DNA of 64,000 bases from Parablautia sp. Marseille-Q6255 (GTDB lineage: Bacteria > Bacillota > Clostridia > Lachnospirales > Lachnospiraceae), in assembly GCF_951230155.1 (NCBI RefSeq), contig NZ_CATNVD010000017.1, positions 1 to 64,000 of the forward strand. Reading direction: 5' to 3'. Numbering within the stretch: position 1 is the first letter of the stretch; each line of letters opens with the position of its first letter. The notes under the pieces are model-generated. The model saw only the letters and a program-made list of their open reading frames with translations, searched no databases and had not been told where the DNA came from. Below are positions 1 through 64,000 of this stretch, piece by piece. Position numbers and translations under genes: made by a program.

Positions 1-2
1 AT

Positions 3-488
3 CTGGAGCTGTATAAAAACAGCCTGTCAGAGGAGAAAGAGATCAAGGACGCGGAAGAACTGATCCGTTATTATAAAAACAATAAAGAGGGACTGCTGCC
101 GTATCAGTCACAGGGATTAGAACTGCCGGAGAACCCGGAGGGGCTGGAATACAGAAATATGGGAACGATGGAAAACCATGTATGGAGCGTGATCGCGAAA
201 CGGATGAAACACAACCATACGAGCTGGAGCAAGCGAGGAGGGAACCATCTGGCAAAGATACTGGCAAAAAAATGCAGTGGAAAACTGTATGAAGTAACAC
301 AGAGTCTGAAGCAGCCATTGTTTGAGACGGAGACAGTCGAGGAGCTGTATAGGGAGATCCTGTTGTCAGCAAAGGCACCGAAGAAGGATGGAAAAGGTTA
401 TGAATATCCGGTGATCGGTCATGTAGTAGGCCTGGAAGGAAAGGTGCGAGGTGACGGACGGAAGCTGTTAGCAATGGCAGGATATTAA
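3..488 (+). CDS. ISLre2-family transposase, C-terminal part (5' end outside window)
   Basis: The reading frame is open from the window edge, so the start lies upstream; about 161 residues are visible. The segment around YRNMGTMEN, AKRMK and SWSKRGG followed by an LAKIL-like stretch matches my recollection of the C-terminal part of ISLre2 (UPF0236) transposases. These proteins catalyse cut-and-paste or copy-type movement of their own IS. The frame ends in GMAGY-like residues without obvious decay, so this may be an intact IS whose right end lies in the following noncoding stretch, although I could not identify its terminal inverted repeat. Family call is from motif memory only. Confidence 0.75.
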   Translation: MELYKNSLSEEKEIKDAEELIRYYKNNKEGLLPYQSQGLELPENPEGLEYRNMGTMENHVWSVIAKRMKHNHTSWSKRGGNHLAKILAKKCSGKLYEVTQSLKQPLFETETVEELYREILLSAKAPKKDGKGYEYPVIGHVVGLEGKVRGDGRKLLAMAGY

Positions 489-838
489 ACAGCCCGGAAC
501 AAAAACAGATACCAAATGCAACACCTGTGAAGCCGCCGGTACTTAATGAATCAGAGTCGCAGGTGAGATGGATGAGGTCAGCTTCCGCTGCGAGCGAAAT
601 GGAGCGAGAATGCGTTAGCAGCGTTGCCTGTATCCTGAACGGGCGTATGATAAATCATGTATGAAAAAATTTGCCAACGATTACTTGACAGTAACTTGGA
701 GCATCTTCTGATTGAAAATTCCCCGCTGCTGCCGTACAATATTTTAATTATAGAGGATATCGGATGATCGCCGAAAACGCAAACAAAGAATAAATCAGAA
801 AAAGAGCGTTTTTTTATCTGTGAGGAGGCTCATAGTTT
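489..838. other. 350-base gap between the IS and the pentapeptide gene
   Basis: No convincing gene is seen. The first part presumably contains the right end of the transposon. A good promoter lies at 712-740. Near 776-820 a short inverted repeat (AAAACGC and GCGTTTT about 25 bases apart, then a T run) could form a weak leader hairpin ahead of the next gene. A ribosome binding site GAGGAGG lies just before the next start. Confidence 0.5.
712..740 (+). promoter_or_regulatory. sigma-A promoter for the pentapeptide-repeat gene
   Basis: TTGAAA and TACAAT are separated by exactly 17 bases, about 100 bases upstream of the gene at 839. This leaves a leader of roughly 90 bases that includes the short inverted repeat. 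Confidence 0.6.
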
Positions 839-1414
839 ATGGAATACGAATCACAAAAGTTTGAAAAATTAAATATAGAAGGGAAGCGCTTTGAGAATCT
901 GACCTTCTCGGAATGTGAGTTTTACAGGTGTGAGTTTTTTGAAAATGTGCTGGAGCGCTGTGCGTTTAAAAATTGCATTTTTCACAAGTGTGTGATCGTC
1001 AATAATGCGTTTTCGCATACTCTGGCAGCGGGGAATCGCTTCACGGGGTGCACGGTCATCGGCTTAAACTGGGACAAGATCACGCAGCCGCATGTGCTGT
1101 TTCTGCCATTTGAAAAATTTGAGGACTGTGTGCTGAAATATAATGTGTTTTATCACTTAAAGCTGAAAAGACTGGATCTGCATGGCTGCGATCTGCAGGG
1201 AAGCTTTTTTGAGGAGTGCGATCTGACAGAGGCGGATTTCAGAGACTGCAATCTGGCAGAGACAGTGTTTACCGGCGCTAATCTGACGAGGGCAGATTTT
1301 CGCGGTGCGAAGGATTATGTGATATCGCCGCAGGACAACCGGGTGCGCAGGGCAAAGTTTTCGTTTCCGGAAGTGATGAGTCTCCTGCGGTGCCTTGAGA
1401 TTGAAATAGAATGA
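839..1414 (+). CDS. pentapeptide-repeat protein, Qnr/MfpA-like
   Basis: The 191-residue protein is built of A(D/N)LxX-type pentapeptides with F, L or C at the central position: an N-terminal block (residues about 8-65) rich in CxF units, a linker, then a second block (about 95-160) ending in ANLTRADFRGA. The tail resembles the end of Qnr and related proteins, where a short helix dimerises two right-handed beta helices. Known members mimic DNA and protect gyrase from quinolones or toxins. Whether this one does so is unknown; many homologues have no resistance phenotype. It has its own promoter and GAGGAGG site and lies just outside the island. Confidence 0.8.
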   Translation: MEYESQKFEKLNIEGKRFENLTFSECEFYRCEFFENVLERCAFKNCIFHKCVIVNNAFSHTLAAGNRFTGCTVIGLNWDKITQPHVLFLPFEKFEDCVLKYNVFYHLKLKRLDLHGCDLQGSFFEECDLTEADFRDCNLAETVFTGANLTRADFRGAKDYVISPQDNRVRRAKFSFPEVMSLLRCLEIEIE

Positions 1415-1539
1415 GAGGAGAGGGGCATATGCAGATTGTAAATTAAAAATAAAAAAATCAAGTGTCAATAAAAAATTTTTGACATGAATATCTTAGAAAT
1501 GCCGTGTTTATACGGTGTCTAGGAATTAAAAATAGGATT

Positions 1540-1559
1540 TTGTGACAATGTTGTGACAA
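1540..1559. repeat. paired TTGTSACAA palindromes, left island end
   Basis: Two copies of the odd-length palindrome TTGTGACAA lie with centres 11 bases apart. A similar pair occurs just after the integrase stop codon at the other end and, on the other strand, behind the TerS-like gene. They are likely binding sites, for example integrase arm sites or sites of an island regulator. Confidence 0.5.
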
Positions 1560-1568
1560 AAATGAGAA

Positions 1569-1604
1569 ATCCCCCTTTTCCGGCTGTGTGCTGGGAGGGG
1601 GGAT
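1569..1604. terminator. bidirectional terminator at the left island end
   Basis: ATCCCCC pairs with GGGGGAT across a short loop. T runs follow on both strands, so it can end the XRE transcript (minus strand) and any transcription coming from the pentapeptide gene. Confidence 0.7.
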
Positions 1605-1612
1605 CTTATTTT

Positions 1613-2440
1613 TTATGGTATTTTTCTAAATTCAATTTCTTCTTCAGTGAGATATTCTGGTATTTTGGTAAGCAATTCTAATAATTCAATTGCTTTATTT
1701 CTACCAGCAAAATTTAATTGAGAATATGCGGATTCAAGGTATTTTTGCTGCTGAGCTTCCTCTGAATACTGGGAGGGTTCTTCTTTGTAACAACGCACAG
1801 GATAAAATTCAAAGGGGGTTAAATGTGGACCTGAATATTTTTCAAGTAGTCTAAAATAAACATTTGAAGGAATATCATCAACATAAAAGCTTTTTTCCAA
1901 TTCATACCGGCAATATGTATTGTAATCAACATGATTGATATCTAACCCCGAACGATAGAGAGACTTTGAAAATTCAGCTTCAAAACCATCTATTATTGCA
2001 TTATATATTTCATCTTCTGTCGAGTCCTTAGAATTTAATACATTTCTAACCCGTTCTAATACTGTATCAGCTTCTTTGTAATCAAGAAATTTTCCAAATT
2101 TATCAAAGGCCTGTTTGTACTTTTTATGATATTCTTGATGTTCCTTTATTTGGTATCTATTAGAAGGAGAGTATGTAAAATGGCAAACATCACATTGCAC
2201 TTGTAATGCACAGGAACTGTTAGTTGAGTCATTTTTAAATTCAAGAGCATTAGATATTAACATACTCATAGAAATATCCAGAATTTCAGCTATTTTGTTT
2301 AACATTGCTATTTTAGGTTCTCGTTTATCTAATTCATATTGTTGTAAAGTTCCTGTTGCAATGTTTAGTTTTTCAGCTAAATCTTTTTGACTTAATTTTT
2401 TCTTTTGTCGCAAAAATTGTATTTTTTTCCCTAAGGTCAT
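1613..2440 (-). CDS. XRE-family regulator with a Cys/His-containing central part (island master regulator candidate)
   Basis: The 275-residue protein starts with a canonical XRE helix-turn-helix (residues about 1-60: LGKKIQFLRQ, LSQKDLAEKLNI, PKIAMLNKIAEIL). A CxxC-x(n)-HxxxH cluster (CDVC ... KEHQEYHKK) suggests a small zinc site, followed by an alpha-helical C-terminal region of unknown fold. The ATG at 2440 is preferred to an upstream TTG because AAGGAGGTG sits 7 bases before it. It is transcribed away from the Cro-like gene, the arrangement of lysogeny-type switches and of Stl-like repressors in satellites. The zinc site and long C-terminal region could sense a helper phage protein or stress; that is inference. 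Confidence 0.75.
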   Translation of the reverse strand: MTLGKKIQFLRQKKKLSQKDLAEKLNIATGTLQQYELDKREPKIAMLNKIAEILDISMSMLISNALEFKNDSTNSSCALQVQCDVCHFTYSPSNRYQIKEHQEYHKKYKQAFDKFGKFLDYKEADTVLERVRNVLNSKDSTEDEIYNAIIDGFEAEFSKSLYRSGLDINHVDYNTYCRYELEKSFYVDDIPSNVYFRLLEKYSGPHLTPFEFYPVRCYKEEPSQYSEEAQQQKYLESAYSQLNFAGRNKAIELLELLTKIPEYLTEEEIEFRKIP

Positions 2441-2464
2441 TATAACCACCTCCTTACACAATCT

Positions 2465-2493
2465 ATAATATCATAAAAAAGAAAAACAATCAA
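2465..2493 (-). promoter_or_regulatory. promoter of the XRE regulator
   Basis: Reading the minus strand, TTGATT and TATTAT are 17 bases apart, just upstream of the regulator start. It is back to back with the promoter at 2513-2541. Confidence 0.6.
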
Positions 2494-2512
2494 TTTGAAT
2501 GTAAAAAACTAG

Positions 2513-2541
2513 TTGCACAATCTTAAAGAATGTGATAATAT
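2513..2541 (+). promoter_or_regulatory. rightward early promoter of the island
   Basis: TTGCAC-17-TAATAT drives the Cro-like gene and probably the replication genes. Near-copies of GAATGT (TTGAATGT, AAAGAATGT, ATGAATGT) lie between the two promoters and inside this one; they are candidate operators for the XRE and Cro-like proteins. Confidence 0.6.
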
Positions 2542-2577
2542 GTAAATATATTCAAAATGAATGTGAGGAGGTAAAGA

Positions 2578-2775
2578 ATGAAAGCGAATGTTGTAAAGGT
2601 AAATATTATTATGGCGAATAATTATATGAATACAAAAGATATTCAGACAATTACCAAAATGCCGCGACCAACACTTAATAATGTGATGTCTGGGCGTTCT
2701 GTTCGCCCTGCAACATTAGGACGAGTGGCAAAAGCTTTAGGTGTCGATGTTCGTGAAATTATGGAGGTGGAATAG
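2578..2775 (+). CDS. small Cro-like helix-turn-helix protein
   Basis: At 65 residues this is a minimal XRE domain: helix ending TKDIQTITKM, then RPTLNNVMSGRSVRPATLGRVAKALGV, which is a recognition-helix pattern. GAGGAGG precedes the ATG. It is the first gene of the rightward transcript and faces the larger XRE regulator, so a Cro or anti-repressor role is likely. The nine or so N-terminal residues before the domain carry no recognisable signal. Confidence 0.7.
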   Translation: MKANVVKVNIIMANNYMNTKDIQTITKMPRPTLNNVMSGRSVRPATLGRVAKALGVDVREIMEVE

Positions 2776-2777
2776 TA

Positions 2778-2972
2778 TTGAATTTAGCTAAAAACCGTAA
2801 TGAGAATGGAGAATTGTTAACGATTCAACAAACGTGCCAACTCTCAAATCTAGGACAAACAGTGGTTAGACAGTTAGCTGAAGAGTCTAAAGCGGTTCGG
2901 CGGATTGGGCGAAGTTACCGAATCAATAAAAAAATTTTTTTTGAATACATTGAAAATGTGTTCGCAGAATGA
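2778..2972 (+). CDS. excisionase-like winged-helix protein
   Basis: The 64-residue protein has the MerR/excisionase layout: LTIQQTCQLSNLGQTVVRQLAEES, a basic RRIGRSYRINKKIF stretch and a short closing helix. Such proteins bend DNA at att sites to favour excision. The start is a TTG with GGAGGTGG upstream (overlapping the end of the Cro-like gene); no better ATG exists. It lies two bases after the Cro-like stop codon, so the two are co-transcribed. It could instead be a small transcription regulator of the same fold. Confidence 0.6.
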   Translation: MNLAKNRNENGELLTIQQTCQLSNLGQTVVRQLAEESKAVRRIGRSYRINKKIFFEYIENVFAE

Positions 2973-3085
2973 CTCACATCAGATAAAACCTCAACAGAGG
3001 ATCAATTCACAAAAGAACCTACGGGAATAATTTACAAAAGACAAATCGCCGAAATCCGGCATAAATTCCAAATTAATAAATGAAG

Positions 3086-3130
3086 TTAGGAGGACGAGTT
3101 GTCCGGACATAAAACTGCGGTTTCTCCTAA
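3086..3130 (+). promoter_or_regulatory. inverted repeat that hides the Shine-Dalgarno before the primase-like gene
   Basis: TTAGGAG (3086-3092) is perfectly complementary to CTCCTAA (3124-3130), and the latter ends three bases before the ATG at 3134. The only good ribosome binding sequence, AGGAGG, is inside the stem and 40 bases away from the start. A stop codon in frame just upstream rules out an earlier start. Translation may therefore depend on the folding of this leader. Confidence 0.45.
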
Positions 3131-3133
3131 AAA

Positions 3134-3652
3134 ATGAAAGAAGATTTTGAATTAATAAAACAGAAAATTAGAATTGAAGATATTTCTAACTACCTATTAG
3201 GCAAAGATGTACGAGGAATGTATAAATTTCCTCAAGAGCGAACAGCATCAATAAAAATCTATCCCAAAACACAATCATTTTTTGATTACGGGCGTGGAAT
3301 CGGCGGCGATGCTATTCGATTGTGGAGCCATGTTCGTCAAGTCGATTCATGGATAGCTTTAAGTGAAATTAAATCTGCATATGGCATTTCTAATTCGCCT
3401 GATAAGGAAAATATACGGCAGAAAATCCGGCAGCAGGAACTAGATAGGCAAGCAGCTAAAAAAGTAGAGGAAAAACGGAAAGAACAATGGAGAAATAAGG
3501 TTAATTCGTTGAAAGCAGAATTTACTATTTATGAAAATTTACTTGCATCAGAGCATATATCACCTTTGTCGTGGGTTTGGTGCGAGTGCAAAAATAGGAG
3601 CCAGCTTTTAAATTATAAACTTGACTGTTTGTGCATTGAGGAAGGTGGTTGA
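3134..3652 (+). CDS. primase-like protein, zinc-ribbon type without the cysteines
   Basis: The N-terminal 90 residues (FPQERTASIKIYPKTQSFFDYGRG, then GGDAIRLWSHVR and ALSEIKSAYGI) follow the pattern of the CHC2-type N-terminal domain of DNA primases, but the metal-binding cysteines are absent from this region. The C-terminal half is basic, probably helical (RQKIRQQELDRQAAKKVEEKRKEQ split by charges), and ends with two cysteines near CLCIEEGG. It ends three bases before the helicase gene. I infer a role in starting replication of the island. With no catalytic primase domain visible, it may only load or recruit. Confidence 0.6.
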   Translation: MKEDFELIKQKIRIEDISNYLLGKDVRGMYKFPQERTASIKIYPKTQSFFDYGRGIGGDAIRLWSHVRQVDSWIALSEIKSAYGISNSPDKENIRQKIRQQELDRQAAKKVEEKRKEQWRNKVNSLKAEFTIYENLLASEHISPLSWVWCECKNRSQLLNYKLDCLCIEEGG

Positions 3653-3655
3653 GAT

Positions 3656-5020
3656 TTGCAAGTTGATAAGATTCAATTTCATTTGATTGATTCGCATGGA
3701 AAGCCGACCGGGACGTTTGATTTTCGAATTTTTGAATACATAACAAATAATTATCCAATGTTTGTATGCGGCTGTCCATATATTTATGATCATGGCGTAT
3801 TTGAGCCAGATCTCCAGGGCACCAAATTGAAAAAGATAATTCGTGAATGTTTATTTGACCAATTCAAGAAAAGCCGCACAATTAACCAAATCTACAACTT
3901 GATAGTAGATGCGGACGAACTACAAAAGGATATTGCAAAAGCAAACCAATATCCGAAAAGTTGGGTTAATTTTCAGGATTGCATGGTGGATTCTAAAAGC
4001 ATGAATCAAATAGAACACAGCCCCCAATTTTTGAGCATTAATCAAGTGCCCTGGAAATGGGAGGATGTGAAAAAATCTTCAGAGGGCACAGAAATAGAAC
4101 GTTTTTTCAGCTTTATTTTTAACTGTACAGAGGACAAAGAAATGCTATTGGAATACGCTGGCCTATGTCTGACGAAAGACACGTCACAGCAAAAGTTTTT
4201 AATTTTGTGTGGTCTGGGCGGAACAGGAAAAAGCCTTTTGATTTCCTTGATTGAAAAAGCGGTTGGAGTATCTAATGTAAGCAATATCTCGCTTCAAGAG
4301 CTGAGTAGGCGATTTTCAACATCATTATTGGTCGGGAAAACGTTAAATTCATGCGCTGATTTATCCGTAGAAGCTTTGGAAGATACGGCAACAATGAAAA
4401 AATTACTAGGAGAAGACTTTATTTTCGGGGAACAAAAAGGAAAAAATGGGTTCATGTTCAAAAATTACGCTAAAATGTTGTTTTCTACTAATACTCTTCC
4501 TCTTGTAACATCAGAGCGAACGAACGGCTTTTTTCGGCGATTGCTTATTCTGAAGATGGACAGGCAACCGGAAAACCCAGATCCGAATTTGATGGAACGA
4601 CTTGAAAAGGAACTACCCTACTTCGTGCAATTGGCAGTTCTGGCATTGCATGAAATGTATCAACGCGGAACCATCACAGAATCAGCAAACAGTCGTCAAG
4701 CTGTGGCACAGATGAGGCGAGATTCGGACGTTGTAGAAAGTTGGCTGGCTGAGCGTTGCACCGTTAGAGCAGAATTGAAAGCGGATCGTACACTGGCGTT
4801 TGATGACTTTAAAGAATTTTGTGAAGCGGAGGAACGGACAGCACTCACTAGGAACAGTTTTTTCAAAGCTTTAAGGACAAAGAATTTTTCAGAGGCACGA
4901 GGAAAAACGGAACGCTATTTTTGTGGATTTTCTGTCGGCAAAGTGACGGCAGACAATCAAAAAAGTGACGATTTTATTGTTGTGACGCAGGAACAGCTTA
5001 AGGATTTGCCATTTGATTGA
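3656..5020 (+). CDS. phage/plasmid P4- or D5-type superfamily 3 helicase
   Basis: The 454-residue protein has a Walker A at GLGGTGKSLL (residues about 184-193), a Walker B-like NSCADLS, a sensor region KMLFSTNTLP and an arginine-finger motif ERTNGFFRRL. These define the C-terminal helicase domain of P4 alpha/D5-like proteins; the preceding WVNFQDCMVD segment is the usual D5 N-terminal region. The C-terminal 80 residues should hold a winged-helix origin-binding domain. Start is TTG at 3656 with GAAGGTGG seven bases upstream. Iteron-like GTGACG repeats begin inside its 3' end, as expected when a helicase acts on an adjacent origin. Confidence 0.85.
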   Translation: MQVDKIQFHLIDSHGKPTGTFDFRIFEYITNNYPMFVCGCPYIYDHGVFEPDLQGTKLKKIIRECLFDQFKKSRTINQIYNLIVDADELQKDIAKANQYPKSWVNFQDCMVDSKSMNQIEHSPQFLSINQVPWKWEDVKKSSEGTEIERFFSFIFNCTEDKEMLLEYAGLCLTKDTSQQKFLILCGLGGTGKSLLISLIEKAVGVSNVSNISLQELSRRFSTSLLVGKTLNSCADLSVEALEDTATMKKLLGEDFIFGEQKGKNGFMFKNYAKMLFSTNTLPLVTSERTNGFFRRLLILKMDRQPENPDPNLMERLEKELPYFVQLAVLALHEMYQRGTITESANSRQAVAQMRRDSDVVESWLAERCTVRAELKADRTLAFDDFKEFCEAEERTALTRNSFFKALRTKNFSEARGKTERYFCGFSVGKVTADNQKSDDFIVVTQEQLKDLPFD

Positions 5021-5230
5021 AAAAGTGACGTCAGTTTTTAGTCAAAATCGTCAGCATATCGTCAGTATTTGGAAAAAAGTGACGGCTGAAAAATCTTGAA
5101 TATTCAATGATTTACAGCGATTACCGTCAATACCGTCAGTTTTTTACTTATAACTATGTAAAACAATGATAATAAGTATAAATACATATATAAAAGAAGT
5201 TGCGAGAAAAAAATGGCGAAAGTGACGCAA
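4940..5230. other. iteron-rich presumed replication origin of the island
   Basis: GTGACG occurs at about 4942, 4965, 4982, 5025, 5079 and 5220, mostly as A-run plus GTGACG. CGTCA(G/A) in the other orientation occurs at about 5029, 5049, 5060, 5124 and 5133. One site is the palindrome GTGACGTCAG. An AT-rich stretch (about 5145-5200) follows and could melt first. The array overlaps the end of the helicase gene. This is the layout of SF3-helicase origins in satellites and small plasmids. Confidence 0.65.
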
Positions 5231-5277
5231 AGAGATTTTTCCTTATCAGGCCTGATAAGACAGAAAGGGGTAAATAC

Positions 5278-5571
5278 ATGGATTTTAAGCAGCGGTATTT
5301 TAATATTTGGAGCGAAGCATGGCAGCTTCACAAGAAGTTTGCTGGAATGGCAGGAAATGATGAAGAATGGGGTGAACTTGTTCAGACTTCCGAAGAAATC
5401 ATGAAGGAATATGAAAAGGAACCACAAGCAAATTTTATGAAGTCGTTATTGTTGGCGGTTCTGGCGGAAATTGAGAGGAACTGTCAGTCAAGAGGAAAGG
5501 GAGGTGCGTCAGATGGAATACATGGCAAATTGGAACCGGTTTGTACAGGAGACACTGAAGCAGCGGGATAA
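5278..5571 (+). CDS. small conserved-looking island protein, unknown
   Basis: The 97-residue protein starts at MDFKQRYFNIW with AAAGGGG upstream; an in-frame ATG further upstream has no ribosome site. It is rich in aromatic and acidic residues in its first 70 positions and looks helical (EEIMKEY, MKSLLLAVLAEIER). The last 25 residues overlap the next gene in another frame and look less structured. I have a weak impression of similar proteins in Lachnospiraceae mobile elements but no function. Confidence 0.55.
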   Translation: MDFKQRYFNIWSEAWQLHKKFAGMAGNDEEWGELVQTSEEIMKEYEKEPQANFMKSLLLAVLAEIERNCQSRGKGGASDGIHGKLEPVCTGDTEAAG

Positions 5572-5686
5572 GCCAGATAGAGAAGATAAGGGCAACCGCT
5601 GCGAACAACTTAACATTACAAAAAAAGTTGAAAATAACAGTGATTTTTCAGAGAAAGAGAGTTTGAAAGATGGCAAAACAGAATAA
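5513..5686 (+). CDS. small unknown protein overlapping its neighbours
   Basis: The 57-residue protein starts at MEYMANWNRF with AAAGGGAGGT eight bases upstream, so this ATG is chosen rather than an upstream TTG. It overlaps the preceding gene by 59 bases and the TerS-like gene by 17, which indicates translational coupling. It is polar and rich in K, E and N after residue 20. No family recognised. Confidence 0.5.
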   Translation: MEYMANWNRFVQETLKQRDKPDREDKGNRCEQLNITKKVENNSDFSEKESLKDGKTE

Positions 5687-6179
5687 TTTCCCAACAGGTC
5701 AATTAAATGAGGTTCCGGCTGAATTTGTGAAAGGCACAGTTAGTTCATTAAGACAATTATATGATAAAGGCAAACCGGAAACAGATATGGAACTTGAAAG
5801 CCGGATTGATGAATATTTTCAATTTTGTGAAAATTCTTCAATTCGTCCGGGCGTGGAATCGTTGGCGGTGGCGTTATCGACTACAAGAACAACTTTATGG
5901 AACTGGGAGCATGGCGTGGGGTGTAGTGATAGGCGGCAAGAGTTAATTTCAAAGGCTAAGGCGTTTATTACGGCGTTTTTGGAGCAGATGATGTTAAGTA
6001 ATAAAATTTATCCAGGAAGTGGGTGCTTCTTTTTGAAAAACTGGGCAGGCTACAAAGATTCTGTAAGCGTGGAACCAGTAGAAAATAATAACATATACCC
6101 AACAAGTAGCCGGGAGGAGATCGCAGCCAGACACGCCGGATATATTGGGGCAGCAGAGCCGGAAAAGCCGGAATTTTAG
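5670..6179 (+). CDS. small terminase subunit-like (TerS) DNA-packaging protein
   Basis: The 169-residue protein has a helix-turn-helix in its first half (SVESLAVALS-like with TTRTTLWNWEHG) followed by FLEQMMLSNKIYPGSGCFFLKNWAGYKDS. The FLKNxxGYKD element is characteristic of a class of phage TerS/packaging proteins. TerS binds the cos or pac site and directs the large subunit. No large subunit is present here. A lone terS beside replication genes is the classic way satellites steer packaging into helper capsids. The alternative is another phage HTH protein; the FLKN-GYKD element argues for TerS. No strong ribosome site, consistent with coupling to the overlapping gene. Confidence 0.6.
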   Translation: MAKQNNFPTGQLNEVPAEFVKGTVSSLRQLYDKGKPETDMELESRIDEYFQFCENSSIRPGVESLAVALSTTRTTLWNWEHGVGCSDRRQELISKAKAFITAFLEQMMLSNKIYPGSGCFFLKNWAGYKDSVSVEPVENNNIYPTSSREEIAARHAGYIGAAEPEKPEF

Positions 6180-6184
6180 ACTAT

Positions 6185-6205
6185 TTGTCACAACAAATGT
6201 CACAA
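6185..6205. repeat. third TTGTSACAA pair, directly after the TerS-like gene
   Basis: TTGTCACAA and ATGTCACAA lie with centres 12 bases apart. It is the reverse-complement version of the pairs at 1540 and 11757 and starts six bases after the TerS-like stop codon. Confidence 0.5.
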
Positions 6206-6476
6206 GGTAATAAGATAAGGCTTGCAAATGGCTTATTTACAAGAAAAATCAAAGGTTACATATCAAGACAGAAATTTTGACATACGGTTTTGATACATCG
6301 GAAGAGAGCCGGGAGGGGTGTATGTAGGCCACCGAATAGCTCGGGCAAGGTGCTTTTGTTGCCGAAACCAATAAAAAGGCCCTCCTGCTGCCGACCGCAA
6401 AAAATTTCAAAATTTGCAAAAAGGCACTTTTAACAAGCGTACCCAGAAGTACGGGTTCAAAAAGGGAGTTGATGAC
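6206..6476. other. noncoding stretch with a GC-rich, structured core; packaging-site or RNA candidate
   Basis: No gene is seen for about 270 bases. Positions about 6303-6400 are clearly richer in GC than the rest of the island and contain nested complementary pieces: CACC/GGTG and CCGA/TCGG around 6331-6352, GGGAGGG with CCCTCC some 60 bases later, and GCAA/TTGC. A TTGACA at about 6278 has no good -10 partner. Lying just behind terS, it could be a cos/pac site, or a structured RNA leader for the next operon. Both are speculation from position and composition. Confidence 0.35.
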
Positions 6477-6629
6477 ATGGAAACAATTAGAGAGCCGCCG
6501 AAAACATTTGAAGAATTTATGAAAATGTCATGGACAGAAAAACGCCGGGTAAAAGAAGAATCTCCAGATCAATACTGGTCTTTTATCGGGCAAATTCGAA
6601 AATTAGAGCGTATAGTAAAGGAGAATTAA
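6477..6629 (+). CDS. small unknown protein
   Basis: The 50-residue protein starts at METIREPPKTF; AAGGGAG lies nine bases upstream. It is charged and helical (FMKMSWTEKRRVKEE, GQIRKLERIVKEN) and lies two bases before the next gene, hence co-transcribed with it. No family recognised. Confidence 0.5.
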   Translation: METIREPPKTFEEFMKMSWTEKRRVKEESPDQYWSFIGQIRKLERIVKEN

Positions 6630-6631
6630 GA

Positions 6632-7426
6632 ATGAATAAGTTTGATATTTTTAGAACGATTTTATCCCAGTTTACAAATGAGATTAGCCCACTTGCAGCA
6701 GAGAAACAAAAAAGGGCTGAGGAAATAAAAAATACATATCTCCCGGAAAAACGGAAAGAAAAATTTGAACAGTTGGATGAAGAATACAGCCAAAAAGAAA
6801 AAGCGATTCGGTCAGAATATCTTTCCATGCTTGAAAACAGTGTGAAAACCATGCAGGCCGCAGAACAAGGAAAGACAACTAGTCGAATTGATTTTGAACT
6901 GCTAAATGAACTGAATATTTTATCCTCTGCCGGCATTCCGTTGAGCAAAGAGGAAATTTCTATTTACGCAGAAAAAGCACTTCGTTCCGGTTCTTCCATC
7001 TGCTGCCGGAAAATAACAGATATGGCTGGAAAATCAGGTTTTAAACTATCGTTGCCAGATGAGGCTACAGCAACATCAATTATAAATGAAGCGGCTGAAA
7101 GGTTAATTGATTGTGTCAAAAGATTTGATGGCAATACAAAAATTGATAACACAACGACTACCGATGAACGCATGGTTAAAATGGCGGCGAGTGGGCTTTT
7201 CCTCGATAGCCTTGAAAGAAAGTTTTCTTCTGTGACGGTTGCTGATGTGGTTCTTGATGAAATTGACGAAAACGGTCAGAAAGTCGAACGGAAAGAAACA
7301 GAGAAAACGCCGTTGAAATTCTCTATTTCTATTGATGATAGTAATGAGGAAAGCCCGGCGGCTAAATATGCCAAAGAGTATTCGGAACGAATGGCGGCAA
7401 CACCCATTGAGGTTAGTGGTATTTAA
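6632..7426 (+). CDS. unknown island protein with an N-terminal coiled coil
   Basis: The 264-residue protein starts at MNKFDIFRTIL with AAGGAG upstream; a longer in-frame extension to 6530 overlaps the previous gene and has no ribosome site. Residues about 25-80 are strongly charged and heptad-like, suggesting a coiled coil. A middle segment (about 85-170) is mixed alpha with two adjacent cysteines (SICCRK). The C-terminal 60 residues are acidic and ordered like a small domain (VTVADVVLDEIDENGQKVERK). No signal peptide or membrane segment. In satellites this position often holds a capsid-size or packaging modifier, but nothing in the sequence proves that. Confidence 0.55.
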   Translation: MNKFDIFRTILSQFTNEISPLAAEKQKRAEEIKNTYLPEKRKEKFEQLDEEYSQKEKAIRSEYLSMLENSVKTMQAAEQGKTTSRIDFELLNELNILSSAGIPLSKEEISIYAEKALRSGSSICCRKITDMAGKSGFKLSLPDEATATSIINEAAERLIDCVKRFDGNTKIDNTTTTDERMVKMAASGLFLDSLERKFSSVTVADVVLDEIDENGQKVERKETEKTPLKFSISIDDSNEESPAAKYAKEYSERMAATPIEVSGI

Positions 7427-7535
7427 TAATCATGTAGTAGATAAATAAAAATAGGGCAATTCCGGCTTGAAATAGCTTTAAGGTACTATTTAGCCTAAAT
7501 TCATTTTGAGCCGGAAATAAGCCTAAAATCATAAT

Positions 7536-8006
7536 GTGGAAGGGGAAAGAGAACGAAGGAAAGATCAGGAAGAAGCTTTGGAGTGGATTTTGAGGAATCA
7601 GTTGGGACGGAGAAACCTTACTGATTTTCAAAGAAATAGAATTGCACTGAAATACGAATCTGTTATTTCGGAAAGGATGAAAGGGCGTCAAGCAACTTCT
7701 ACAGGAGGGAAGAACCCACAGCTTTTGACCAAATGGTCAGAAGCTGAAAAAAAGAAAAAAACAACAACGAGAAAGGAACTTGCCAAAATCGCTGGAACTT
7801 CACAAGGAAGTATTCAACGGACAAAATTGATTTTGAATAAAGGAACATCAGAACAAATTAAACGTGCGGAAAAAGGAGGAAAAGGAAACAGTGTGTCAGC
7901 AATAGCGATAATTGTTTTAGGGTGGGAATATACCGCCCACCCTCCTAGAAGTCGAAATAAGGCAAAAAATTATAATGTGGAGAAAGGACGCGGAATACAT
8001 GAGTAA
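7536..8006 (+). CDS. ParB-like protein fragment lacking the nuclease-like N-terminal domain
   Basis: The 156-residue frame begins with GTG. Residues about 12-35 (EEALEWILRNQLGRRNLTDFQRN) and RKELAKIAGTSQGSIQR are the middle and helix-turn-helix parts of phage ParB-like proteins in which an N-terminal ParB/Srx domain normally precedes them. No such domain can be found upstream in any frame, where stops are frequent, so this is a shortened form rather than a frameshift. The last 25 residues, after GNSVSAI, run through a perfect hairpin (7919-7943) and look unrelated to the family. It is likely a DNA-binding remnant or adaptor. Confidence 0.5.
   Translation: MEGERERRKDQEEALEWILRNQLGRRNLTDFQRNRIALKYESVISERMKGRQATSTGGKNPQLLTKWSEAEKKKKTTTRKELAKIAGTSQGSIQRTKLILNKGTSEQIKRAEKGGKGNSVSAIAIIVLGWEYTAHPPRSRNKAKNYNVEKGRGIHE
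7919..7943 (+). terminator. perfect 8-bp hairpin inside the 3' end of the ParB-like frame
   Basis: AGGGTGGG and CCCACCCT pair perfectly around a nine-base loop. There is no T run directly behind, so it may slow polymerase or protect RNA rather than terminate. Confidence 0.4.
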
Positions 8007-8268
8007 TAATTGTTGTATGGTTTTGAAAATAATTGGTGTTTCGGTATATAACGGAACAAGCCGAGGTGGAAAACAATATACTTTGACAAATCTTGAACTT
8101 GATTATCAGGGGCGGAAAGTAAAAATCAAAGGTTTTCAAGAGGGGGCAAAAATTGGCGATTATGCGCAAATAGGAATTTCTACAAGAAGAAGTGTATACG
8201 GTGAGGAATTTTGCGTTGAGATAGAACGAATAATTCCTGCTGCCGAAATTGAAAATAATTGGAAATAA
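7999..8268 (+). CDS. small beta-rich unknown protein
   Basis: The 89-residue protein starts at MSNNCCMVLKI with GGAGAAAGGA upstream; a start at 7975 lacks spacing. The alternation of short hydrophobic and charged stretches (VLKIIGVSVYNG, YTLTNLELDYQGRKVKIKGF, EEFCVEIERII) suggests a small beta barrel, possibly an OB-like fold. It overlaps the ParB-like gene by eight bases, so the two are coupled. Function unknown. Confidence 0.55.
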   Translation: MSNNCCMVLKIIGVSVYNGTSRGGKQYTLTNLELDYQGRKVKIKGFQEGAKIGDYAQIGISTRRSVYGEEFCVEIERIIPAAEIENNWK

Positions 8269-8273
8269 TGTGA

Positions 8274-8302
8274 TTGCCTGATATGGGAAACTGTGCTATG
8301 CT
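8274..8302 (+). promoter_or_regulatory. toxin promoter with extended -10
   Basis: TTGCCT-17-TATGCT with TGC directly before the -10. The predicted start, about 8309, lies just before GGAAAGTCAG, the beginning of the 5' repeat arm. Confidence 0.6.
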
Positions 8303-8310
8303 GACATTAC

Positions 8311-8579
8311 GGAAAGTCAGAGCACATAAAAGGCGGCCTACCCTCCATCTCGGAGGGGCTAACCCTCCAGACCAAAGAGGAAAGGAGGGCGATGCCAATG
8401 TATGTTACATATTCGGATTTAATCCAGATAGGTATCTTGTTGGTTGCCCTTGCTAGTCTCATTTACGAGATTTTCAAGGGAAGAAAATAGCCGCCCACTA
8501 CTGCGAATAGTGAACGGCTGATGCTGTAAAGCATATAGTTGATTATTATTGAGGGTAGGCTGTGTGTTTCTGACTTTCC
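8311..8579 (+). repeat. long-distance inverted repeat spanning the toxin mRNA
   Basis: The 5' arm (8311-8345) begins GGAAAGTCAGA and ends GCCTACCCTC; the 3' arm (8551-8579) is its complement with a few bases missing in the middle. In the toxin mRNA the two ends can pair, closing the message as in known type I toxin mRNAs. Between them are two further hairpins, around 8491-8518 (GCCG/CGGC) and 8521-8534 (ATGCT/AGCAT). Confidence 0.65.
8392..8490 (+). CDS. holin-like type I toxin (32 residues)
   Basis: A short frame that ordinary gene finders may miss: MPMYVTYSDLIQIG, then a hydrophobic helix (ILLVALASLIY) and the basic tail EIFKGRK. This is the pattern of the putative holin-like toxin family of Firmicutes, single-span membrane peptides that depolarise the cell and are kept silent by an antisense RNA. 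AGGAAAGGAGG lies before it; a second ATG at 8398 is equally possible. It lies in the island, where such modules aid maintenance. Confidence 0.75.
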   Translation: MPMYVTYSDLIQIGILLVALASLIYEIFKGRK

Positions 8580-8586
8580 CTTTTCT
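8400..8586 (-). ncRNA. candidate antisense antitoxin RNA
   Basis: A minus-strand promoter at 8593-8621 (TTGTAT-17-TATATT) would start an RNA at about 8586 that runs back through the 3' arm and probably into the toxin gene. Its first bases repeat the toxin leader (GGAAAGTCAG), because the two promoter-proximal regions are an inverted duplication. The 3' end is not defined by sequence; the left limit given is a guess. Confidence 0.4.
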
Positions 8587-8592
8587 ATTATC

Positions 8593-8621
8593 AATATAGC
8601 ATATCTGGCAGCAGGATACAA
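8593..8621 (-). promoter_or_regulatory. antitoxin promoter
   Basis: TTGTAT-17-TATATT on the minus strand. Its -10 neighbourhood (AGATATGCTATATT) is nearly the same as that of the promoter at 8724-8752. Confidence 0.55.
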
Positions 8622-8717
8622 GCAGAAAATGAAGAAAACCGCCCTTACAATAAAGACGGTTCTTCATTCCTTTAGACTTGTGCCAATCTTTCAGAAAATT
8701 GCCTATACAAATATTCT
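8620..8717 (-). ncRNA. second candidate small RNA, about 100 nt, with own terminator
   Basis: TTGCCT-17-TATATT at 8724-8752 on the minus strand predicts a start near 8717. The transcript would end after a hairpin at 8631-8665 (AACCGTC with GGGCGGTT, extended by GAAG/CTTC) followed by a T-rich stretch. No reading frame is present. It probably arose by duplication of the antitoxin promoter and may be a second antitoxin. Confidence 0.5.
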
Positions 8718-8723
8718 ATAATT

Positions 8724-8752
8724 AATATAGCATATATCTGATGCGAAGGCAA
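8724..8752 (-). promoter_or_regulatory. promoter of the second small RNA
   Basis: TTGCCT-17-TATATT on the minus strand. About 20 bases around the -10 closely match the first antitoxin promoter. Confidence 0.5.
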
Positions 8753-8767
8753 TAGCCTGTTTCCTGC

Positions 8768-8971
8768 CTATTCTTCCCTATCAGGCAAATTATCCCTGGA
8801 CATTCTTTCGTCAATAGATTTTTTTATGTAGCCATTTACAGTTTCTCCTGCTGCATCTGCTGCCGCTTTGATTTCATCATACTTTTCTTTTTGAACATCA
8901 AGCGGGATGCGTTTAAGTTTGTTTTTGGCGTATTCCATATTATATTTAGTTTTAGCTGTAAGTTCAGTCAT
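8768..8971 (-). CDS. Arc-type ribbon-helix-helix regulator
   Basis: The 67-residue protein has a short basic N-terminal part, then LKRIPLDVQKEKYDEIKAAADAAGETVNGYIKKSIDER (given here as a motif spanning residues about 19-56, split: strand LKRIPLDV; helices KEKYDEIKAAADAAG and VNGYIKKSIDE). That is the Arc/MetJ fold. GGAAGGAAGTG precedes the start. ATGTACAT palindromes lie in front of it and of the divergent small-gene operon, so it likely represses both. It may act as an antitoxin-like or copy-control protein; no partner toxin of type II is next to it. Confidence 0.75.
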   Translation of the reverse strand: MTELTAKTKYNMEYAKNKLKRIPLDVQKEKYDEIKAAADAAGETVNGYIKKSIDERMSRDNLPDREE

Positions 8972-9023
8972 TGTTTCACTTCCTTCCGTAGGACGTTATA
9001 AAAATGGTGACACCTTTTCTATT

Positions 9024-9137
9024 ATGTACATAGTATACCATAAAATCAAGACTATGTACATGGTGAAAATAACAGAAATACCACGTACATATTTGTGAAA
9101 TATGTCAATAGACTATAAGCTACGTACGTGGTATAAT
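9024..9137. promoter_or_regulatory. four palindromic operators and the promoter of the small-gene operon
   Basis: ATGTACAT at 9024-9031 and 9054-9061, ACGTACAT at 9083-9090 and ACGTACGT at 9122-9129. The last lies in the spacer of a promoter TAGACT-17-TATAAT (9109-9137). The first two cover the region where the ribbon-helix-helix gene's own promoter should be. Spacing of about 30-39 bases between sites suggests cooperative binding on one DNA face. Confidence 0.6.
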
Positions 9138-9312
9138 GAGGACATAAGATAAAGGAAACGGAATAAGCGAAAGGTGAAAACGAAGTAGCGAAAGCACACC
9201 GGAGACACCGACATAACACCGGACAAGGGTAAGGGGATAATGAGATGGTCAAGATACCTTAGATAGCTTTAAGACCTGCCGGGGCTTGTTCCAATACAAA
9301 GGAGGTCATAAG
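9138..9312 (+). other. leader of the small-gene operon
   Basis: About 170 bases follow the promoter without a gene. It is purine-rich with repeated ACCGGA/ACACCGG words (around 9198-9226). GGAGG lies just before the ATG at 9313. No terminator-like hairpin was recognised. Confidence 0.35.
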
Positions 9313-9642
9313 ATGAAATACAATTTAGGCCAGATAATGAAAAAGGCATGGGAACTTTTCAGAAAAGCGGAAATTACATTTTCCGAAGCACTTCACAGGG
9401 CTTGGCTGTCTGCAAAGGCTGTTGAAATTAACCAAAACCGCATTGAGAGAGCTAAAGCGGCGGCAGGAGTCACAGAGGAAACAAATACATGGAGTGAGTG
9501 GAAAAAGCTGGGATATGAGGTTATACATGGCAGCAAGGCTGTATTTGGTGCTGATTTGATATGGGGCAGTAAAGGAGATGGAGCCATGTATAAAGCCAGG
9601 TTCTTTGGACGATCACAGGTTCAGGAGGTGGTTATAGCGTGA
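9313..9642 (+). CDS. small conserved mobile-element protein, unknown function
   Basis: The 109-residue protein starts at MKYNLGQIMKKAW with AAAGGAGG upstream. It has a helical N-terminal part (FRKAEITFSEALHRAWLSAKA) and a C-terminal part with WSEWKKLGYEVIHGSKAVFG and DLIWGSKGDGAMYKARFFG. I recall similar small proteins on plasmids and ICEs of Firmicutes, without a function. It is the first gene of a run of small genes under the operator-controlled promoter. Confidence 0.6.
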   Translation: MKYNLGQIMKKAWELFRKAEITFSEALHRAWLSAKAVEINQNRIERAKAAAGVTEETNTWSEWKKLGYEVIHGSKAVFGADLIWGSKGDGAMYKARFFGRSQVQEVVIA

Positions 9643-9815
9643 GATACCGCATTGATTTTTGCGGGGAGCGTCAGAGCTTAGTCGTAAATAGCAGAAGGGA
9701 TTTATTGGATTGGCTTAAACTTTTACATCCAAATACAATAGAAGATATACGAAAATTATATAACAGCGGTATTTCTTATTCTGTTATTGGTACCTATGAT
9801 AAATACATAAGATAA
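9639..9815 (+). CDS. 58-residue unknown protein
   Basis: It starts with GTG overlapping the previous stop codon by four bases (GTGA), a classic coupling. The sequence begins VRYRIDFCGERQSL and ends YSVIGTYDKYIR; residues 20-50 look helical. No family recognised. Confidence 0.5.
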   Translation: MRYRIDFCGERQSLVVNSRRDLLDWLKLLHPNTIEDIRKLYNSGISYSVIGTYDKYIR

Positions 9816-9825
9816 GGAGAAAGTT

Positions 9826-9957
9826 ATGCAAAAATGTGTTTGTATTCCTGTGGAACGATATGAGTTAATGTTGGCTACCTACGATAAAGTAGTTAAAGAA
9901 TTGGAAGATGCGAAAAAAGCCCTTGAAGAAGCGGCAACTTCTCCAAAGGCAGAATAA
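9826..9957 (+). CDS. 43-residue unknown protein, helical
   Basis: Starts MQKCVCIPVERYELM after AAGGAGAAAG. Residues 10-35 form one charged amphipathic helix (YDKVVKELEDAKKALEEA), likely a coiled coil. No family recognised. Confidence 0.45.
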   Translation: MQKCVCIPVERYELMLATYDKVVKELEDAKKALEEAATSPKAE

Positions 9958-10035
9958 CCCGGACAAAAGCATAAAAGCCGGATATACTTCGATTATATGG
10001 CTTATTCGGCTAGAAATCAAGGAGGACTTTGAGAA

Positions 10036-10194
10036 ATGCACAAAGAAACTTTAGCAAGTGAAATAATCGCTGAATTACAGGAAACAGCTGACCGAAAGAA
10101 ACAGTTGATTGATCTGATTAATAATATTGAGAAACCGGAACTGATTGATTATCTATTGGGATTAGTGTCTGGAATAATTGAAAAGTGGGGGTGA
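10036..10194 (+). CDS. 52-residue small helical protein, paralogue 1
   Basis: Good ribosome site AAGGAGGAC. The segment LIDLINNIEKPELIDYLLGLV resembles segments in the next two proteins, so the three appear to be related small helical proteins. Function unknown. Confidence 0.5.
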   Translation: MHKETLASEIIAELQETADRKKQLIDLINNIEKPELIDYLLGLVSGIIEKWG

Positions 10195-10199
10195 AAGTT

Positions 10200-10349
10200 A
10201 TGGATTATCAGAAGAATATTGTGGAGATGGTTCAGAAAATCACAGACGAATCAGTACTGAAGATTATTTGTGATTTCGTTACAGTACCATATAACAGAGC
10301 AAAATTAAAAAATGAGGGGGAGCAGTCAGCATGGACTACAAGAAAATGA
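10200..10349 (+). CDS. 49-residue small helical protein, paralogue 2
   Basis: Starts MDYQKNIVEMVQKI five bases after the previous stop, with GGGGGTGA upstream. It shares the layout MDYxKxI ... ESVLKIICDF with the next gene, which overlaps its end by 19 bases in another frame. Confidence 0.45.
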   Translation: MDYQKNIVEMVQKITDESVLKIICDFVTVPYNRAKLKNEGEQSAWTTRK

Positions 10350-10435
10350 TTTTTGATTTGTTAGACAAAGTACAGAATGAATATATTTTAAAACGTGTTT
10401 ATCGGCTTTTGGAGTATCTGTACATTAGAGGGTAA
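10331..10435 (+). CDS. 34-residue small helical protein, paralogue 3
   Basis: Starts MDYKKMIFDLLDKV with GAGGGGGAG upstream, inside the end of the preceding gene. It looks like a short copy of that gene (MDYxK start; EYILKRVYRLL aligned to ESVLKIICDF). Confidence 0.4.
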   Translation: MDYKKMIFDLLDKVQNEYILKRVYRLLEYLYIRG

Positions 10436-10528
10436 GAAAGTAAGGGCTGGGGATGGTTTATGCTTTATTAGGCCATTTCCCGGCTTTTACTAAATAACGA
10501 GCCTGATAATGAAGAAAGGGTGGAGATT

Positions 10529-11752
10529 ATGGCAGGAAAGCGGAAAGACAATAAAGGGAGAAATCTGAGAACTGGAGAGTATTATGACTCAAAGAACAAA
10601 CGGTATATGTTCCGAAAAATGATTGATGGAGAAAGAATATCAATTACGGCTACAGATTTGGCTGAATTAAGAGCACAGGAAAATGAGTTGTTGTGCCGGA
10701 TTGACAAAGGAAATAAATTAAATACCAGGGATGCAAAAATGTCTTTAAATTCTTATTTTGATTTCTGGATGGAGACTTTTGCCAGAAGTGGAAGAAAAGC
10801 CACTACCTGTATAAATTACAAATCATATTATAATACATACATTAAAAATACCATAGGCAAAAAGCCAATTGGAAAAGTGACAAAGGTGGACTGCCAGAAG
10901 ATTATTAATGATATGATTGCATCTGGAAAGAAACATTCTACCATGTCAAACCTGAAAAGCTGTTTGAATTTACTATTTGAATGTGCGGTGGATGATGATG
11001 TTATTTTGAAGAATCCGGCGAAAAATCTTCAAATACCTCAGACTGAGAGCCAAAAAAGAAAAGCTATCGAACAGAATCAGATTGATGTATTCATGGAATA
11101 TGTGAAACATAAAAAAGAATATGCCTATGCGTATCCAGCGTTCGTGATCCTTTTTAATCTGGGACTTAGGATTGGAGAAATGGCAGCTCTTACATGGAAT
11201 GATATTGATTTCAAGCAGAATACGATTACAATCAATAAAACACTGAACAGATACAGGAAAGTGGATTATGGTTTTACGATGGGGATTGCTTCGCCTAAAA
11301 GCAAAACTTCTAATCGAACTATTTATATGAACAGTGTAGTAAAGACAACTCTGTTAAAGCTGAAAATGTCAAGCGTAGCAGTGCAAGGCGAAAAATTGCC
11401 GTATGTGGATGATTCTGGCCATAAGAGAGGGGAGGTCTCTGGGTTTGTGTTTTATAATAGCATTGGTCATGTATGGAATGAACCTAGTTTCCGAGAGTTG
11501 ATAAAAAGAATTGTGAAGAGAATAAACAGAGATGCGGAAAAGAACGGCACAGTACAGATTGAAAACTTTTGTCCTCATATGGCACGCCATACATATACAA
11601 GCCTTGCTTATTCGGCTGGTGCAGATGTAAAAATAGTTAGTCAGATATTGGGGCACGCTTCTACATCAATAACATTAGACACCTATACACACCTTACAGA
11701 GGATAAACAAAAAGAACAGGAGAACATTGCGAGGACTGTGAAAATATCATAG
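10529..11752 (+). CDS. int: tyrosine-family site-specific integrase
   Basis: The 407-residue protein has an N-terminal arm-binding-type domain (residues about 5-60), a SAM-like core-binding domain (about 70-165: SYFDFWMETFARSGRK ... LLFECAVDD) and the catalytic domain with R in LGLRIGEMAAL, HMARH, LGHAST and the nucleophile Tyr in TYTHL. This is the Tn916/phage integrase class. ATG at 10529 is chosen because AAAGGGTGGAG precedes it; a GTG at 10520 is in frame. It is the last gene of the island, reading toward the chromosome, and the paired TTGTGACAA sites start five bases after its stop codon. Confidence 0.92.
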   Translation: MAGKRKDNKGRNLRTGEYYDSKNKRYMFRKMIDGERISITATDLAELRAQENELLCRIDKGNKLNTRDAKMSLNSYFDFWMETFARSGRKATTCINYKSYYNTYIKNTIGKKPIGKVTKVDCQKIINDMIASGKKHSTMSNLKSCLNLLFECAVDDDVILKNPAKNLQIPQTESQKRKAIEQNQIDVFMEYVKHKKEYAYAYPAFVILFNLGLRIGEMAALTWNDIDFKQNTITINKTLNRYRKVDYGFTMGIASPKSKTSNRTIYMNSVVKTTLLKLKMSSVAVQGEKLPYVDDSGHKRGEVSGFVFYNSIGHVWNEPSFRELIKRIVKRINRDAEKNGTVQIENFCPHMARHTYTSLAYSAGADVKIVSQILGHASTSITLDTYTHLTEDKQKEQENIARTVKIS

Positions 11753-11756
11753 TAGT

Positions 11757-11777
11757 TTGTGACAATTTCTGTGACAA
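11757..11777. repeat. paired TTGTSACAA palindromes, right island end
   Basis: TTGTGACAA and CTGTGACAA with centres 12 bases apart, in the same orientation as the pair at 1540. The remaining bases to about 11900 contain no gene; the att core is probably between here and the ylxM promoter. Confidence 0.5.
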
Positions 11778-11901
11778 ATAAAAATATTAAGATGAAATAA
11801 GATGGTGCAAGACGAAAATGAGGAAAACGGAAAGACCTTGATATTACAAGAGATAAGCAAAGACGAAATAACACGAACATAAGTTCGTAAAGAAAAAATA
11901 C

Positions 11902-11931
11902 TTGACACCGCACGGTTTTTGCTATAAGATA
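11902..11931 (+). promoter_or_regulatory. promoter of the SRP operon
   Basis: TTGACA-17-TAAGAT directly upstream of ylxM. It lies just outside the island, so insertion left the operon with its own promoter. Coordinates may be off by one base. Confidence 0.7.
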
Positions 11932-11940
11932 GCAGAGGTG

Positions 11941-12291
11941 ATGGACATGGATGATTTTTTAAGGCAGTCGCTTCTGTATGATTTTTACGGGGAGCTGCTG
12001 ACGGAGCATCAGCGCAGTGTATATGAAGAGGTTGTGGGAAACGATCTGTCATACTCTGAGGCGGCAGAGGAATTTGGCATCAGCCGTCAGGGGATACACG
12101 AGCTGGTCAAGCGGTGCAATAAGATCCTCGCGGGATACGAAGAAAAGCTTCATCTGGTAGAACGCTTCCTGCGGATACGGGAAAATGTGCAGCAGATCCA
12201 GAAACTGTCCTCACAGTATGAGACGATCGAGAAGGAAGTACTGGCGCACAGAGTGCTGGATATTTCCGATATGATTTTAGAGGAGTTATAA
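11941..12291 (+). CDS. ylxM: YlxM, SRP-associated helix-turn-helix protein
   Basis: About 117 residues from the first ATG; the ATG two codons later is equally possible with GAGGTG upstream. The region LTEHQRSVYEEVVGNDLSYS and AAEEFGISRQGIHELVKR is a sigma-region-4-like HTH, the hallmark of UPF0122/YlxM. A C-terminal coiled helix follows. In other Firmicutes it binds Ffh/scRNA and tunes SRP activity. It lies one base before ffh, its usual partner. Confidence 0.88.
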   Translation: MDMDDFLRQSLLYDFYGELLTEHQRSVYEEVVGNDLSYSEAAEEFGISRQGIHELVKRCNKILAGYEEKLHLVERFLRIRENVQQIQKLSSQYETIEKEVLAHRVLDISDMILEEL

Positions 12292-12292
12292 T

Positions 12293-13642
12293 ATGGCTTT
12301 TGAAAGCTTATCCGAAAAGCTGCAGAATGTATTTAAGAATCTGCGCAGCAAGGGAAGACTGACAGAGGCTGACGTAAAGACAGCGCTTCGTGAGGTTAAG
12401 ATGGCTCTTCTGGAAGCAGACGTCAGTTTCAAGGTAGTAAAACAATTTATTAAGTCCGTACAGGAAAAAGCAGTCGGACAGGACGTGATGAACGGGCTGA
12501 ATCCGGGACAGATGGTGATCAAGATCGTAAATGACGAGCTGGTTGCGCTGATGGGTTCACAGACAACGGAGATCGCCCTGAAATCCGGCTCTGAGATTAC
12601 TGTCATTATGATGGCAGGTCTGCAGGGCGCAGGTAAGACGACTACAGCGGCGAAGCTGGCGGGCAAGTTCAAGTCCAAGGGACGGAAACCACTGCTTGTT
12701 GCATGTGATGTATACCGGCCGGCTGCGATCAAGCAGCTCCAGGTCAATGGTGAAAAGCAGGGGGTAGAGGTCTTTGCGCTTGGCGATAAGATCAGCCCGG
12801 TCGAGATCGCGCAAAGGGCGGTCGAGTATGCGAAAGCAAACGGTTTTAATACTGTGATGCTCGATACGGCAGGGCGGCTTCATGTCGATGAAGACATGAT
12901 GAAAGAGCTGCAGCAGATCAAGGAGCATGTGGCAGTTGATCAGACAGTCCTCGTGGTAGATGCCATGACAGGACAGGATGCGGTGAATGTCGCTTCCATG
13001 TTTGAGGAGAAAATCGGGATTGACGGAGTTATCCTGACAAAGCTTGACGGCGATACGAGAGGCGGCGCAGCGCTTTCTATCAAAGCGACCTGCGGAAAAC
13101 CGATCCTCTATGCAGGTATGGGCGAAAAGCTTTCCGATCTGGAGCAGTTTTACCCGGATCGTATGGCGTCCAGGATCCTCGGTATGGGCGATGTGCTTTC
13201 CCTGATTGAAAAGGCACAGGAGACGATAGACGAGGAAAAAGCGCGCTCTATGGAGCAGAAGCTGCGCAAAGCACAGTTTGGTTTTGATGATTATCTTGAG
13301 AGCATGAACCAGATGAAAAACATGGGCGGTCTCTCCAGTATCCTGAGCATGATGCCGGGAGTTGGCGGCGCTCAGATGAAACAGCTCGAGGATGCGATCG
13401 ATGAGAAGAAAATGGGGCGCATCGAGGCGATGATCCTCTCCATGACGCCAAAGGAGCGGTCGAATCCGGAGATCCTTAATCCGTCGAGAAAGCGCAGGAT
13501 CGCGGATGGCGCAGGCGTGGATATCAGTGAGGTAAATAAGCTGGTAAAGCAGTTTGAGCAGAGCCGCAAGATGATGAAGCAGTACTCCGGTATGTTCGGA
13601 GGTAAGGCAGGTAAAAGAGGCAAGTTTAAACTTCCCTTTTAA
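12293..13642 (+). CDS. ffh: signal recognition particle GTPase Ffh
   Basis: The 449-residue protein has N, G and M domains. The P loop is GLQGAGKTT (residues 109-117), followed by DTAGR, TKLDGDTRGGAAL, and the methionine-rich M domain with GGLSSILSMMPG and the RNA-binding SRKRRIADGAG segment. It binds signal sequences at the ribosome and delivers them to FtsY with the 4.5S RNA. Length is normal and all GTPase motifs are intact. Confidence 0.97.
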   Translation: MAFESLSEKLQNVFKNLRSKGRLTEADVKTALREVKMALLEADVSFKVVKQFIKSVQEKAVGQDVMNGLNPGQMVIKIVNDELVALMGSQTTEIALKSGSEITVIMMAGLQGAGKTTTAAKLAGKFKSKGRKPLLVACDVYRPAAIKQLQVNGEKQGVEVFALGDKISPVEIAQRAVEYAKANGFNTVMLDTAGRLHVDEDMMKELQQIKEHVAVDQTVLVVDAMTGQDAVNVASMFEEKIGIDGVILTKLDGDTRGGAALSIKATCGKPILYAGMGEKLSDLEQFYPDRMASRILGMGDVLSLIEKAQETIDEEKARSMEQKLRKAQFGFDDYLESMNQMKNMGGLSSILSMMPGVGGAQMKQLEDAIDEKKMGRIEAMILSMTPKERSNPEILNPSRKRRIADGAGVDISEVNKLVKQFEQSRKMMKQYSGMFGGKAGKRGKFKLPF

Positions 13643-13674
13643 CATAATACAAAATCCCTAAGGAGGTGAAAGTG

Positions 13675-13920
13675 ATGGCAGTAAAGATCAGATTAAGAAG
13701 AATGGGACAGAAAAAGGCTCCTTTCTATAGAATCGTTGTAGCAGATTCCAGATCACCGAGAGACGGAAGATGTATCGAGGAGATCGGTACTTACAACCCG
13801 AACACAGATCCGAGCGAGTTCAAGATCAATGAGGAGCTTGCAAAGAAGTGGCTTGCAAACGGTGCTCAGCCGACAGAGGTTGTCAGCAAACTTTTCAAAG
13901 TAGCTGGTATCGAGAAGTAA
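13675..13920 (+). CDS. rpsP: 30S ribosomal protein S16
   Basis: The 81-residue protein begins [20 protein letters not shown], the S16 signature, and has [28 protein letters not shown] precedes the ATG at 13675; a GTG nine bases earlier is in frame but wrongly spaced. It keeps its conserved place between ffh and trmD. Confidence 0.97.
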
Positions 13921-13936
13921 GATAGAGGTGAGCATG

Positions 13937-14167
13937 ATGAGAGAGTTAGTTGAAGTAATTGCAAAGTCTCTAGTCGAAAATCCGGACGAAGTAGTAGTTA
14001 CTGAGAAAGAAAGTGGGAAGGCTCTTGTTTTGGAGCTCAAGGTCGCACCGTCCGATATGGGCAAGGTGATCGGCAAACAGGGGAGGATTGCAAAAGCAAT
14101 CCGCTCTGTTGTAAAAGCTGCAGCATCGAAGGAAGACCGGAAGGTGATTGTGGATATTTTACAGTAA
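13937..14167 (+). CDS. khpA: KhpA-like KH-domain RNA-binding protein
   Basis: About 76 residues, a single KH domain with the GKVIGKQGRIAKAI loop (GxxG). Homologues pair with KhpB/Jag and bind many RNAs in cell division and sRNA regulation. The second of two adjacent ATGs is preferred because AGAGGTGAG is then correctly spaced. It lies between rpsP and rimM as in most Firmicutes. Confidence 0.88.
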   Translation: MRELVEVIAKSLVENPDEVVVTEKESGKALVLELKVAPSDMGKVIGKQGRIAKAIRSVVKAAASKEDRKVIVDILQ

Positions 14168-14172
14168 AATCG

Positions 14173-14212
14173 ACTGCCGTGATTGATCATACGATCAGTA
14201 CGGCAGTTTTTT
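14173..14212 (+). terminator. intrinsic terminator after khpA
   Basis: ACTGCCGT pairs with ACGGCAGT, an inner GATC/GATC extends the stem, and six T follow. It separates khpA from rimM, so downstream expression depends on readthrough or another promoter. Confidence 0.85.
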
Positions 14213-14243
14213 GTATCATGGGAAAGAATACGAGGAGAAAATT

Positions 14244-14753
14244 ATGCAGGATATTTTACAGGTGGGGGCAGTGACATCGACGCATGGTCTTGCAGGAGAG
14301 GTCAAGGTGTTTCCAACGACGGATGATCCGAAGCGCTTCAAAAAGCTAAAGCAGGTACTCCTGGATACCGGGAAAGGCATGCGGGAGCTTGAAGTGATGC
14401 AGGTGAAATTTTTTAAGAATCTTGTGATACTGAAGTTTCGCGGCTGTGATAAGATCGAAGACGTGATGGCTTTTAAGGGGAAGAATCTTTACGTAACGCG
14501 GGAACACGCAGTGAAGCTGAAAAAAAATGAATATTTTATCGCAGATCTGATCGGAATGGATGTCTGCCTTGAAGACGGCAGTCATCTCGGAATGCTTGAG
14601 GAGGTTCTGCAGACAGGTGCGAATGATGTATATGAGGTGCGTCTGGAAGACGGCCGGGAGGTGCTGATCCCTGCGATCCGCCAGTGCATTCTTGAGGTGG
14701 ACGTAGAAGCGGGGCGGATGACGGTACATTTGCTGGAGGGGCTGCTTGAATGA
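14244..14753 (+). CDS. rimM: ribosome maturation factor RimM
   Basis: The 169-residue protein begins MQDILQVGAVTSTHGLAGEVKV, typical of RimM, with the PRC-barrel C-terminal half (LIGMDVCLEDGSHLGMLEEV; DVYEVR; VLIPAI). It helps 30S head assembly around S19. CGAGGAG precedes this ATG; an upstream TTG lies inside the terminator and is rejected. It overlaps trmD by four bases (ATGA). Confidence 0.94.
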   Translation: MQDILQVGAVTSTHGLAGEVKVFPTTDDPKRFKKLKQVLLDTGKGMRELEVMQVKFFKNLVILKFRGCDKIEDVMAFKGKNLYVTREHAVKLKKNEYFIADLIGMDVCLEDGSHLGMLEEVLQTGANDVYEVRLEDGREVLIPAIRQCILEVDVEAGRMTVHLLEGLLE

Positions 14754-15541
14754 ATTTTTATGTGATGACATTGTTTCCTGAAATGATTGAAAACGGAATG
14801 CATACGAGTATTACCGGACGTGCGATCGCAAAGGGGCTTCTGTCTTTGGAAACGGTAAATATCCGTGCGTATTCTGAGACTGGAAATGGAAGGATAGACG
14901 ATTATCCCTATGGGGGCGGCGCGGGAATGGTGATGCAGGCAGAGCCGGTTTGCCGCGCATATGAGGGACTCGTGGAAAAAATCGGATCCAGGCCGCGTCT
15001 GGTATATCTGACGCCGCAGGGCAGAGTATTTGATCAGAGGATGGCAGAAGAGCTGGCGCAGGAAGAAAATCTGATCTTTTTGTGCGGACATTATGAGGGG
15101 ATTGACGAGCGTGTGCTGGAAGAGATAGCGACAGACTTTGTGTCGATCGGAGACTACGTGCTCACAGGCGGCGAGCTTCCTGCGATGGTCATGATGGACT
15201 CGATCTCAAGGATGGTGCCGGGAGTACTGAGCAATCAGGAATCCGGGCAGTTTGAGAGCTTTCAGGGAAATTTGCTGGAGTATCCGCAGTACAGCCGTCC
15301 GGCAGTATGGCGCGGAAAGGAGGTGCCGCCTGTTCTTCTGTCAGGACACCATGGCAATGTAGACCGCTGGCGGCGCGACCAGTCGATCCTGCGGACATTA
15401 AAAAGTAGGCCGGAGCTGCTTTTGGAGGTTGCATTTGATAAAAAGGACCGCAAATTCCTCCGGGCGCTGCTGGCAGATGAAGGAGACGAGCGCCTGACGG
15501 AAGAACAGAAGAGTTTTTTGACAAAACTTCTTGCATTTTAG
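14750..15541 (+). CDS. trmD: tRNA (guanine-37-N1) methyltransferase TrmD
   Basis: The 263-residue protein has the SPOUT trefoil-knot motifs: YLTPQGRVFDQ, FLCGHYEGIDERV and SIGDYVLTGGE. It methylates G37 of tRNAs with SAM to prevent frameshifting. The gene overlaps rimM. The C-terminal 20 residues (LTEEQKSFLTKLL) are a short tail slightly beyond the usual end. Confidence 0.96.
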   Translation: MNFYVMTLFPEMIENGMHTSITGRAIAKGLLSLETVNIRAYSETGNGRIDDYPYGGGAGMVMQAEPVCRAYEGLVEKIGSRPRLVYLTPQGRVFDQRMAEELAQEENLIFLCGHYEGIDERVLEEIATDFVSIGDYVLTGGELPAMVMMDSISRMVPGVLSNQESGQFESFQGNLLEYPQYSRPAVWRGKEVPPVLLSGHHGNVDRWRRDQSILRTLKSRPELLLEVAFDKKDRKFLRALLADEGDERLTEEQKSFLTKLLAF

Positions 15542-15559
15542 GAAAAAACATGATAAAAT
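15531..15559 (+). promoter_or_regulatory. promoter of rplS, partly inside trmD
   Basis: TTGCAT-17-TAAAAT spans the end of trmD. It predicts a transcript starting near 15566. Confidence 0.5.
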
Positions 15560-15565
15560 TATTTG

Positions 15566-15628
15566 CGTTGTGAGAAAGAGATGGTCCTCTGTTACAGATT
15601 GTATTAAGAACATCCGAGAATATAAGGA
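15566..15628 (+). promoter_or_regulatory. L19 leader-type autoregulatory RNA
   Basis: Between the promoter and rplS is a compact structured leader: AGAGATGGTCCTCT can fold, and GATG pairs with CATC 25 bases later. The words GATGGTCCTCTG and AAGAACATC resemble my memory of the L19 leader of Firmicutes, to which excess L19 binds to reduce its own synthesis. A covariance search would settle it. Confidence 0.5.
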
Positions 15629-15636
15629 GGCACACA

Positions 15637-15984
15637 ATGAACGAGATTATTAAGAACATTGAGGCTGAACAGCTTCGCGCAGACGTACCGCAGTTTAACG
15701 TAGGTGATACGGTAAAGGTTTACGGTAAGATCAAAGAGGGAAACCGCGAGAGAATCCAGGTTTTCGAAGGTGTTGTTATTAAGAAGCAGGGCGGAAGCGT
15801 CAGAGCTACGTTCACAGTTCGCAAGAACTCCAATGGCGTAGGTGTTGAGAAGACATGGCCGCTTCATTCTCCGTCAGTTGAGAAGGTAGAAGTGATCAGA
15901 CACGGTAAAGTAAGACGTGCAAAACTGACTTACTTAAGAGGTCGTGTTGGCAAACGTGCTAAGGTGAAAGAACTGGTGAAATAA
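15637..15984 (+). CDS. rplS: 50S ribosomal protein L19
   Basis: The 115-residue protein has the L19 signature ([46 protein letters not shown]). TAAGGAGG precedes the ATG. A strong terminator follows, so rplS is largely its own transcription unit. Confidence 0.97.
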
Positions 15985-15993
15985 TGAGTGGAT

Positions 15994-16034
15994 CAGGGAG
16001 AATTACATCGTGTGAATTCTCCCTGTTTGCGTTT
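15994..16034 (+). terminator. intrinsic terminator after rplS
   Basis: CAGGGAGAATT pairs perfectly with AATTCTCCCTG, followed by TTTGCGTTTT. Confidence 0.88.
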
Positions 16035-16077
16035 TGATGCCACAGTATCCGGCGTCAGACGGGGGAAGGAGTGTGTG

Positions 16078-16692
16078 ATGAAAAGGCAGAGACAAAGGCG
16101 CAGAGAGCCTGGCGTGATGGAGCTTGCGCAGCCGGCAGAAGCTGTGCCGCACAAAAAGAGATCCGTGATCCGCAATATATTTTTGTGGACCTTTGAGATA
16201 CTGGTTGTCATTTTGTTTGCGTACGTTGTAGTCTATTTTTTTGGACAGTCACGTACAAATGTCGGTCAGTCTATGGATGTAACGCTCTCGGGCGGTGATA
16301 CGGTGCTTTTGAATGTCCTTTCCTATCGGCTCGGTTCACCGAAAAGAGGCGATGTGATCTCATTTAAACCAAATGGGAGCACGACCGGCAGATCAAGCAT
16401 CAAGCGTGTGATCGGACTTCCGGGTGAGACGGTACAGATAAAAGACGGTATGATCTACATTGATGGTGTTGTATATCTGGAGAAAAAGAGTTATCCTGTT
16501 ATTACGAATCCGGGTATGGCAGCAGAAGAGATCACGCTTGGCGATAAAGAGTACTTTGTTCTGGGTGACAACCGGAACAACAGCGAGGACAGCCGGTTTG
16601 CCGATGTAGGACTGGTGCATTCCAGCTTTATTGAAGGAAAGGTATGGTTTGTCCTGTCCCCGTCAGAGCATCGCGGTTTTTTGAAGGAATAA
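16078..16692 (+). CDS. lepB: signal peptidase I, paralogue 1 (divergent)
   Basis: The 204-residue protein has a basic cytoplasmic N-terminus of about 30 residues, one membrane helix (34-55) and an extracellular catalytic domain. The Ser/Lys dyad is Ser65 in GQSMDVTL and Lys109 in IKRVIGLPGE; GDNRNNSEDSR is the conserved box E. Unlike its two neighbours, the residue two after the catalytic Ser-Met is not proline (SMDV instead of SMxP), and the N-terminus is longer, so substrate preference may differ. It cleaves Sec signal peptides outside the membrane. GGGGGAAGGAG lies upstream of the ATG. Confidence 0.9.
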   Translation: MKRQRQRRREPGVMELAQPAEAVPHKKRSVIRNIFLWTFEILVVILFAYVVVYFFGQSRTNVGQSMDVTLSGGDTVLLNVLSYRLGSPKRGDVISFKPNGSTTGRSSIKRVIGLPGETVQIKDGMIYIDGVVYLEKKSYPVITNPGMAAEEITLGDKEYFVLGDNRNNSEDSRFADVGLVHSSFIEGKVWFVLSPSEHRGFLKE

Positions 16693-16741
16693 GAGTACAG
16701 GCTGCCTGTGCCGGAGCCGGGCAGCGGAAATGGAGCAGTGA

Positions 16742-17593
16742 ATGAATTATCAGTGGTATCCCGGTCATATGACAAAGGCCAGGCGGATGATGCAGGAAGA
16801 CATTAAGCTGATCGATCTGGTGATCGAGCTGGTGGATGCGCGAGTGCCCGCCTCCAGCCGCAATCCGGATATTGACGAGCTGGGAAAGAACAAAGCGCGT
16901 CTGATCCTTTTGAATAAGTCTGATCTGGCAGATGAGCAGCAAAATCAGCTGTGGGCAGAATATTTCAGGAAAAAAGGATACTCCGCCGTAGCGCTCAATG
17001 CAAGAAATGCAGCAGGGATGAAGCAGATCCAGGCGGCCGTGCAGGAAGCGTGCAGAGAAAAAATCGAGAGGGACCGCAAACGAGGTATCATGAACCGTCC
17101 GGTGCGGGCAATGGTTGCAGGTATCCCGAATGTCGGAAAGTCTACCTTTATCAATACATATGCGGGAAAGGCCTGTACGAAGACCGGAAACCGTCCGGGT
17201 GTGACCAAGGGGAAGCAGTGGATCCGCCTGAACAGGAACGTGGAGCTTTTGGACACGCCGGGGATCCTCTGGCCGAAGTTTGAGGATCAGAGTGTCGGGC
17301 AGAAGCTTGCGGTGATCGGTTCGATCAAGGATGAAATTTTGCAGGCGGAGGAGCTGGCTTTATGGATCCTTGATTTTATGCGGGAAACGTACCCGGGACG
17401 GCTGGCGCAGCGCTATCAGGTACCCGAGGAAGGAACTGCGGTACAGCTTCTGGAGCAGATCGCGCATGTGCGCGGCTGCAAGCTAAAAGGCGATCTGCCG
17501 GATTATCCGAAAGCAGCAGCGCTTATTGTAGAAGACTTCAGAAGCGGCAGGCTCGGGCGCATTACATTGGAGCGGCCGCCTGCAGAAGAATAA
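16742..17593 (+). CDS. rbgA: ribosome biogenesis GTPase RbgA (YlqF)
   Basis: The 283-residue protein begins MNYQWYPGHMTKARR and has the circularly permuted GTPase order: LLNKSD (G4, about residue 57) before GIPNVGKST (G1, about 127) and DTPG (G3). It completes late 50S assembly. Between two signal peptidase genes, an arrangement common in Firmicutes of this family. Confidence 0.95.
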   Translation: MNYQWYPGHMTKARRMMQEDIKLIDLVIELVDARVPASSRNPDIDELGKNKARLILLNKSDLADEQQNQLWAEYFRKKGYSAVALNARNAAGMKQIQAAVQEACREKIERDRKRGIMNRPVRAMVAGIPNVGKSTFINTYAGKACTKTGNRPGVTKGKQWIRLNRNVELLDTPGILWPKFEDQSVGQKLAVIGSIKDEILQAEELALWILDFMRETYPGRLAQRYQVPEEGTAVQLLEQIAHVRGCKLKGDLPDYPKAAALIVEDFRSGRLGRITLERPPAEE

Positions 17594-17621
17594 GATAACA
17601 TATACGAAAGTGGTGAAGAGT

Positions 17622-18215
17622 ATGGAGAATCAGAAAGAGGGACAGAATCCGGAAAATGGCTCTTCCGGTGAAAAGAAAATGGACCTGAAAAAAGAGATTT
17701 TAAGCTGGGTGCTCTGGCTTTTGTTTGTAGTCGTGTTTGTCTATGTAGTGATCACGTTTGTCGGGCAGCGCACCGTTGTAGACGGCAGATCGATGAACCC
17801 GAACTTAAACGACGGCGACAATCTGATCGTTGAAAAGCTGTCCTATCGTTTTAAGGATCCGGAGCGCTTTGATATTATCGTGTTCCCGCCGCAGGGGGCG
17901 CCGAATGAGCATTATATCAAGCGTATCATCGGGCTTCCGGGGGAGACTGTGCAGATTGATACGGACGGAACGATTTATATTAACGGAGAAATCCTGGAGG
18001 AGGATTACGGACTTGAGACGATCCAGAATCCGGGGCGTGCGGCTGAACCTATTACACTGGGGGAAGATGAGTATTTTGTGCTGGGGGACAACCGCAACAA
18101 CAGTACAGACAGCAGGACAGAAAAGGTAGGAAATGTAAAGCGTGATACGATCACGGGGCGTGCATGGGTACGTATCTGGCCACTGTCGGATTTTGGAGTA
18201 TTAAAACATCAGTAA
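17622..18215 (+). CDS. lepB: signal peptidase I, paralogue 2
   Basis: The 197-residue protein has an acidic/polar N-terminus, one membrane helix (28-47), Ser57 in GRSMNPNL, Lys100 in YIKRIIGLPGE and GDNRNNSTDSR. All boxes are canonical. The ATG at 17622 is preferred to a GTG at 17610 that has no ribosome site. It follows rbgA closely and is followed by a third paralogue 17 bases later. Confidence 0.9.
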   Translation: MENQKEGQNPENGSSGEKKMDLKKEILSWVLWLLFVVVFVYVVITFVGQRTVVDGRSMNPNLNDGDNLIVEKLSYRFKDPERFDIIVFPPQGAPNEHYIKRIIGLPGETVQIDTDGTIYINGEILEEDYGLETIQNPGRAAEPITLGEDEYFVLGDNRNNSTDSRTEKVGNVKRDTITGRAWVRIWPLSDFGVLKHQ

Positions 18216-18232
18216 ACGGTGGGTGAGGAAAA

Positions 18233-18784
18233 TTGCGTCAGGCACAGGGAAAGAAAAAGAGCATATGGAAGGAAATGATAAGCTGGATTTTTTATCTGCT
18301 GCTTCTTTTTGGCGCAGTCTATCTGATCGTTCATTACGTTGGAGAGCGGACGCAGGTGCGGGGGGATTCGATGTACCCCTCGCTCTGCGATGGTGATAAT
18401 CTGATCGTAGACAAGATCTCTTACCGGTTTTCTGATCCCGGGCGTTATGATATCGTGGTATTTCCGTTCCGCTATCAGGAGGGGATGTTTTATATCAAGC
18501 GTGTGATCGGGCTTCCGGGAGAAACTGTACAGATCCAGGATGGAAATATCTATATTAATGGAAAAATCCTGAAGGAACCCTATGGAAATGAGCCGATCCG
18601 CAATCCCGGACTTGCCTCAGAGGCGATCACACTTGGCCAGGATGAGTATTTTGTGCTGGGGGACAATCGGAACAACAGTGCGGACAGCAGAGAGCCGAGT
18701 GTGGGCTGTATTTCACGGGAGGATATCATCGGAAGAGCTGTGCTGCGTATCTGGCCGGCATCCTCGATTGGTTTTTTGAATTAA
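18233..18784 (+). CDS. lepB: signal peptidase I, paralogue 3
   Basis: The 183-residue protein has one membrane helix (about 15-35), Ser46 in GDSMYPSL, Lys89 in YIKRVIGLPGE and GDNRNNSADSR. The start is TTG with GGGTGAGG six bases upstream. It closely resembles paralogue 2, so the pair likely arose by tandem duplication. Confidence 0.9.
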   Translation: MRQAQGKKKSIWKEMISWIFYLLLLFGAVYLIVHYVGERTQVRGDSMYPSLCDGDNLIVDKISYRFSDPGRYDIVVFPFRYQEGMFYIKRVIGLPGETVQIQDGNIYINGKILKEPYGNEPIRNPGLASEAITLGQDEYFVLGDNRNNSADSREPSVGCISREDIIGRAVLRIWPASSIGFLN

Positions 18785-18794
18785 TGAGGTTAGT

Positions 18795-19553
18795 ATGAAA
18801 AAGAGTATCAGTGAGATCAAAAAAGAATTTGCAATGGCCGACAGCGAGATGCTCCCTGCTCTGTGTAAGAGGTATGCAGAGGATGAGAGGGCAGGCGTTG
18901 CCGGCCTGATTGCGCAATATCAGAAAAAACTGGAGCGCCTGGAGGCAGAACGCAGCCGCCTGGATGCCATGCGCGAGTATGAGCGCAGATATGCCGGATA
19001 CGGTGTGGTCTGCGGGATCGATGAGGCCGGGAGAGGGCCTCTGGCCGGTCCTGTCGTTGCAGGCGCGGTGATCCTTCCGCAGGACTGCGAGATTTTATAT
19101 CTGAATGATTCCAAAAAGCTCAGTGAGAAGAGACGTGAGGAGCTGTATGAGGAAATTCGTGAGAAGGCTGTCTCCTGGGCAGTCGGTATGGCTTCTCCGG
19201 CCCGGATCGATGAGATCAATATTTTGCGGGCTACGTATGAGGCTATGGCGCAGGCAGTGTCGCAGCTTGCTCCCGCTCCGCAGGTGTCGCTAAATGATGC
19301 TGTCCGGATCCCGCAGCTTTCTATTATGCAGGTGCCGATCATCAAGGGAGATGCGAAGAGCGTTTCAATCGCCGCGGCAAGCATTATGGCAAAGGTGACC
19401 AGAGACAGGCTGATGAAAGAGTATGACGCCGTGATGTCTCAGTATGGTTTTGCATCGCACAAGGGCTACGGATCAGCGGCGCACATTGAGGCGATCCGCA
19501 AGTACGGACCCTCGCCGATCCACAGAAAAAGCTTTATTGGAAACTTTTTATGA
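18795..19553 (+). CDS. rnhB: ribonuclease HII
   Basis: The 252-residue protein has an N-terminal extension of about 70 residues like the Bacillus enzyme, then CGIDEAGRGPLAGPVVAGAV (Asp75, Glu76), LNDSKKLSEKRRE, and KGDAKSVSIAAASIMAKVTRD. It removes single ribonucleotides and RNA primers from DNA. Starts ten bases after lepB3. Confidence 0.96.
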   Translation: MKKSISEIKKEFAMADSEMLPALCKRYAEDERAGVAGLIAQYQKKLERLEAERSRLDAMREYERRYAGYGVVCGIDEAGRGPLAGPVVAGAVILPQDCEILYLNDSKKLSEKRREELYEEIREKAVSWAVGMASPARIDEINILRATYEAMAQAVSQLAPAPQVSLNDAVRIPQLSIMQVPIIKGDAKSVSIAAASIMAKVTRDRLMKEYDAVMSQYGFASHKGYGSAAHIEAIRKYGPSPIHRKSFIGNFL

Positions 19554-19583
19554 TGTTTTGCCGGAGGAGGATGTCAGATTCGG

Positions 19584-19997
19584 ATGCAGCGCATGAAACA
19601 GAAGAAAGCGGCCAACAAAGAAACACTGTGTAAGGCGGCACATCAAAAAACGAGTAACCGTGCGTCAGGGCTTGCGTATGAGAAGCGCGCCGCACAGTAT
19701 CTCGAAGCGTTCGGTTACCGGATTCTTTCGTATAATTACAGATGCCATCTGGGAGAGATCGACCTGATCGCGAGGGATGGCAGGTATCTCGTATTTGTAG
19801 AGGTAAAATATCGTGCGGATGCCCGGAAGGGATACGGTGCAGAGGCAGTGGATCTGCGCAAGCAGCGGCGTATCATCAACAGTGCGCGATGGTATCTGAT
19901 GGAGCACGGGTGTCCGGAAGATGAGCCCTGCCGCTTTGACGTAGTAGCATTTCTTGGCGGGGAGGCTGTGCTGATCCGGGATGCGTTTTCCTGCTAA
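19584..19997 (+). CDS. YraN/UPF0102 family protein
   Basis: The 137-residue protein has GLAYEKRAAQYLEAFGYRIL, GEIDLIARDGRYLVFVEVKYR, and YGAEAVDLRKQRRI, the PD-(D/E)XK nuclease-like core of the YraN family (catalytic pattern E-D-EVK retained). Function is not settled in the family; a role in recombination or repair is assumed. GGAGGAGG lies 13 bases upstream, rather far, so the ATG at 19593 may also be used. Confidence 0.85.
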   Translation: MQRMKQKKAANKETLCKAAHQKTSNRASGLAYEKRAAQYLEAFGYRILSYNYRCHLGEIDLIARDGRYLVFVEVKYRADARKGYGAEAVDLRKQRRIINSARWYLMEHGCPEDEPCRFDVVAFLGGEAVLIRDAFSC

Positions 19998-20047
19998 ACG
20001 TGCAGGCGGGCAGTGATACAGGAGAGTAGAGCAGGCGGAGACAGATT

Positions 20048-20944
20048 ATGACAGAAGAGAGAAGAACGAATAAGAAGACTCAGATAAGAGGAGACAGAAC
20101 GCTTTTTTGCAGAAAGGGCGGTGCACCTCTTTTGCAGGAAAACTGGAAGGACGGCGTCCTGTATCTTACCTTTCCCGGCCTTGATGCATGCGGGAAAGTG
20201 ATACATGGCTTTTCTACACGCATCGGTGGTGTAAGTGAGAACGAATTTGCACAGATGAACCTCAGTTTTTCGCGTGGAGATGAAAAAGAACGTGTCATGG
20301 AGAACTACAGGAGGATCGCCGCGACAATTGGATTTGACGCGAAGGATATTGTCTGTTCGGATCAGACCCACACCGCGAATGTGCGGGTGGTGACGGCACA
20401 GGACTGCGGCAAGGGCTATACAAAGCCGCGTGATTATACAGATGTAGACGGGCTTGTGACGAACGAACCGGGCGTAGTCCTTGCAACTTTTTATGCAGAC
20501 TGCGTACCTTTGTATTTTGTAGATCCGGTGCATGGTGCAGTCGGTCTGTCCCATTCGGGATGGCGCGGTACGGTGGGAGATATTGCAGGGGAGACAGTTC
20601 GTACGATGAACCGGCAGTACGGCACAGTTCCTGCGGATATCCTCGCAGCGATCGGACCGTCGATCTGTCAGGACTGCTATGAGGTCAGCGAGGATGTGAT
20701 TGTGCAGTTCAAAGAAGCGTATGAGACAGACTTGTGGGAAAAGCTGTTTTATGCGAAAGGAGCTGGAAAGTATCAGCTTGATCTGTGGGAAGCATGCAGA
20801 CAGAACATGCTTCGCGCAGGCATATTGCCAGAGCATATTTCGGTGACCGATATATGCACCTGCTGCAATCCGGATGTATTATTTTCCCATCGCGCTTCGC
20901 ATGGAAAGCGCGGTAATCTGGCGGCATTTCTTGGGCTGCGCTGA
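20048..20944 (+). CDS. pgeF: PgeF-type multicopper-like (YfiH/DUF152) protein
   Basis: The 298-residue protein has GFSTRIGGVSENEF, DQTHTANVRVV, ATFYADCVPLYFVDP, GLSHSGWRGTVGDI and a C-terminal CTCCNPDVLFSHRASHGKRGN. These carry the Cys and two His of the YfiH family. Members were described as laccases but act in Escherichia coli as editors that remove mis-incorporated residues from peptidoglycan precursors. The first 30 residues are basic and lie before the conserved domain, so a later start cannot be excluded. A terminator follows. Confidence 0.88.
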   Translation: MTEERRTNKKTQIRGDRTLFCRKGGAPLLQENWKDGVLYLTFPGLDACGKVIHGFSTRIGGVSENEFAQMNLSFSRGDEKERVMENYRRIAATIGFDAKDIVCSDQTHTANVRVVTAQDCGKGYTKPRDYTDVDGLVTNEPGVVLATFYADCVPLYFVDPVHGAVGLSHSGWRGTVGDIAGETVRTMNRQYGTVPADILAAIGPSICQDCYEVSEDVIVQFKEAYETDLWEKLFYAKGAGKYQLDLWEACRQNMLRAGILPEHISVTDICTCCNPDVLFSHRASHGKRGNLAAFLGLR

Positions 20945-20974
20945 TTATTTAACTTAAAAAGAAGAAAAAGAACG

Positions 20975-21009
20975 GGAAGCTTGCAGAATGGAAAGGCAAG
21001 CTTCCTTTG
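20975..21009 (+). terminator. intrinsic terminator after pgeF
   Basis: GGAAGCTTGC pairs with GCAAGCTTCC over an 11-base loop, then a short T run. It ends the housekeeping block. Confidence 0.8.
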
Positions 21010-21050
21010 TTATATATAGCAGTTATAAAATTCCTTCGTATTATTGAGAA

Positions 21051-21113
21051 AATGAGACAGAATGAGACAGAATCAGAAATTTGGTTTTGGTTTTCGATAT
21101 TCTGTGGTATACT
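21051..21113 (+). promoter_or_regulatory. promoter and direct-repeat operator of the sugar regulator
   Basis: A perfect tandem 10-base repeat AATGAGACAG (21051-21070) lies about 38 bases upstream of an extended -10 (TGG-TATACT, 21108-21113) with no good -35. Such a layout is typical of promoters activated by a response regulator bound just upstream; autoregulation is likely. Confidence 0.45.
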
Positions 21114-21233
21114 TGACATGGCATAAAACTCCTTGCTGTGTACATGCATTTTGACAGCTTAACAGCTCATATGCGAGTGAGTTTATGTCTTTTTCTGAGA
21201 AAAATGTACATTAGAAACATAGAGGAGAAAGAA

Positions 21234-22808
21234 ATGTATAAGGCAATTATCGTTGATGATGAGATGAAAATCTGTCAGTTGATTCGATGTTTGGGAAAAT
21301 GGGAAACGCTTCAGATAGAGATTATCGAATGTTGTCAGGATGGAGAAACTGCCTTGGAATGTATTTTCAGAGAACGCCCGGATATCGTTTTGACAGATAT
21401 CCGTATGCCGATTTATGATGGCTTGGAGATCATTCAAAATGTGAGAAAAGAAGGTCTGGAAACAGCTTTTATTGTCATCAGCGGTTATAAGCAGTTTGAA
21501 TATGCGCGACAGGCACTCCAGTATGGTGTAGTAGACTTTCTCGTGAAGCCGATTAACGAAGCTGACTTAAATATTGCACTGGAAAAGGCGATTGCGGCAA
21601 TCAGTGATATTCGGAAGCGTGAGGAAGCCGATTCAATTTTGCTCAATAGTGAGCGAAGAGAAAAAGAACAGCTTTTATCGAATATGGTATCTTTAAATGA
21701 AAATGAGAAAGTGTTCGAGAAATTGGAGAAAAGTGCAGAAAAAATACAGTTTGAGAGCGAAGTGTTTCAAGCGGTATTAATTAAGACCAACAGGCAGGAT
21801 CTGAACCAGACAGAGTCTGTGTTTTCTGAGAATATGGTTCATTTTGTAGAGGACATGTTTCAGATAGGGGAAACGATTGCAGTTGCACGAGATGGGGGGA
21901 TTTATATCCTGCTCAACTATAAAAAAGAAGAGGAACCTCTGATAAAAAATGGTTTTTATGAAATTTTGAAACACATCAAGCAGGAAAGCGATATTTACGG
22001 GCGATTTGAAGTGACTCTTGGTGTGGGATTGCCAGTTTATAATATTGGTCAGATGTGTCATTCTATACAGACAGCAAAAGCGGCCTGGCAAGAACGCATC
22101 ATCCGAAATGAACGCGAAGTGATTGAATATGGGAGATTAATACAGTCAGAGGAAAAATGCAGGGCATATTTGCAGGATGAAGATTGGAAGGAGCTAAGGC
22201 GCTTTTTGGAAAACTGTGATGTGAATGGTATCAAAATGGTATTACGGACGATGGAAGCAGGCGTTGGGCGGGCGAACCGTATTAGTGTGCAGGTATTGTT
22301 AGAAGAGGTTAAGCAGATTATTATTATGGTACAGAAGCAGATCAGTGACGATGAAGCGGATTGCAGCAAGGCAGTAGAAAGCATTTTTGAAGAAATGCGA
22401 TTGTGTAATACAGTTTCGGATCTGTTTTTGCGATTAACACATTTTTCCGTTACACGTATTCAAGCGTACCATGAAGAAAAAATGATGGCGAAAAAAATGC
22501 CGGTACTTGCGGCAGAAAAATTTTTGGCCCAGAATTATATGAAAGATATTTCACTGGAGGATATGGCAGAGCAGGTAGATTTGAGCCCTACATACTTTTC
22601 AAAATTATTTAAAAGTGTGGAGGGAAAAAATTATATTGACTATCTGACAGAGCTACGGTTGGAAAAAGCGAAAGATCTTTTGAAGACTACAAATCAACCG
22701 ATTAAAACGATTGCTCTGGAAGTGGGTTATCCAAATGAGAAGTATTTCCACAAATTATTCAAAAAGGTTGTTGGAATTAAGGCCAGCGAGTACAGGAAAC
22801 TGCATTAG
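21234..22808 (+). CDS. YesN-type response regulator (receiver plus AraC HTH)
   Basis: The 524-residue protein has an N-terminal receiver domain (AIIVDDE; phosphorylation site Asp55 in DIVLTDIRMP; Lys in FLVKPI), a 270-residue linker and a C-terminal AraC-type domain (ISLEDMAEQVDLSPTYFSKLFK ... IKTIALEVGYPNEKYFHKLFKK). GAGGAGAAAG sets the ATG at 21234, 32 codons after an upstream in-frame one. It should activate the downstream sugar genes when phosphorylated by the kinase encoded 11 bases on. Confidence 0.93.
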   Translation: MYKAIIVDDEMKICQLIRCLGKWETLQIEIIECCQDGETALECIFRERPDIVLTDIRMPIYDGLEIIQNVRKEGLETAFIVISGYKQFEYARQALQYGVVDFLVKPINEADLNIALEKAIAAISDIRKREEADSILLNSERREKEQLLSNMVSLNENEKVFEKLEKSAEKIQFESEVFQAVLIKTNRQDLNQTESVFSENMVHFVEDMFQIGETIAVARDGGIYILLNYKKEEEPLIKNGFYEILKHIKQESDIYGRFEVTLGVGLPVYNIGQMCHSIQTAKAAWQERIIRNEREVIEYGRLIQSEEKCRAYLQDEDWKELRRFLENCDVNGIKMVLRTMEAGVGRANRISVQVLLEEVKQIIIMVQKQISDDEADCSKAVESIFEEMRLCNTVSDLFLRLTHFSVTRIQAYHEEKMMAKKMPVLAAEKFLAQNYMKDISLEDMAEQVDLSPTYFSKLFKSVEGKNYIDYLTELRLEKAKDLLKTTNQPIKTIALEVGYPNEKYFHKLFKKVVGIKASEYRKLH

Positions 22809-22819
22809 GAAGGAGCGCC

Positions 22820-23665
22820 ATGAGCACGCAGATAGTGATAGTGATTTTGATCAGCGCAGCGATCTATAGTGTGACGATATTTTTCATGCAACGACGTCAG
22901 AAAAAGACAAACACGCTTCTTTTGGAACAGTTTGCAAGAGAAAAGAAGAGTATGGAAGAAGAGTTTCTATCAAAGACATTGAGTAAGCAGGTGCAGTATG
23001 AAGCATTGCAAAGTCAGATCAACCCGCACTTTCTTTATAATACGCTGGATTCTATTAGGGGAGAGGCGATGGTTGCAGGAAATATGAGTATTGCAGCTAT
23101 GACGGAGCATTTATCGCGATTCTTTCGGTATTGTATATCAAATAAGGGAAATGTGACAACGATTCTTGATGAGATCAATAATATATTTGACTACTTTCAC
23201 ATTCAAGAGTACCGTTTTGGCGATAAATTTCACTTGATCACAGAGGTAGAAGAGTCTTGTTATAATTATCGTATTCCGCAGATGACGTTGCAGCCGATTG
23301 TAGAAAATGCTATTTTTCATGGACTGGAGCGAAATAAAAATGGCGGGACAGTGACAATTACAATCTTTGAGACAGAAAAACATGTGCGTTTGCAGGTTTC
23401 GGATAATGGTCTGGGAATGGATGAAACACAGTTGAATAAGCTGAATGAAAGCCTGCTTGGTACGGAAGAAATTCATCGAAGCAGAAATGAGGAAAGGAAA
23501 AGAACAGGGATTGCACTTCAGAATGTAAATAAGCGCATTAAATTATGCTATGGAAAAGAGTATGGGATTACAGTCCGTTCAACCCTTTACCTTGGTACAG
23601 ATGTAATGATTGTAATTCCTAAGACGAGAGAAAATGAAGAAAAAGGAGATTTTGTCCTGCCGTAA
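22820..23665 (+). CDS. YesM/LytS-like histidine kinase without a sensor domain
   Basis: The 281-residue protein has one N-terminal membrane helix (about 3-23), a short coiled coil, the His_kinase motif QSQINPHFLYNTLDSI (phospho-His70), LQPIVENAIFHG (N box) and DNGLGMD (G box). YesM kinases normally have two membrane helices around a large extracellular sensor; here that part is missing. The signal must come from a partner protein, perhaps the degenerate ABC protein that overlaps its end or the sugar-binding protein. Confidence 0.88.
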   Translation: MSTQIVIVILISAAIYSVTIFFMQRRQKKTNTLLLEQFAREKKSMEEEFLSKTLSKQVQYEALQSQINPHFLYNTLDSIRGEAMVAGNMSIAAMTEHLSRFFRYCISNKGNVTTILDEINNIFDYFHIQEYRFGDKFHLITEVEESCYNYRIPQMTLQPIVENAIFHGLERNKNGGTVTITIFETEKHVRLQVSDNGLGMDETQLNKLNESLLGTEEIHRSRNEERKRTGIALQNVNKRIKLCYGKEYGITVRSTLYLGTDVMIVIPKTRENEEKGDFVLP

Positions 23666-25040
23666 TTTGTGTGTGGGACGGCATTATGGATTAAATCATT
23701 TTCAGATGGAAGTTTATCAGTCGGAAGGGGTGCTGGTATTGGGGAACTGTGCCTCTGGAAAAGAGATTTTAAGAGAACTGTTAGTGGGACAGAGGATACA
23801 GTACGAAGGTACTTTTTACTGGATGGAAGAAAGTATCACACCTAAAAAGTTGCGTGAAATTATTAAACAGCATGCGATTTTTTATGTAAATCCTGATAAA
23901 GTGCTGATTGAGAATTGCAGTATTGCAGAGAATATTTATGTGATTCGCACGCGTAAGGGAAAAGGCATTGTGATGCCTTCGGCAAAAGCGATTCATATTC
24001 AGACCGCCAACCTTTTGCGTGAATTTGAAATTTCATTGAATCCACAGATGCTTGTAAAGGAACTTACATATTTTGAGCGTTTATTGGTGTGTCTGATAAA
24101 AGCAAAATCTTATGATAGCAAAGTGGTGATTTTAGAACATTCTGATGACAATTTGCAGCCGGGGGATCTGGCAGTGTTAAAAAAAATACTTTTGCGCCTG
24201 AAAGAGCAGGGGACATCATTTATTTTTCTTGCGGAGAAATATGATAATGTGCGCGAAATGTGTGACCGCGTAATCTTGATGAGTGATGGGAGAGATAAAA
24301 AGACATCGACAACAGACAGCATTATCAAAGAGGAGATACCGTATTATTGGCTGGGAGAAGCGTACCGGAAAAATCGCTTTTCGGCAGCAGGTGCGGTCAA
24401 AGCGGATGTCTGGATTGAAAAAGAAGATGTGCATGACATGCGCAGAAAAAATGTGATGGGTATTTTTGACAAAGACTGGGGAAGCCGTGAGGGAACGCCA
24501 GAGGATCTAAAAAAACTATTTCTGGAAAATTGTGAGGTTATGCAGCCGTACAAAGCATTTACAGAAAATCTGTTTGCTACAGAAAAATTTAAACGGAAGC
24601 AGTATTTATATGTAGAAAATCGAGAATATGATAAGCTGCTGGGCGATATCTCTCTGGCAAATAATCTGATGCTTTGCAGAGACTTGCGCGAGTTTTTCGG
24701 AATGATTCATAAATCAAGGGAAATGATTTTGGAAAAAGAGTTTTATAAACAGTTTCCATTTCTGGTGGCACGCGGCAGACAATATTCGGATCACTTTTTT
24801 TACCGTTTGGTAGCTATTTACCGGTTAGAAAGATTTCACCAGAAGCTAATGATTTTAGATAATCCATTTGTGCGTCTTGATGTGGCGGAGGAAAACTATA
24901 TGCGGGAATATTTGCTACATTTAGCGCAGTGGAAAAAACTGATTTTGATCAGCCATCGATTACATGAGATTGATTGCATTGCGGGAACAGTATTGTATGT
25001 GGAGGATGGTAGAATTGTACAGATTGAAACGGTTGTGTAA
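23634..25040 (+). CDS. degenerate two-domain ABC ATPase homologue (RbsA-like)
   Basis: The 468-residue protein keeps the outline of a sugar ABC ATPase (two halves, H-loop-like LISHRLHEID near the end, Walker B-like VVILEHSDD and LMILDNPF) but loses key motifs. The first Walker A reads GNCASGKEI, with K retained but no following S/T; there is no LSGGQ (LTYFERLLV in its place); the second half has no Walker A at all. It overlaps the kinase gene by 32 bases and is followed by a terminator, so it belongs to the two-component unit and not to the transporter, which has its own complete ATPase. I infer a regulatory adaptor that couples transporter state to the kinase. GAAAATGAAGAAAAAGG has only weak ribosome site. 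Confidence 0.7.
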   Translation: MKKKEILSCRNLCVGRHYGLNHFQMEVYQSEGVLVLGNCASGKEILRELLVGQRIQYEGTFYWMEESITPKKLREIIKQHAIFYVNPDKVLIENCSIAENIYVIRTRKGKGIVMPSAKAIHIQTANLLREFEISLNPQMLVKELTYFERLLVCLIKAKSYDSKVVILEHSDDNLQPGDLAVLKKILLRLKEQGTSFIFLAEKYDNVREMCDRVILMSDGRDKKTSTTDSIIKEEIPYYWLGEAYRKNRFSAAGAVKADVWIEKEDVHDMRRKNVMGIFDKDWGSREGTPEDLKKLFLENCEVMQPYKAFTENLFATEKFKRKQYLYVENREYDKLLGDISLANNLMLCRDLREFFGMIHKSREMILEKEFYKQFPFLVARGRQYSDHFFYRLVAIYRLERFHQKLMILDNPFVRLDVAEENYMREYLLHLAQWKKLILISHRLHEIDCIAGTVLYVEDGRIVQIETVV

Positions 25041-25045
25041 ATGAC

Positions 25046-25085
25046 AAAAAAGGATACCATTTCACAAGAATGGTTCCTTTTTTTA
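25046..25085 (+). terminator. terminator between the regulatory unit and the transporter
   Basis: AGGATACCATT and AATGGTTCCT pair around TCACAAG, flanked by A and T runs, so it can work in both directions. Confidence 0.8.
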
Positions 25086-25157
25086 TTATAGGGTTATCGA
25101 TATACTAATATCACAAAGTTCAATTTCAAAAAAATTATGAAACAGGAGGAAGAAAGA

Positions 25158-26177
25158 ATGAAACGGAAATTGGTAAGCGTGGTTTTGGCACTTAGCATGG
25201 CGTTGGGAATGATGAGTGTCAGTGCTGGAGCAGAAGAGGAAACAGAGGTATCGACAGAAAAGGTTACTACGATTAACGGAGAAGAACTGACAAAGATCGG
25301 TCTTTCCGTGGCGGCAATGGATAATGAATTTACGACCAACCTTGCAGATAGCCTGGAAGCAACGGCAGAAGAGTATGGTATTGAATGCGTAGTAGCACAG
25401 GCAGATCAGACAACAGCAAAGCAGGTGGAGCAGATCGAGAACATGGTGGCATCTGGTGTACAGGCAATCTGCGTTATTCCGGTTGACTTAAATGGTATTC
25501 TGGATGCGCTGAAAAATGCAAAAGACCAGGGCGTTGTTATTTCTATGTGCGGATGTATTCCGGAAAGCAAAGATAACTACGATGTAGTGGCCAATGTAGA
25601 GCAGTATGATCTTGGAAAATCGGCTGCACAGGCAGCTGCAGACTGGATTGATAGTACTTTCCCGGATGCAGAAGACGGAAGCATTGAAGTTGTACTTCTG
25701 ACATTGAATAATACGGAAGAAGCAATTAAGAGAGCAGAGGGACTTAGGGAAGTAGTCAATTTGACATCAAAAGCAACTATCGTAGAGGAATACGATGCGA
25801 CAGGAGTATCTTCCATTCCAACAAAGGCACAGGAATTTACAGAGATGGCACTTGTTTCTCATCCAGATGTAAAATGTATCCTTACATACTCCGACTTTAT
25901 GGGACTTCCGGCAGACGAAGTTATTATGCGGACACCGACTGTTGATCCGGCACAGTTTGGAATTTTCGGATGTGACTATTCCTCTACAGGATGTGAAGCA
26001 ATCCAGAAATCAATCAATAACGAAAGTACTTACAGAGGCTCTGGTGCCTTTGGTGTAACTTTTGGAAAAACAATGTTTGATACAGTTATTGGTGCGGTTG
26101 AAGTGGATGAAGCAGGCGTATACTACGAGCCGACATTCTTCATAAATGCAGATAATGTAGCTGATTACCTGAAGTAA
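25158..26177 (+). CDS. sugar ABC transporter substrate-binding protein (RbsB/periplasmic-binding type 1)
   Basis: The 339-residue protein has a signal peptide (MKRKLVSVVLALSMALGMM, cleavage after SAGA) and a type 1 sugar-binding fold: KIGLSVAAMDNEFTTNLAD, ENMVASGVQAICVIP, then the second lobe with IFGCDYSSTGCEAIQ. There is no lipobox cysteine, so membrane anchoring is not by lipid; it may associate with the transporter or be released. CAGGAGG sets the ATG at 25158. Given the enzymes downstream, a pentose or xylo-oligosaccharide is the likely ligand. Confidence 0.87.
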   Translation: MKRKLVSVVLALSMALGMMSVSAGAEEETEVSTEKVTTINGEELTKIGLSVAAMDNEFTTNLADSLEATAEEYGIECVVAQADQTTAKQVEQIENMVASGVQAICVIPVDLNGILDALKNAKDQGVVISMCGCIPESKDNYDVVANVEQYDLGKSAAQAAADWIDSTFPDAEDGSIEVVLLTLNNTEEAIKRAEGLREVVNLTSKATIVEEYDATGVSSIPTKAQEFTEMALVSHPDVKCILTYSDFMGLPADEVIMRTPTVDPAQFGIFGCDYSSTGCEAIQKSINNESTYRGSGAFGVTFGKTMFDTVIGAVEVDEAGVYYEPTFFINADNVADYLK

Positions 26178-26266
26178 ACCGAAACAGAGTGTGGTTTAAT
26201 TTGTAGAGGGATGTTGAAAAATATCCCTCTATACATTTAAAAGAATGAACAGCGAGGTATGATGGA

Positions 26267-27745
26267 ATGGGTAAAATACTTGAGCTTGAGCATGTCAGTA
26301 AATTATATCCCGGTGTTGTTGCACTTGATGATGTCAGCTTTTCAATAGAAGAAGGACAGGTGCACGCGCTGATGGGTGAAAATGGTGCAGGAAAATCGAC
26401 ACTGATTAAGGTGATCAGCGGGGCAATCAAACCGGAGCAGGGAACAATTATAATCGGGGGAGAGCGCTATCAGTCACTGACACCGGCACTTTCTAAAGAA
26501 AAAGGTGTGGGTGTGATTTATCAGGAATTCAATCTGGTACCGACGATGTCGGTTGTAGAAAACATATTTTTAGGTGAAAGAATTGGTAGTAAGATCACGC
26601 CGGATTTTAAAAAAATGCGGGAAATGGCACGTGAGATTTTTGATGAGTTCGGTGTAGAAATTAATGTAGATGAGATGGTCAGCGAATTGACTCCGGGAAA
26701 GCAGCAATTAGTAGAGATTGCGAAGACGCTTACCAGAAATGTGAAATTGATTATTATGGATGAGCCAAGCGCCTCAATTTCGGTTGCGGATGTAAAAACG
26801 CTGTTTGAAATTATTGCGAAATTGAAGAAGAAAGGCGTAACCATTATATATATTTCTCACCGCATGGAAGAAGTATTTGAAATTGCTGATGTAGTCAGTA
26901 TCATGCGCGACGGGCATTATATCGGAACCTGCGCTATGAAAGATGTGACAAGAAAAGAACTGATTACGATGATGGTGGGACGAGAATTAAATGAATCTTA
27001 TCCAGAAAGAAATATTCCGAAGGGGGAATGTGTGTTAGAAGTAGAGCATCTTTATGGAAATGGCGATAGAGATATTAGTTTTTCTTTGCATCAGGGGGAA
27101 ATTCTTGGGATTGCAGGTCTTGTTGGTGCGGGCAGAACAGAACTGGCAAAAGTAATTTATGGTGCGGCAAAGATGGATCACGGTACGATTAAGGTGGATG
27201 GAAAAACGGTTAAAATTCGCACCCCACATGATGCGATTGAAGCAGGTATTGGCTATATTCCAGAGGATAGAAAAAACGAAGGCGCATTTCTTGAATTCCC
27301 TATTGATTGGAATATTTCTATTATGTGTCTGGAAAAATATTCTAGGCGAATGGTTGTGGAAGTAAAGAAAATTGAAGAATTAGTAGAAGAATTTCAAAAG
27401 AAATTAGGAATTAAAGCGCCATCCATTAAACAGTATGTGAAAAATTTAAGCGGTGGAAATCAGCAGAAAGTTGTGGTAGCAAAGACGCTGGCAACGAATA
27501 GCCGCATTATTATTTTCGATGAGCCGACAAGGGGAATTGACGTCGGTGCAAAGCAGGAAATTTATCAGTTGATGAATGCAATGGTACAGCAGGGAATTTC
27601 GATTATTATGATTTCTTCAGAAATGGAAGAACTGATTGGTATGAGTGATCGTATCATTGTTATGCATGAAGGCAAGCTTGCTGGTGAACTCGAGAAAAAG
27701 GACTTTTCGCAGAATAGAATTCTTGAATATGCATCAGGAATGTAA
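26267..27745 (+). CDS. sugar ABC transporter ATPase, RbsA/XylG/MglA type
   Basis: The 492-residue protein has two ATPase halves. The first has GENGAGKSTL, signature-like ELTPGKQQLVEIAK and MDEPSASI; the second has GLVGAGRTEL (the usual degenerate Walker A), LSGGNQQKVVVAKTL and FDEPTRGIDVGAK. This is normal for the family. It powers uptake through the permease encoded next and is distinct from the degenerate homologue at 23634. Confidence 0.95.
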   Translation: MGKILELEHVSKLYPGVVALDDVSFSIEEGQVHALMGENGAGKSTLIKVISGAIKPEQGTIIIGGERYQSLTPALSKEKGVGVIYQEFNLVPTMSVVENIFLGERIGSKITPDFKKMREMAREIFDEFGVEINVDEMVSELTPGKQQLVEIAKTLTRNVKLIIMDEPSASISVADVKTLFEIIAKLKKKGVTIIYISHRMEEVFEIADVVSIMRDGHYIGTCAMKDVTRKELITMMVGRELNESYPERNIPKGECVLEVEHLYGNGDRDISFSLHQGEILGIAGLVGAGRTELAKVIYGAAKMDHGTIKVDGKTVKIRTPHDAIEAGIGYIPEDRKNEGAFLEFPIDWNISIMCLEKYSRRMVVEVKKIEELVEEFQKKLGIKAPSIKQYVKNLSGGNQQKVVVAKTLATNSRIIIFDEPTRGIDVGAKQEIYQLMNAMVQQGISIIMISSEMEELIGMSDRIIVMHEGKLAGELEKKDFSQNRILEYASGM

Positions 27746-27755
27746 GGAGGATCTC

Positions 27756-28757
27756 ATGAAACTGAACAAAAAATTTAGTGCAAGCGAATTTTTACGAAAC
27801 AATATGGCATGGGTATTATTAGCGGTATGCTGTTTGATTTTCGGAGTAATTTCTCCGAACTTCTTTTCATTAGTTAATATCATTAATATTCTGAATCAGA
27901 ATGCATACATCATCATTACGGCATTGGGAATTTCTTTTATTATGATGTCTGGTGAGGTGGATATTTCGGTTGGTTATGCGATTTCTTTAAATGGTGTTGT
28001 GATTGCGCTGCTGATGACGAAATTTGGGATGTCCCCAGTGGTGGCTGTGATAGTAGCTGTTTTGCTTGGCATTGTACTTTGCTTGGTAAATATGCTGATT
28101 GCTTATAAATTGAAGTTGCAGCTTTTTATGGCAACGGTTGGTACATCAACAATTTTTCAAGGACTTGCGTTTGTTATGACACAGTCTAAAACAATTTCCA
28201 ATCTTCCTCCGTCTTTTAAAATTATTGGACAGGGATATATTGGGATTATTCCAATTCCGGTAGCAATTGCGCTTGTATTGTTGATTGTGGTGAGCTTTAT
28301 TTTAAATAAAACATATGTGGGGCGTTATGTTTTTGCGATTGGAGGGAATGTTGAAGCTGCAAGGCTGGCTGGTATCAATGTATTTGGTATGAAAATTTTC
28401 ATTGCATCAATTGCAGGTTTTATGACTGGTATCGGTGCAATTATTCTTTCCGCAAGGCTCGGCTCGGTAACAGCGAATATGGGAACAGGACTGGAATTTA
28501 CGATTATTACAGCTGTTTTGCTGGGCGGTGTTAGTGTGCGAGGCGGTGAAGGAAAGATCTCAGGTGTAGTTGCAGGTGTATTGATTTTGGCGATTCTTTC
28601 TAATGGTATGCAGCTGGCGAGACTGGATGTATATTATCAGTTTGTAGCAAAAGGTATTATCATGCTGGCGGCAATCGGTTTTGATGTATATCAGCTTAAT
28701 CGTAGAAAGAAAATTACGATTAAAACCCAGGGAGGCAAGGAAAACATAAAAGACTAA
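27756..28757 (+). CDS. sugar ABC transporter permease, RbsC type
   Basis: The 333-residue protein is hydrophobic with about eight to ten membrane helices and the family motifs SGEVDISVGYAISLNGV, RLAGINVFGMK and LLGGVSVRGGEG. TAAGGAGG fixes the ATG at 27756 right after the ATPase gene. A single permease gene implies a homodimer. Confidence 0.93.
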   Translation: MKLNKKFSASEFLRNNMAWVLLAVCCLIFGVISPNFFSLVNIINILNQNAYIIITALGISFIMMSGEVDISVGYAISLNGVVIALLMTKFGMSPVVAVIVAVLLGIVLCLVNMLIAYKLKLQLFMATVGTSTIFQGLAFVMTQSKTISNLPPSFKIIGQGYIGIIPIPVAIALVLLIVVSFILNKTYVGRYVFAIGGNVEAARLAGINVFGMKIFIASIAGFMTGIGAIILSARLGSVTANMGTGLEFTIITAVLLGGVSVRGGEGKISGVVAGVLILAILSNGMQLARLDVYYQFVAKGIIMLAAIGFDVYQLNRRKKITIKTQGGKENIKD

Positions 28758-28786
28758 AAATAACAGAACATGGAAGAGGCGCAATT

Positions 28787-30307
28787 ATGGAATGGGGACA
28801 TCGGATAATCAGCAATGGAATGGTTCTGCAGCAGGAGGAGGATTTTATACTGACAGGTGCAGCCGCGGACGGCGAACTTGTGAAAATAACGTTTGCAGAA
28901 GAAGAAAAAGAAGTATTTGGTGAACGGGGAAGATTCTGTGTGCGTTTTGAAAAAATAAAAGCAGGCGGCCCTTTTTCACTCACAGTAACACGCGGTGGGT
29001 ATCGTGAAACAGTAGAAGATATTCTGGTTGGCGATATTTATTTTATGAGTGGTCAGTCAAATATGGAACTGGATATCAATTGGGTTTATTATAGTTTTCA
29101 AAAAGAAATTGATGAGACGTATTGCGATGCCATCAGGCAGTTTAAGGTGCCGATTTCGTATGATTTTACACAAGAGTGGTCGGATGTTTCCGGTGGTGAA
29201 TGGAAAAAAGCGATTGGTGAAGATAAAAAAACGTTTGGTGCACTCGGATTTTTTATGGCAAAGAAATTATATGAAAGATACAGGGTACCGATCGGACTGA
29301 TTCAGACAGCGGTGCCAGGATGCCCGATAGAGTCTTTTATGACGAAAGAAAACGCAGAGAAATTTCAACAGGTTGTTTTGGATGAAAAATGTGTTTCGCA
29401 GGAAGCAATGCGTAAGCAGAAAGAGAAAGAAGAACATGACTGGGAAATGCGTGTGCAGGAGATGCTGCGTGCAGACGATGATTTTCCGCAGGGGAGCTGG
29501 AAGCGTACGGTGATACCGTTTTTACGAGAAGAATCACAGGATTCGCAGGCAGGGATTTATGAGTTTCGTAAAATGGTTGAATTAGAAAAAAAACCGGAAA
29601 AAGATGCTGTGCTGAAGCTGGGGCTTTTAATCGAGGCAGATGTTACATACGTAAACGGTAAGATGGTAGGGAAAACCGATTATCAGTATCCCCCCAGGCG
29701 TTATATAGTACCACATGGATTACTGCACGCAGGTAAAAATGAAATCATAGTAAAAGTAATTGTAACAAATGGCATTTGTCGATTCTGGGAAAAGTTAGAA
29801 TATTCTCTTGAGGTAGACGGAACGATAATTGATCTGACGGGAGTCTGGCAGATGCGAAAAGGAAAATTTTCCTCAGAGGGATTTTTTAAAAAAACTTTTT
29901 GGGAATATCTTCCGTATGGTGTGTATAATGCTATGCTTGCACCTCTTATGGAAATTCCGGTCAAAGCATTTCTGTGGTATCAGGGAGAGAGTAATACGGG
30001 GGATCCGGAAAATTATTGTAAAAAATTTGCTGTTCTTATAGAGCAGTTTCGAGAGGCAATGAAGCGGCCGGATCTGCCTGTTTATTACGTACAAATTGCA
30101 TATTATGAAGATCCGGCAGATGTGGACGGAAATGGATGGAAACAATTACGCAGAGAACAGGAAAAAGCTCAGATGCTTCCGCATGTGAATATGACAGTGT
30201 CGGGCGATGTTGGTTCTCCAACTGATTTGCATCCGCAGAATAAAAAAGTCATTGGAGAGCGTATAGCGCAGCAAATTATAAAAAACACAGAAGCAGAGCA
30301 GAAATAA
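28787..30307 (+). CDS. sialate O-acetylesterase-like (SASA/SGNH) carbohydrate esterase
   Basis: The 506-residue protein has the catalytic serine in MSGQSNMELD (Ser91), WYQGESNTGDP in the second block and DLHPQNKKVIGERIA with the catalytic Asp/His. A galactose-binding-like insert (about 240-360) interrupts the domain, as in family relatives. No signal peptide, so it acts in the cytoplasm on imported substrate. Beside a xylosidase the natural guess is acetyl groups on xylo-oligosaccharides rather than sialic acid. Confidence 0.82.
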   Translation: MEWGHRIISNGMVLQQEEDFILTGAAADGELVKITFAEEEKEVFGERGRFCVRFEKIKAGGPFSLTVTRGGYRETVEDILVGDIYFMSGQSNMELDINWVYYSFQKEIDETYCDAIRQFKVPISYDFTQEWSDVSGGEWKKAIGEDKKTFGALGFFMAKKLYERYRVPIGLIQTAVPGCPIESFMTKENAEKFQQVVLDEKCVSQEAMRKQKEKEEHDWEMRVQEMLRADDDFPQGSWKRTVIPFLREESQDSQAGIYEFRKMVELEKKPEKDAVLKLGLLIEADVTYVNGKMVGKTDYQYPPRRYIVPHGLLHAGKNEIIVKVIVTNGICRFWEKLEYSLEVDGTIIDLTGVWQMRKGKFSSEGFFKKTFWEYLPYGVYNAMLAPLMEIPVKAFLWYQGESNTGDPENYCKKFAVLIEQFREAMKRPDLPVYYVQIAYYEDPADVDGNGWKQLRREQEKAQMLPHVNMTVSGDVGSPTDLHPQNKKVIGERIAQQIIKNTEAEQK

Positions 30308-30320
30308 AAAGGAGAAAAAA

Positions 30321-32417
30321 TTGGACAGAAGAGAAGCAAGACAGAAAGCAAAGGCGTTAGTAGCGCAAATGACATTAGAAGAAAAAGCTAGTCAGTTACG
30401 TTATGATGCACCGCCTATCAGACGGCTTGGCATTCCGAGATATAATTGGTGGAATGAAGGCCTGCATGGTGTAGCAAGGGCAGGACAGGCAACGATATTT
30501 CCACAGGCTATAGGTATGGCGGCAACCTTTGATACAGAGTTAATGAGCGAAATGGCAGATGTTGTTGCAACTGAGGGACGGGCAAAATATAATGCGTATG
30601 CAGAGAAAGATGATCGCGATATTTATAAAGGTTTAACCTTCTGGTCGCCGAATGTAAACATTTTTCGTGATCCAAGGTGGGGCAGAGGACATGAGACATA
30701 TGGAGAAGATCCTTATCTGACAGAATGTATGGGGGTTGCGTTTGTGAAGGCTTTGCAGGGAGACGGAGAAACTATGAAAGCAGCTGCATGCGCTAAGCAT
30801 TTTGCGGTACACTCCGGTCCAGAGTCAGTGAGGCATGAGTTTGATGCACGGGTTTCACAAAAGGATATGGAAGAAACTTACCTTCCGGCATTTGAAGCAC
30901 TTGTAAAAAACGCAGATGTAGAGGCAGTCATGGGCGCGTATAATCGCACAAATGGAGAACCTTGTTGTGGAAGTGCAACTTTACAGAACATTTTAAGAAA
31001 ACAGTGGGGGTTCCAGGGGCACTTTGTCTCAGATTGTTGGGCTATCCGTGATTTTCATGAACATCATATGGTTACGAGAAATATGGCTGAGTCGGCGGCG
31101 ATGGCGATTAACAATGGCTGTGATTTGAATTGTGGAAATACCTATCTTCATATTTTGAAAGCATATCAAATGGGGTTAGTTACGGAAGAGACAATTACAG
31201 AATCTGCAGTACGTTTGTTTACAACGCGTTATCTGCTGGGAATGTTTGAAGGCAGTGAATATGACAATATTCCATATACGGTGGTAGAATGCTCAAAACA
31301 TTTGGCACTGGCAGAAAAAGCAGCGCAGGAGAGCTTTGTTCTACTGAAAAATAATGGCATTTTACCGTTGGATAAAAATTCGATAAAAATCCTTGGGATC
31401 ATCGGACCAAATGCAAATAGCAGAGCTGCCCTGGTTGGCAATTATCACGGAACAGCATCTGAATATATAACACTTCAAAAAGGAATACAGGAGTATCTTG
31501 GGGATGATGTACGGATTTTAACATCTGTCGGTTGTGAGCTGTTCCGTGAAAAAACAGAAAATCTGGCATTGCGGCAGGATCGTCTGGCTGAGGCGGAAAT
31601 TGTAGCGAAAAACAGTGACGTGGTAGTTCTTTGCCTTGGTTTGGATGAAACATTGGAAGGCGAAGAAGGTGACACGGGAAACAGTTACGCTTCTGGAGAC
31701 AAAATGGAACTACAATTGCCGAAAGTACAGTGTGAGCTGATGGAGGCGGTGGCAAAATATCATAAACCGGTTGTACTCTGTTTGATGGCAGGCAGTGATA
31801 TCGATATGCGGTACGCATCGGAGCATTTTGATGCAATTTTAATGCTCTGGTATCCAGGCGCGCAGGGCGGCAGAGCGGCGGCAAAGGTACTTTTTGGAGA
31901 AATATCACCATCTGGGAAACTACCGGTTACGTTTTATAATACATTGGAGGAATTACCGGCCTTTGAAGATTATTCTATGCGGGGCAGAACATATCGCTAT
32001 ATGGAGCAGGAAGCACAGTATCCATTTGGCTATGGGCTGACGTATGGTGACGTGGAGATCAGAAATGCGGCTGTGCAGACAGCGGGAGAGAATGTTTTTG
32101 TGGAAGTGGAGGCGGTTAATAATGGTGCGTATGATACACAAGAGGTTGTGCAGGTCTATGTGAAAAATCTGGATTCAATACACGCAGTAAAAAATCCGTT
32201 CCTGACAGGCTTTGCAAGGATGTCCCTAAAGTGTAACGAACATGGCAAGATACGGATTCCCATATCGAAAAAGGCATTTGAAATCGTAGATGATACTGGA
32301 ACCCGCAGAGAAGAAGGCTCCCATTTTAGATTTTATGTTGGTTGCAGCCAGCCAGATACAAGAAGTACAATGCTTACAGGAAAGTGTCCGGTGGTGTTGG
32401 AATATAATAAGTGCTAA
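30321..32417 (+). CDS. glycoside hydrolase family 3, beta-xylosidase-like
   Basis: The 698-residue protein has the GH3 N-terminal barrel (RLGIPRYNWWNEGLHGVARAG, a form I associate with beta-xylosidases), the nucleophile Asp238 in GHFVSDCWAIRDF, KHFAVHSGPE, the C-terminal alpha/beta sandwich (ILGIIGPNANSRAALVGNYHG) and a fibronectin III-like end. Start is TTG after AAAAAGGAG. No signal peptide: it cleaves imported oligosaccharides. Substrate could also be arabinoside or glucoside. Confidence 0.85.
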   Translation: MDRREARQKAKALVAQMTLEEKASQLRYDAPPIRRLGIPRYNWWNEGLHGVARAGQATIFPQAIGMAATFDTELMSEMADVVATEGRAKYNAYAEKDDRDIYKGLTFWSPNVNIFRDPRWGRGHETYGEDPYLTECMGVAFVKALQGDGETMKAAACAKHFAVHSGPESVRHEFDARVSQKDMEETYLPAFEALVKNADVEAVMGAYNRTNGEPCCGSATLQNILRKQWGFQGHFVSDCWAIRDFHEHHMVTRNMAESAAMAINNGCDLNCGNTYLHILKAYQMGLVTEETITESAVRLFTTRYLLGMFEGSEYDNIPYTVVECSKHLALAEKAAQESFVLLKNNGILPLDKNSIKILGIIGPNANSRAALVGNYHGTASEYITLQKGIQEYLGDDVRILTSVGCELFREKTENLALRQDRLAEAEIVAKNSDVVVLCLGLDETLEGEEGDTGNSYASGDKMELQLPKVQCELMEAVAKYHKPVVLCLMAGSDIDMRYASEHFDAILMLWYPGAQGGRAAAKVLFGEISPSGKLPVTFYNTLEELPAFEDYSMRGRTYRYMEQEAQYPFGYGLTYGDVEIRNAAVQTAGENVFVEVEAVNNGAYDTQEVVQVYVKNLDSIHAVKNPFLTGFARMSLKCNEHGKIRIPISKKAFEIVDDTGTRREEGSHFRFYVGCSQPDTRSTMLTGKCPVVLEYNKC

Positions 32418-32548
32418 AAAGAGTATTAGATTTTTTATAGGAAAGATCACCTGGGGTGTTCTCTTGCGTAATCATACAGTCAAAATTGTGGTTGAAAAGC
32501 AACTTTCTCACATAAAATGGGACTTGTTACTTGAGAACCTATAAAATA

Positions 32549-32591
32549 GGAGCAATGTTTGTCTGAATGAAGAATCGGACAGATATTGCTC
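32549..32591. terminator. convergent terminator between the sugar locus and prs
   Basis: GGAGCAAT pairs with ATTGCTCC and inner TGTC with GACA. It lies between two converging genes and can serve both. The preceding 130 bases hold nothing recognisable. Confidence 0.7.
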
Positions 32592-32614
32592 CTGGTTAAA
32601 ATATGCGGGACTGT

Positions 32615-33784
32615 TTATTTGCGTACTTTGATAAGCAGATCGTTGATTTTGTTTGTCGGAGATTCGATCTTGCTCAGTGTCTCATCGTGATTTAAGGACT
32701 CGATGATCGAAGCAAGGAATTTCGTCATATCTGCCTCTACATAATATGGCTTTGTAAAAAGCTCCGGATCCCGGTAGTTCAGGTTTGTCGTAACAACCTT
32801 GGAAATATATCCTTTTTCGTAGTACTCATCAAACTTGGCAAAGCCATCTGTGAACAGTCCAAAGGTGGTGCAGACAAAGACGCGTTTTGCGCCGCGTTCC
32901 TTGATCTGTTTTGCGACGTCAAGCATACTGTCACCGGAGGAGATCATATCATCTACGACGATGACGTCCTTTCCCTTGACCGAGTCACCGAGAAACTCGT
33001 GTGCAACGATCGGATTTTTGCCGTTTACGATCGTAGAATAGTCGCGTCTCTTATAAAACATACCCATGTCAACGCCCAGAATATTAGAAAAGTATACGGC
33101 GCGGCTCATTGCTCCTTCGTCCGGACTGATGATCATGAGATGATCGTTGTCAATGATGAAATCCTCTGCGCAGTCGAGCAGTGCTTTGAGAAACTGGTAG
33201 GTCGGCATAAAAGAATCGAAACCATTGAGCGGGATCGCATTCTGTACGCGTGGATCGTGTGCATCAAAGGTGATGATATTGGACACGCCCATATCTACAA
33301 GCTCCTGAAGTGCGAGAGAGCAGTCAAGAGATTCTCTTTTTGTACGTTTATGCTGCCGGCCTTCATACAAAAATGGCATGACTACGCTGATGCGCTTTGC
33401 CTTTCCGGTAGCGGCTGATATGATACGCTTGAGATCCTGATAATGATTGTCCGGAGACATGTGGTTTTCAAAGCCGCAGACGGTATAGGTGAGGCTGTAA
33501 TTGCATACATCAACAAGAATGTAAAGGTCCGCGCCGCGGACGGAATCATTGATATGTCCCTTTCCTTCGCCGGTACCAAAGCGCGGGCAGTGGCAGTCCA
33601 GCAGATAAGAATCTGCGATATAGCCCGGAATGGCAGCCGCTGCGCTATTGTGCAGGCTGGCTTCCTTTCTGGATGCGACAAGGCAGCTGTCGACGGCTTT
33701 GCCGAGGTTGCGGCAGCCCTCCAGTGCGGCGATCTTGAGTGTGCCAACAGGTAAAATGTGATCCATTCGCTTGAAATCAGACAT
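32615..33784 (-). CDS. prs: ribose-phosphate pyrophosphokinase
   Basis: About 389 residues, longer than the usual 310-320 but the form common in Lachnospiraceae. Motifs: VVMPFLYEGRQHKR, DAHDPRVQNAIP (flexible loop/ATP region), SPDEGAMSRAVYFS and the PRPP-binding loop VIVVDDMISSGDSM. It makes PRPP from ribose 5-phosphate. The start at 33784 is chosen because GGAGG lies six bases before it inside an upstream in-frame ATG at 33796. Confidence 0.94.
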   Translation of the reverse strand: MSDFKRMDHILPVGTLKIAALEGCRNLGKAVDSCLVASRKEASLHNSAAAAIPGYIADSYLLDCHCPRFGTGEGKGHINDSVRGADLYILVDVCNYSLTYTVCGFENHMSPDNHYQDLKRIISAATGKAKRISVVMPFLYEGRQHKRTKRESLDCSLALQELVDMGVSNIITFDAHDPRVQNAIPLNGFDSFMPTYQFLKALLDCAEDFIIDNDHLMIISPDEGAMSRAVYFSNILGVDMGMFYKRRDYSTIVNGKNPIVAHEFLGDSVKGKDVIVVDDMISSGDSMLDVAKQIKERGAKRVFVCTTFGLFTDGFAKFDEYYEKGYISKVVTTNLNYRDPELFTKPYYVEADMTKFLASIIESLNHDETLSKIESPTNKINDLLIKVRK

Positions 33785-33912
33785 GTTTTCCTCCATCTAT
33801 TAAAGAAATTTTACATACTTTTTCATAATATTTATATCATTTTACAAATGGTGCGTCAAGAATAATGGCGCAATTTGCCGAATATCGACGCATTTAAATA
33901 GTGCGGCCCGGA

Positions 33913-34326
33913 TCAGACAGACGGATGCTCTGCTTTTATCTGCCGTGTCATTTCTTCATGTTCTTTTTTGATTTCTGCATAAAGCTGCCAGAAACGCCAC
34001 GAACAGTTGGTTGGTGTGATGACTGCCTTCAGCGCCACGCTGGCATGGATCTTTCGCAGCTCACGCAGCAGCTCGTCCAGCCGCTCTTCGCTGAAATTAT
34101 AAAAAATCAAAACTTCATCCTGGATTACCGGACGGAACTGAAACTCATTCCAGCCGGTTTCGCTGTACGTTTCAGCTTCTTTTATACCGGCCAGGGCGCC
34201 GACGGTTTCGTTTACCTGCTCTGGCAGGATGTCTCTGATGCGGATGCCAAGGCGTGCTACAGTCTCCTTTACAAGGCGTGCCTTTGCCGGGTTTTGTGTA
34301 TTATAATACATCACCATCTCTTTCAC
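33913..34326 (-). CDS. DUF3783-type protein
   Basis: The 137-residue protein begins at a GTG with AAAAAGGAG upstream. Residues about 55-120 (VLIFYNFSEERLDELLRELRKIHASVALKAVIT) match my recollection of DUF3783, a small alpha/beta domain common in Clostridia; VTPTNCSWRFWQLYAEIKKEH follows. No function is known. It probably shares a transcript with prs, 130 bases away. Confidence 0.65.
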   Translation of the reverse strand: MKEMVMYYNTQNPAKARLVKETVARLGIRIRDILPEQVNETVGALAGIKEAETYSETGWNEFQFRPVIQDEVLIFYNFSEERLDELLRELRKIHASVALKAVITPTNCSWRFWQLYAEIKKEHEEMTRQIKAEHPSV

Positions 34327-34452
34327 AGTTATAGTCTCCTTTTTGCAAAAATATAGTTATGGTTCTTTTCGTTCTGTTTTTTATCATAGCAGTTTTCTCT
34401 TTTTGATTCAATAAAAAGAGAGTGTCTTTGTGAACCCGGGACTGCTGCAAGG

Positions 34453-34481
34453 TTGCATTTTGCGGCGGAAAATAGTATACT
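34453..34481 (+). promoter_or_regulatory. promoter of the DUF512/der operon
   Basis: TTGCAT-17-TATACT, predicted start near 34488, 31 bases before the first ATG. Confidence 0.65.
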
Positions 34482-34518
34482 CACGATAAATATTGTGAAA
34501 GACAGGCAGGATGAAGAG

Positions 34519-35886
34519 ATGAGGAATACAGAGCATAAGATAAAAGAGATCATACCGGGCAGTATTGCCGAGGAGCTGGAGCTGGAGGCAGGAGATACGC
34601 TTGTCTCGGTGAACGGACAGGAGATAGAGGATGTATTTGACTACCATTACTATATGAATGACGAGCTTGTGACGGTGCTTGTGCGAAAGCCTGACGGGGA
34701 AGAATGGGAACTGGAGATAGAGAAGGAATACGAGGAGGATCTGGGTATCGTCTTTGAGAGCTCGTTGATGGATGAGTACCGCTCCTGCCGGAATAAGTGT
34801 ATTTTCTGCTTTATCGACCAGATGCCAAAGGGGATGAGAGAAACCCTGTATTTTAAGGATGATGATTCCCGGCTGTCTTTTTTGCAGGGGAATTATGTGA
34901 CGCTGACGAATATGAGCGACCATGATATCGACCGTATCATCCGGTATCATTTGGGTCCGATCAATATCTCCTTTCATACTATGAATCCGCAGCTTCGCTG
35001 CAGGATGCTGAACAACCGTTTTGCGGGAGATATTTTTCCTAAGGTAGAGCGGCTGGCTGCCGCGGGGATCGAAATGAACGGTCAGATCGTGCTCTGCAAG
35101 GGCGTCAATGACGGAGAGGAGCTGGAGTACTCTCTGGAGCAGCTTACACAGTACCTGCCTGCGCTTCGCAGTGTTTCGGTTGTGCCAGTAGGTCTGACAA
35201 AATTCCGGGAAGGTCTGTATCCTCTGGAGCCGTTTGATCAGGAGGATGCGAAAGGTGTGATTGACTGTATCGAAAGATGGCAGAAAAAGATTTATGACAG
35301 GTACCGCCTTCATTTTGTGCATGCTTCGGATGAGTGGTATCTGCTGGCAGGACGCAGCCTCCCGGAGGCAGAGCGCTATGACGGGTATCTGCAGCTGGAA
35401 AACGGTGTCGGTATGCTGCGTCTTTTGCATGAGGAGACGATGGAGGCGCTGGCGGAGAGGGCCGAGGATGCCGGTCAGGGATCTGACGGCGGGCGCGTGA
35501 GGGAGATTTCCCTTGCGACCGGAATGCTTGCCGCGCCGTACCTGAGGCTTTTGTATGAAGAGATCAGAAAAGAGTATCCGCAGGTAAGGCTGCATATCTA
35601 TGAGATAGAAAACAGATTTTTTGGAGAACGGATCACCGTATCCGGGCTGCTTACAGGTCAGGATCTGATCGCGCAGCTGGAAGGGAGAGCACTTGGGGAG
35701 GAACTTTTGCTTCCTGTCAATATGCTGCGCAGCAGGGAAGAGGTTTTTCTGGACGATATTACAGTCAAAGAACTGGAAAGTGCTTTACAAATAAAGGTTC
35801 GTATTGTAGAATCAAGCGGATATGATTTTGTGGAGGCAGTGACGGGAGTGCCGCTGCCGCGAAAAAAGGAGGAGTTTGATGAGTAA
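34519..35886 (+). CDS. PDZ plus radical SAM-like plus DUF512 protein
   Basis: The 455-residue protein has an N-terminal PDZ-like segment ([26 protein letters not shown]), a Cys cluster C90-x3-C94-x2-C97 in [19 protein letters not shown] of the radical SAM kind, and the C-terminal DUF512 domain (residues about 270-450: [19 protein letters not shown] ... SEADEWYL-like). This three-part protein is the TIGR03279 family; its reaction is unknown. Start at 34519 fits GGATGAAGAG. It overlaps der by eight bases, and the pairing with der is a conserved Clostridia feature. Confidence 0.85.
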
Positions 35887-37204
35887 GCCGATCGTTGCCA
35901 TTGTCGGACGCCCGAATGTAGGGAAGTCTACGCTGTTTAATGCGCTGGCGGGTGAGAATATCTCGATTGTAAAAGATACGCCGGGCGTGACGCGCGACCG
36001 GATCTATGCGGACGTGGAATGGCTGAATATAAGCTTTACGATGATCGACACAGGAGGAATTGAGCCGGACAGCAGTGATGTGATCCTTTCTCAGATGCGG
36101 GAACAGGCGCAGATCGCGATAGATACGGCGGATGTGATCATTTTTATGGTAGACTGTAAGCAGGGGCTCGTTGATGCGGATTCCAAGGTGGCAGATATGC
36201 TGCGCCGTTCGCACAAGCCGGTCGTGCTTGTTGTCAATAAGGTTGACAGCTATGAAAAGTATATCGCAGATGTCTATGAGTTTTATAATCTCGGTATCGG
36301 AGATCCGTATCCGATTTCGGCGGGGAACCGTCAGGGACTTGGAGATATGCTCGATCAGGTAGTATCGTACTTTGATAACGCTGAGGGGGAGCAGGAGGAA
36401 GATGATCGTCCCAGAGTTGCGATCGTAGGGAAACCGAATGTCGGGAAGTCCTCTCTGATCAACCGGCTGATCGGAGAAAACAGACTGATCGTATCGGATA
36501 TTGCAGGAACGACGCGGGATGCCGTTGATGCAGATGTTACATGGAATGGCAGAGAGTACGTGTTTATTGATACGGCGGGACTGCGCAGAAAAAATAAGAT
36601 CAAGGAGGATCTTGAGCGCTACAGTATTATCCGTACCGTGACAGCGGTGGAGCGCGCAGATATTGTCATACTGATGATCGATGCCTCTGAGGGCGTGACG
36701 GAGCAGGATGCAAAGATTGCCGGAATCGCACACGACAGAGGAAAGGGTATTGTGATCGCAGTAAATAAGTGGGATGCGATCGAAAAGAATGATAAAACGA
36801 TCTACAAGTACACAAATGATATCCGTCAGGTGCTGTCGTATATGCCGTATGCGGAGATTGTTTTTATCTCGGCGCAGACCGGTCAGAGAATCCCGCGGCT
36901 CTTTGAGACGATCGACATGGTGATTGAGAATCAGTCGATGCGGGTAGCTACGGGCGTGCTCAACGAGATCATGGCAGAAGCGGTGGCGATGCAGCAGCCG
37001 CCGTCGGACAAAGGAAAACGCCTGAGGCTTTACTACATCACACAGGTTTCTGTGAAACCGCCGACCTTTGTTATTTTTGTCAATGATAAGCAGCTGATGC
37101 ATTTTTCCTATACAAGATATCTGGAAAACAGGATCCGCGATACATTTGGATTTAAGGGGACTTCTTTAAAATTCATTATAAGAGAACGAAAGGAAAAAGA
37201 ATAG
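35879..37204 (+). CDS. der: ribosome-associated GTPase Der (EngA)
   Basis: The 441-residue protein has two GTPase domains with P loops GRPNVGKST (residues about 10-18) and GKPNVGKSS (about 184-192), DTGGIE and DTAGLRRK, two NKxD motifs, and a C-terminal KH-like domain ([25 protein letters not shown]). It acts in 50S assembly. AAAAAGGAGG sets the ATG at 35879. Confidence 0.97.
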
Positions 37205-37207
37205 ATC

Positions 37208-37861
37208 ATGGAACGTTTGGTTTGTCTTGTGATCGGATATGTGTTCGGGCTGTTTCAGACGGGATATATTTACGGGCGGCTTCATGGGATCGATATCCGC
37301 AATTACGGCAGCGGAAATGCGGGGACAACGAACATGCTCCGCACGCTCGGTACGGGCGCCGGGGCTGTCACGCTGCTCGGGGATGCGTTTAAGTGTGTCA
37401 TCGCAGTGATGGTGACTAGAATGATCTTTCGGAGTACACAAGGGGATATTTTGCCTCTGCTTGGACTTTATACCGCAGCGGGTGTGATCCTTGGCCATAA
37501 TTTTCCGTTTTATCTGCATTTTCGCGGAGGAAAAGGGATCGCAGCGACAGCAGGGCTGATCCTTTCTATGGATCCGATTATGACGCTGATCGCTCTTGCG
37601 GTGTTTGTGGCCACATTATTTCTGACTCACTATGTTTCTCTGGGTTCCCTGCTCGTCTATATCTGTTTTATGGCAGAGCTTCTCGTTTTTGGACAAAGCG
37701 GCGCCTTCGCAATGGAACAGAGATATCTGAATGAAATGTATATACTGGGAGGCTTCCTTATGCTGCTGGCATTCTGGATGCATCGCCAGAATATCAAAAG
37801 GCTTTTGCACGGAGAAGAACGCCGCACCTATCTGTTTAAGAAAAAAAGTGAGACAAAGTAA
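37208..37861 (+). CDS. plsY: acyl-phosphate glycerol-3-phosphate acyltransferase PlsY
   Basis: The 217-residue membrane protein has about five to six helices and the three PlsY loops: IRNYGSGNAGTTNMLRTLG, GHNFPFYLHFRGGKGIAAT and HRQNIKRLLHGEERR. It makes lysophosphatidic acid, the first step of phospholipid synthesis. It starts three bases after der. Confidence 0.95.
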   Translation: MERLVCLVIGYVFGLFQTGYIYGRLHGIDIRNYGSGNAGTTNMLRTLGTGAGAVTLLGDAFKCVIAVMVTRMIFRSTQGDILPLLGLYTAAGVILGHNFPFYLHFRGGKGIAATAGLILSMDPIMTLIALAVFVATLFLTHYVSLGSLLVYICFMAELLVFGQSGAFAMEQRYLNEMYILGGFLMLLAFWMHRQNIKRLLHGEERRTYLFKKKSETK

Positions 37862-37899
37862 TGCAGTGCGGTCGGTGCAGACCGGGAACAGGAGGAGAT

Positions 37900-38904
37900 A
37901 TGGCAAAGGTTGGAGTGATCGGTGCAGGAAGCTGGGGGACGGCTCTTGCGATCCTGCTAAGTGATAATAAAAATGACGTGATACTGTGGTCGCATCGGGA
38001 AGCTGAGGCGGAGAAGATCAGGCGTACGAGGGTGACGGCAAAGCTGCCGGAGATCACGCTGCCGCCGCAGATCCGCGTGACTGCAGATCTGGCAGAGGCT
38101 GTCGGGGACCGGGAGGTGCTGATCCTTGTCGTGCCTTCAGCATGCGTAAGAGAGACGGCCCGGAAAATGCAGCCGTATGTTGCGCCGGGGACGGTGATCG
38201 TCAGCGCATCTAAGGGGATCGAGGAGAGCACGCTTATGACGATGACCGATATTGTCGAAGCGTGTATCCCGCAGGCACGCGCGGCGGTGCTTTCCGGTCC
38301 AAGCCATGCGGAGGAGGTCGCCAAAGGGCTTCCGACTGCCTGTGTTGTGGGCGCCAAAGAGGAGGAGACTGCGCGCAGCCTTCAGAAGCTTTTTATGAGT
38401 CCGTGCTTTCGGGTATATATCAGTCCGGATATGCAGGGAATCGAGCTGGGCGGTGCTCTGAAAAATGTGATCGCGCTCGCGGCAGGGATTGCTGACGGGA
38501 TGGGGTATGGAGATAATGCAAAGGCAGCTCTGATCACGCGGGGGATGGTAGAGATCGGACGCCTTGGAATAGCGATGGGAGGAAAGCTTGAGACTTTTTC
38601 CGGGCTTACCGGGATCGGAGATCTCATCGTGACCTGTGCCAGTATGCACAGCCGCAACAGGAGAGCAGGAATACTTCTCGGGAAAGGGTACTCGATGGAA
38701 GAAGCCATGGAGGAAGTGAACATGGTCGTCGAGGGAGTCTATTCTGCGAAGTCGGCTATGAAACTGTCAGAGAAATACCATGTGGAGCTCCCGATCATTG
38801 AGCAGGTAAATAAAGTCCTTTTTGAAGGGAAGGACCCCAAAACGGCAGTTGCGCAGCTGATGCTGCGGGATAACAAGCAGGAAAATTCTGTGATCCCATG
38901 GTGA
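37900..38904 (+). CDS. gpsA: glycerol-3-phosphate dehydrogenase GpsA
   Basis: The 334-residue protein begins MAKVGVIGAGSWGTALA with the NAD(P)-binding GxGxxG, then LSGPSHAEEVAKGLPT, the catalytic Lys in ELGGALKNVIALAAG and GLTGIGDLIVTC. It supplies glycerol 3-phosphate to PlsY, its neighbour. AGGAGGAGAT precedes this ATG; an upstream in-frame ATG at 37861 is rejected. Confidence 0.97.
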   Translation: MAKVGVIGAGSWGTALAILLSDNKNDVILWSHREAEAEKIRRTRVTAKLPEITLPPQIRVTADLAEAVGDREVLILVVPSACVRETARKMQPYVAPGTVIVSASKGIEESTLMTMTDIVEACIPQARAAVLSGPSHAEEVAKGLPTACVVGAKEEETARSLQKLFMSPCFRVYISPDMQGIELGGALKNVIALAAGIADGMGYGDNAKAALITRGMVEIGRLGIAMGGKLETFSGLTGIGDLIVTCASMHSRNRRAGILLGKGYSMEEAMEEVNMVVEGVYSAKSAMKLSEKYHVELPIIEQVNKVLFEGKDPKTAVAQLMLRDNKQENSVIPW

Positions 38905-39011
38905 TTCCAATTTAAGAAAAATTTAACAAAGTCTGGAGAAAAACGGGAAAAATCTGTGCGGTGCAGCGCTGTGATCCCGGACCGGATACAGGCAGAAGGA
39001 AAAAATAAAAG

Positions 39012-39052
39012 TACGGCGGCAGGATATATGACAGATCCTGCCGTATTTTTTT
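39012..39052 (+). terminator. intrinsic terminator after gpsA
   Basis: CGGCAGGAT pairs with ATCCTGCCG and is followed by TATTTTTTT. Between here and the next start (39194) lies only the promoter at 39094. Confidence 0.87.
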
Positions 39053-39093
39053 GTGAAAAACGAAAAAGTTTTGAAAAAAATACACGCCAATTG

Positions 39094-39122
39094 TTGTGGA
39101 TAAAAACAAGATATGCTATAAT
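39094..39122 (+). promoter_or_regulatory. promoter in front of the acetogenesis cluster
   Basis: TTGTGG-17-TATAAT with TGC before the -10 (extended). Predicted start about 39129, giving a leader of 65 bases before the His-rich gene. It is the only clear promoter found ahead of the cluster. Confidence 0.65.
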
Positions 39123-39193
39123 ACAACCAAATGTCATATACTATCTTGGCATGTGAAAAAAATAACAAACATTTGCGGAAAGGAGAGCTGATA

Positions 39194-39616
39194 ATGCATT
39201 TGATTCACGATGAAAATGGTAATCTCTGTGCTCATACCCATGATCACGAGCATCCGCATACTCATACGTATGAACATACGCATACGCACAGCCATGAGCA
39301 TGGTCATGAAAATGAACATGAGCATACGCACGATCATACAGAATGTGCACAGAGCGCTTGTGAGAGTGGATGCGGCGGGTGCGGACATGACCATTCGCAT
39401 GAGGCGCAGGCACCGCAGGGTGACAAGATGGTCGCATTGCTTGACTATATGCTCAAACACAACGAGCATCATGCGGCAGAGCTTGATCAGGTGGCTGAGA
39501 ATCTGCGCAGAGCCGGCAAAGATGCGGCGGCAGAGCAGATCAAAAAGGCGGTGGATGAATTCCAGAAAGGAAATCTTTACCTGGGACTTGCTCTGGCATC
39601 TGTAAAAGAAAATTAG
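39194..39616 (+). CDS. histidine-rich metal-binding protein, probable nickel store or chaperone
   Basis: The 140-residue protein has 21 histidines in its first 69 residues, mostly as HxH repeats between residues 14 and 48, then cysteines at 51, 56, 60 and 63 (CAQSACESGCGGC) and a second HDHSH. Residues 75-140 form a small helical domain. It could bind many Ni, Zn or Co ions. Its place directly before CooT and the CODH/ACS genes argues for nickel supply, as CooJ does in Rhodospirillum; it is not clearly a CooJ homologue. GGAAAGGAG precedes the ATG. Confidence 0.75.
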   Translation: MHLIHDENGNLCAHTHDHEHPHTHTYEHTHTHSHEHGHENEHEHTHDHTECAQSACESGCGGCGHDHSHEAQAPQGDKMVALLDYMLKHNEHHAAELDQVAENLRRAGKDAAAEQIKKAVDEFQKGNLYLGLALASVKEN

Positions 39617-39645
39617 AAAAACACGCAGGCGAAGGAGGTGTTTTT

Positions 39646-39828
39646 ATGTGTCTTTCAACTGCATATAAGACAAGTGATCCGGACTGTGTGCTCATGGAGT
39701 ATATCAGCAGGATTGATGTGGACGGAAACCAGATCACGCTGACAGACGTGATGGGGGATACCAGGACGATCGAGGGAACGATCGCGATGGCAGATCTGAC
39801 CGGCGGTGTCGTAAAGATCAACTGCTGA
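39646..39828 (+). CDS. cooT: CooT-family nickel-binding protein
   Basis: The 60-residue protein begins MCLSTAYK, with the Cys2 used for nickel in CooT, and has VLMEYISRIDVDGNQITLTDVMG and MADLTGGVVKINC. CooT is a small homodimeric beta-barrel protein that assists nickel delivery to CO dehydrogenase. It lies 29 bases after the His-rich gene with GGAGGTG upstream. Confidence 0.82.
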   Translation: MCLSTAYKTSDPDCVLMEYISRIDVDGNQITLTDVMGDTRTIEGTIAMADLTGGVVKINC

Positions 39829-39898
39829 CCAGAGGACCGGAAGCATATGGATTTGGTAGTAAATAAATATTTACATAAAAAAGTGGAGGTAACTAAAA

Positions 39899-40825
39899 AT
39901 GGCAAAAGTAAAATTATCAGAAATGATGAAAGAAAAACAGCTTCTTTCTTTCGAGCTCTTCCCGCCGAAGACAGATAAGGGTATGGAGAATCTTCCGGGA
40001 ACGATCGGACACCTGTGCGAGTTCCAGCCGGAGTACATTTCCTGTACATACGGTGCAGGCGGAACAAATGTTGGAAAGAACATGGATGTCTGCAAAATGA
40101 TCCAGGATGCAGGTACGATTCCGGTAACACATTTCACATGTATCGGAAATACACGCGAGGGTATCAAGGAGCAGCTCCAGAACTACCTTGACAACGGTGT
40201 GGACCATATGCTGGCACTGCGCGGCGACCTTCCGTTTGGATGGACAGGTACAGGCGGAGACTTCAAGTACGCAACAGATCTCGTAGCTTTTGTACGCAAA
40301 GAGTTCGGCGACAAGATCGAGATCGCTGTAGCAGGATCTCCGGAAGGACATATCGCATGCCGCAGCCTTGAGTCTGATATCGCAGTGCTCAAGCAGAAAC
40401 AGGACAACGGAGCAGACTACATCATGACACAGCTTTGCTGGGATATGGAGCAGTTTAAGCGCTGGCTCGACGCGATCCGTACAGCAGGCGTAACAATGCC
40501 GGTAGATGTAGGTATCATGCCGATCCTGGATCAGGCAGCTACGATCAACATGGCTCTGTCACGTAACGCATGCGTAATGCCGCGTGCACTGTGCGAGCTG
40601 ATCTCCAAGTACTGGATCTTCCCGAATCCGTTTGACAAGGAGCCGTTCGATGCAGCAGTTGATCAGAAGAAGGCTGACTTTAAGAAGGCTGGTATCGAGT
40701 ACACGATCAAGCAGATGGATGAGTACCGCGCACTTGGTATCAACGGTATCCATCTGTACGCTCTGAATAAGTGGAAAGACGTAACGGATATCATCAACGA
40801 GTCCGGTATCAGAACATTAGTATAA
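39899..40825 (+). CDS. metF: methylenetetrahydrofolate reductase
   Basis: The 308-residue protein has LLSFELFPPKTDKGMENL, SCTYGAGGTN, ALRGDLP and the conserved TQLCWDMEQF and GIMPILD motifs. It reduces methylene-THF to methyl-THF with FAD, the last step of the methyl branch before AcsE. Acetogens often have a partner gene metV beside metF; none is present here, so the electron donor may be used directly. GTGGAGG sets the start. Confidence 0.95.
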   Translation: MAKVKLSEMMKEKQLLSFELFPPKTDKGMENLPGTIGHLCEFQPEYISCTYGAGGTNVGKNMDVCKMIQDAGTIPVTHFTCIGNTREGIKEQLQNYLDNGVDHMLALRGDLPFGWTGTGGDFKYATDLVAFVRKEFGDKIEIAVAGSPEGHIACRSLESDIAVLKQKQDNGADYIMTQLCWDMEQFKRWLDAIRTAGVTMPVDVGIMPILDQAATINMALSRNACVMPRALCELISKYWIFPNPFDKEPFDAAVDQKKADFKKAGIEYTIKQMDEYRALGINGIHLYALNKWKDVTDIINESGIRTLV

Positions 40826-40851
40826 GACCAGACGCAGCTTTTGCTGCAGAT

Positions 40852-40889
40852 GACTGCATGGCAGACCGGCTGTGTACTGCCGTGCAGTC
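40852..40889 (+). terminator. hairpin between metF and cooC
   Basis: GACTGCATGGCAG pairs with CTGCCGTGCAGTC (one mismatch-type G-T). No T run follows; attenuator or RNA-processing element more likely than a full stop. Confidence 0.6.
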
Positions 40890-40916
40890 TGAAATATTGA
40901 ATATCAGGAGGCACAC

Positions 40917-41687
40917 ATGGCACACGTAATAGCAGTTGCAGGAAAAGGCGGAGTAGGAAAGACAACGCTCTCCGGGATGCTGATCCAGAGCCTGTGCAGG
41001 ATGGGGAAGACGCCAGTCCTCGCAGTCGATGCGGATGCAAATTCCAATCTGAACGAAGTCCTTGGCGTTGAGGTTGATATGACGCTGGGCGATATCAGGG
41101 AAGAGGTTGCTCAGGCAGAGAACAGTCTGAAAAATCCTATTCCCGCAAGTATGTCAAAGGCAGACTATATGGAAGTCATGTTTCAGCGCTGCCTTGCAGA
41201 GGATGATGATTTTGACCTTCTCGTGATGGGGCGTACGCAGGGCAAAGGGTGTTACTGCTTTGTCAATGGTCTGCTGCAGACCCAGCTCCAGAAGCTACTC
41301 CCGAATTACAAGTACATGCTTGTGGACAATGAAGCGGGAATGGAACATATCAGCCGGGGCATCCTGCCGAAGGTAGATACGATCATTCTTGTCAGTGACT
41401 GCTCCAGAAGAGGCGTGCAGGCTGCCGGAAGGATTGCAGAGCTTACAAGAGAATGCAATATGAATCCGAAGACGATCGGACTGATCGTGAACCGTGCGCC
41501 GGAGGGCAAACTGAACCAGGGTACAATGGAGGAGATCGAGAAACAGGGACTGACACTCCTTGGCGTTGTGCCGCACGATGATCAGGTTTATGAATATGAC
41601 TGCGATGGAAAGCCGACAGTCGGCCTGCCGGATGATTCACCTGTCCGCGTGGCGCTCGAAGAGATCATCAAAAAGCTTTCCTTATAA
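40917..41687 (+). CDS. cooC: CooC-type nickel-insertion ATPase, paralogue 1
   Basis: The 256-residue protein has the deviant Walker A GKGGVGKTTLSG (residues 9-20) of the MinD/CooC group, DADANSNL, and the metal-binding CxC at 112-114 (GKGCYCFVN). CooC dimers bind Ni at these cysteines and load it into CODH with ATP hydrolysis. AGGAGG precedes the ATG. It lies right before acsA. Confidence 0.9.
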   Translation: MAHVIAVAGKGGVGKTTLSGMLIQSLCRMGKTPVLAVDADANSNLNEVLGVEVDMTLGDIREEVAQAENSLKNPIPASMSKADYMEVMFQRCLAEDDDFDLLVMGRTQGKGCYCFVNGLLQTQLQKLLPNYKYMLVDNEAGMEHISRGILPKVDTIILVSDCSRRGVQAAGRIAELTRECNMNPKTIGLIVNRAPEGKLNQGTMEEIEKQGLTLLGVVPHDDQVYEYDCDGKPTVGLPDDSPVRVALEEIIKKLSL

Positions 41688-41730
41688 TGTAGCTACACCC
41701 ATTAATTAAGAATATTCAAGGAGGTTTATA

Positions 41731-43623
41731 ATGGGAGACTTTAAATTAACGACAGTGGAAGAGTTTGAAGCTGCTACCGAACGGCTTCTGGAGACCGGAA
41801 AAAAGGTTGGAGCAGATGCATGGCAGTATCGTGTAAAGAACCAGACTCCGCACTGTAAATTCGGTGAGCAGGGTATCTGCTGTAGAATTTGTTCCATGGG
41901 ACCGTGCCGTATCACACCGAAGGCACCGAGAGGAATCTGCGGATGCGACGTTCATGGTATCGTTGCACGTAACTACCTGAAATTCACAGCAGGAGGAGCT
42001 GCTACACATTCTGACCACGGTCGCGAGATCTGCCATACACTCTACTGCACAGACCCGAATGGCGCTTACAAGGTAAAAGATCCTGAGAAGCTGATCCGTA
42101 TCGCAAAAGAGTGGGGCGTAGAGACAGAGGGTAAGGACATTTACGATCTGGCTCATGAGATGGCGCTTAAAGCTCTGGAAGAGTATGGAAAGCCGTTTGG
42201 CAACCAGAACTTCATTAAGAGAACACCGCAGCATACACAGGATCTGTGGAAGGCTCAGGAGGTTGCTCCGCGTGCGATCGACCGCGAGGTATCTTCTTCC
42301 TTACATATGACTCATATGGGATGTTCTTCCAAGCCGGAAGCACTGATCCGTCAGTCCCTGCGTGTAGGTCTTGCAGATGGATGGGGTGGTTCCATGGCAG
42401 GTACAGAGTTCTCTGACGTGCTCTTTGGTACGCCGAAGCCGATCGATACAGAGGCAAACCTTGGCGTTATGAACGCAGAAAACGTAAATATCGTTGTGCA
42501 TGGACATGATCCGTCACTGTCTGAGATGGTTTGTGAGTATGCAGATGATCCGGAGATGATCGCATACGCAAAAGAGATGGGCGCTAAGGGCATCACAGTA
42601 TCCGGTGTATGCTGTACATCCAATGAGGTTGCAATGCGCCGTGGTATCCCGATGGCAGGTAACTTCCTGCAGCAGGAGAATGTCGTACTGACAGGTGCGT
42701 GCGAGGCGATCGTCGTTGACGTTCAGTGTATCTTCCCGGCACTCGGGCCACTGAGCAAATGCTTCCACACAAAATTCATCACAACTTCTCCGATCGCACA
42801 GATGCCGGATTCCGAGTTTATCCAGTTCTCACCGGAAAATGCGGATGAAAATGCAAAGGCGATCGTTAAGCTTGCTATTGAAAACTTCAAGAACAGAAAG
42901 CCGGAGCTTGTTCATATCCCGGATATGAAGCAGAAGGCAACAGTAGGTTACTCCTTAGAGGCAATTGTTAAGGTACTGGATGGCGTTACAAACTCTCAGG
43001 TAGATACGCTTGGCACAACAAAGCCGCTGATCGAGTGTATCACATCTGGTGTTCTGCGCGGTGCTGTGGCAATGGTAGGCTGCAACAACCCGAAGGTACG
43101 CCCGGATACAGCACATATCGAGCTTATGAAGAAGCTGATCGCAAACGATATCATCGTGGTAGCTTCCGGATGTTCTGCACAGGCTGCAGCAAAAGCAGGT
43201 CTGATGGATAAGAGAGCAAAGGATCTGTGCGGTGCAGGACTGAAGAGAGTCTGTGAGCTGGCAGATATCCCGCCGGTACTCCACATGGGCTCCTGTGTAG
43301 ACATCAGCCGTATGATGAACCTGGTTGCAGAGCTTGCTAAGGATTCCGGCCTGAACATTTCACAGCTTCCGGTTGTAGGCTGTGCTCCGGAGTGGATGTC
43401 TGAGAAGGCAGTATCTATTGGTAACTACGTAGTAGCAACCGGTATTGATACATTCCTCGGTGTTGACCCGTATGTGAGCGGTTCTTCTGAGGTTGCAGAG
43501 CTTCTGACCGGCGGAATCAGAGACTGGGTAGAGGCAGCTTATACAGTAGAAACAGATATTGAGAAGCTTGTTGATAAGATGATCGACAGAATTGAAGAGA
43601 AGAGAGCGGCAATCGGTATCTGA
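41731..43623 (+). CDS. acsA: carbon monoxide dehydrogenase catalytic subunit
   Basis: The 630-residue protein has the D-cluster cysteines C42 and C50, the B-cluster cysteines C51, C54, C59 and a CxC at 70-72 (RGICGCDVHG), and C-cluster ligand motifs (GVCCTSNEV, VGCNNPKV, VASGCSAQAAAKAG, LHMGSCVDISR, GCAPEWMSEKA). It reduces CO2 to CO for ACS. Length and motifs are complete. Its codon choice (cgt, gca, gta) is strongly biased, as in highly expressed genes. Confidence 0.97.
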   Translation: MGDFKLTTVEEFEAATERLLETGKKVGADAWQYRVKNQTPHCKFGEQGICCRICSMGPCRITPKAPRGICGCDVHGIVARNYLKFTAGGAATHSDHGREICHTLYCTDPNGAYKVKDPEKLIRIAKEWGVETEGKDIYDLAHEMALKALEEYGKPFGNQNFIKRTPQHTQDLWKAQEVAPRAIDREVSSSLHMTHMGCSSKPEALIRQSLRVGLADGWGGSMAGTEFSDVLFGTPKPIDTEANLGVMNAENVNIVVHGHDPSLSEMVCEYADDPEMIAYAKEMGAKGITVSGVCCTSNEVAMRRGIPMAGNFLQQENVVLTGACEAIVVDVQCIFPALGPLSKCFHTKFITTSPIAQMPDSEFIQFSPENADENAKAIVKLAIENFKNRKPELVHIPDMKQKATVGYSLEAIVKVLDGVTNSQVDTLGTTKPLIECITSGVLRGAVAMVGCNNPKVRPDTAHIELMKKLIANDIIVVASGCSAQAAAKAGLMDKRAKDLCGAGLKRVCELADIPPVLHMGSCVDISRMMNLVAELAKDSGLNISQLPVVGCAPEWMSEKAVSIGNYVVATGIDTFLGVDPYVSGSSEVAELLTGGIRDWVEAAYTVETDIEKLVDKMIDRIEEKRAAIGI

Positions 43624-43682
43624 TGACTGTTTGGAACGGCTGCCGGTTTCGACAGAATATAGAATTATGAGGTGACTGGATT

Positions 43683-44453
43683 ATGAAGATTGCTATTACC
43701 GGAAAGGGCGGTGTAGGAAAGACAACATTTGCGGCGACGCTCGCAAGAATGTATGCAGATGAGGGGAGATCTGTTCTCGCTGCGGATGCAGATCCAGATG
43801 CGAATCTTGGTCTTGCACTCGGATTTTCCGAGGAGGAGCTGGATGAGATTATTCCGATCTCAAAGATGCGTAAGCTTGTAGAAGAGCGTACCGGTGCGGA
43901 TGAGTTCAACAAGATCTTCAGAATGAACCCAAAGGTCGATGACATTCCGGATAAATACGCGAAGGTCTGCCACGGAGTCAAGCTTCTCGTGCTTGGCACA
44001 GTAGAGACCGGCGGGAGCGGCTGTGTCTGCCCGGAGCATGTGATGCTCAAGCGCATTATCAGCCATCTGATGCTCCGCAGCAATGATGTCGTCGTGCTTG
44101 ATATGGAAGCAGGGCTGGAACATCTTGGACGGGGCACAACAAGCGGCATGGATGAGTTTGTTGTTGTGATCGAGCCGGGTGCCAGAAGCGTGCAGACCTA
44201 TAAAAATGTCAAACGTCTGGCAAATGACCTTGGTGTAAAGCAGGTGCGTGTTGTGGCAAACAAGGTGCGCAGCGAGGACGATGAGGCGTATATCCGCTCA
44301 AAGATCCCTGCAGAGGATCTGCTCGGTTTTATCCATTATAATTCCGAGGTGATCGATGCGGACCGCCAGGGACAGTCGCCTTATGATTTCAGCCAGAAGC
44401 TGATCGAAGAAATTCGCAGCATAAAAGAAAAAATAGATCAATCGAACAATTAG
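43683..44453 (+). CDS. cooC: CooC/AcsF-type nickel-insertion ATPase, paralogue 2
   Basis: The 256-residue protein has GKGGVGKTTFAA (residues 7-18), DADPDANLGLALG and a CxC at 114-116 (GSGCVCPEH). Between acsA and acsB, it is the better candidate for maturation of the ACS A cluster (AcsF-like), while the first paralogue may serve CODH; this split is inference. GAGGTG upstream. Confidence 0.9.
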   Translation: MKIAITGKGGVGKTTFAATLARMYADEGRSVLAADADPDANLGLALGFSEEELDEIIPISKMRKLVEERTGADEFNKIFRMNPKVDDIPDKYAKVCHGVKLLVLGTVETGGSGCVCPEHVMLKRIISHLMLRSNDVVVLDMEAGLEHLGRGTTSGMDEFVVVIEPGARSVQTYKNVKRLANDLGVKQVRVVANKVRSEDDEAYIRSKIPAEDLLGFIHYNSEVIDADRQGQSPYDFSQKLIEEIRSIKEKIDQSNN

Positions 44454-44466
44454 TGGAGGTAGAACA

Positions 44467-46599
44467 GTGACTTTATTTGATATTGCTTTTAGCGGAAATG
44501 ATACTGTATACGGATTGACAGAAGGTGCAATCGATGCAGCCATTGCGCAGTATGGTGCTGACAAGGCAATTGCTTTTCCGGATACAGCATACAGCCTGCC
44601 GTGCTACTACGGAGTAACAGGTACCAAGGTAGGAAACCTTGGCGAACTGAAAGAGGCACTCGGCGTAGTAAAGACTCTGATGACACGTGAGAAAAGATTA
44701 AATGACGTATTCATGTCAGGCGTGGCTACAGCTCTGTGCGCAGAGTTTCTTGAGGTGCTGAAATACATTGACGGTGCGACACCGTACGAGGCTCCGTGCT
44801 ACGGACATCTCGGCGATGCTACGATCCGTGAGCTGGGCGTACCGCTCGTAACAGGCGACATTCCGGGCGTAGCTGTTATCCTTGGAGCAGCTCCGAGCGC
44901 AGAGGAAGGCGTTGCTCTTGTAAAGAGCTATCAGGCACAGGGTATCCTGGTAACACTTGTCGGCGGTATCATTGACCAGTGTGAGGAGCTTGGATACAAG
45001 ACTGGTGCCAACGTACGTGTGATCCCGCTTGGAAAAGATGTGACATCCGTTATCCACGTTGTATCTGTTGCAGTAAGAGCAGCCCTGATCTTTGGTAACA
45101 TCAAGGGCGGAGACGCAGCAGGCCTGATGGAATATACATTCAAGCGCGTGCCGGCATTTGTAAACGCATTCTCACCGCTTGATCCGGTGATCGTAGCATG
45201 CGGTGCAGGAGCGATCGCACTTGGTTTCCCGGTAATCACAAACGAGACTTCCTTCCCGAATATCAGCGTTCCGAAGAGCCTGATCGTACAGCCGGATGTA
45301 AGCAAGTTCAATGCTACATCTCTTGAGGCGCGTGACATCAAGATCAAGATTACAAACATTGATATTCCGGTAGCATTCGCATCTGCATTCGAGGGCGAGA
45401 TCATCCGCCGCGGTGATATGCAGGTAGAGTTTGACGGATCCAGAGTAGACTGCTTCGAGCTTGTTACAACAAAGGACGTAACAGAGGTAGAAGATCACAA
45501 GATCGAGCTGATCGGACCGGATATCGATGAGTTCGAGGTAGGCTCCAAGCACTCCATTGCTTACGTGGTAGAGGTAGCAGGAAAGAGTATGCAGTCCGAC
45601 TTTGAGCCGGTATTCGAGCGTAAATTCCACTCTTACTTAAACTGCGTAGAGGGTATGATGCATACAGGACAGCGTGATATGATCCGTATCCGTATCAGCA
45701 AGGACACCTTCAATGCAGGCTTCCGTGCAAAGCACATCGGTGAAGTTCTTTATGCGAAAGTAAAGAGTGAGTTTGCTGCTGTTGTTGACAAGTGTCAGGT
45801 TAAGATTTATACAGATGCAGAGCAGTGTACCAAGCTTCGTCATGAGCTGGCTATTCCGTCATTTGACAAGCGCGACGAGCGTCTGAATACACTGACAGAT
45901 GAAGGCGTAGACGTATACTACAGCTGTATCATGTGCCAGGCATTCTCCCCGAGCCACGTATGTGTGGTTACACCGGAGCGTCTCGGACTTTGCGGTGCCG
46001 TTTCATGGCTGGACGCAAAGGCAACGAACGAGCTGGATCCGCAGGGACCGTGCCAGGTGATCACCAAGGAAAAAGTAATCGATGAGCGTATCGGTGAGTA
46101 TGAGGACGTAAACGAGGCAGTTCGTAAGTTCTCTCAGGGTGCTCTTGAGGATGTATCCCTGTACTCTATCATTGAGAAGCCGATGACCTCCTGCGGATGC
46201 TTCGAGTGTATCTGTGGTATTGAGCCGCTTTCCAACGGTGTATGTATCGCAAACCGCGAGTATGCAGGAATGACTCCGATCGGAATGACCTTCCCGGAGC
46301 TTGCTTCCATGACAGGCGGCGGTGTTCAGACACCAGGCTTTATGGGACATGGTAAGCACTTCATCGCTTCCAAGAAGTTCATGAAGGCAGAGGGCGGAGT
46401 TGCCCGTATCGTATGGATGCCGAAGGATCTGAAGGAGCAGGTAGCAGAGCGTCTGAACGCAACAGCAAAAGAAATGTACGACATCGACAACTTCACAGAT
46501 ATGATCGGTGACGAGACAGTTGCAGAAGATCCGGAAACACTGCTGGCATTCCTTGAAGAGAAGGGCCATCCGGCACTCTCCATGGAACCGATGATGTAA
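44467..46599 (+). CDS. acsB: acetyl-CoA synthase
   Basis: The 710-residue protein has the A-cluster cysteines: C487 and C490 in YYSCIMCQAF, C499, C509, and C576-G-C578 in SCGCFECICG; the distance from C490 to C576 (86) equals that of the Moorella enzyme. It joins CO, a methyl group from the corrinoid protein and CoA to acetyl-CoA. The start is GTG with TGGAGGTAG upstream. It is followed by an unusually long gap full of hairpins. Confidence 0.97.
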   Translation: MTLFDIAFSGNDTVYGLTEGAIDAAIAQYGADKAIAFPDTAYSLPCYYGVTGTKVGNLGELKEALGVVKTLMTREKRLNDVFMSGVATALCAEFLEVLKYIDGATPYEAPCYGHLGDATIRELGVPLVTGDIPGVAVILGAAPSAEEGVALVKSYQAQGILVTLVGGIIDQCEELGYKTGANVRVIPLGKDVTSVIHVVSVAVRAALIFGNIKGGDAAGLMEYTFKRVPAFVNAFSPLDPVIVACGAGAIALGFPVITNETSFPNISVPKSLIVQPDVSKFNATSLEARDIKIKITNIDIPVAFASAFEGEIIRRGDMQVEFDGSRVDCFELVTTKDVTEVEDHKIELIGPDIDEFEVGSKHSIAYVVEVAGKSMQSDFEPVFERKFHSYLNCVEGMMHTGQRDMIRIRISKDTFNAGFRAKHIGEVLYAKVKSEFAAVVDKCQVKIYTDAEQCTKLRHELAIPSFDKRDERLNTLTDEGVDVYYSCIMCQAFSPSHVCVVTPERLGLCGAVSWLDAKATNELDPQGPCQVITKEKVIDERIGEYEDVNEAVRKFSQGALEDVSLYSIIEKPMTSCGCFECICGIEPLSNGVCIANREYAGMTPIGMTFPELASMTGGGVQTPGFMGHGKHFIASKKFMKAEGGVARIVWMPKDLKEQVAERLNATAKEMYDIDNFTDMIGDETVAEDPETLLAFLEEKGHPALSMEPMM

Positions 46600-46990
46600 C
46601 ACCGAGGAAGGAAAGGACGCTTGCGTACTTTCAACCGAGGTGTCAGCGAGAAAATCAGAAGGTGTGTTACACCGGCAGACGTGCCTGCACGGCTGGATTT
46701 TCGAGCCAGGGGATTCGCCAGCGAATCACCGTATGATGTTCACAGTTTGGGAAGTCGCTTGCGGGTTCCCATACGAGAACAGCATGATTTTTTAACGAGG
46801 AAAATGTGTAACATTTTTCGAGTCTGACAATGAGATGCAAAGGTGAAGCATTCAGGCTAGCGAATCACAATATTAATATTATTTTGTGTATCACCCCGGC
46901 TTTGCCGGGTATCAAATAAACCAGCAAACATACAGTCCTGCGTTTACCCGATGCAGGACTGGTATGGAAAAACAAGGAGGTAATGTAGAA
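46600..46990 (+). other. 391-base gap between acsB and acsD with about seven stem-loops
   Basis: Stem-loops: GGTGT/ACACC (46661-46673), GTGC/GCAC (46681-46690), GATTCGC/GCGAATC (46712-46727), GGGAA/TTCCC (46749-46770), AAAATGT/ACATTTT (46801-46817), CCCGGC/GCCGGG (46895-46909) and CAGTCCTGC/GCAGGACTG (46933-46961). A frame from 46621 has no ribosome site and lies over the hairpins, so I reject it as a gene. AAGGAGG before acsD ends the region. No riboswitch class was recognised. Confidence 0.65.
46674..46708 (+). repeat. copy of a short dispersed sequence also present after acsV
   Basis: CAGAC, TGCCTGCA and GGCTGGATTTTTCG-like words occur in the same order here and at 52333-52372. Here they are shorter by about ten bases. 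Confidence 0.4.
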
Positions 46991-47932
46991 ATGCCGTTTA
47001 CTGCAAAATCAGGAAAATTCAACGCAAAGATCAACACAGTTGAAATTGGCACTGGCGACAAAGCGATTAAAATTGGTGGAGAGAACGTACTTCCGTTTTA
47101 TACATTCGACGATGCGATCGAGAATGCACCGAAGGTAGGTATCGAGATCACAGACGGCGGTCTGGACAATGAGCCGGAGTGCGTAAAAAAATATTACGAA
47201 GGCTGCGCAACAGTTGTTGATATGGCAAAAAAAGCCGTTACATTTGAGGGCGTTGATTTCCTCAGCATACGTTTGGAAGGCGGAGATCCGAACGGAGAGA
47301 ACAAATCTACGGAGGAGCTGGTACAGCTCGTAAAGGACATCGCAGAAGCAGTTGATGTTCCGCTTGTAGTTTGCGGATGCAAGCACGTAGAAAAGGATGC
47401 TGAACTTCTGGACAAGGCAGCAGCAGCTCTGGAAGGAAAGAATGCAATGATCCTTGCAGCAAAAGAAGAGAATTACAAGACAATCGGTGCTTCAGCAGGT
47501 CTTGCTTACAAGCAGATCGTTGGCGCTGAGTCAGCCGTTGATATCAACCTTGCAAAACAGCTTAATGTACTGCTTACACAGCTTGGTGTAGATGGCAAGA
47601 GCGTAGTGATGAATGTTGGTACAGCAGCAGCAGGATATGGTTTTGAGTACGTTGTATCTACAATGGATCGTGTAAAAGCAGCAGCTCTGTCACAGGGCGA
47701 TGCAACACTGCAGATGCCGATCGTTACTCCGGTTGCTTCCGAAGTATGGGGCGTAAAAGAGGCAATGGCTTCTGAAACAGATATGCCTGAATGGGGATGC
47801 CAGGAGGCTCGTGGCGTTGATATGGAAATCGAGACTGCAGCGGCAGTTCTTGCAGCAGGTTCAAACGCTGTGATCCTGAAACATCCGGAATCTGTAAAGA
47901 CGATCAAAACACTGATTGCGGAATTAGCATAA
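46991..47932 (+). CDS. acsD: corrinoid iron-sulfur protein, small subunit
   Basis: The 313-residue protein is a TIM-barrel type with INTVEIGTGDKAIKIGGENVLPFYTFDD, PKVGIEITD and VCGCKHVEKD. With AcsC it carries the methyl group on cobalamin from AcsE to ACS. AAGGAGG sets the ATG at 46991; upstream in-frame sequence lies in the hairpin region. Confidence 0.96.
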   Translation: MPFTAKSGKFNAKINTVEIGTGDKAIKIGGENVLPFYTFDDAIENAPKVGIEITDGGLDNEPECVKKYYEGCATVVDMAKKAVTFEGVDFLSIRLEGGDPNGENKSTEELVQLVKDIAEAVDVPLVVCGCKHVEKDAELLDKAAAALEGKNAMILAAKEENYKTIGASAGLAYKQIVGAESAVDINLAKQLNVLLTQLGVDGKSVVMNVGTAAAGYGFEYVVSTMDRVKAAALSQGDATLQMPIVTPVASEVWGVKEAMASETDMPEWGCQEARGVDMEIETAAAVLAAGSNAVILKHPESVKTIKTLIAELA

Positions 47933-47962
47933 GAACTGTGAAGCATAAGGAGGAAAAAAGAT

Positions 47963-49312
47963 ATGGCACTCAAAGGTCTTGATATTTTCAAACTGTCACC
48001 AAAGAAAAACTGTAAGGAATGCGGCAGCCCGACATGTATGGCGTTCTCTATGAAGGTCGCACAGGGCGCAGTATCCATTGATGCATGTCCGTACTTCTCA
48101 GAAGAAGCAAAGGCTGCCATGAGTGAGGCAACAGCTCCGCCAATGAAGACGATCAAAGTCGGCGCTGGCGAGAACGAGATGTCACTTGGCGGCGAGACAG
48201 TTCTGTTCCGTCATGAGAAGACTTTCGTAAGCAAGACAAGATATGCGGTATCTCTTTGCAGCTGCATGGATGACGCAACAATCGATGCAAAGCTGGCAGA
48301 GATCCCGAAGGTAGATTACGAGCGTATCGGTGAGAGAATGTTCGTAGAGATGGTATATGTAAACTATGCTGCAGAGGCAGGAAAGGACAAATACCTTGAC
48401 CTCGTAAAGAAAGCGGCAGGACTTGGCCGTGTTCTGATCCTCGGATGTACAGACGCTGAGGTGGCAAAAGAAGCAGTTGCCCTTGTAAAGGATACAAAGC
48501 CGGTATTAAACGGAGCAAACGCTTCCAATTACGAGGCAATGAACGCAGTAGCTACAGAGGCAGGCGTAGTACTTGGCGTACAGGGCGCTGACATCAACGA
48601 GCTGTATGACACTGTGGCAGCACTTGAGAAGCTTGGCAATAAGAATCTGCTGATCGACTGCGGCACGACATCGATCAAAGATGCGTTCACAACAGCAGTT
48701 CAGTTCCGTAAAGCAGCGATCAAGGACAGCAACCGTACATGCGGTTACCCGTCTATCGTAAATGTAGCAATGCTTGCAAAGGGCAACGCTCACCTGCAGG
48801 CAGCACTTGCTTCCCTGTTCACGATGAAATATGGTTCTATCGTAGTTATGGAGCAGATGACATACGCTGAAGCACTTCCGCTTTACGGTCTGCGTCAGAA
48901 CGTATTTACAGACCCGCAGAAGCCAATGAAGGTTGAGCCGGGCATCTACCCGTTAAACGGTGCAGATGAGAATTCTATCTGTGTAACAACAGTAGACTTT
49001 GCTCTTACCTATTTCGTAGTATCCGGTGAGCTGGAGCGTTCTGGTGTTCCGATGAACCTGATCATCAATGATGCCGGCGGACTTTCCGTACTGACATCAT
49101 GGGCTGCCGGTAAGTTCTCATCAAGCTCCATCGCAAAATTCTTCCAGGAGCAGGATATTGAGGGCAAGATCAAGTCAAGAAGACTGGTTATCCCGGGTAA
49201 GGTAGCTGTACTGAAGGGCGAGCTGGAAGCAAAGCTTCCGGGATGGGAGATCATCATCGCTCCGAACGAGGCAGTTCAGCTTGTGAAGTTTATGAAAGAG
49301 ATCACAGCATAA
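47963..49312 (+). CDS. acsC: corrinoid iron-sulfur protein, large subunit
   Basis: The 449-residue protein has an N-terminal [4Fe-4S] site with C17, C20, C25 and C42 (KKNCKECGSPTCMAF ... DACPYF), a TIM-like middle and a C-terminal cobalamin-binding domain. The cluster reduces Co(II) to Co(I). AAGGAGG precedes it; acsD ends 30 bases before. Confidence 0.97.
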   Translation: MALKGLDIFKLSPKKNCKECGSPTCMAFSMKVAQGAVSIDACPYFSEEAKAAMSEATAPPMKTIKVGAGENEMSLGGETVLFRHEKTFVSKTRYAVSLCSCMDDATIDAKLAEIPKVDYERIGERMFVEMVYVNYAAEAGKDKYLDLVKKAAGLGRVLILGCTDAEVAKEAVALVKDTKPVLNGANASNYEAMNAVATEAGVVLGVQGADINELYDTVAALEKLGNKNLLIDCGTTSIKDAFTTAVQFRKAAIKDSNRTCGYPSIVNVAMLAKGNAHLQAALASLFTMKYGSIVVMEQMTYAEALPLYGLRQNVFTDPQKPMKVEPGIYPLNGADENSICVTTVDFALTYFVVSGELERSGVPMNLIINDAGGLSVLTSWAAGKFSSSSIAKFFQEQDIEGKIKSRRLVIPGKVAVLKGELEAKLPGWEIIIAPNEAVQLVKFMKEITA

Positions 49313-49399
49313 GCTACATAGCGCTTGCAGTACTTCAGAAAGTGCACAGAGCATCTCTGGCTGCGCTTTCTAAAAATAATACAAATAAGGAGAATGACA

Positions 49400-50185
49400 A
49401 TGGGCAAATTTATTACAATCGGCGAAAGACTTTCTACGACTGCTCCGGCAGTAAACAAGGCTTTTACGGAGAGAGATCCGGAACCAATCATCAAACGTGC
49501 AAAACAGCAGCTTGACGCAGGCGCTGTTTATCTTGATGTAAACATCGGACCGGCAGAGTCAGACGGTGAAGAGCTGATGAAGTGGGCAGTAAAGCTTCTT
49601 CAGAGCGAGTTTGACAACGTTCCGCTTGCACTGGATACTTCCAATAAGAAAGCAATCGAGGCTGGTATCTCTGTTTACAATCGTTCCAAAGGAAAACCGA
49701 TCGTAAACTCTGCCGATGCAGCAGGAAGAATCGAGTACGTTGACCTTGCAGCAGCAAACGATGCAATCGTTATCGCTCTTTGCAATGGTGAAGGTATCGC
49801 TGCAGACAATGATGAGCGTATGATGTTCCTTCAGACACTTCTGGAGAGAGGTATGGAGCACGGCATGGAAGAGACAGATCTGTGGTTCGATCCGCTGTTC
49901 CTTGTTGTAAAGGGAATGCAGGACAAGCAGCTGGAGATCCTTGAGTTTATCAAGATGATCTCTGATATGGGTCTGAACTCTACAGGAGGACTTTCCAATA
50001 ACTCCAACGGTATGCCGAAGCATATCCGTCCGATCATGGATTCCGCTCTCGTAGCAATGGCTATGATGCAGGGTCTTACATCTGCGATCGTAAACCCGAA
50101 TGATCTGCGTCTCATGGAGACAATCAAGTCCTGTGACGTATTCAAGGGTAATACGCTGTATGCAGATTCTTATCTTGAGTTATAA
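49400..50185 (+). CDS. acsE: methyl-THF:corrinoid iron-sulfur protein methyltransferase
   Basis: The 261-residue protein is a pterin-binding TIM barrel: FITIGERLSTTAPAVNKAF, GAVYLDVNIGPAESDGEE, ALDTSNKKAIEAG, and GGLSNNSNGMPKHIRP. It transfers the methyl of methyl-THF to the corrinoid protein. AAGGAG sets the ATG at 49400, 25 codons inside a longer open frame. Confidence 0.96.
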   Translation: MGKFITIGERLSTTAPAVNKAFTERDPEPIIKRAKQQLDAGAVYLDVNIGPAESDGEELMKWAVKLLQSEFDNVPLALDTSNKKAIEAGISVYNRSKGKPIVNSADAAGRIEYVDLAAANDAIVIALCNGEGIAADNDERMMFLQTLLERGMEHGMEETDLWFDPLFLVVKGMQDKQLEILEFIKMISDMGLNSTGGLSNNSNGMPKHIRPIMDSALVAMAMMQGLTSAIVNPNDLRLMETIKSCDVFKGNTLYADSYLEL

Positions 50186-50301
50186 TTTTATTTAAACTTT
50201 TGAACGGTGTCATAACAGAAACAGGCAGTGCAGGAGGGATTTTTGCCCGGAAACAGTTTTGCCATGAGTGAGCTGACAGCCGTAAGAGAAAGCAGTACAT
50301 T

Positions 50302-50337
50302 CAGATACCCGGAGGCACATGTGTTTCCGGGTATCTG
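50302..50337 (+). terminator. perfect hairpin between acsE and acsV
   Basis: CAGATACCCGGA pairs perfectly with TCCGGGTATCTG. No T run follows. It probably protects or sets the level of the upstream RNA. The remaining 115 bases of the gap hold no gene. Confidence 0.6.
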
Positions 50338-50370
50338 ACCAGAAAGCTGTAGAAAAGTAGAGGAAGACGA

Positions 50371-52299
50371 ATGTTTAAAGTAACTTTCAAATTCGAAAAC
50401 AGCGAGGATGTTGTAGTGTTTGCAGCAGAAGGAGAAAACCTTCTGGAGCTGGCAAAAAAAGCAAATGTGGCCATTGATGCACCGTGTAACGGAAATGCGG
50501 CATGTGGAAAGTGTAAGGTGAAGCTGCTGGGCGGCAGCCTGCTTTCTGAAAAAACGCGTCACATTACACAGGAAGAATACGATCAGGGCTGGAGACTGTC
50601 CTGTATCAGCACGGTCAATTCTGACGTGGAAATACTGGTACCGGACATTGCGTCTGCCTACCGCAGCCGGATGAAGGTTGCTGATCTGAGTTCTACAGAA
50701 GAGATTCAGATTTTTGAAAAAGCAAAGGCGGATATCGCAGAGGCCGGCATTACATTTGAAAATGATCTGGAGATCATTGATGTACAGCTGGAGACTCCTT
50801 CGCTGGATGATACGATGCCAGATAATGAGCGGCTGATCCGGGCGATCGTGGCACAGTGCGGTGTGAAAAAGGTGAAGATCACGTTTGCTGCGCTGAAAAA
50901 GCTGGCGGATGCACTGCGCCAGTCAGGCTTTCATCTGAAATGTGTAGTGCGTCGTTTGGACAATAAAATGGAAGTTCTGGATGTGATGCCAAAGGGGGCA
51001 CAGCCACAGGTAGGCGGACTTGCCATTGATATTGGTACGACAACTGTATCGGCGCTTCTGGTCGATATGCTGACAGGAAAGATCCTTGCGAAGGCTTCTT
51101 CCGGAAACGGTCAGATCCGCTTTGGCGCAGATGTGATCAACCGGATTATTGAGCAGCAGAAGGTTGGAGGCCGTAAAAAGCTTCAGGCGGCAGTCGTTGA
51201 TGAAACGCTGAATCCTCTTGTGGATTCTCTTTGCCGTGCTTCAGGCTTTGCTCATGATAATATTTTCAGGATCTGTATTGCAGGAAATACGACCATGAAT
51301 CATCTCTTATTTGCCGTCGATGCTGATCCGGTCCGCATGGAACCGTATATTCCGACGTTTTATGAGGTGGATGGCGTTTATGCGGCTGATCTTGGTATTG
51401 ATATCAACCGGCATGCGCGCGTGATCATTGCGCCAAACATCGGAAGCTATGTGGGAGGAGACATTACGGCAGGTACGCTTGCAAGCGCGATCTGGAATAA
51501 AGACGAAATGTCCCTGCTGATCGATCTTGGTACAAACGGAGAGCTTGTGTTTGGCAATTCCGAATTTATGATGAGCTGCGCATGCTCCGCAGGTCCTGCC
51601 TTTGAAGGCGGCGACATCAGCTGCGGAATGCGTGCGACGGATGGTGCGATCGAAGCATGTACGATTGACAGGGAAACCATGGAGCCGACGTTTACGATCG
51701 TCGGAGAGGAAGGTCAGAAGCCGGCAGGTATCTGTGGCTCCGGTATCATCGACATTATCAGTGAGCTGTTCCGCTGCGGTATCATCAGTCCGAAAGGCAA
51801 GTTTATCCGTGAAGGCAGCAGGATCCGTCACGACGAATACGGTATGGGAAGCTTTGTGCTTGCCTTCCGCGAGGAGGCGGCGTCTGTTAAAGACATTGAG
51901 CTGACAGAGGTTGATATTGACAACTTTATCCGCGCCAAGGGCGCTATCTTTTCCGCCATTCGCGTGATGCTGCAGTCTCTTGATTTTGACGTGGACATGA
52001 TCGATCATGTATACGTAGCAGGCGGCATCGGGAGCGGGATCAATATGCGCAATGCGGTGAACATCGGCATGTTTCCGGATATTGAGCTGGAGAAATTCAC
52101 GTATATCGGAAATTCTTCTCTGTCAGGCGCTTACGCTATGCTGTGTTCTGCACAGGCAGAAGAGAAGGTCGCTGACGTGGCGCACAATATGACGTATCTG
52201 GAACTCAGCAATGAGCCGACATATATGGATGAATTTGTAGCAAGCTGCTTTTTGCCGCACACAGATGCGACACTGTTCCCATCACTGGAAATGAAGTGA
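50371..52299 (+). CDS. acsV: reductive activator of the corrinoid protein (AcsV/RACo)
   Basis: The 642-residue protein has an N-terminal [2Fe-2S] ferredoxin domain (C39, C45, C48, C78; APCNGNAACGKC) and a C-terminal ASKHA-type ATPase (GGLAIDIGTTTVSALLVD, ICIAGNTTMNHLL, IDLGTNGEL, GICGSGIIDII, YVAGGIGSGINM). It uses ATP to reduce inactive Co(II) in CFeSP. A separate transcript part is suggested by hairpins on both sides. Confidence 0.94.
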   Translation: MFKVTFKFENSEDVVVFAAEGENLLELAKKANVAIDAPCNGNAACGKCKVKLLGGSLLSEKTRHITQEEYDQGWRLSCISTVNSDVEILVPDIASAYRSRMKVADLSSTEEIQIFEKAKADIAEAGITFENDLEIIDVQLETPSLDDTMPDNERLIRAIVAQCGVKKVKITFAALKKLADALRQSGFHLKCVVRRLDNKMEVLDVMPKGAQPQVGGLAIDIGTTTVSALLVDMLTGKILAKASSGNGQIRFGADVINRIIEQQKVGGRKKLQAAVVDETLNPLVDSLCRASGFAHDNIFRICIAGNTTMNHLLFAVDADPVRMEPYIPTFYEVDGVYAADLGIDINRHARVIIAPNIGSYVGGDITAGTLASAIWNKDEMSLLIDLGTNGELVFGNSEFMMSCACSAGPAFEGGDISCGMRATDGAIEACTIDRETMEPTFTIVGEEGQKPAGICGSGIIDIISELFRCGIISPKGKFIREGSRIRHDEYGMGSFVLAFREEAASVKDIELTEVDIDNFIRAKGAIFSAIRVMLQSLDFDVDMIDHVYVAGGIGSGINMRNAVNIGMFPDIELEKFTYIGNSSLSGAYAMLCSAQAEEKVADVAHNMTYLELSNEPTYMDEFVASCFLPHTDATLFPSLEMK

Positions 52300-52319
52300 T
52301 TCAACAGTTCTGTACGGCA

Positions 52320-52380
52320 GTAATCCGAAAAAACAGACTGTGCAAGCTTGCCTGCATACGGGCTGGATTTTTCGGATTAC
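52320..52380 (+). terminator. terminator or attenuator after acsV
   Basis: GTAATCCGAAAAA pairs perfectly with TTTTTCGGATTAC; the 35-base loop holds the dispersed sequence also seen at 46674. Behind it is CGGGAAAG, with no T run. Confidence 0.65.
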
Positions 52381-52434
52381 GGGAAAGAACAGGAATAATA
52401 TACTATAAAAATTATGCAGAGTAAGGAGAATTGT

Positions 52435-53070
52435 ATGGAATTTGAATACGAAAAAGACAACATAGACAGGGTGCCTTTTGAACATTATCTGGAAGAGTAT
52501 GCGAAAAAGGATCCGAAAGAAATCAGTTTGCGTACCGGTTTTCCTTATTCTGAAGAAAAAGGCGCATTTACTCTGCTGTTCCTTGGAAAGGAGTACGAGG
52601 TCAGCTATCCGGATTTTCATGTAAGACGTACGCAGGAGGACGATCAGTGGTGTCCGCTGCCTGAGATGGCAAAAGCAAAGACGCTGGTCATCCGTTTTCT
52701 GACAGAGTGCTGCCAGGCAAAGAGTACCGGGAAGTTTCTGACATACCGGGAAGTGCCGTGGGGTGAGCTGTACTACCGTCAGTTTAACGGACGCTGCATG
52801 ATGCGTCTGGCATTTTCCTATGGCAACAGGCTGGAGGAATTTGTCCGTGTAATGGAAAAAATGAAGGCGAAAAAAATCAAGGCAGGAGACGAGGGGTATG
52901 AAATCGAGCTGTTTTCAGGGTTTTTCATCCGCTTTCAGCTCTGGGGCGGTGATGAGGAGTTTCCGCCGTCCTCGCAGATCCTGTTCAGTGATAATTTTCC
53001 GGTCGCCTTTCATGCGGAAGACCTCGTGGTCGCCTGCGACGTTATCCTTGGGACAATGAAGCAGTTGTAA
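52435..53070 (+). CDS. DUF3786 protein of the acetogenesis cluster
   Basis: The 211-residue protein has VPFEHYLEEYAKKDPKEIS, GAFTLLFLGKEYEVSYPD and a C-terminal DEEFPPSSQILFSDNFPVAFHAEDLVVACDVIL, the DUF3786 pattern. Genes of this family recur beside CODH/ACS and corrinoid genes in acetogens and methanogens, but the function is unknown. Two cysteines are adjacent (ECCQ). TAAGGAG sets the ATG. Confidence 0.78.
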   Translation: MEFEYEKDNIDRVPFEHYLEEYAKKDPKEISLRTGFPYSEEKGAFTLLFLGKEYEVSYPDFHVRRTQEDDQWCPLPEMAKAKTLVIRFLTECCQAKSTGKFLTYREVPWGELYYRQFNGRCMMRLAFSYGNRLEEFVRVMEKMKAKKIKAGDEGYEIELFSGFFIRFQLWGGDEEFPPSSQILFSDNFPVAFHAEDLVVACDVILGTMKQL

Positions 53071-53102
53071 ATAAATAAAAATTATAGCAGGAGGGTTTAC
53101 CA

Positions 53103-54788
53103 ATGGGATTCAAAACAGACATCGAAATCGCACAGGAAACTACAATGTCTCCGATTACGGAGATCGCAGCAAAGGCTGGCATTGATCCGAAGTATCTGGA
53201 GCAGTACGGAAATTATAAGGCAAAGATCGACTACAATCTTCTGAAAGAAACAGATAAGAAGGACGGAAAGCTCATCCTTGTCACAGCGATCAACCCGACT
53301 CCGGCAGGAGAAGGAAAGACAACGACGACAGTTGGTCTGGCTGACGGACTGCAGAAGCTGGGCAAGAACGTTATGGTAGCGCTTCGTGAGCCGTCCCTCG
53401 GACCGGTATTTGGCGTAAAGGGCGGAGCAGCAGGCGGCGGATACGCACAGGTCGTTCCGATGGAAGATATCAACCTCCACTTTACCGGTGACTTCCATGC
53501 GATCGGCGCAGCAAACAACCTGCTTGCAGCAATGCTTGACAACCACATCTACCAGGGCAATGCACTGAACATCGACCCGAGAAAGATCACATGGAGAAGA
53601 TGTGTGGATATGAACGACCGTCAGCTGCGTTTCGTTGTAGACGGACTTGGCGGAAAGACAAACGGCATGCCGAGAGAGGATGGCTATGATATCACAGTAG
53701 CATCCGAGATCATGGCAGTTCTGTGTCTGGCAAGCGACATCACAGACCTGAAGAAACGTCTGGCAAGAATCATTGTTGGTTATACATACGGAAAAGCTTC
53801 TGAGCAGAAGCCGGTAACAGCAGGCGATCTGCATGCAGAGGGCGCTATGTGCGCACTGCTCAAGGACGCTCTGAAGCCGAACCTTGTACAGACACTGGAG
53901 CACGTTCCGGCGATCGTACACGGCGGACCGTTCGCAAATATCGCACACGGATGTAACTCCGTAATCGCAACAAAGATGGCGTTAAAGCTTGGTGATTATG
54001 CGATCACAGAGGCAGGCTTCGGCGCAGACCTCGGAGCTGAGAAGTTCCTTGACATCAAGTGCCGTATGGCAGGACTGAAGCCGAATGCAGTCGTGATCGT
54101 AGCTACGGTACGTGCGCTGAAATACAACGGAGGCGTTCCGAAGGCTGACCTGAACAACGAGAACCTTGAGGCTCTGGAAAAGGGACTTCCGAACCTGCTC
54201 AAGCATGTAAGCAATATCAGAAACGTATACAAACTGCCGTGCGTAGTAGCGATCAACGCATTCCCGACCGATACAAAGGCAGAGCTTGACCTCGTAGAGA
54301 GCAAGTGTAAAGAGCTCGGTGTAAACGTAGCACTGTCCGAGGTATGGGCAAAGGGCGGCGAAGGCGGCATCAAGCTTGCAGAAGAAGTGATCCGTCTCGT
54401 AGAGGAGCCGAACGACTTCACATACAGCTATGAGCTGGAGGGAAGCATCGAGGATAAGCTCAACCAGATCGTACAGAAGATCTACGGCGGCAAGAGAGTT
54501 GTCCTGACAGCAAACGCACAGAAGCAGGCAAAAGAGCTCGAGGCTCTCGGCTACGGCAACTGCCCGATCTGCGTGGCTAAGACACAGTACTCCCTGACAG
54601 ACGACCAGACGAAGCTCGGCGCGCCGACAGACTTCGAGGTAACGGTACGTAACCTCAAGATCTCCGCAGGTGCAGGCTTTATCGTAGCGCTTACCGGTGA
54701 GATCATGACAATGCCGGGTCTGCCGAAGGTACCGGCTGCAGAGAGAATCGACGTAGACGAGACAGGAAAGATCTCCGGGCTGTTCTAA
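53103..54788 (+). CDS. fhs: formate-tetrahydrofolate ligase
   Basis: The 561-residue protein has the P loop [10 protein letters not shown] (residues 66-75), [17 protein letters not shown], and [20 protein letters not shown]. It makes 10-formyl-THF from formate and ATP, the entry to the methyl branch. Codon use is strongly biased as for acsA. AGGAGGG precedes the ATG. Confidence 0.97.
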
Positions 54789-54808
54789 ATTTCTTTGCAG
54801 AAAACGAT

Positions 54809-54855
54809 ACTGTGGAAAGCGTGCAGCTGATACGCTGCTGCAGGCTTTTCACAGT
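54809..54855 (+). terminator. hairpin between fhs and fchA
   Basis: ACTGTGGAAAGC pairs with GCTTTTCACAGT, inner GCAG with CTGC, then GAAAAAAGTTTT. It may be a partial terminator. Confidence 0.65.
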
Positions 54856-54921
54856 GAAAAAAGTTTTGTAAAACAGATATTCAGGAATATCCGTGACAGG
54901 TAGATTAGGAGGTAGATAGCG

Positions 54922-55551
54922 ATGGGTTTTTCAACAGTACCATGTAATGAATTTGTAGAAGTGCTCGCGTCTAAGGCTCCGGTTCCAGGCGGCGGTGGTG
55001 CATCTGCGCTTGTAGGCGCAGTTGGAACAGCTCTTGGAAACATGGTCGGAAGCCTCACAGTAGGAAAGAAAAAATATGCTGATGTAGAGGCTGAGATGTA
55101 TGAGCTCAAGGCAAAATGCGACAAGCTGCAGGCAGAGCTCCTTGCGCTTGTAGAGAAGGATGCGGAGGTATTCGAACCGCTTGCAAAAGCATACGGTATG
55201 CCGCGTGCCACAGAGGAAGAAAAGGCAGAAAAAGCGCGCGTGATGGAGATCGTCCTGAAAGATGCGTGTGCAGTGCCGATGGAGATCATGGAGAAATGCT
55301 GTGAGGCAATTGAACTGATCAGAGAATTTGCTGCAAAGGGTTCTGCACTGGCGATCAGCGATGCAGGCGTGGGCGCAGCGTTCTGCAAGGCCGCATTAAA
55401 GGGAGCAAGCCTGAACGTATACATCAATACGAAGTCTATGGCAAACAAAGAGTACGCAGCAGAGCTGAATGCAAAGGCTGACGCAATGCTTGAGAAATAT
55501 CCGCCGATGGCAGATGAGATTTTTGACAGCGTACTGGCACGCCTGAAATAA
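54922..55551 (+). CDS. fchA: methenyl-THF cyclohydrolase, cyclodeaminase family
   Basis: The 209-residue protein is an FTCD C-terminal (cyclodeaminase) domain: PCNEFVEVLASKAPVPGGGGASAL, AVGTALGNMVGSLTVGKKKY, and SDAGVGAAFCKAAL. In acetogens it converts methenyl-THF with the next gene folD covering methylene-THF dehydrogenase. It follows fhs after the hairpin. Confidence 0.9.
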   Translation: MGFSTVPCNEFVEVLASKAPVPGGGGASALVGAVGTALGNMVGSLTVGKKKYADVEAEMYELKAKCDKLQAELLALVEKDAEVFEPLAKAYGMPRATEEEKAEKARVMEIVLKDACAVPMEIMEKCCEAIELIREFAAKGSALAISDAGVGAAFCKAALKGASLNVYINTKSMANKEYAAELNAKADAMLEKYPPMADEIFDSVLARLK

Positions 55552-55608
55552 GGTCTGTAAAGCAGGCAATTAAATTATACGAAGCGAATAGCAGAAAAGG
55601 AGCACAAA

Positions 55609-56463
55609 ATGGCAAAGCAGTTACTTGGTAAAGAGGTTACGGCTGCCCTCAACGAGAGAATTAAAGCGAAAGTAGCCGAACTGGAAGCAAAGGGTGTAAA
55701 GCCGACACTTGGCATTATCCGTGTCGGAGAAAATGAGAGCGATATTTCCTACGAGAGAGGTGCAACAAAGCGCTGCGAAACACTTGGCGTAGCATGTGAG
55801 AAGATCCTTCTTCCGGCTGACGTATCTCAGGAAGAGCTTTTGAAGGTGATCGACGATGTAAATAAGAATGACGCGATCCACGGCGTTCTTCTGTTCCGTC
55901 CGCTTCCGAAGCACCTGAATCAGTCTGTGATCGAGAACGCGCTGGATCCGGCAAAGGATGTTGACTGTATGACAGATGGTTCCATGTCTGGTGTATTTAC
56001 AGGAAAAGCTATCGGCTATCCGCCGTGCACACCTCAGGCATGTATGGAGATCCTGGATCATTACGGGATCGACTGCACAGGCAAAAAAGCAGTTGTGATC
56101 GGACGAAGCCTTGTCGTAGGTAAGCCGGCAGCCATGATGCTGATCAAGAAGAATGCGACTGTTACTGTATGTCATACAAAGACAGTTGATATGCCAAGCG
56201 TTGCAAAAGAGGCAGATATCATCATCGTAGCAGCAGGACGCGCAGGTGTTGTAGGCGCAGAGTATGTAAAACCGGGACAGGTTGTCATCGATGTAGGTAT
56301 CAACGTAAATGCAGAAGGCAAGCTTTGCGGCGATGTTGACTACGCAGCAGTGGAGCCGATCGTAGAGGCGATCACTCCGGTACCGGGCGGCGTAGGAAGC
56401 GTAACGACTTCTGTGCTCGTAAGCCACGTAGTAGAAGCTGCTGCAAAGAAGGCAGGTATCTGA
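55609..56463 (+). CDS. folD: bifunctional methylene-THF dehydrogenase/cyclohydrolase
   Basis: The 284-residue protein has NESDISYERGATKRCETLG with the catalytic Tyr and Lys, PLPKHLNQSVIENALDP, KDVDCMTDG, VVIGRSLVVGKPAAMML and PVPGGVGSVTTSVL. It produces methylene-THF for MetF. With fchA also present, its cyclohydrolase activity may be redundant. Confidence 0.96.
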   Translation: MAKQLLGKEVTAALNERIKAKVAELEAKGVKPTLGIIRVGENESDISYERGATKRCETLGVACEKILLPADVSQEELLKVIDDVNKNDAIHGVLLFRPLPKHLNQSVIENALDPAKDVDCMTDGSMSGVFTGKAIGYPPCTPQACMEILDHYGIDCTGKKAVVIGRSLVVGKPAAMMLIKKNATVTVCHTKTVDMPSVAKEADIIIVAAGRAGVVGAEYVKPGQVVIDVGINVNAEGKLCGDVDYAAVEPIVEAITPVPGGVGSVTTSVLVSHVVEAAAKKAGI

Positions 56464-56498
56464 TCCGGCCAAAAGCAGTAAAAGATAAATGAAAAGAA

Positions 56499-56575
56499 AA
56501 CAGCCTTTTTGTGTCGGAGTGAAAAGTCCGCAGGACATATTCACTTTCCATATACACAAAAGGCTGTTTTTTATT
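56499..56575. terminator. strong terminator at the end of the acetogenesis cluster
   Basis: AACAGCCTTTTTGTGT pairs with ACACAAAAGGCTGTT over a 44-base loop, with a T run after and an A-rich stretch before. It serves the converging flavoprotein gene as well. Confidence 0.85.
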
Positions 56576-56590
56576 AAGAAGATAACCGGC

Positions 56591-58324
56591 TTAATCGACT
56601 GCATCTGAAAAATCCCGGTCCATACACGGGGAAAAGGAAGAATGCAACGTTCCGTTTTGTATGGAGATTACAATGCGTTTTTCCCATGCCGGATCTGTGA
56701 GAGGAAAGTCACTGCGGTAATGTCCTCCACGACTTTCTTTTCGCTGCGACATGGCAAGAGCAAGAGCTTCTGACAGAGTCAGTGCATGCTCCGCACAAAG
56801 TGCAGCTTTTAGAACACTCTCCTGCGAAGAAAACAAATATTTCCAGGGAAAGAATTTCTGACGCAGTGTTTGGATTTCCTGCCTCACAAAGTCAAGGTCG
56901 GATTGATTTCTTTGGACATTGCAGTATTTCCACATGAGATCTTTTACTTTCAGGGTGATGGCCTCTGGAGAAAGAAGATTTTCAGAAGCAATAGTATGGT
57001 CCGAGCGGTAAGTTCTGTGAAGCTGTGTTTGTAATTCGCTTTCAGATAAGGAATAAATGGAGGTCTGACTTGCATATGCAGCTGCAGATATAGCAGCCAG
57101 AGTTCCAAATACAAGGCAGCTTCCAGAAGCATTTCCACCGAGCCGGTCAGCACCGTGAATACCGCCGGCACATTCACCGCATGCGAATAGACCGGGAATG
57201 GTGCTCTGGCAGGTGTGGTCGACAAAGATTCCGCCATTAGCGGCATGAAAAAACGGTGCGATTTTGATCGTGTCTTTTGAGAGGGTTATATCAAATGTTT
57301 CGTGTAACCAGCTTATATAATCCCTTACATAGCTTCGCGGATCAAGAAGAATTTCCGGCCGGTAACAAATCTCTACTCCGTTATCACAGCTTTTTAAAGC
57401 AGCATCGAAAAGAGCAAGATCAAACTCTCCAGTTTTGTCTGCCGTCGTAAAAGGACCATGGAGCGCCCGCTTCTTCAGACAATGGCCCATTTCTTCATCG
57501 GAAGAGAAATACTGACGCAGTACATTTGTCTGGCTGGAGTCGAACAGTCCGCTGCAATAATCAAGACTGCCCTCCCGGAATACAATTTTATATCCCGGAG
57601 AGATAAAGCCGGGGATAAATTGATTAAATTCCAGATTAATTAAGGAAGCACCTGCTTTTAATGCTAATGCCTGACCATCCCCGCATACGTCAGGACTGTT
57701 AAGATTATGTTTATAAAGTCCTCCGAAACCACCGGTAGCAAGGATCACGGATTTGGCTGTGATGGCTTCATATGTCCTTGTGTTTTTCCGGTAGAAGCAG
57801 GCGCCGCAGATTGCTCCTGATGATTGCTGTAACAGGGCGATCAGTTCAGTATCCTCTGCGAGCGTGATGTTTGGGTGGGCTTCTATACGAGCGCGCACGG
57901 AGGTACGGATCTGCTTCCAGTCCTTCCAGAAATATAAGTCATGTGCATGTGTTCCGAAACAGGGAAGCTTGGGCTCCGGTAACTTTTCAAAAGCTATGCC
58001 CATTCGTTTCAGGTAAGAAATACAGGAACGGATGTTGCGGATGTAATACTGGTTCATCCAGGTATCATTCATGCGGGCACTGCAGGCGAGGATGTCTTCC
58101 AGAAAAACGGTTTCGTCATTCTCATCTATAGTTGCCTGGCAATGGATGGTATCCATCAGTCCGTAAAAGCTTGAGCCGGAGCAAAGCTGTGTTTTGGTTA
58201 TCAGCAGTACGCGCACACCGGCGTCAGCGGCGCGGAATGCGGCTGTGATCCCGGCAAGCCCGCAGCCAATTACGAGGACATCAAATGTTTCTTTTTTTCT
58301 TTTTACCGGAAGTACATCGTACAT
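56591..58324 (-). CDS. FAD-dependent fumarate-reductase/aspartate-oxidase-like flavoprotein
   Basis: The 577-residue protein has the FAD motif VLVIGCGLAGITAA (residues about 16-29), ILATGGFGGLYKHN, and HAANGGIFVDHT with GLFACGECAGGIHGADRLGGNA, typical of the SdhA/FrdA/NadB/AprA superfamily. No signal peptide, heme or iron-sulfur motifs, so it is soluble. The oxidised or reduced substrate is unknown. It is divergent to the peptide transporter and 25 bases behind the FadR-type gene, which suggests shared control and a small catabolic pathway. Confidence 0.8.
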   Translation of the reverse strand: MYDVLPVKRKKETFDVLVIGCGLAGITAAFRAADAGVRVLLITKTQLCSGSSFYGLMDTIHCQATIDENDETVFLEDILACSARMNDTWMNQYYIRNIRSCISYLKRMGIAFEKLPEPKLPCFGTHAHDLYFWKDWKQIRTSVRARIEAHPNITLAEDTELIALLQQSSGAICGACFYRKNTRTYEAITAKSVILATGGFGGLYKHNLNSPDVCGDGQALALKAGASLINLEFNQFIPGFISPGYKIVFREGSLDYCSGLFDSSQTNVLRQYFSSDEEMGHCLKKRALHGPFTTADKTGEFDLALFDAALKSCDNGVEICYRPEILLDPRSYVRDYISWLHETFDITLSKDTIKIAPFFHAANGGIFVDHTCQSTIPGLFACGECAGGIHGADRLGGNASGSCLVFGTLAAISAAAYASQTSIYSLSESELQTQLHRTYRSDHTIASENLLSPEAITLKVKDLMWKYCNVQRNQSDLDFVRQEIQTLRQKFFPWKYLFSSQESVLKAALCAEHALTLSEALALAMSQRKESRGGHYRSDFPLTDPAWEKRIVISIQNGTLHSSFSPCMDRDFSDAVD

Positions 58325-58348
58325 TCTATTATCCTCCTCAGGTTTCGT

Positions 58349-59071
58349 TTATTTTTTATCGTAATCGTAATTAAAATGATAATACATGGCATCATGAAAA
58401 GCAGAGCGGTCATGTGCAAGCAGCGCTTCATAAATCCGTTTATGTTTGTCTATTGTAATATTCAGGTGGCTATGTGTGCTTTTCATTTTGTAGGTTTCAT
58501 CGTACGCCCAGAAAAAGTCGATAATGGAGGTCATCAGACGATTTTGAACGTGAGAGAAGAGCGTGCGGTGAAAGGATGCATCCGCTTTAGCAAAAGCAAC
58601 GCCAAAAGAGGACATTGTTTTTGCCTTTGCCTGTGATTTCCCTTTTTTCTCCATTGTGTCAACGAGAATTGCAAGCTCTGCAATATCTTCCTGTGTGATA
58701 CTGTCGAAGGCATGATCCATGAAACCGATCTCAAGAATGCGCCGCAGCTCTTCGATATATTCTTCTAAATGAGGATCGCGGTAAGCAGAGAGCTGACTGA
58801 CCAGAGTGGACATGAAAAAGTCCATATTGCAATCACGGATAACAATGCCGACGCCCGGCCTGGATCGCACGAGTCCCGTAATCTCGAGTGCTTTGATAGA
58901 TTCCCGAAGGACATTTCGGCTGACGCCGAGCGATTCACACAGCTCCATTTCTGTAGGAAGCTTATCCCCGGGCTGAAGATTATTTCGGAAAATATATTCT
59001 TTGATCTCATCGTAAACACGAATATATAATTTTTCAGATTTCAGATTGTGAAGACCAGAAGTAGTTGTCAT
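58349..59071 (-). CDS. GntR-family regulator, FadR subgroup
   Basis: The 240-residue protein has an N-terminal winged helix (LYIRVYDEIKEYIF, LPTEMELCESLGVSRNVLRESIKALEITGLVRSR) and a C-terminal FCD helical domain with the metal/ligand residues (FMDHAF ... HRTLFSH ... DKHKRIYEALLAHD). AAGGAGGAG sets the ATG at 59071; the 57 codons upstream in frame cover the promoter and are rejected. Two identical operators flank its promoter and that of the transporter. Confidence 0.88.
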   Translation of the reverse strand: MTTTSGLHNLKSEKLYIRVYDEIKEYIFRNNLQPGDKLPTEMELCESLGVSRNVLRESIKALEITGLVRSRPGVGIVIRDCNMDFFMSTLVSQLSAYRDPHLEEYIEELRRILEIGFMDHAFDSITQEDIAELAILVDTMEKKGKSQAKAKTMSSFGVAFAKADASFHRTLFSHVQNRLMTSIIDFFWAYDETYKMKSTHSHLNITIDKHKRIYEALLAHDRSAFHDAMYYHFNYDYDKK

Positions 59072-59102
59072 TGAGAGACTCCTCCTTATTTGTGTGCTGT
59101 AT

Positions 59103-59120
59103 TTGTAGTACAAAGTACAA
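59103..59120. promoter_or_regulatory. FadR-type operator 1
   Basis: TTGTAGTACAAAGTACAA, imperfect palindrome with TTGTA/TACAA ends, just downstream of the regulator's own predicted start. Confidence 0.75.
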
Positions 59121-59132
59121 TTATATAAAAAC

Positions 59133-59161
59133 ATAATAGTATGTTTTACAAATAAAGTCAA
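59133..59161 (-). promoter_or_regulatory. promoter of the FadR-type gene and flavoprotein
   Basis: TTGACT-17-TATTAT on the minus strand; start about 59126, so operator 1 covers the first transcribed bases. Confidence 0.65.
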
Positions 59162-59230
59162 TAACAGGTTATAATATACAAAAAATAAGATAAAGAATAG
59201 AAATATATAACATAATAGACAAAAGATTGC

Positions 59231-59259
59231 TTGACATAACAAAAAAACTATGTTATTTT
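59231..59259 (+). promoter_or_regulatory. promoter of the peptide-transporter operon
   Basis: TTGACA-17-TATTTT; start about 59266, followed by operator 2. Confidence 0.65.
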
Positions 59260-59288
59260 CAACTTATCAAGGGCTTTTGTAACTGAGA

Positions 59289-59306
59289 TTGTAGTACAAA
59301 GTACAA
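59289..59306. promoter_or_regulatory. FadR-type operator 2
   Basis: An exact copy of the 18 bases at 59103-59120, same orientation, about 25 bases downstream of the transporter promoter start and just before the ribosome site AAAAAGGAGG. Confidence 0.75.
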
Positions 59307-59327
59307 ATTAAAAAAGGAGGACAAAGT

Positions 59328-60995
59328 ATGAAACTCAAAAAAATCACAAGTTTCCTGTGTGCAGCTGCTATGGCAGCGGGGATGCTGTTGGGGAATGGTA
59401 CAGCAGTAATGGCAGAAGAAAAAGCAGTCAGCTGTCAGGAACTGGGTACGCCGCTTGCAGATGTACGTGTGCGTCAGGCACTTGCTTATGCGATTGATCT
59501 GGACGCGATCGTAGATTCTTTGTTTGACGGAAAAGCAGAGAAGGCGATCAGCTTTACGGCGCCGGGTGACTGGCTTAATGCAGAGCTTCCGGTTTATTCC
59601 TACGATCCGGAAAAAGCAAAGGAGCTTTTGAAGGAAGCGGACTGGCCGTCTGATTACACACTGGATGTTGTATATTACTACGATGATCAGCAGACCGTGG
59701 ATTTAATGACGATCATCGGACAGTATTGGAGTGAGGTAGGGGTAAAGGCACAGTTCAGAAAACTGGAAGGGGATCTTGCGGCGCAGCTTTGGGTAGCTCC
59801 GGAGGATAAGGAAAATGGACCGTCGGCGGTGAAATGGGATCTGGCATATGCGGCAGTAGCAGCACTTACAGAGAGTGAGTTTTATAACCGGTTTGCATCA
59901 ACGGCAACGAATAATTCTTCCGTCCCGCTTCAGGAAGGACTGGATGAGCTGATTGCAGCATCGAACTCTACGATGGATACAGATGAGCAGAAAGAAGCCT
60001 TTAAGCAGATACAGGCTTATGTCGCAGAGAATGAGCTGGCGATGCCGCTGTATCATCAGGTATGCTTTATCTACAACAGTGATGATCTCGACATGGCAGG
60101 AAGTAAAGTCGGAAATGACCAGTTCTCTTATGAGAAAAATATTCTCGACTGGAATATCAACCGTGAGGATAAGACATTGTATACAAATGGAGGTCCGCAG
60201 GAATTCTTCTGGTATCCGATGGTAAATCCGGGATATATGATCAATACAGAGCTGATTTTTGACAAGCTGATCAATGCCGACAGTTCATTGAACCCAACGG
60301 AAGGCATGCTGGCAGAAAGCTACAGTGTCAGTGAGGATTCCTTATCCATCGAGTTTGTACTAAGAGATGGACTGACCTGGCATGACGGCGAGCCGCTTAC
60401 AGCAGAAGATGTGAAGTTTACGATCGAGCTGATGTTAAAGACTCCGGGTGCAAATGCAGTGGCGACAGAGGTGGTTCAGGCGATCACAGGCGCACAGGAC
60501 TATCTGGATGGAAAGAGCGAAGATCTGGCAGGTGTCGTAGTAGACGGAAATAAAGTAACGGTTCAGTTTGATAAGATTGCAGCAAATGCACTGCAGGTAT
60601 TCTCTCAGTGGCCGATTCTTCCGAAACACTGTCTTGAGAATGCCGATCCGGCAACCTTACAGCAGGATCAGTTCTGGCAGAAGCCAATTGGCTCAGGTCC
60701 GTTTATGGTAGATGAGGTTGTCCTGAATAATTATGCCACATTGAAGAGATGGGATGGATACTATAAACAGGGCAGCGGAAATATTGAAAAAATTTATATG
60801 TTTGCAAGCGGAGAAAATGATGCAAACCTGGTCAAAAATGCAAGTGCAGGAAAGATCGATTATGCATGGAGCAAATCTACAGATGATGCAAAGGCAATAG
60901 AAGAGCTGGAGAACATGAATGTAGAGGTGGCAAATATCCGGTATACGAGATGCTTCTATATCAATCAGTTCCCGCATGAGGCAAATATCAAGTAA
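59328..60995 (+). CDS. Opp/Dpp-type peptide-binding protein, circularly permuted
   Basis: The 555-residue protein has a signal peptide (cleavage near VMAEE, no lipobox) and belongs to SBP family 5, but in swapped order. Residues about 40-275 hold what is normally the C-terminal half: PLADVRVRQALAYAID, YDPEKAKELLKEADWP, and the usual ending NELAMPLYHQVCFIYN ... NILDWNI. Residues about 276-555 hold what is normally the mature N-terminal half: LAESYSVSEDSLSIEFVLRDG, TWHDGEPLTAEDVKF, ILPKHCLE, PIGSGPFMVDE, ending INQFPHEANIK. That end would lead directly into PLADVRVRQ in a standard protein. Total length is normal, so nothing seems lost. Confidence 0.85.
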   Translation: MKLKKITSFLCAAAMAAGMLLGNGTAVMAEEKAVSCQELGTPLADVRVRQALAYAIDLDAIVDSLFDGKAEKAISFTAPGDWLNAELPVYSYDPEKAKELLKEADWPSDYTLDVVYYYDDQQTVDLMTIIGQYWSEVGVKAQFRKLEGDLAAQLWVAPEDKENGPSAVKWDLAYAAVAALTESEFYNRFASTATNNSSVPLQEGLDELIAASNSTMDTDEQKEAFKQIQAYVAENELAMPLYHQVCFIYNSDDLDMAGSKVGNDQFSYEKNILDWNINREDKTLYTNGGPQEFFWYPMVNPGYMINTELIFDKLINADSSLNPTEGMLAESYSVSEDSLSIEFVLRDGLTWHDGEPLTAEDVKFTIELMLKTPGANAVATEVVQAITGAQDYLDGKSEDLAGVVVDGNKVTVQFDKIAANALQVFSQWPILPKHCLENADPATLQQDQFWQKPIGSGPFMVDEVVLNNYATLKRWDGYYKQGSGNIEKIYMFASGENDANLVKNASAGKIDYAWSKSTDDAKAIEELENMNVEVANIRYTRCFYINQFPHEANIK

Positions 60996-61006
60996 TGAAT
61001 TGTATT

Positions 61007-61056
61007 GAGGTGCTGCAAAATCCACGGAAAGAAGTTTTTGCAGCACCTCGTTTTTT
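61007..61056 (+). terminator. terminator between binding protein and permease genes
   Basis: GAGGTGCTGCAAAA pairs with TTTTTGCAGCACCTC, then six T. Partial readthrough would give more binding protein than permease. Confidence 0.82.
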
Positions 61057-61067
61057 AGGAGGCAGGT

Positions 61068-62027
61068 ATGACGAATTATGTAATTAGAAAGATTCTGTCC
61101 TTAATCCCTATGATGCTTGTTTTAAGCTTTTTAATCTATCTGGGGATTGAACTGATGCCAGGAGATGCAGTGGATTTTCTGATTCCGCCAGATGCGCTGT
61201 CCACGATGTCAGAAACGCAGCTTAATGAGATGAGAGAATCGCTTGGATTGAATGATCCTTTTATGGTCCGCTATGTTAAATGGCTTGGCGGAGTTCTTCA
61301 TGGAGATTTTGGCTATTCTCTGCAAAGCGGCGTTCCGGTTGCAACACTGATGAAAAATCATCTTCCGGCAACAATCGAGCTGACAGTGACAGCGCTTATT
61401 TTTTCTTCTATTTTTGGCATTTTGTTCGGCGTCATCAGTGCATTGAAAAAGGGCAGCATTCTGGATCAGATGTTAAGTGTAGTCGGTATGATCGGCGTGG
61501 CGATTCCTCAGTTTTTGCTTGGTTTGATCTGTATCAACGCATTTGCTCTGCATTTGAATCTTCTTCCGGTTGGAGGACGGATGGCTTCCATGGATCAGAA
61601 TTTCTTTGAAAGGCTTCCGTATCTGATCATGCCGGCGCTTGTACTCGGATTTTCTCTTACCTCAGGTGTGATGCGCTATGCAAGAGGAAGTATGCTGGAC
61701 TCGATGGGAAAGGATTATATGAAGACAGCGCGCGCAAAAGGAATCCCTGAGTGGAGGCTGAATCTGCTACACGGTTTGAGGGCAGCACTGACACCTGTTG
61801 TTGTGCTGATCGGATTCCGTCTTCCGATGCTCATCGGAGGAGCGGTGGTGATCGAAGAGGTGTTTCAGTGGCCGGGGATCGGGGCCCTGTTTGTGGATTC
61901 TGTCCGGGCGCAGAATACGCCGCTTGTAATGATGATCGGATTTTTCAGCGTACTGCTGGTGCTGATTTCAAGTATTATTGTGGATATTGTAACAGCGGCA
62001 CTTGATCCGCGTATTAAGTTGAGTTAG
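61068..62027 (+). CDS. peptide/nickel-type ABC permease, DppB family
   Basis: The 319-residue protein has about six membrane helices, the family N-terminus (YVIRKILSLIPMMLVLSFLIYL) and the EAA-like loop ARAKGIPEWRL. GGAGG precedes the ATG. It pairs with the permease encoded next. Confidence 0.92.
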   Translation: MTNYVIRKILSLIPMMLVLSFLIYLGIELMPGDAVDFLIPPDALSTMSETQLNEMRESLGLNDPFMVRYVKWLGGVLHGDFGYSLQSGVPVATLMKNHLPATIELTVTALIFSSIFGILFGVISALKKGSILDQMLSVVGMIGVAIPQFLLGLICINAFALHLNLLPVGGRMASMDQNFFERLPYLIMPALVLGFSLTSGVMRYARGSMLDSMGKDYMKTARAKGIPEWRLNLLHGLRAALTPVVVLIGFRLPMLIGGAVVIEEVFQWPGIGALFVDSVRAQNTPLVMMIGFFSVLLVLISSIIVDIVTAALDPRIKLS

Positions 62028-62038
62028 GGAGGCGCCAG

Positions 62039-62947
62039 ATGAGTTCATTAGATCGGAAAATGGATAAAATCCTGGCCAGAGAGGAAGCCGGGCAGATAAA
62101 AAAGCGCATGAAAAACAGAGCTCTGCGTAAGATGTTTGCCAACCGGCTTTCAGTGGCAGGAATTATAATTTTTGTTGTTATTTTATTTATGTGCTGTGCA
62201 GCGCCTCTGTTCACGCCGTATGATGCAACGAAGGTAGATCTGCGAAGCATCCTGCAACCGCCGTCAGCGGAACATATTTTAGGAACAGACAAGATTGGGC
62301 GTGACATCTGGGCAAGGATTTTGTTTGGAGGAAGAGTTTCCATTGCAGTCGGACTGGGAAGTGCGCTGATAGCGACAGTACTCGGTGTATCACTTGGTAC
62401 GATTGCGGGCTATAAGGGGGGATGGCTGGATGGCATCGTAATGAAGGTATCAGAGATCATGATGGCATTCCCACAGATGATCCTCGTATTGATTTTAGTA
62501 ACGATTACAGGACAGAGCCTGTGGAACCTGATTTTTATTTTTTCTCTTACCGGCTGGCCTTCGATGTATCGTATGGCACGTTCTCAGATGCTTTCTCTTC
62601 GGGAACAGGAATATGTACAGGCACTGAAAGCATTTGGCATCGGCGGAATGAGGATTGCGTTTAAGCATATTCTTCCGAATGCGATAGGTCCCATTTTTGT
62701 CAATATCACACTTTCTACTGCTATGTTTATCCTTCAGGAGGCAGCACTTAGCTTTCTTGGCCTTGGCGTACCGCTTGAGGTAGCCACATGGGGGAATATT
62801 TTGAATGTGGCACAGGATTTGACGATTTTGAAGCAGGCATGGTGGATCTGGCTTCCGACCGGTATTGCAGTAACGCTTTTTGTTATCAGCATAAACTTTA
62901 TTGGTGATGGCCTGCGTGATGCAACAGATCCTTCTCAGATAGGATAA
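62039..62947 (+). CDS. peptide/nickel-type ABC permease, DppC family
   Basis: The 302-residue protein has a long cytoplasmic N-terminus (about 35 charged residues), six helices, HILGTDKIGRDIWARILFGGR and the coupling loop EYVQALKAFGIGGMRIAFKHILPN. GGGAGG precedes the ATG. Confidence 0.92.
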   Translation: MSSLDRKMDKILAREEAGQIKKRMKNRALRKMFANRLSVAGIIIFVVILFMCCAAPLFTPYDATKVDLRSILQPPSAEHILGTDKIGRDIWARILFGGRVSIAVGLGSALIATVLGVSLGTIAGYKGGWLDGIVMKVSEIMMAFPQMILVLILVTITGQSLWNLIFIFSLTGWPSMYRMARSQMLSLREQEYVQALKAFGIGGMRIAFKHILPNAIGPIFVNITLSTAMFILQEAALSFLGLGVPLEVATWGNILNVAQDLTILKQAWWIWLPTGIAVTLFVISINFIGDGLRDATDPSQIG

Positions 62948-62958
62948 GAGGTGATGGA

Positions 62959-63984
62959 ATGGAACGAAATCAGGATGTAGTTGTGAAGGTGGAGGACCTT
63001 CATGTGAATTTTTATAACAATGACCGCTGCAACAAGGTGCTGCGAGGGGTTTCTTTTGAGCTGAAAAAGGGAAAGATCATGTGTATTGTCGGAGAGAGCG
63101 GCTGTGGAAAATCAGTTACAGCTAATTCTATCATGGGACTTCTGCCGGATCTGTCAAGGATAGAAAAAGGGAGCATCACCTTCCATTATCAGGGCGAGGA
63201 TATCCGTATCGACAGGCTGAAACGAAAAGGGAAAGAAATGCGAAAGCTGCGCGGAGAGGGAATGGCAATGATCTTTCAGGATCCAATGACAGCATTAAAT
63301 CCTGTATTTACCGTGGGCTATCAGATTAATGAGGCGTTGCTGTATCACAACGGTGCTTCTTCGCGTAAGGATGCAACGAAAAAGTCGATACAGCTTCTGA
63401 AAGAAATGGGGATCCCCCTTCCCAAGCAGCGGGTAAAGGAATATCCGCATCAGTTTTCAGGTGGAATGAGCCAGAGGGCAATGATCGCAATGGCGATGAG
63501 CTGTCGGCCAAAAGTACTGATCGCAGATGAGCCGACAACGGCGCTGGATGTAACGATACAGGCACAGATCTTCGAGCTGATGCTGGATCTGAAAGAAACT
63601 AATGATACGGCTATTTTACTGATCACACATGATATGGGAGTGGTCGCAGAGCTGGCGGATGATGTGGCGGTAATGTATATGGGGAATATCGTTGAGAGCG
63701 GGGATGCAAGGGCAGTCCTGACGCGGCCTTCGCATCCTTATACGAAAGCGCTTCTGGATTCCATACCAGTACTGGGCAGAGGGAGGGAACAGAAGCTGGA
63801 ACCGATCAAAGGCTCTACGCCGGATCCTTACAACCGTCCGGCAGGCTGTCAATTTGCTCCCAGGTGCGCATATGCCACCCCGGAATGTGAGACCGGTATG
63901 CCGCCTGAAAGCATGGTAGAAGAGGGGCATATGTGCAGGTGCTTCCATCATCTGAGAAAAAAGGAGGGAGAAGCGAATGACTGA
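62959..63984 (+). CDS. peptide/nickel-type ABC ATPase, DppD family
   Basis: The 341-residue protein has Walker [14 protein letters not shown]-loop [12 protein letters not shown], signature [15 protein letters not shown], Walker [13 protein letters not shown] and the C-terminal oligopeptide extension with a cysteine cluster ([15 protein letters not shown]), which in the family can hold an iron-sulfur cluster. It overlaps the next gene by eight bases. Confidence 0.94.
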
Positions 63985-64000
63985 TGACAAAAATGTCCTG
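63977..64000 (+). CDS. start of the second ABC ATPase gene (DppF-like, cut by window end)
   Basis: Only eight codons (MTDDKNVL) are visible, after AAGGAGGGAGAAG. Position directly behind a DppD-type gene predicts the partner ATPase; the sequence itself is too short to prove it. Confidence 0.5.

Follow-up and report, generated by a model that had tools for sequence, protein, structure and literature searches.

A probable natural circular permutation of an SBP_bac_5 solute-binding protein at the head of an Opp/Dpp-type importer operon

Results

The window, by which the whole analysed stretch of 64,000 nucleotides is meant, carries a gene for a solute-binding protein (SBP) of 555 residues, followed by the permease (B and C) and ATPase (D and F) genes of an Opp/Dpp-type ABC importer and faced by a divergent regulator. 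The following features were assigned:

56591 to 58324, reverse strand: FAD-dependent oxidoreductase of the fumarate reductase / L-aspartate oxidase kind, a common neighbour
58349 to 59071, reverse strand: divergent GntR/FCD regulator (the ATG at 59071 was picked by eye)
59103 to 59120, no strand: first copy of the 18-mer TTGTAGTACAAAGTACAA, predicted GntR operator
59231 to 59259, forward strand: promoter-like site TTGACA-17-TATTTT
59289 to 59306, no strand: second copy of TTGTAGTACAAAGTACAA, upstream of the SBP start codon and after the promoter-like site
59328 to 60995, forward strand: permuted SBP gene, a single open reading frame with an ATG start and without internal stop
61007 to 61056, forward strand: terminator-like hairpin with T-run between SBP and permease genes (stem 61007-61020 / 61035-61049, read from sequence)
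61068 to 62027, forward strand: OppB/DppB-type permease
62039 to 62947, forward strand: OppC/DppC-type permease
62959 to 63984, forward strand: OppD/DppD-type ATPase
L044:5978-7003, same contig, mostly beyond the window end: OppF/DppF-type ATPase
L044:7000-7923, same contig, beyond the window and after the OppF/DppF-type ATPase: N-acetylneuraminate-lyase-like aldolase

The SBP gene is preceded by a ribosome-binding site rated good (AGGAGG at 59315-59320, likewise read from sequence). Its product scores 218.3 bits against PF00496 (SBP_bac_5; cut-off 32.4), with the match split into two stretches. Scanned separately, the first half (window:59448-60161) aligns to profile positions 211-330 (94.5 bits) and the second half (window:60162-60992) to positions 4-207 (130 bits), which places the break between positions 207 and 211 and leaves only three profile positions unmatched between the halves. 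The same exchange is seen in a phmmer search against the PDB, where residues 41-247 align to 274-481 of DppA (1dpe) and residues 303-480 to 25-206.

Nine loci (L046-L052, L059 and L060), hereafter sisters, encode SBPs of the same operon kind with the halves in standard order, and served as controls. The sister of L060 gives one collinear match to 5isu (64-491 to 61-464) in a PDB search that returned 0 sequences at 1e-25 and 31 at 1e-12, and that of L049 aligns to the Opp4A model without a break (94-559 to 68-545), the window protein requiring two stretches. Since normal-order sisters are collinear with the same model and chain, the swap is not an artefact of the method. A sequence-only reading had described a reversed order of family landmarks; both the reversal and the positions of the named landmarks are borne out by the PF00496 halves, the PDB search and the sister controls, and the separate profile alignment that it had proposed as a check returned the swapped coordinates.

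The 555-residue protein passes the family cut-off, but the standard collinear segment order is absent from it, and on its alignments it is classed as a permuted derivative of SBP_bac_5 rather than as a member of standard topology. As in a circular permutant, its first part resembles the second part of its relatives and vice versa, at a similar total length. We therefore regard the product of 59328-60995 as a solute-binding protein of SBP_bac_5 (cluster C) that has undergone natural circular permutation, with a probability of about 0.9. By sequence, its halves are those of one ancestral gene in swapped order. The segments of the gene are:

59328 to 59447, forward strand: residues 1-40, signal peptide with a short linker
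59448 to 60158, forward strand: residues 41-277, the C-terminal half of standard members, moved to the front (PF00496 from position 211)
60159 to 60173, forward strand: junction of about five residues (278-282, NREDK), where the former C-terminus meets the former mature N-terminus
60174 to 60971, forward strand: residues 283-548, the mature N-terminal half of standard members, moved to the end (PF00496 positions 4-207)
60972 to 60995, forward strand: residues 549-555 (PHEANIK), a new C-terminal tail with the stop codon, where sisters have the loop

The first half comprises lobe 2 (domain III) and the usual C-terminal ending ILDWNI, and the second half domains I and II together with the strand that normally precedes PLAD. 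In the sister of L060 the chain runs from signal peptide, lipobox and linker through MYSNGG..., ...YVNKF, the loop NKKDGTKS and PLSDVRVRQ... to ...IQNWTLK and the stop, whereas the permuted chain runs from signal peptide and linker through PLADVRVRQ..., ...ILDWNI, NREDK and TLYTNGG... to ...YINQFPHEANIK and the stop. Comparison of the two orders indicates that the old ends are joined via about five residues and that a single loop holds the new ends. Sister chains end at the join site (e.g. IQNWKIK, then stop), and the other side of the join begins in sisters, behind leader and linker, with LYSNGG or a similar sequence. Within the join, R279, D281 and T283 are invariant among 8 aligned permuted members and the remaining residues vary; in the tail, N553-I554-K555 are invariant in 8 aligned members, and the protein of L016 ends in PHPQNAK. 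The protein had been thought to end exactly where a standard member continues into PLADVRVRQ. The region is the same, but in sisters eight loop residues separate the YINQF strand, at which the permuted protein ends, from the PL of PLAD, so that the cut falls within this loop and at no single exact residue.

Relatives were sought with six exact peptide patterns of the window protein in one genome per species (84,980 species). Among the 29 stretches matched, 8 encode relatives, and all eight show the permuted order. As the patterns were taken from the permuted protein, the scan is little informative on normal-order relatives, and the permuted count is a lower bound. Seven relatives give one collinear match to the window protein at 76-86% identity, and that of L016 matches in two stretches at 69-73% with a frameshift between them. 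This frameshift (L016:7149-7161, near residue 373), in an uncultured Oscillospiraceae assembly, may reflect either assembly error or decay. Two of the eight records are isolates, NZ_JH376426.1 (L013) and NZ_VULZ01000009.1 (L012), labelled [Clostridium] citroniae WAL-17108 and Porcincola intestinalis; the remaining six are metagenome assemblies.

Misassembly across a tandem duplicate, which would make the order artificial, was the main alternative of the sequence-only reading. The window genome is a 40-contig draft, and within the genus the gene is matched in 1 of 47 genomes (1e-30), the window's own. However, the eight independent records of other bacteria, two isolates among them, show the same order at 14-31% amino-acid divergence. 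The permutation is therefore real and no assembly error; for the family, misassembly is refuted by independent genomes and its probability is practically nil.

Wider scans recovered matches in 18 of 397 genomes of the family (1e-30), namely 2 permuted (the window's own and G416), 7 normal-order sisters and 9 N-half-only matches to other binding proteins. In the order, 4 of 392 genomes matched at 1e-45, two of them permuted (own and G585) and two sisters (G516 and G347, the latter counted earlier). The class gave 2 of 391 (own and the sister G998) and the phylum 2 of 299, own and G1147, a distant N-half match that shows normal order when both halves are read (L061). Because G416 and G585 are L011 and L014, the permuted members total nine. 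The patchy distribution suggests horizontal transfer. Five scans of viral contigs for SBPs yielded two loci (three scans gave none), both in normal order, with L062 judged by eye; of these, L063 alone entered the final analysis.

The window protein is 44-52% identical per half to the sisters (42% for the N-half of L060), and BLASTP against the sister of L049 gave 46% over 274 residues and 51% over 236. In trees of 19 rows, the nine permuted rows form one clade in the N-half (97/93, with the bootstrap unsettled), the C-half (99/96) and both halves together (100/99). Trees of 35 rows, to which 16 binding proteins had been added, four of them from the window's own genome, place the permuted clade beside the sisters for either half (100/99 and 100/100) and separate permuted proteins and sisters from the rest (100/99 and 89/95); the sister group is weakly supported in the C-half tree (47/25). 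Both sets of trees carried long-branch warnings, with very long outgroup rows, and the permuted branch is itself long (about 0.66 changes per column). A tree of the operons' permease and ATPase genes, rooted on the sisters by choice, shows the same split between permuted and sister loci. In the sampled trees, the permuted form is thus one clade.

These relationships bear on the possibility that half genes of different binding proteins were fused, C-half first. The leader has to derive from some gene, and no intermediate is known, both of which would suit such a chimaera. Against it, the nearest relatives are the same for both halves, SBPs of the same operon type, at similar identity (46% and 51% to L049), and the half trees are concordant against 17 other SBPs, which makes a chimaeric origin very improbable.

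The SBP-B-C-D-F block is found in 8/8 permuted relatives, and the sisters share this gene order in 9/9 loci; from these arrangements, the permuted SBP still heads an Opp/Dpp-type ABC importer operon. An aldolase gene lies 3' of the block in seven of the eight relatives, with none within 2.0 kb after F in L014. Sister stretches of about 19 kb contain a match to a DHDPS-family aldolase in 8 of 9 cases, at 30-35% identity and in L060 at 48%. The FAD gene is matched in 7 of 9. Adjacency is variable, and in L060 both genes directly follow F. The regulator is divergent in six of the eight permuted relatives and downstream in L012, and the contig of L014 ends there. In L015, the GntR regulator (L015:4831-5533) appears as two overlapping match pieces, suggesting a frameshift in the metagenome assembly.

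Both window copies of TTGTAGTACAAAGTACAA are identical and lie in the intergenic region between regulator and SBP genes. An exact copy of the 18-mer stands once upstream of the SBP in L010, L011, L013 and L015; L009 and L016 have it with 2 mismatches and L012 only with 4, at a chance level of 0.6 matches within 4 mismatches per 64 kb (5 shuffles). It was not found in the 329 bases upstream in L014, nor within 2 mismatches at any of the 9 sister loci, where L046 has a 3-mismatch site. This distribution points to TTGTAGTACAAAGTACAA as probably the operator of the divergent GntR regulator, by which expression of the operon would be controlled. Promoter-like sites in the region show no excess (5 versus 6.2 expected from shuffles).

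A hairpin is predicted 3' of the SBP stop codon in 9/9 permuted loci, with differing sequences and folded without a shuffle control; the loop limit of the promoter scan leaves out the long-loop hairpin at 61007-61056. Such a hairpin between SBP and permease genes often allows the binding protein to be made in excess over the permease.

A lipobox cysteine followed by a linker of 33-45 residues is present in 7/9 permuted members, and all nine sisters have a lipobox and a linker that runs on to the domain I strand. In the window member, the end of the hydrophobic stretch bears no lipobox, the only candidate being AVSC at residues 33-36, after charged residues. The leader regions of two members, window 59328-59435 and L012:5992-6120, are thus without clear lipobox, and these binding proteins may be released or otherwise held.

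For the 13 of 28 pairs with computable dS, dN/dS is 0.043-0.115; dS is infinite in the other 15 and at least 1.3 in 12 of the 13, i.e. saturated or nearly so. These values indicate that the permuted form is under purifying selection. A rearranged, non-functional remnant would fit the frameshift in L016 and the two members without clear lipobox, but one open frame in 8/9 members, the low dN/dS and the block retained in every relative render it extremely improbable.

Discussion

Circular permutation is well known in proteins; either duplication or fission and fusion is given as its explanation (PMC3320104, excerpt). For the protein described here, a plausible route would be a tandem duplication fused in frame, with the outer halves lost and a leader retained. 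Neither a duplicated nor a half-gene intermediate was seen in the compared loci among the matches listed. Alternatively, the ancestral gene could have been split into half genes for lobe 2 and lobe 1 that were fused again in the other order. This is unlikely, as no extra SBP piece lies beside the SBP in the compared loci among the matches listed (3-4 per query), and each half would have needed a separate export signal.

The permuted protein would retain the usual two-lobed shape and deliver its ligand to the co-encoded permease. Two AlphaFold models are of low confidence (pLDDT 40.6 and 50.9). Fold comparison assigns the first half mostly to lobe 2 and barely covers the second half, of which only the last strand is expected in lobe 2. 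The halves track the lobes more closely than in the earlier view, by which both lobes and the hinge involve both halves. We take domain III of OppA to start at about residue 271. In AliD it comprises residues 297-582 (PMC11192437, excerpt). These boundaries suggest a cut about ten residues inside domain III, so that both hinge crossovers should remain; the idea that the cut removes one of the two crossovers was dropped accordingly.

Leader and linker, which sit on lobe 1 in normal members, would now be attached to lobe 2. Tentatively, the permutation might act as a functional switch in tethering: with the chain opened in lobe 2 and closed in lobe 1, the anchor and its linker of 33-45 residues would move from lobe 1 to lobe 2, and the protein could dock on or swing over the permease differently. 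If so, it would be the second independent anchoring-related permuted binding protein after TpMglB-2, and cluster C would have a permuted subclass.

Many circular permutations have been recognised by structure between distant proteins. Glycine-betaine-binding proteins, which are not known to belong to SBP_bac_5, are likewise binding proteins related via permutation, found by structure comparison. They were detected with CPSARST at less than 24% sequence identity, and the same source also names molybdate-binding proteins (PMC2395249, excerpt). TpMglB-2 (Tp0684) is a circularly permuted type I / cluster B glucose-binding protein whose permuted part is 13% identical to EcMglB, leaving its origin unsure; its authors consider the homologues probably tethered and the topology perhaps an adaptation to anchoring (PMC4990184, excerpt). 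Like the window protein, it is a natural circular permutation in a binding protein of the ABC-importer type, but it belongs to another fold class, and the window protein has, in an operon of the same type, an unpermuted relative that shares about 50% identity with each half. The solved SBP_bac_5 proteins DppA, NikA, OppA and SatA have the standard order, unlike the window protein. No permuted SBP_bac_5 protein was found in the literature searched on permuted proteins, which took in few subscription papers. PMC11757225, PMC2096629 and PMC3320104 gave no match to binding-protein terms, and PMC2861598 none to permutation terms.

What makes the present case unusually clear is that relatives without the permutation persist in the same operon context; at about 50% identity, the states before and after permutation can be compared side by side. 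This makes testable how a permutation arises and whether chain order and anchor position have a bearing on the binding protein of an ABC importer. It is also a warning for annotation, as a collinear profile search gives this gene as two partial matches.

The protein had been called peptide-binding. Its family assignment stands, but a peptide ligand is doubtful, given the aldolase in the operon and the residue corresponding to Asp408 of DppA, which binds the peptide amino group (PMC8566422, excerpt) and aligns with Ala173 of the permuted protein in one low-identity phmmer alignment. Aldolase and FCD regulator together point to a small organic acid or sugar acid as the more likely ligand. The best NCBIfam model for the regulator (58349-59065 scanned) is NanR, with a score under the cut-off. 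The aldolase of the window operon reaches 226.4 bits and that of L060 274 bits versus the curated N-acetylneuraminate lyase cut-off of 281, and sialic acid is therefore not named as the ligand.

Upstream of the operon, window 53103-56463 holds adjacent genes for a formate-tetrahydrofolate ligase, a cyclodeaminase-like and a FolD-like protein, named from their translations, which would make up a one-carbon folate cluster.
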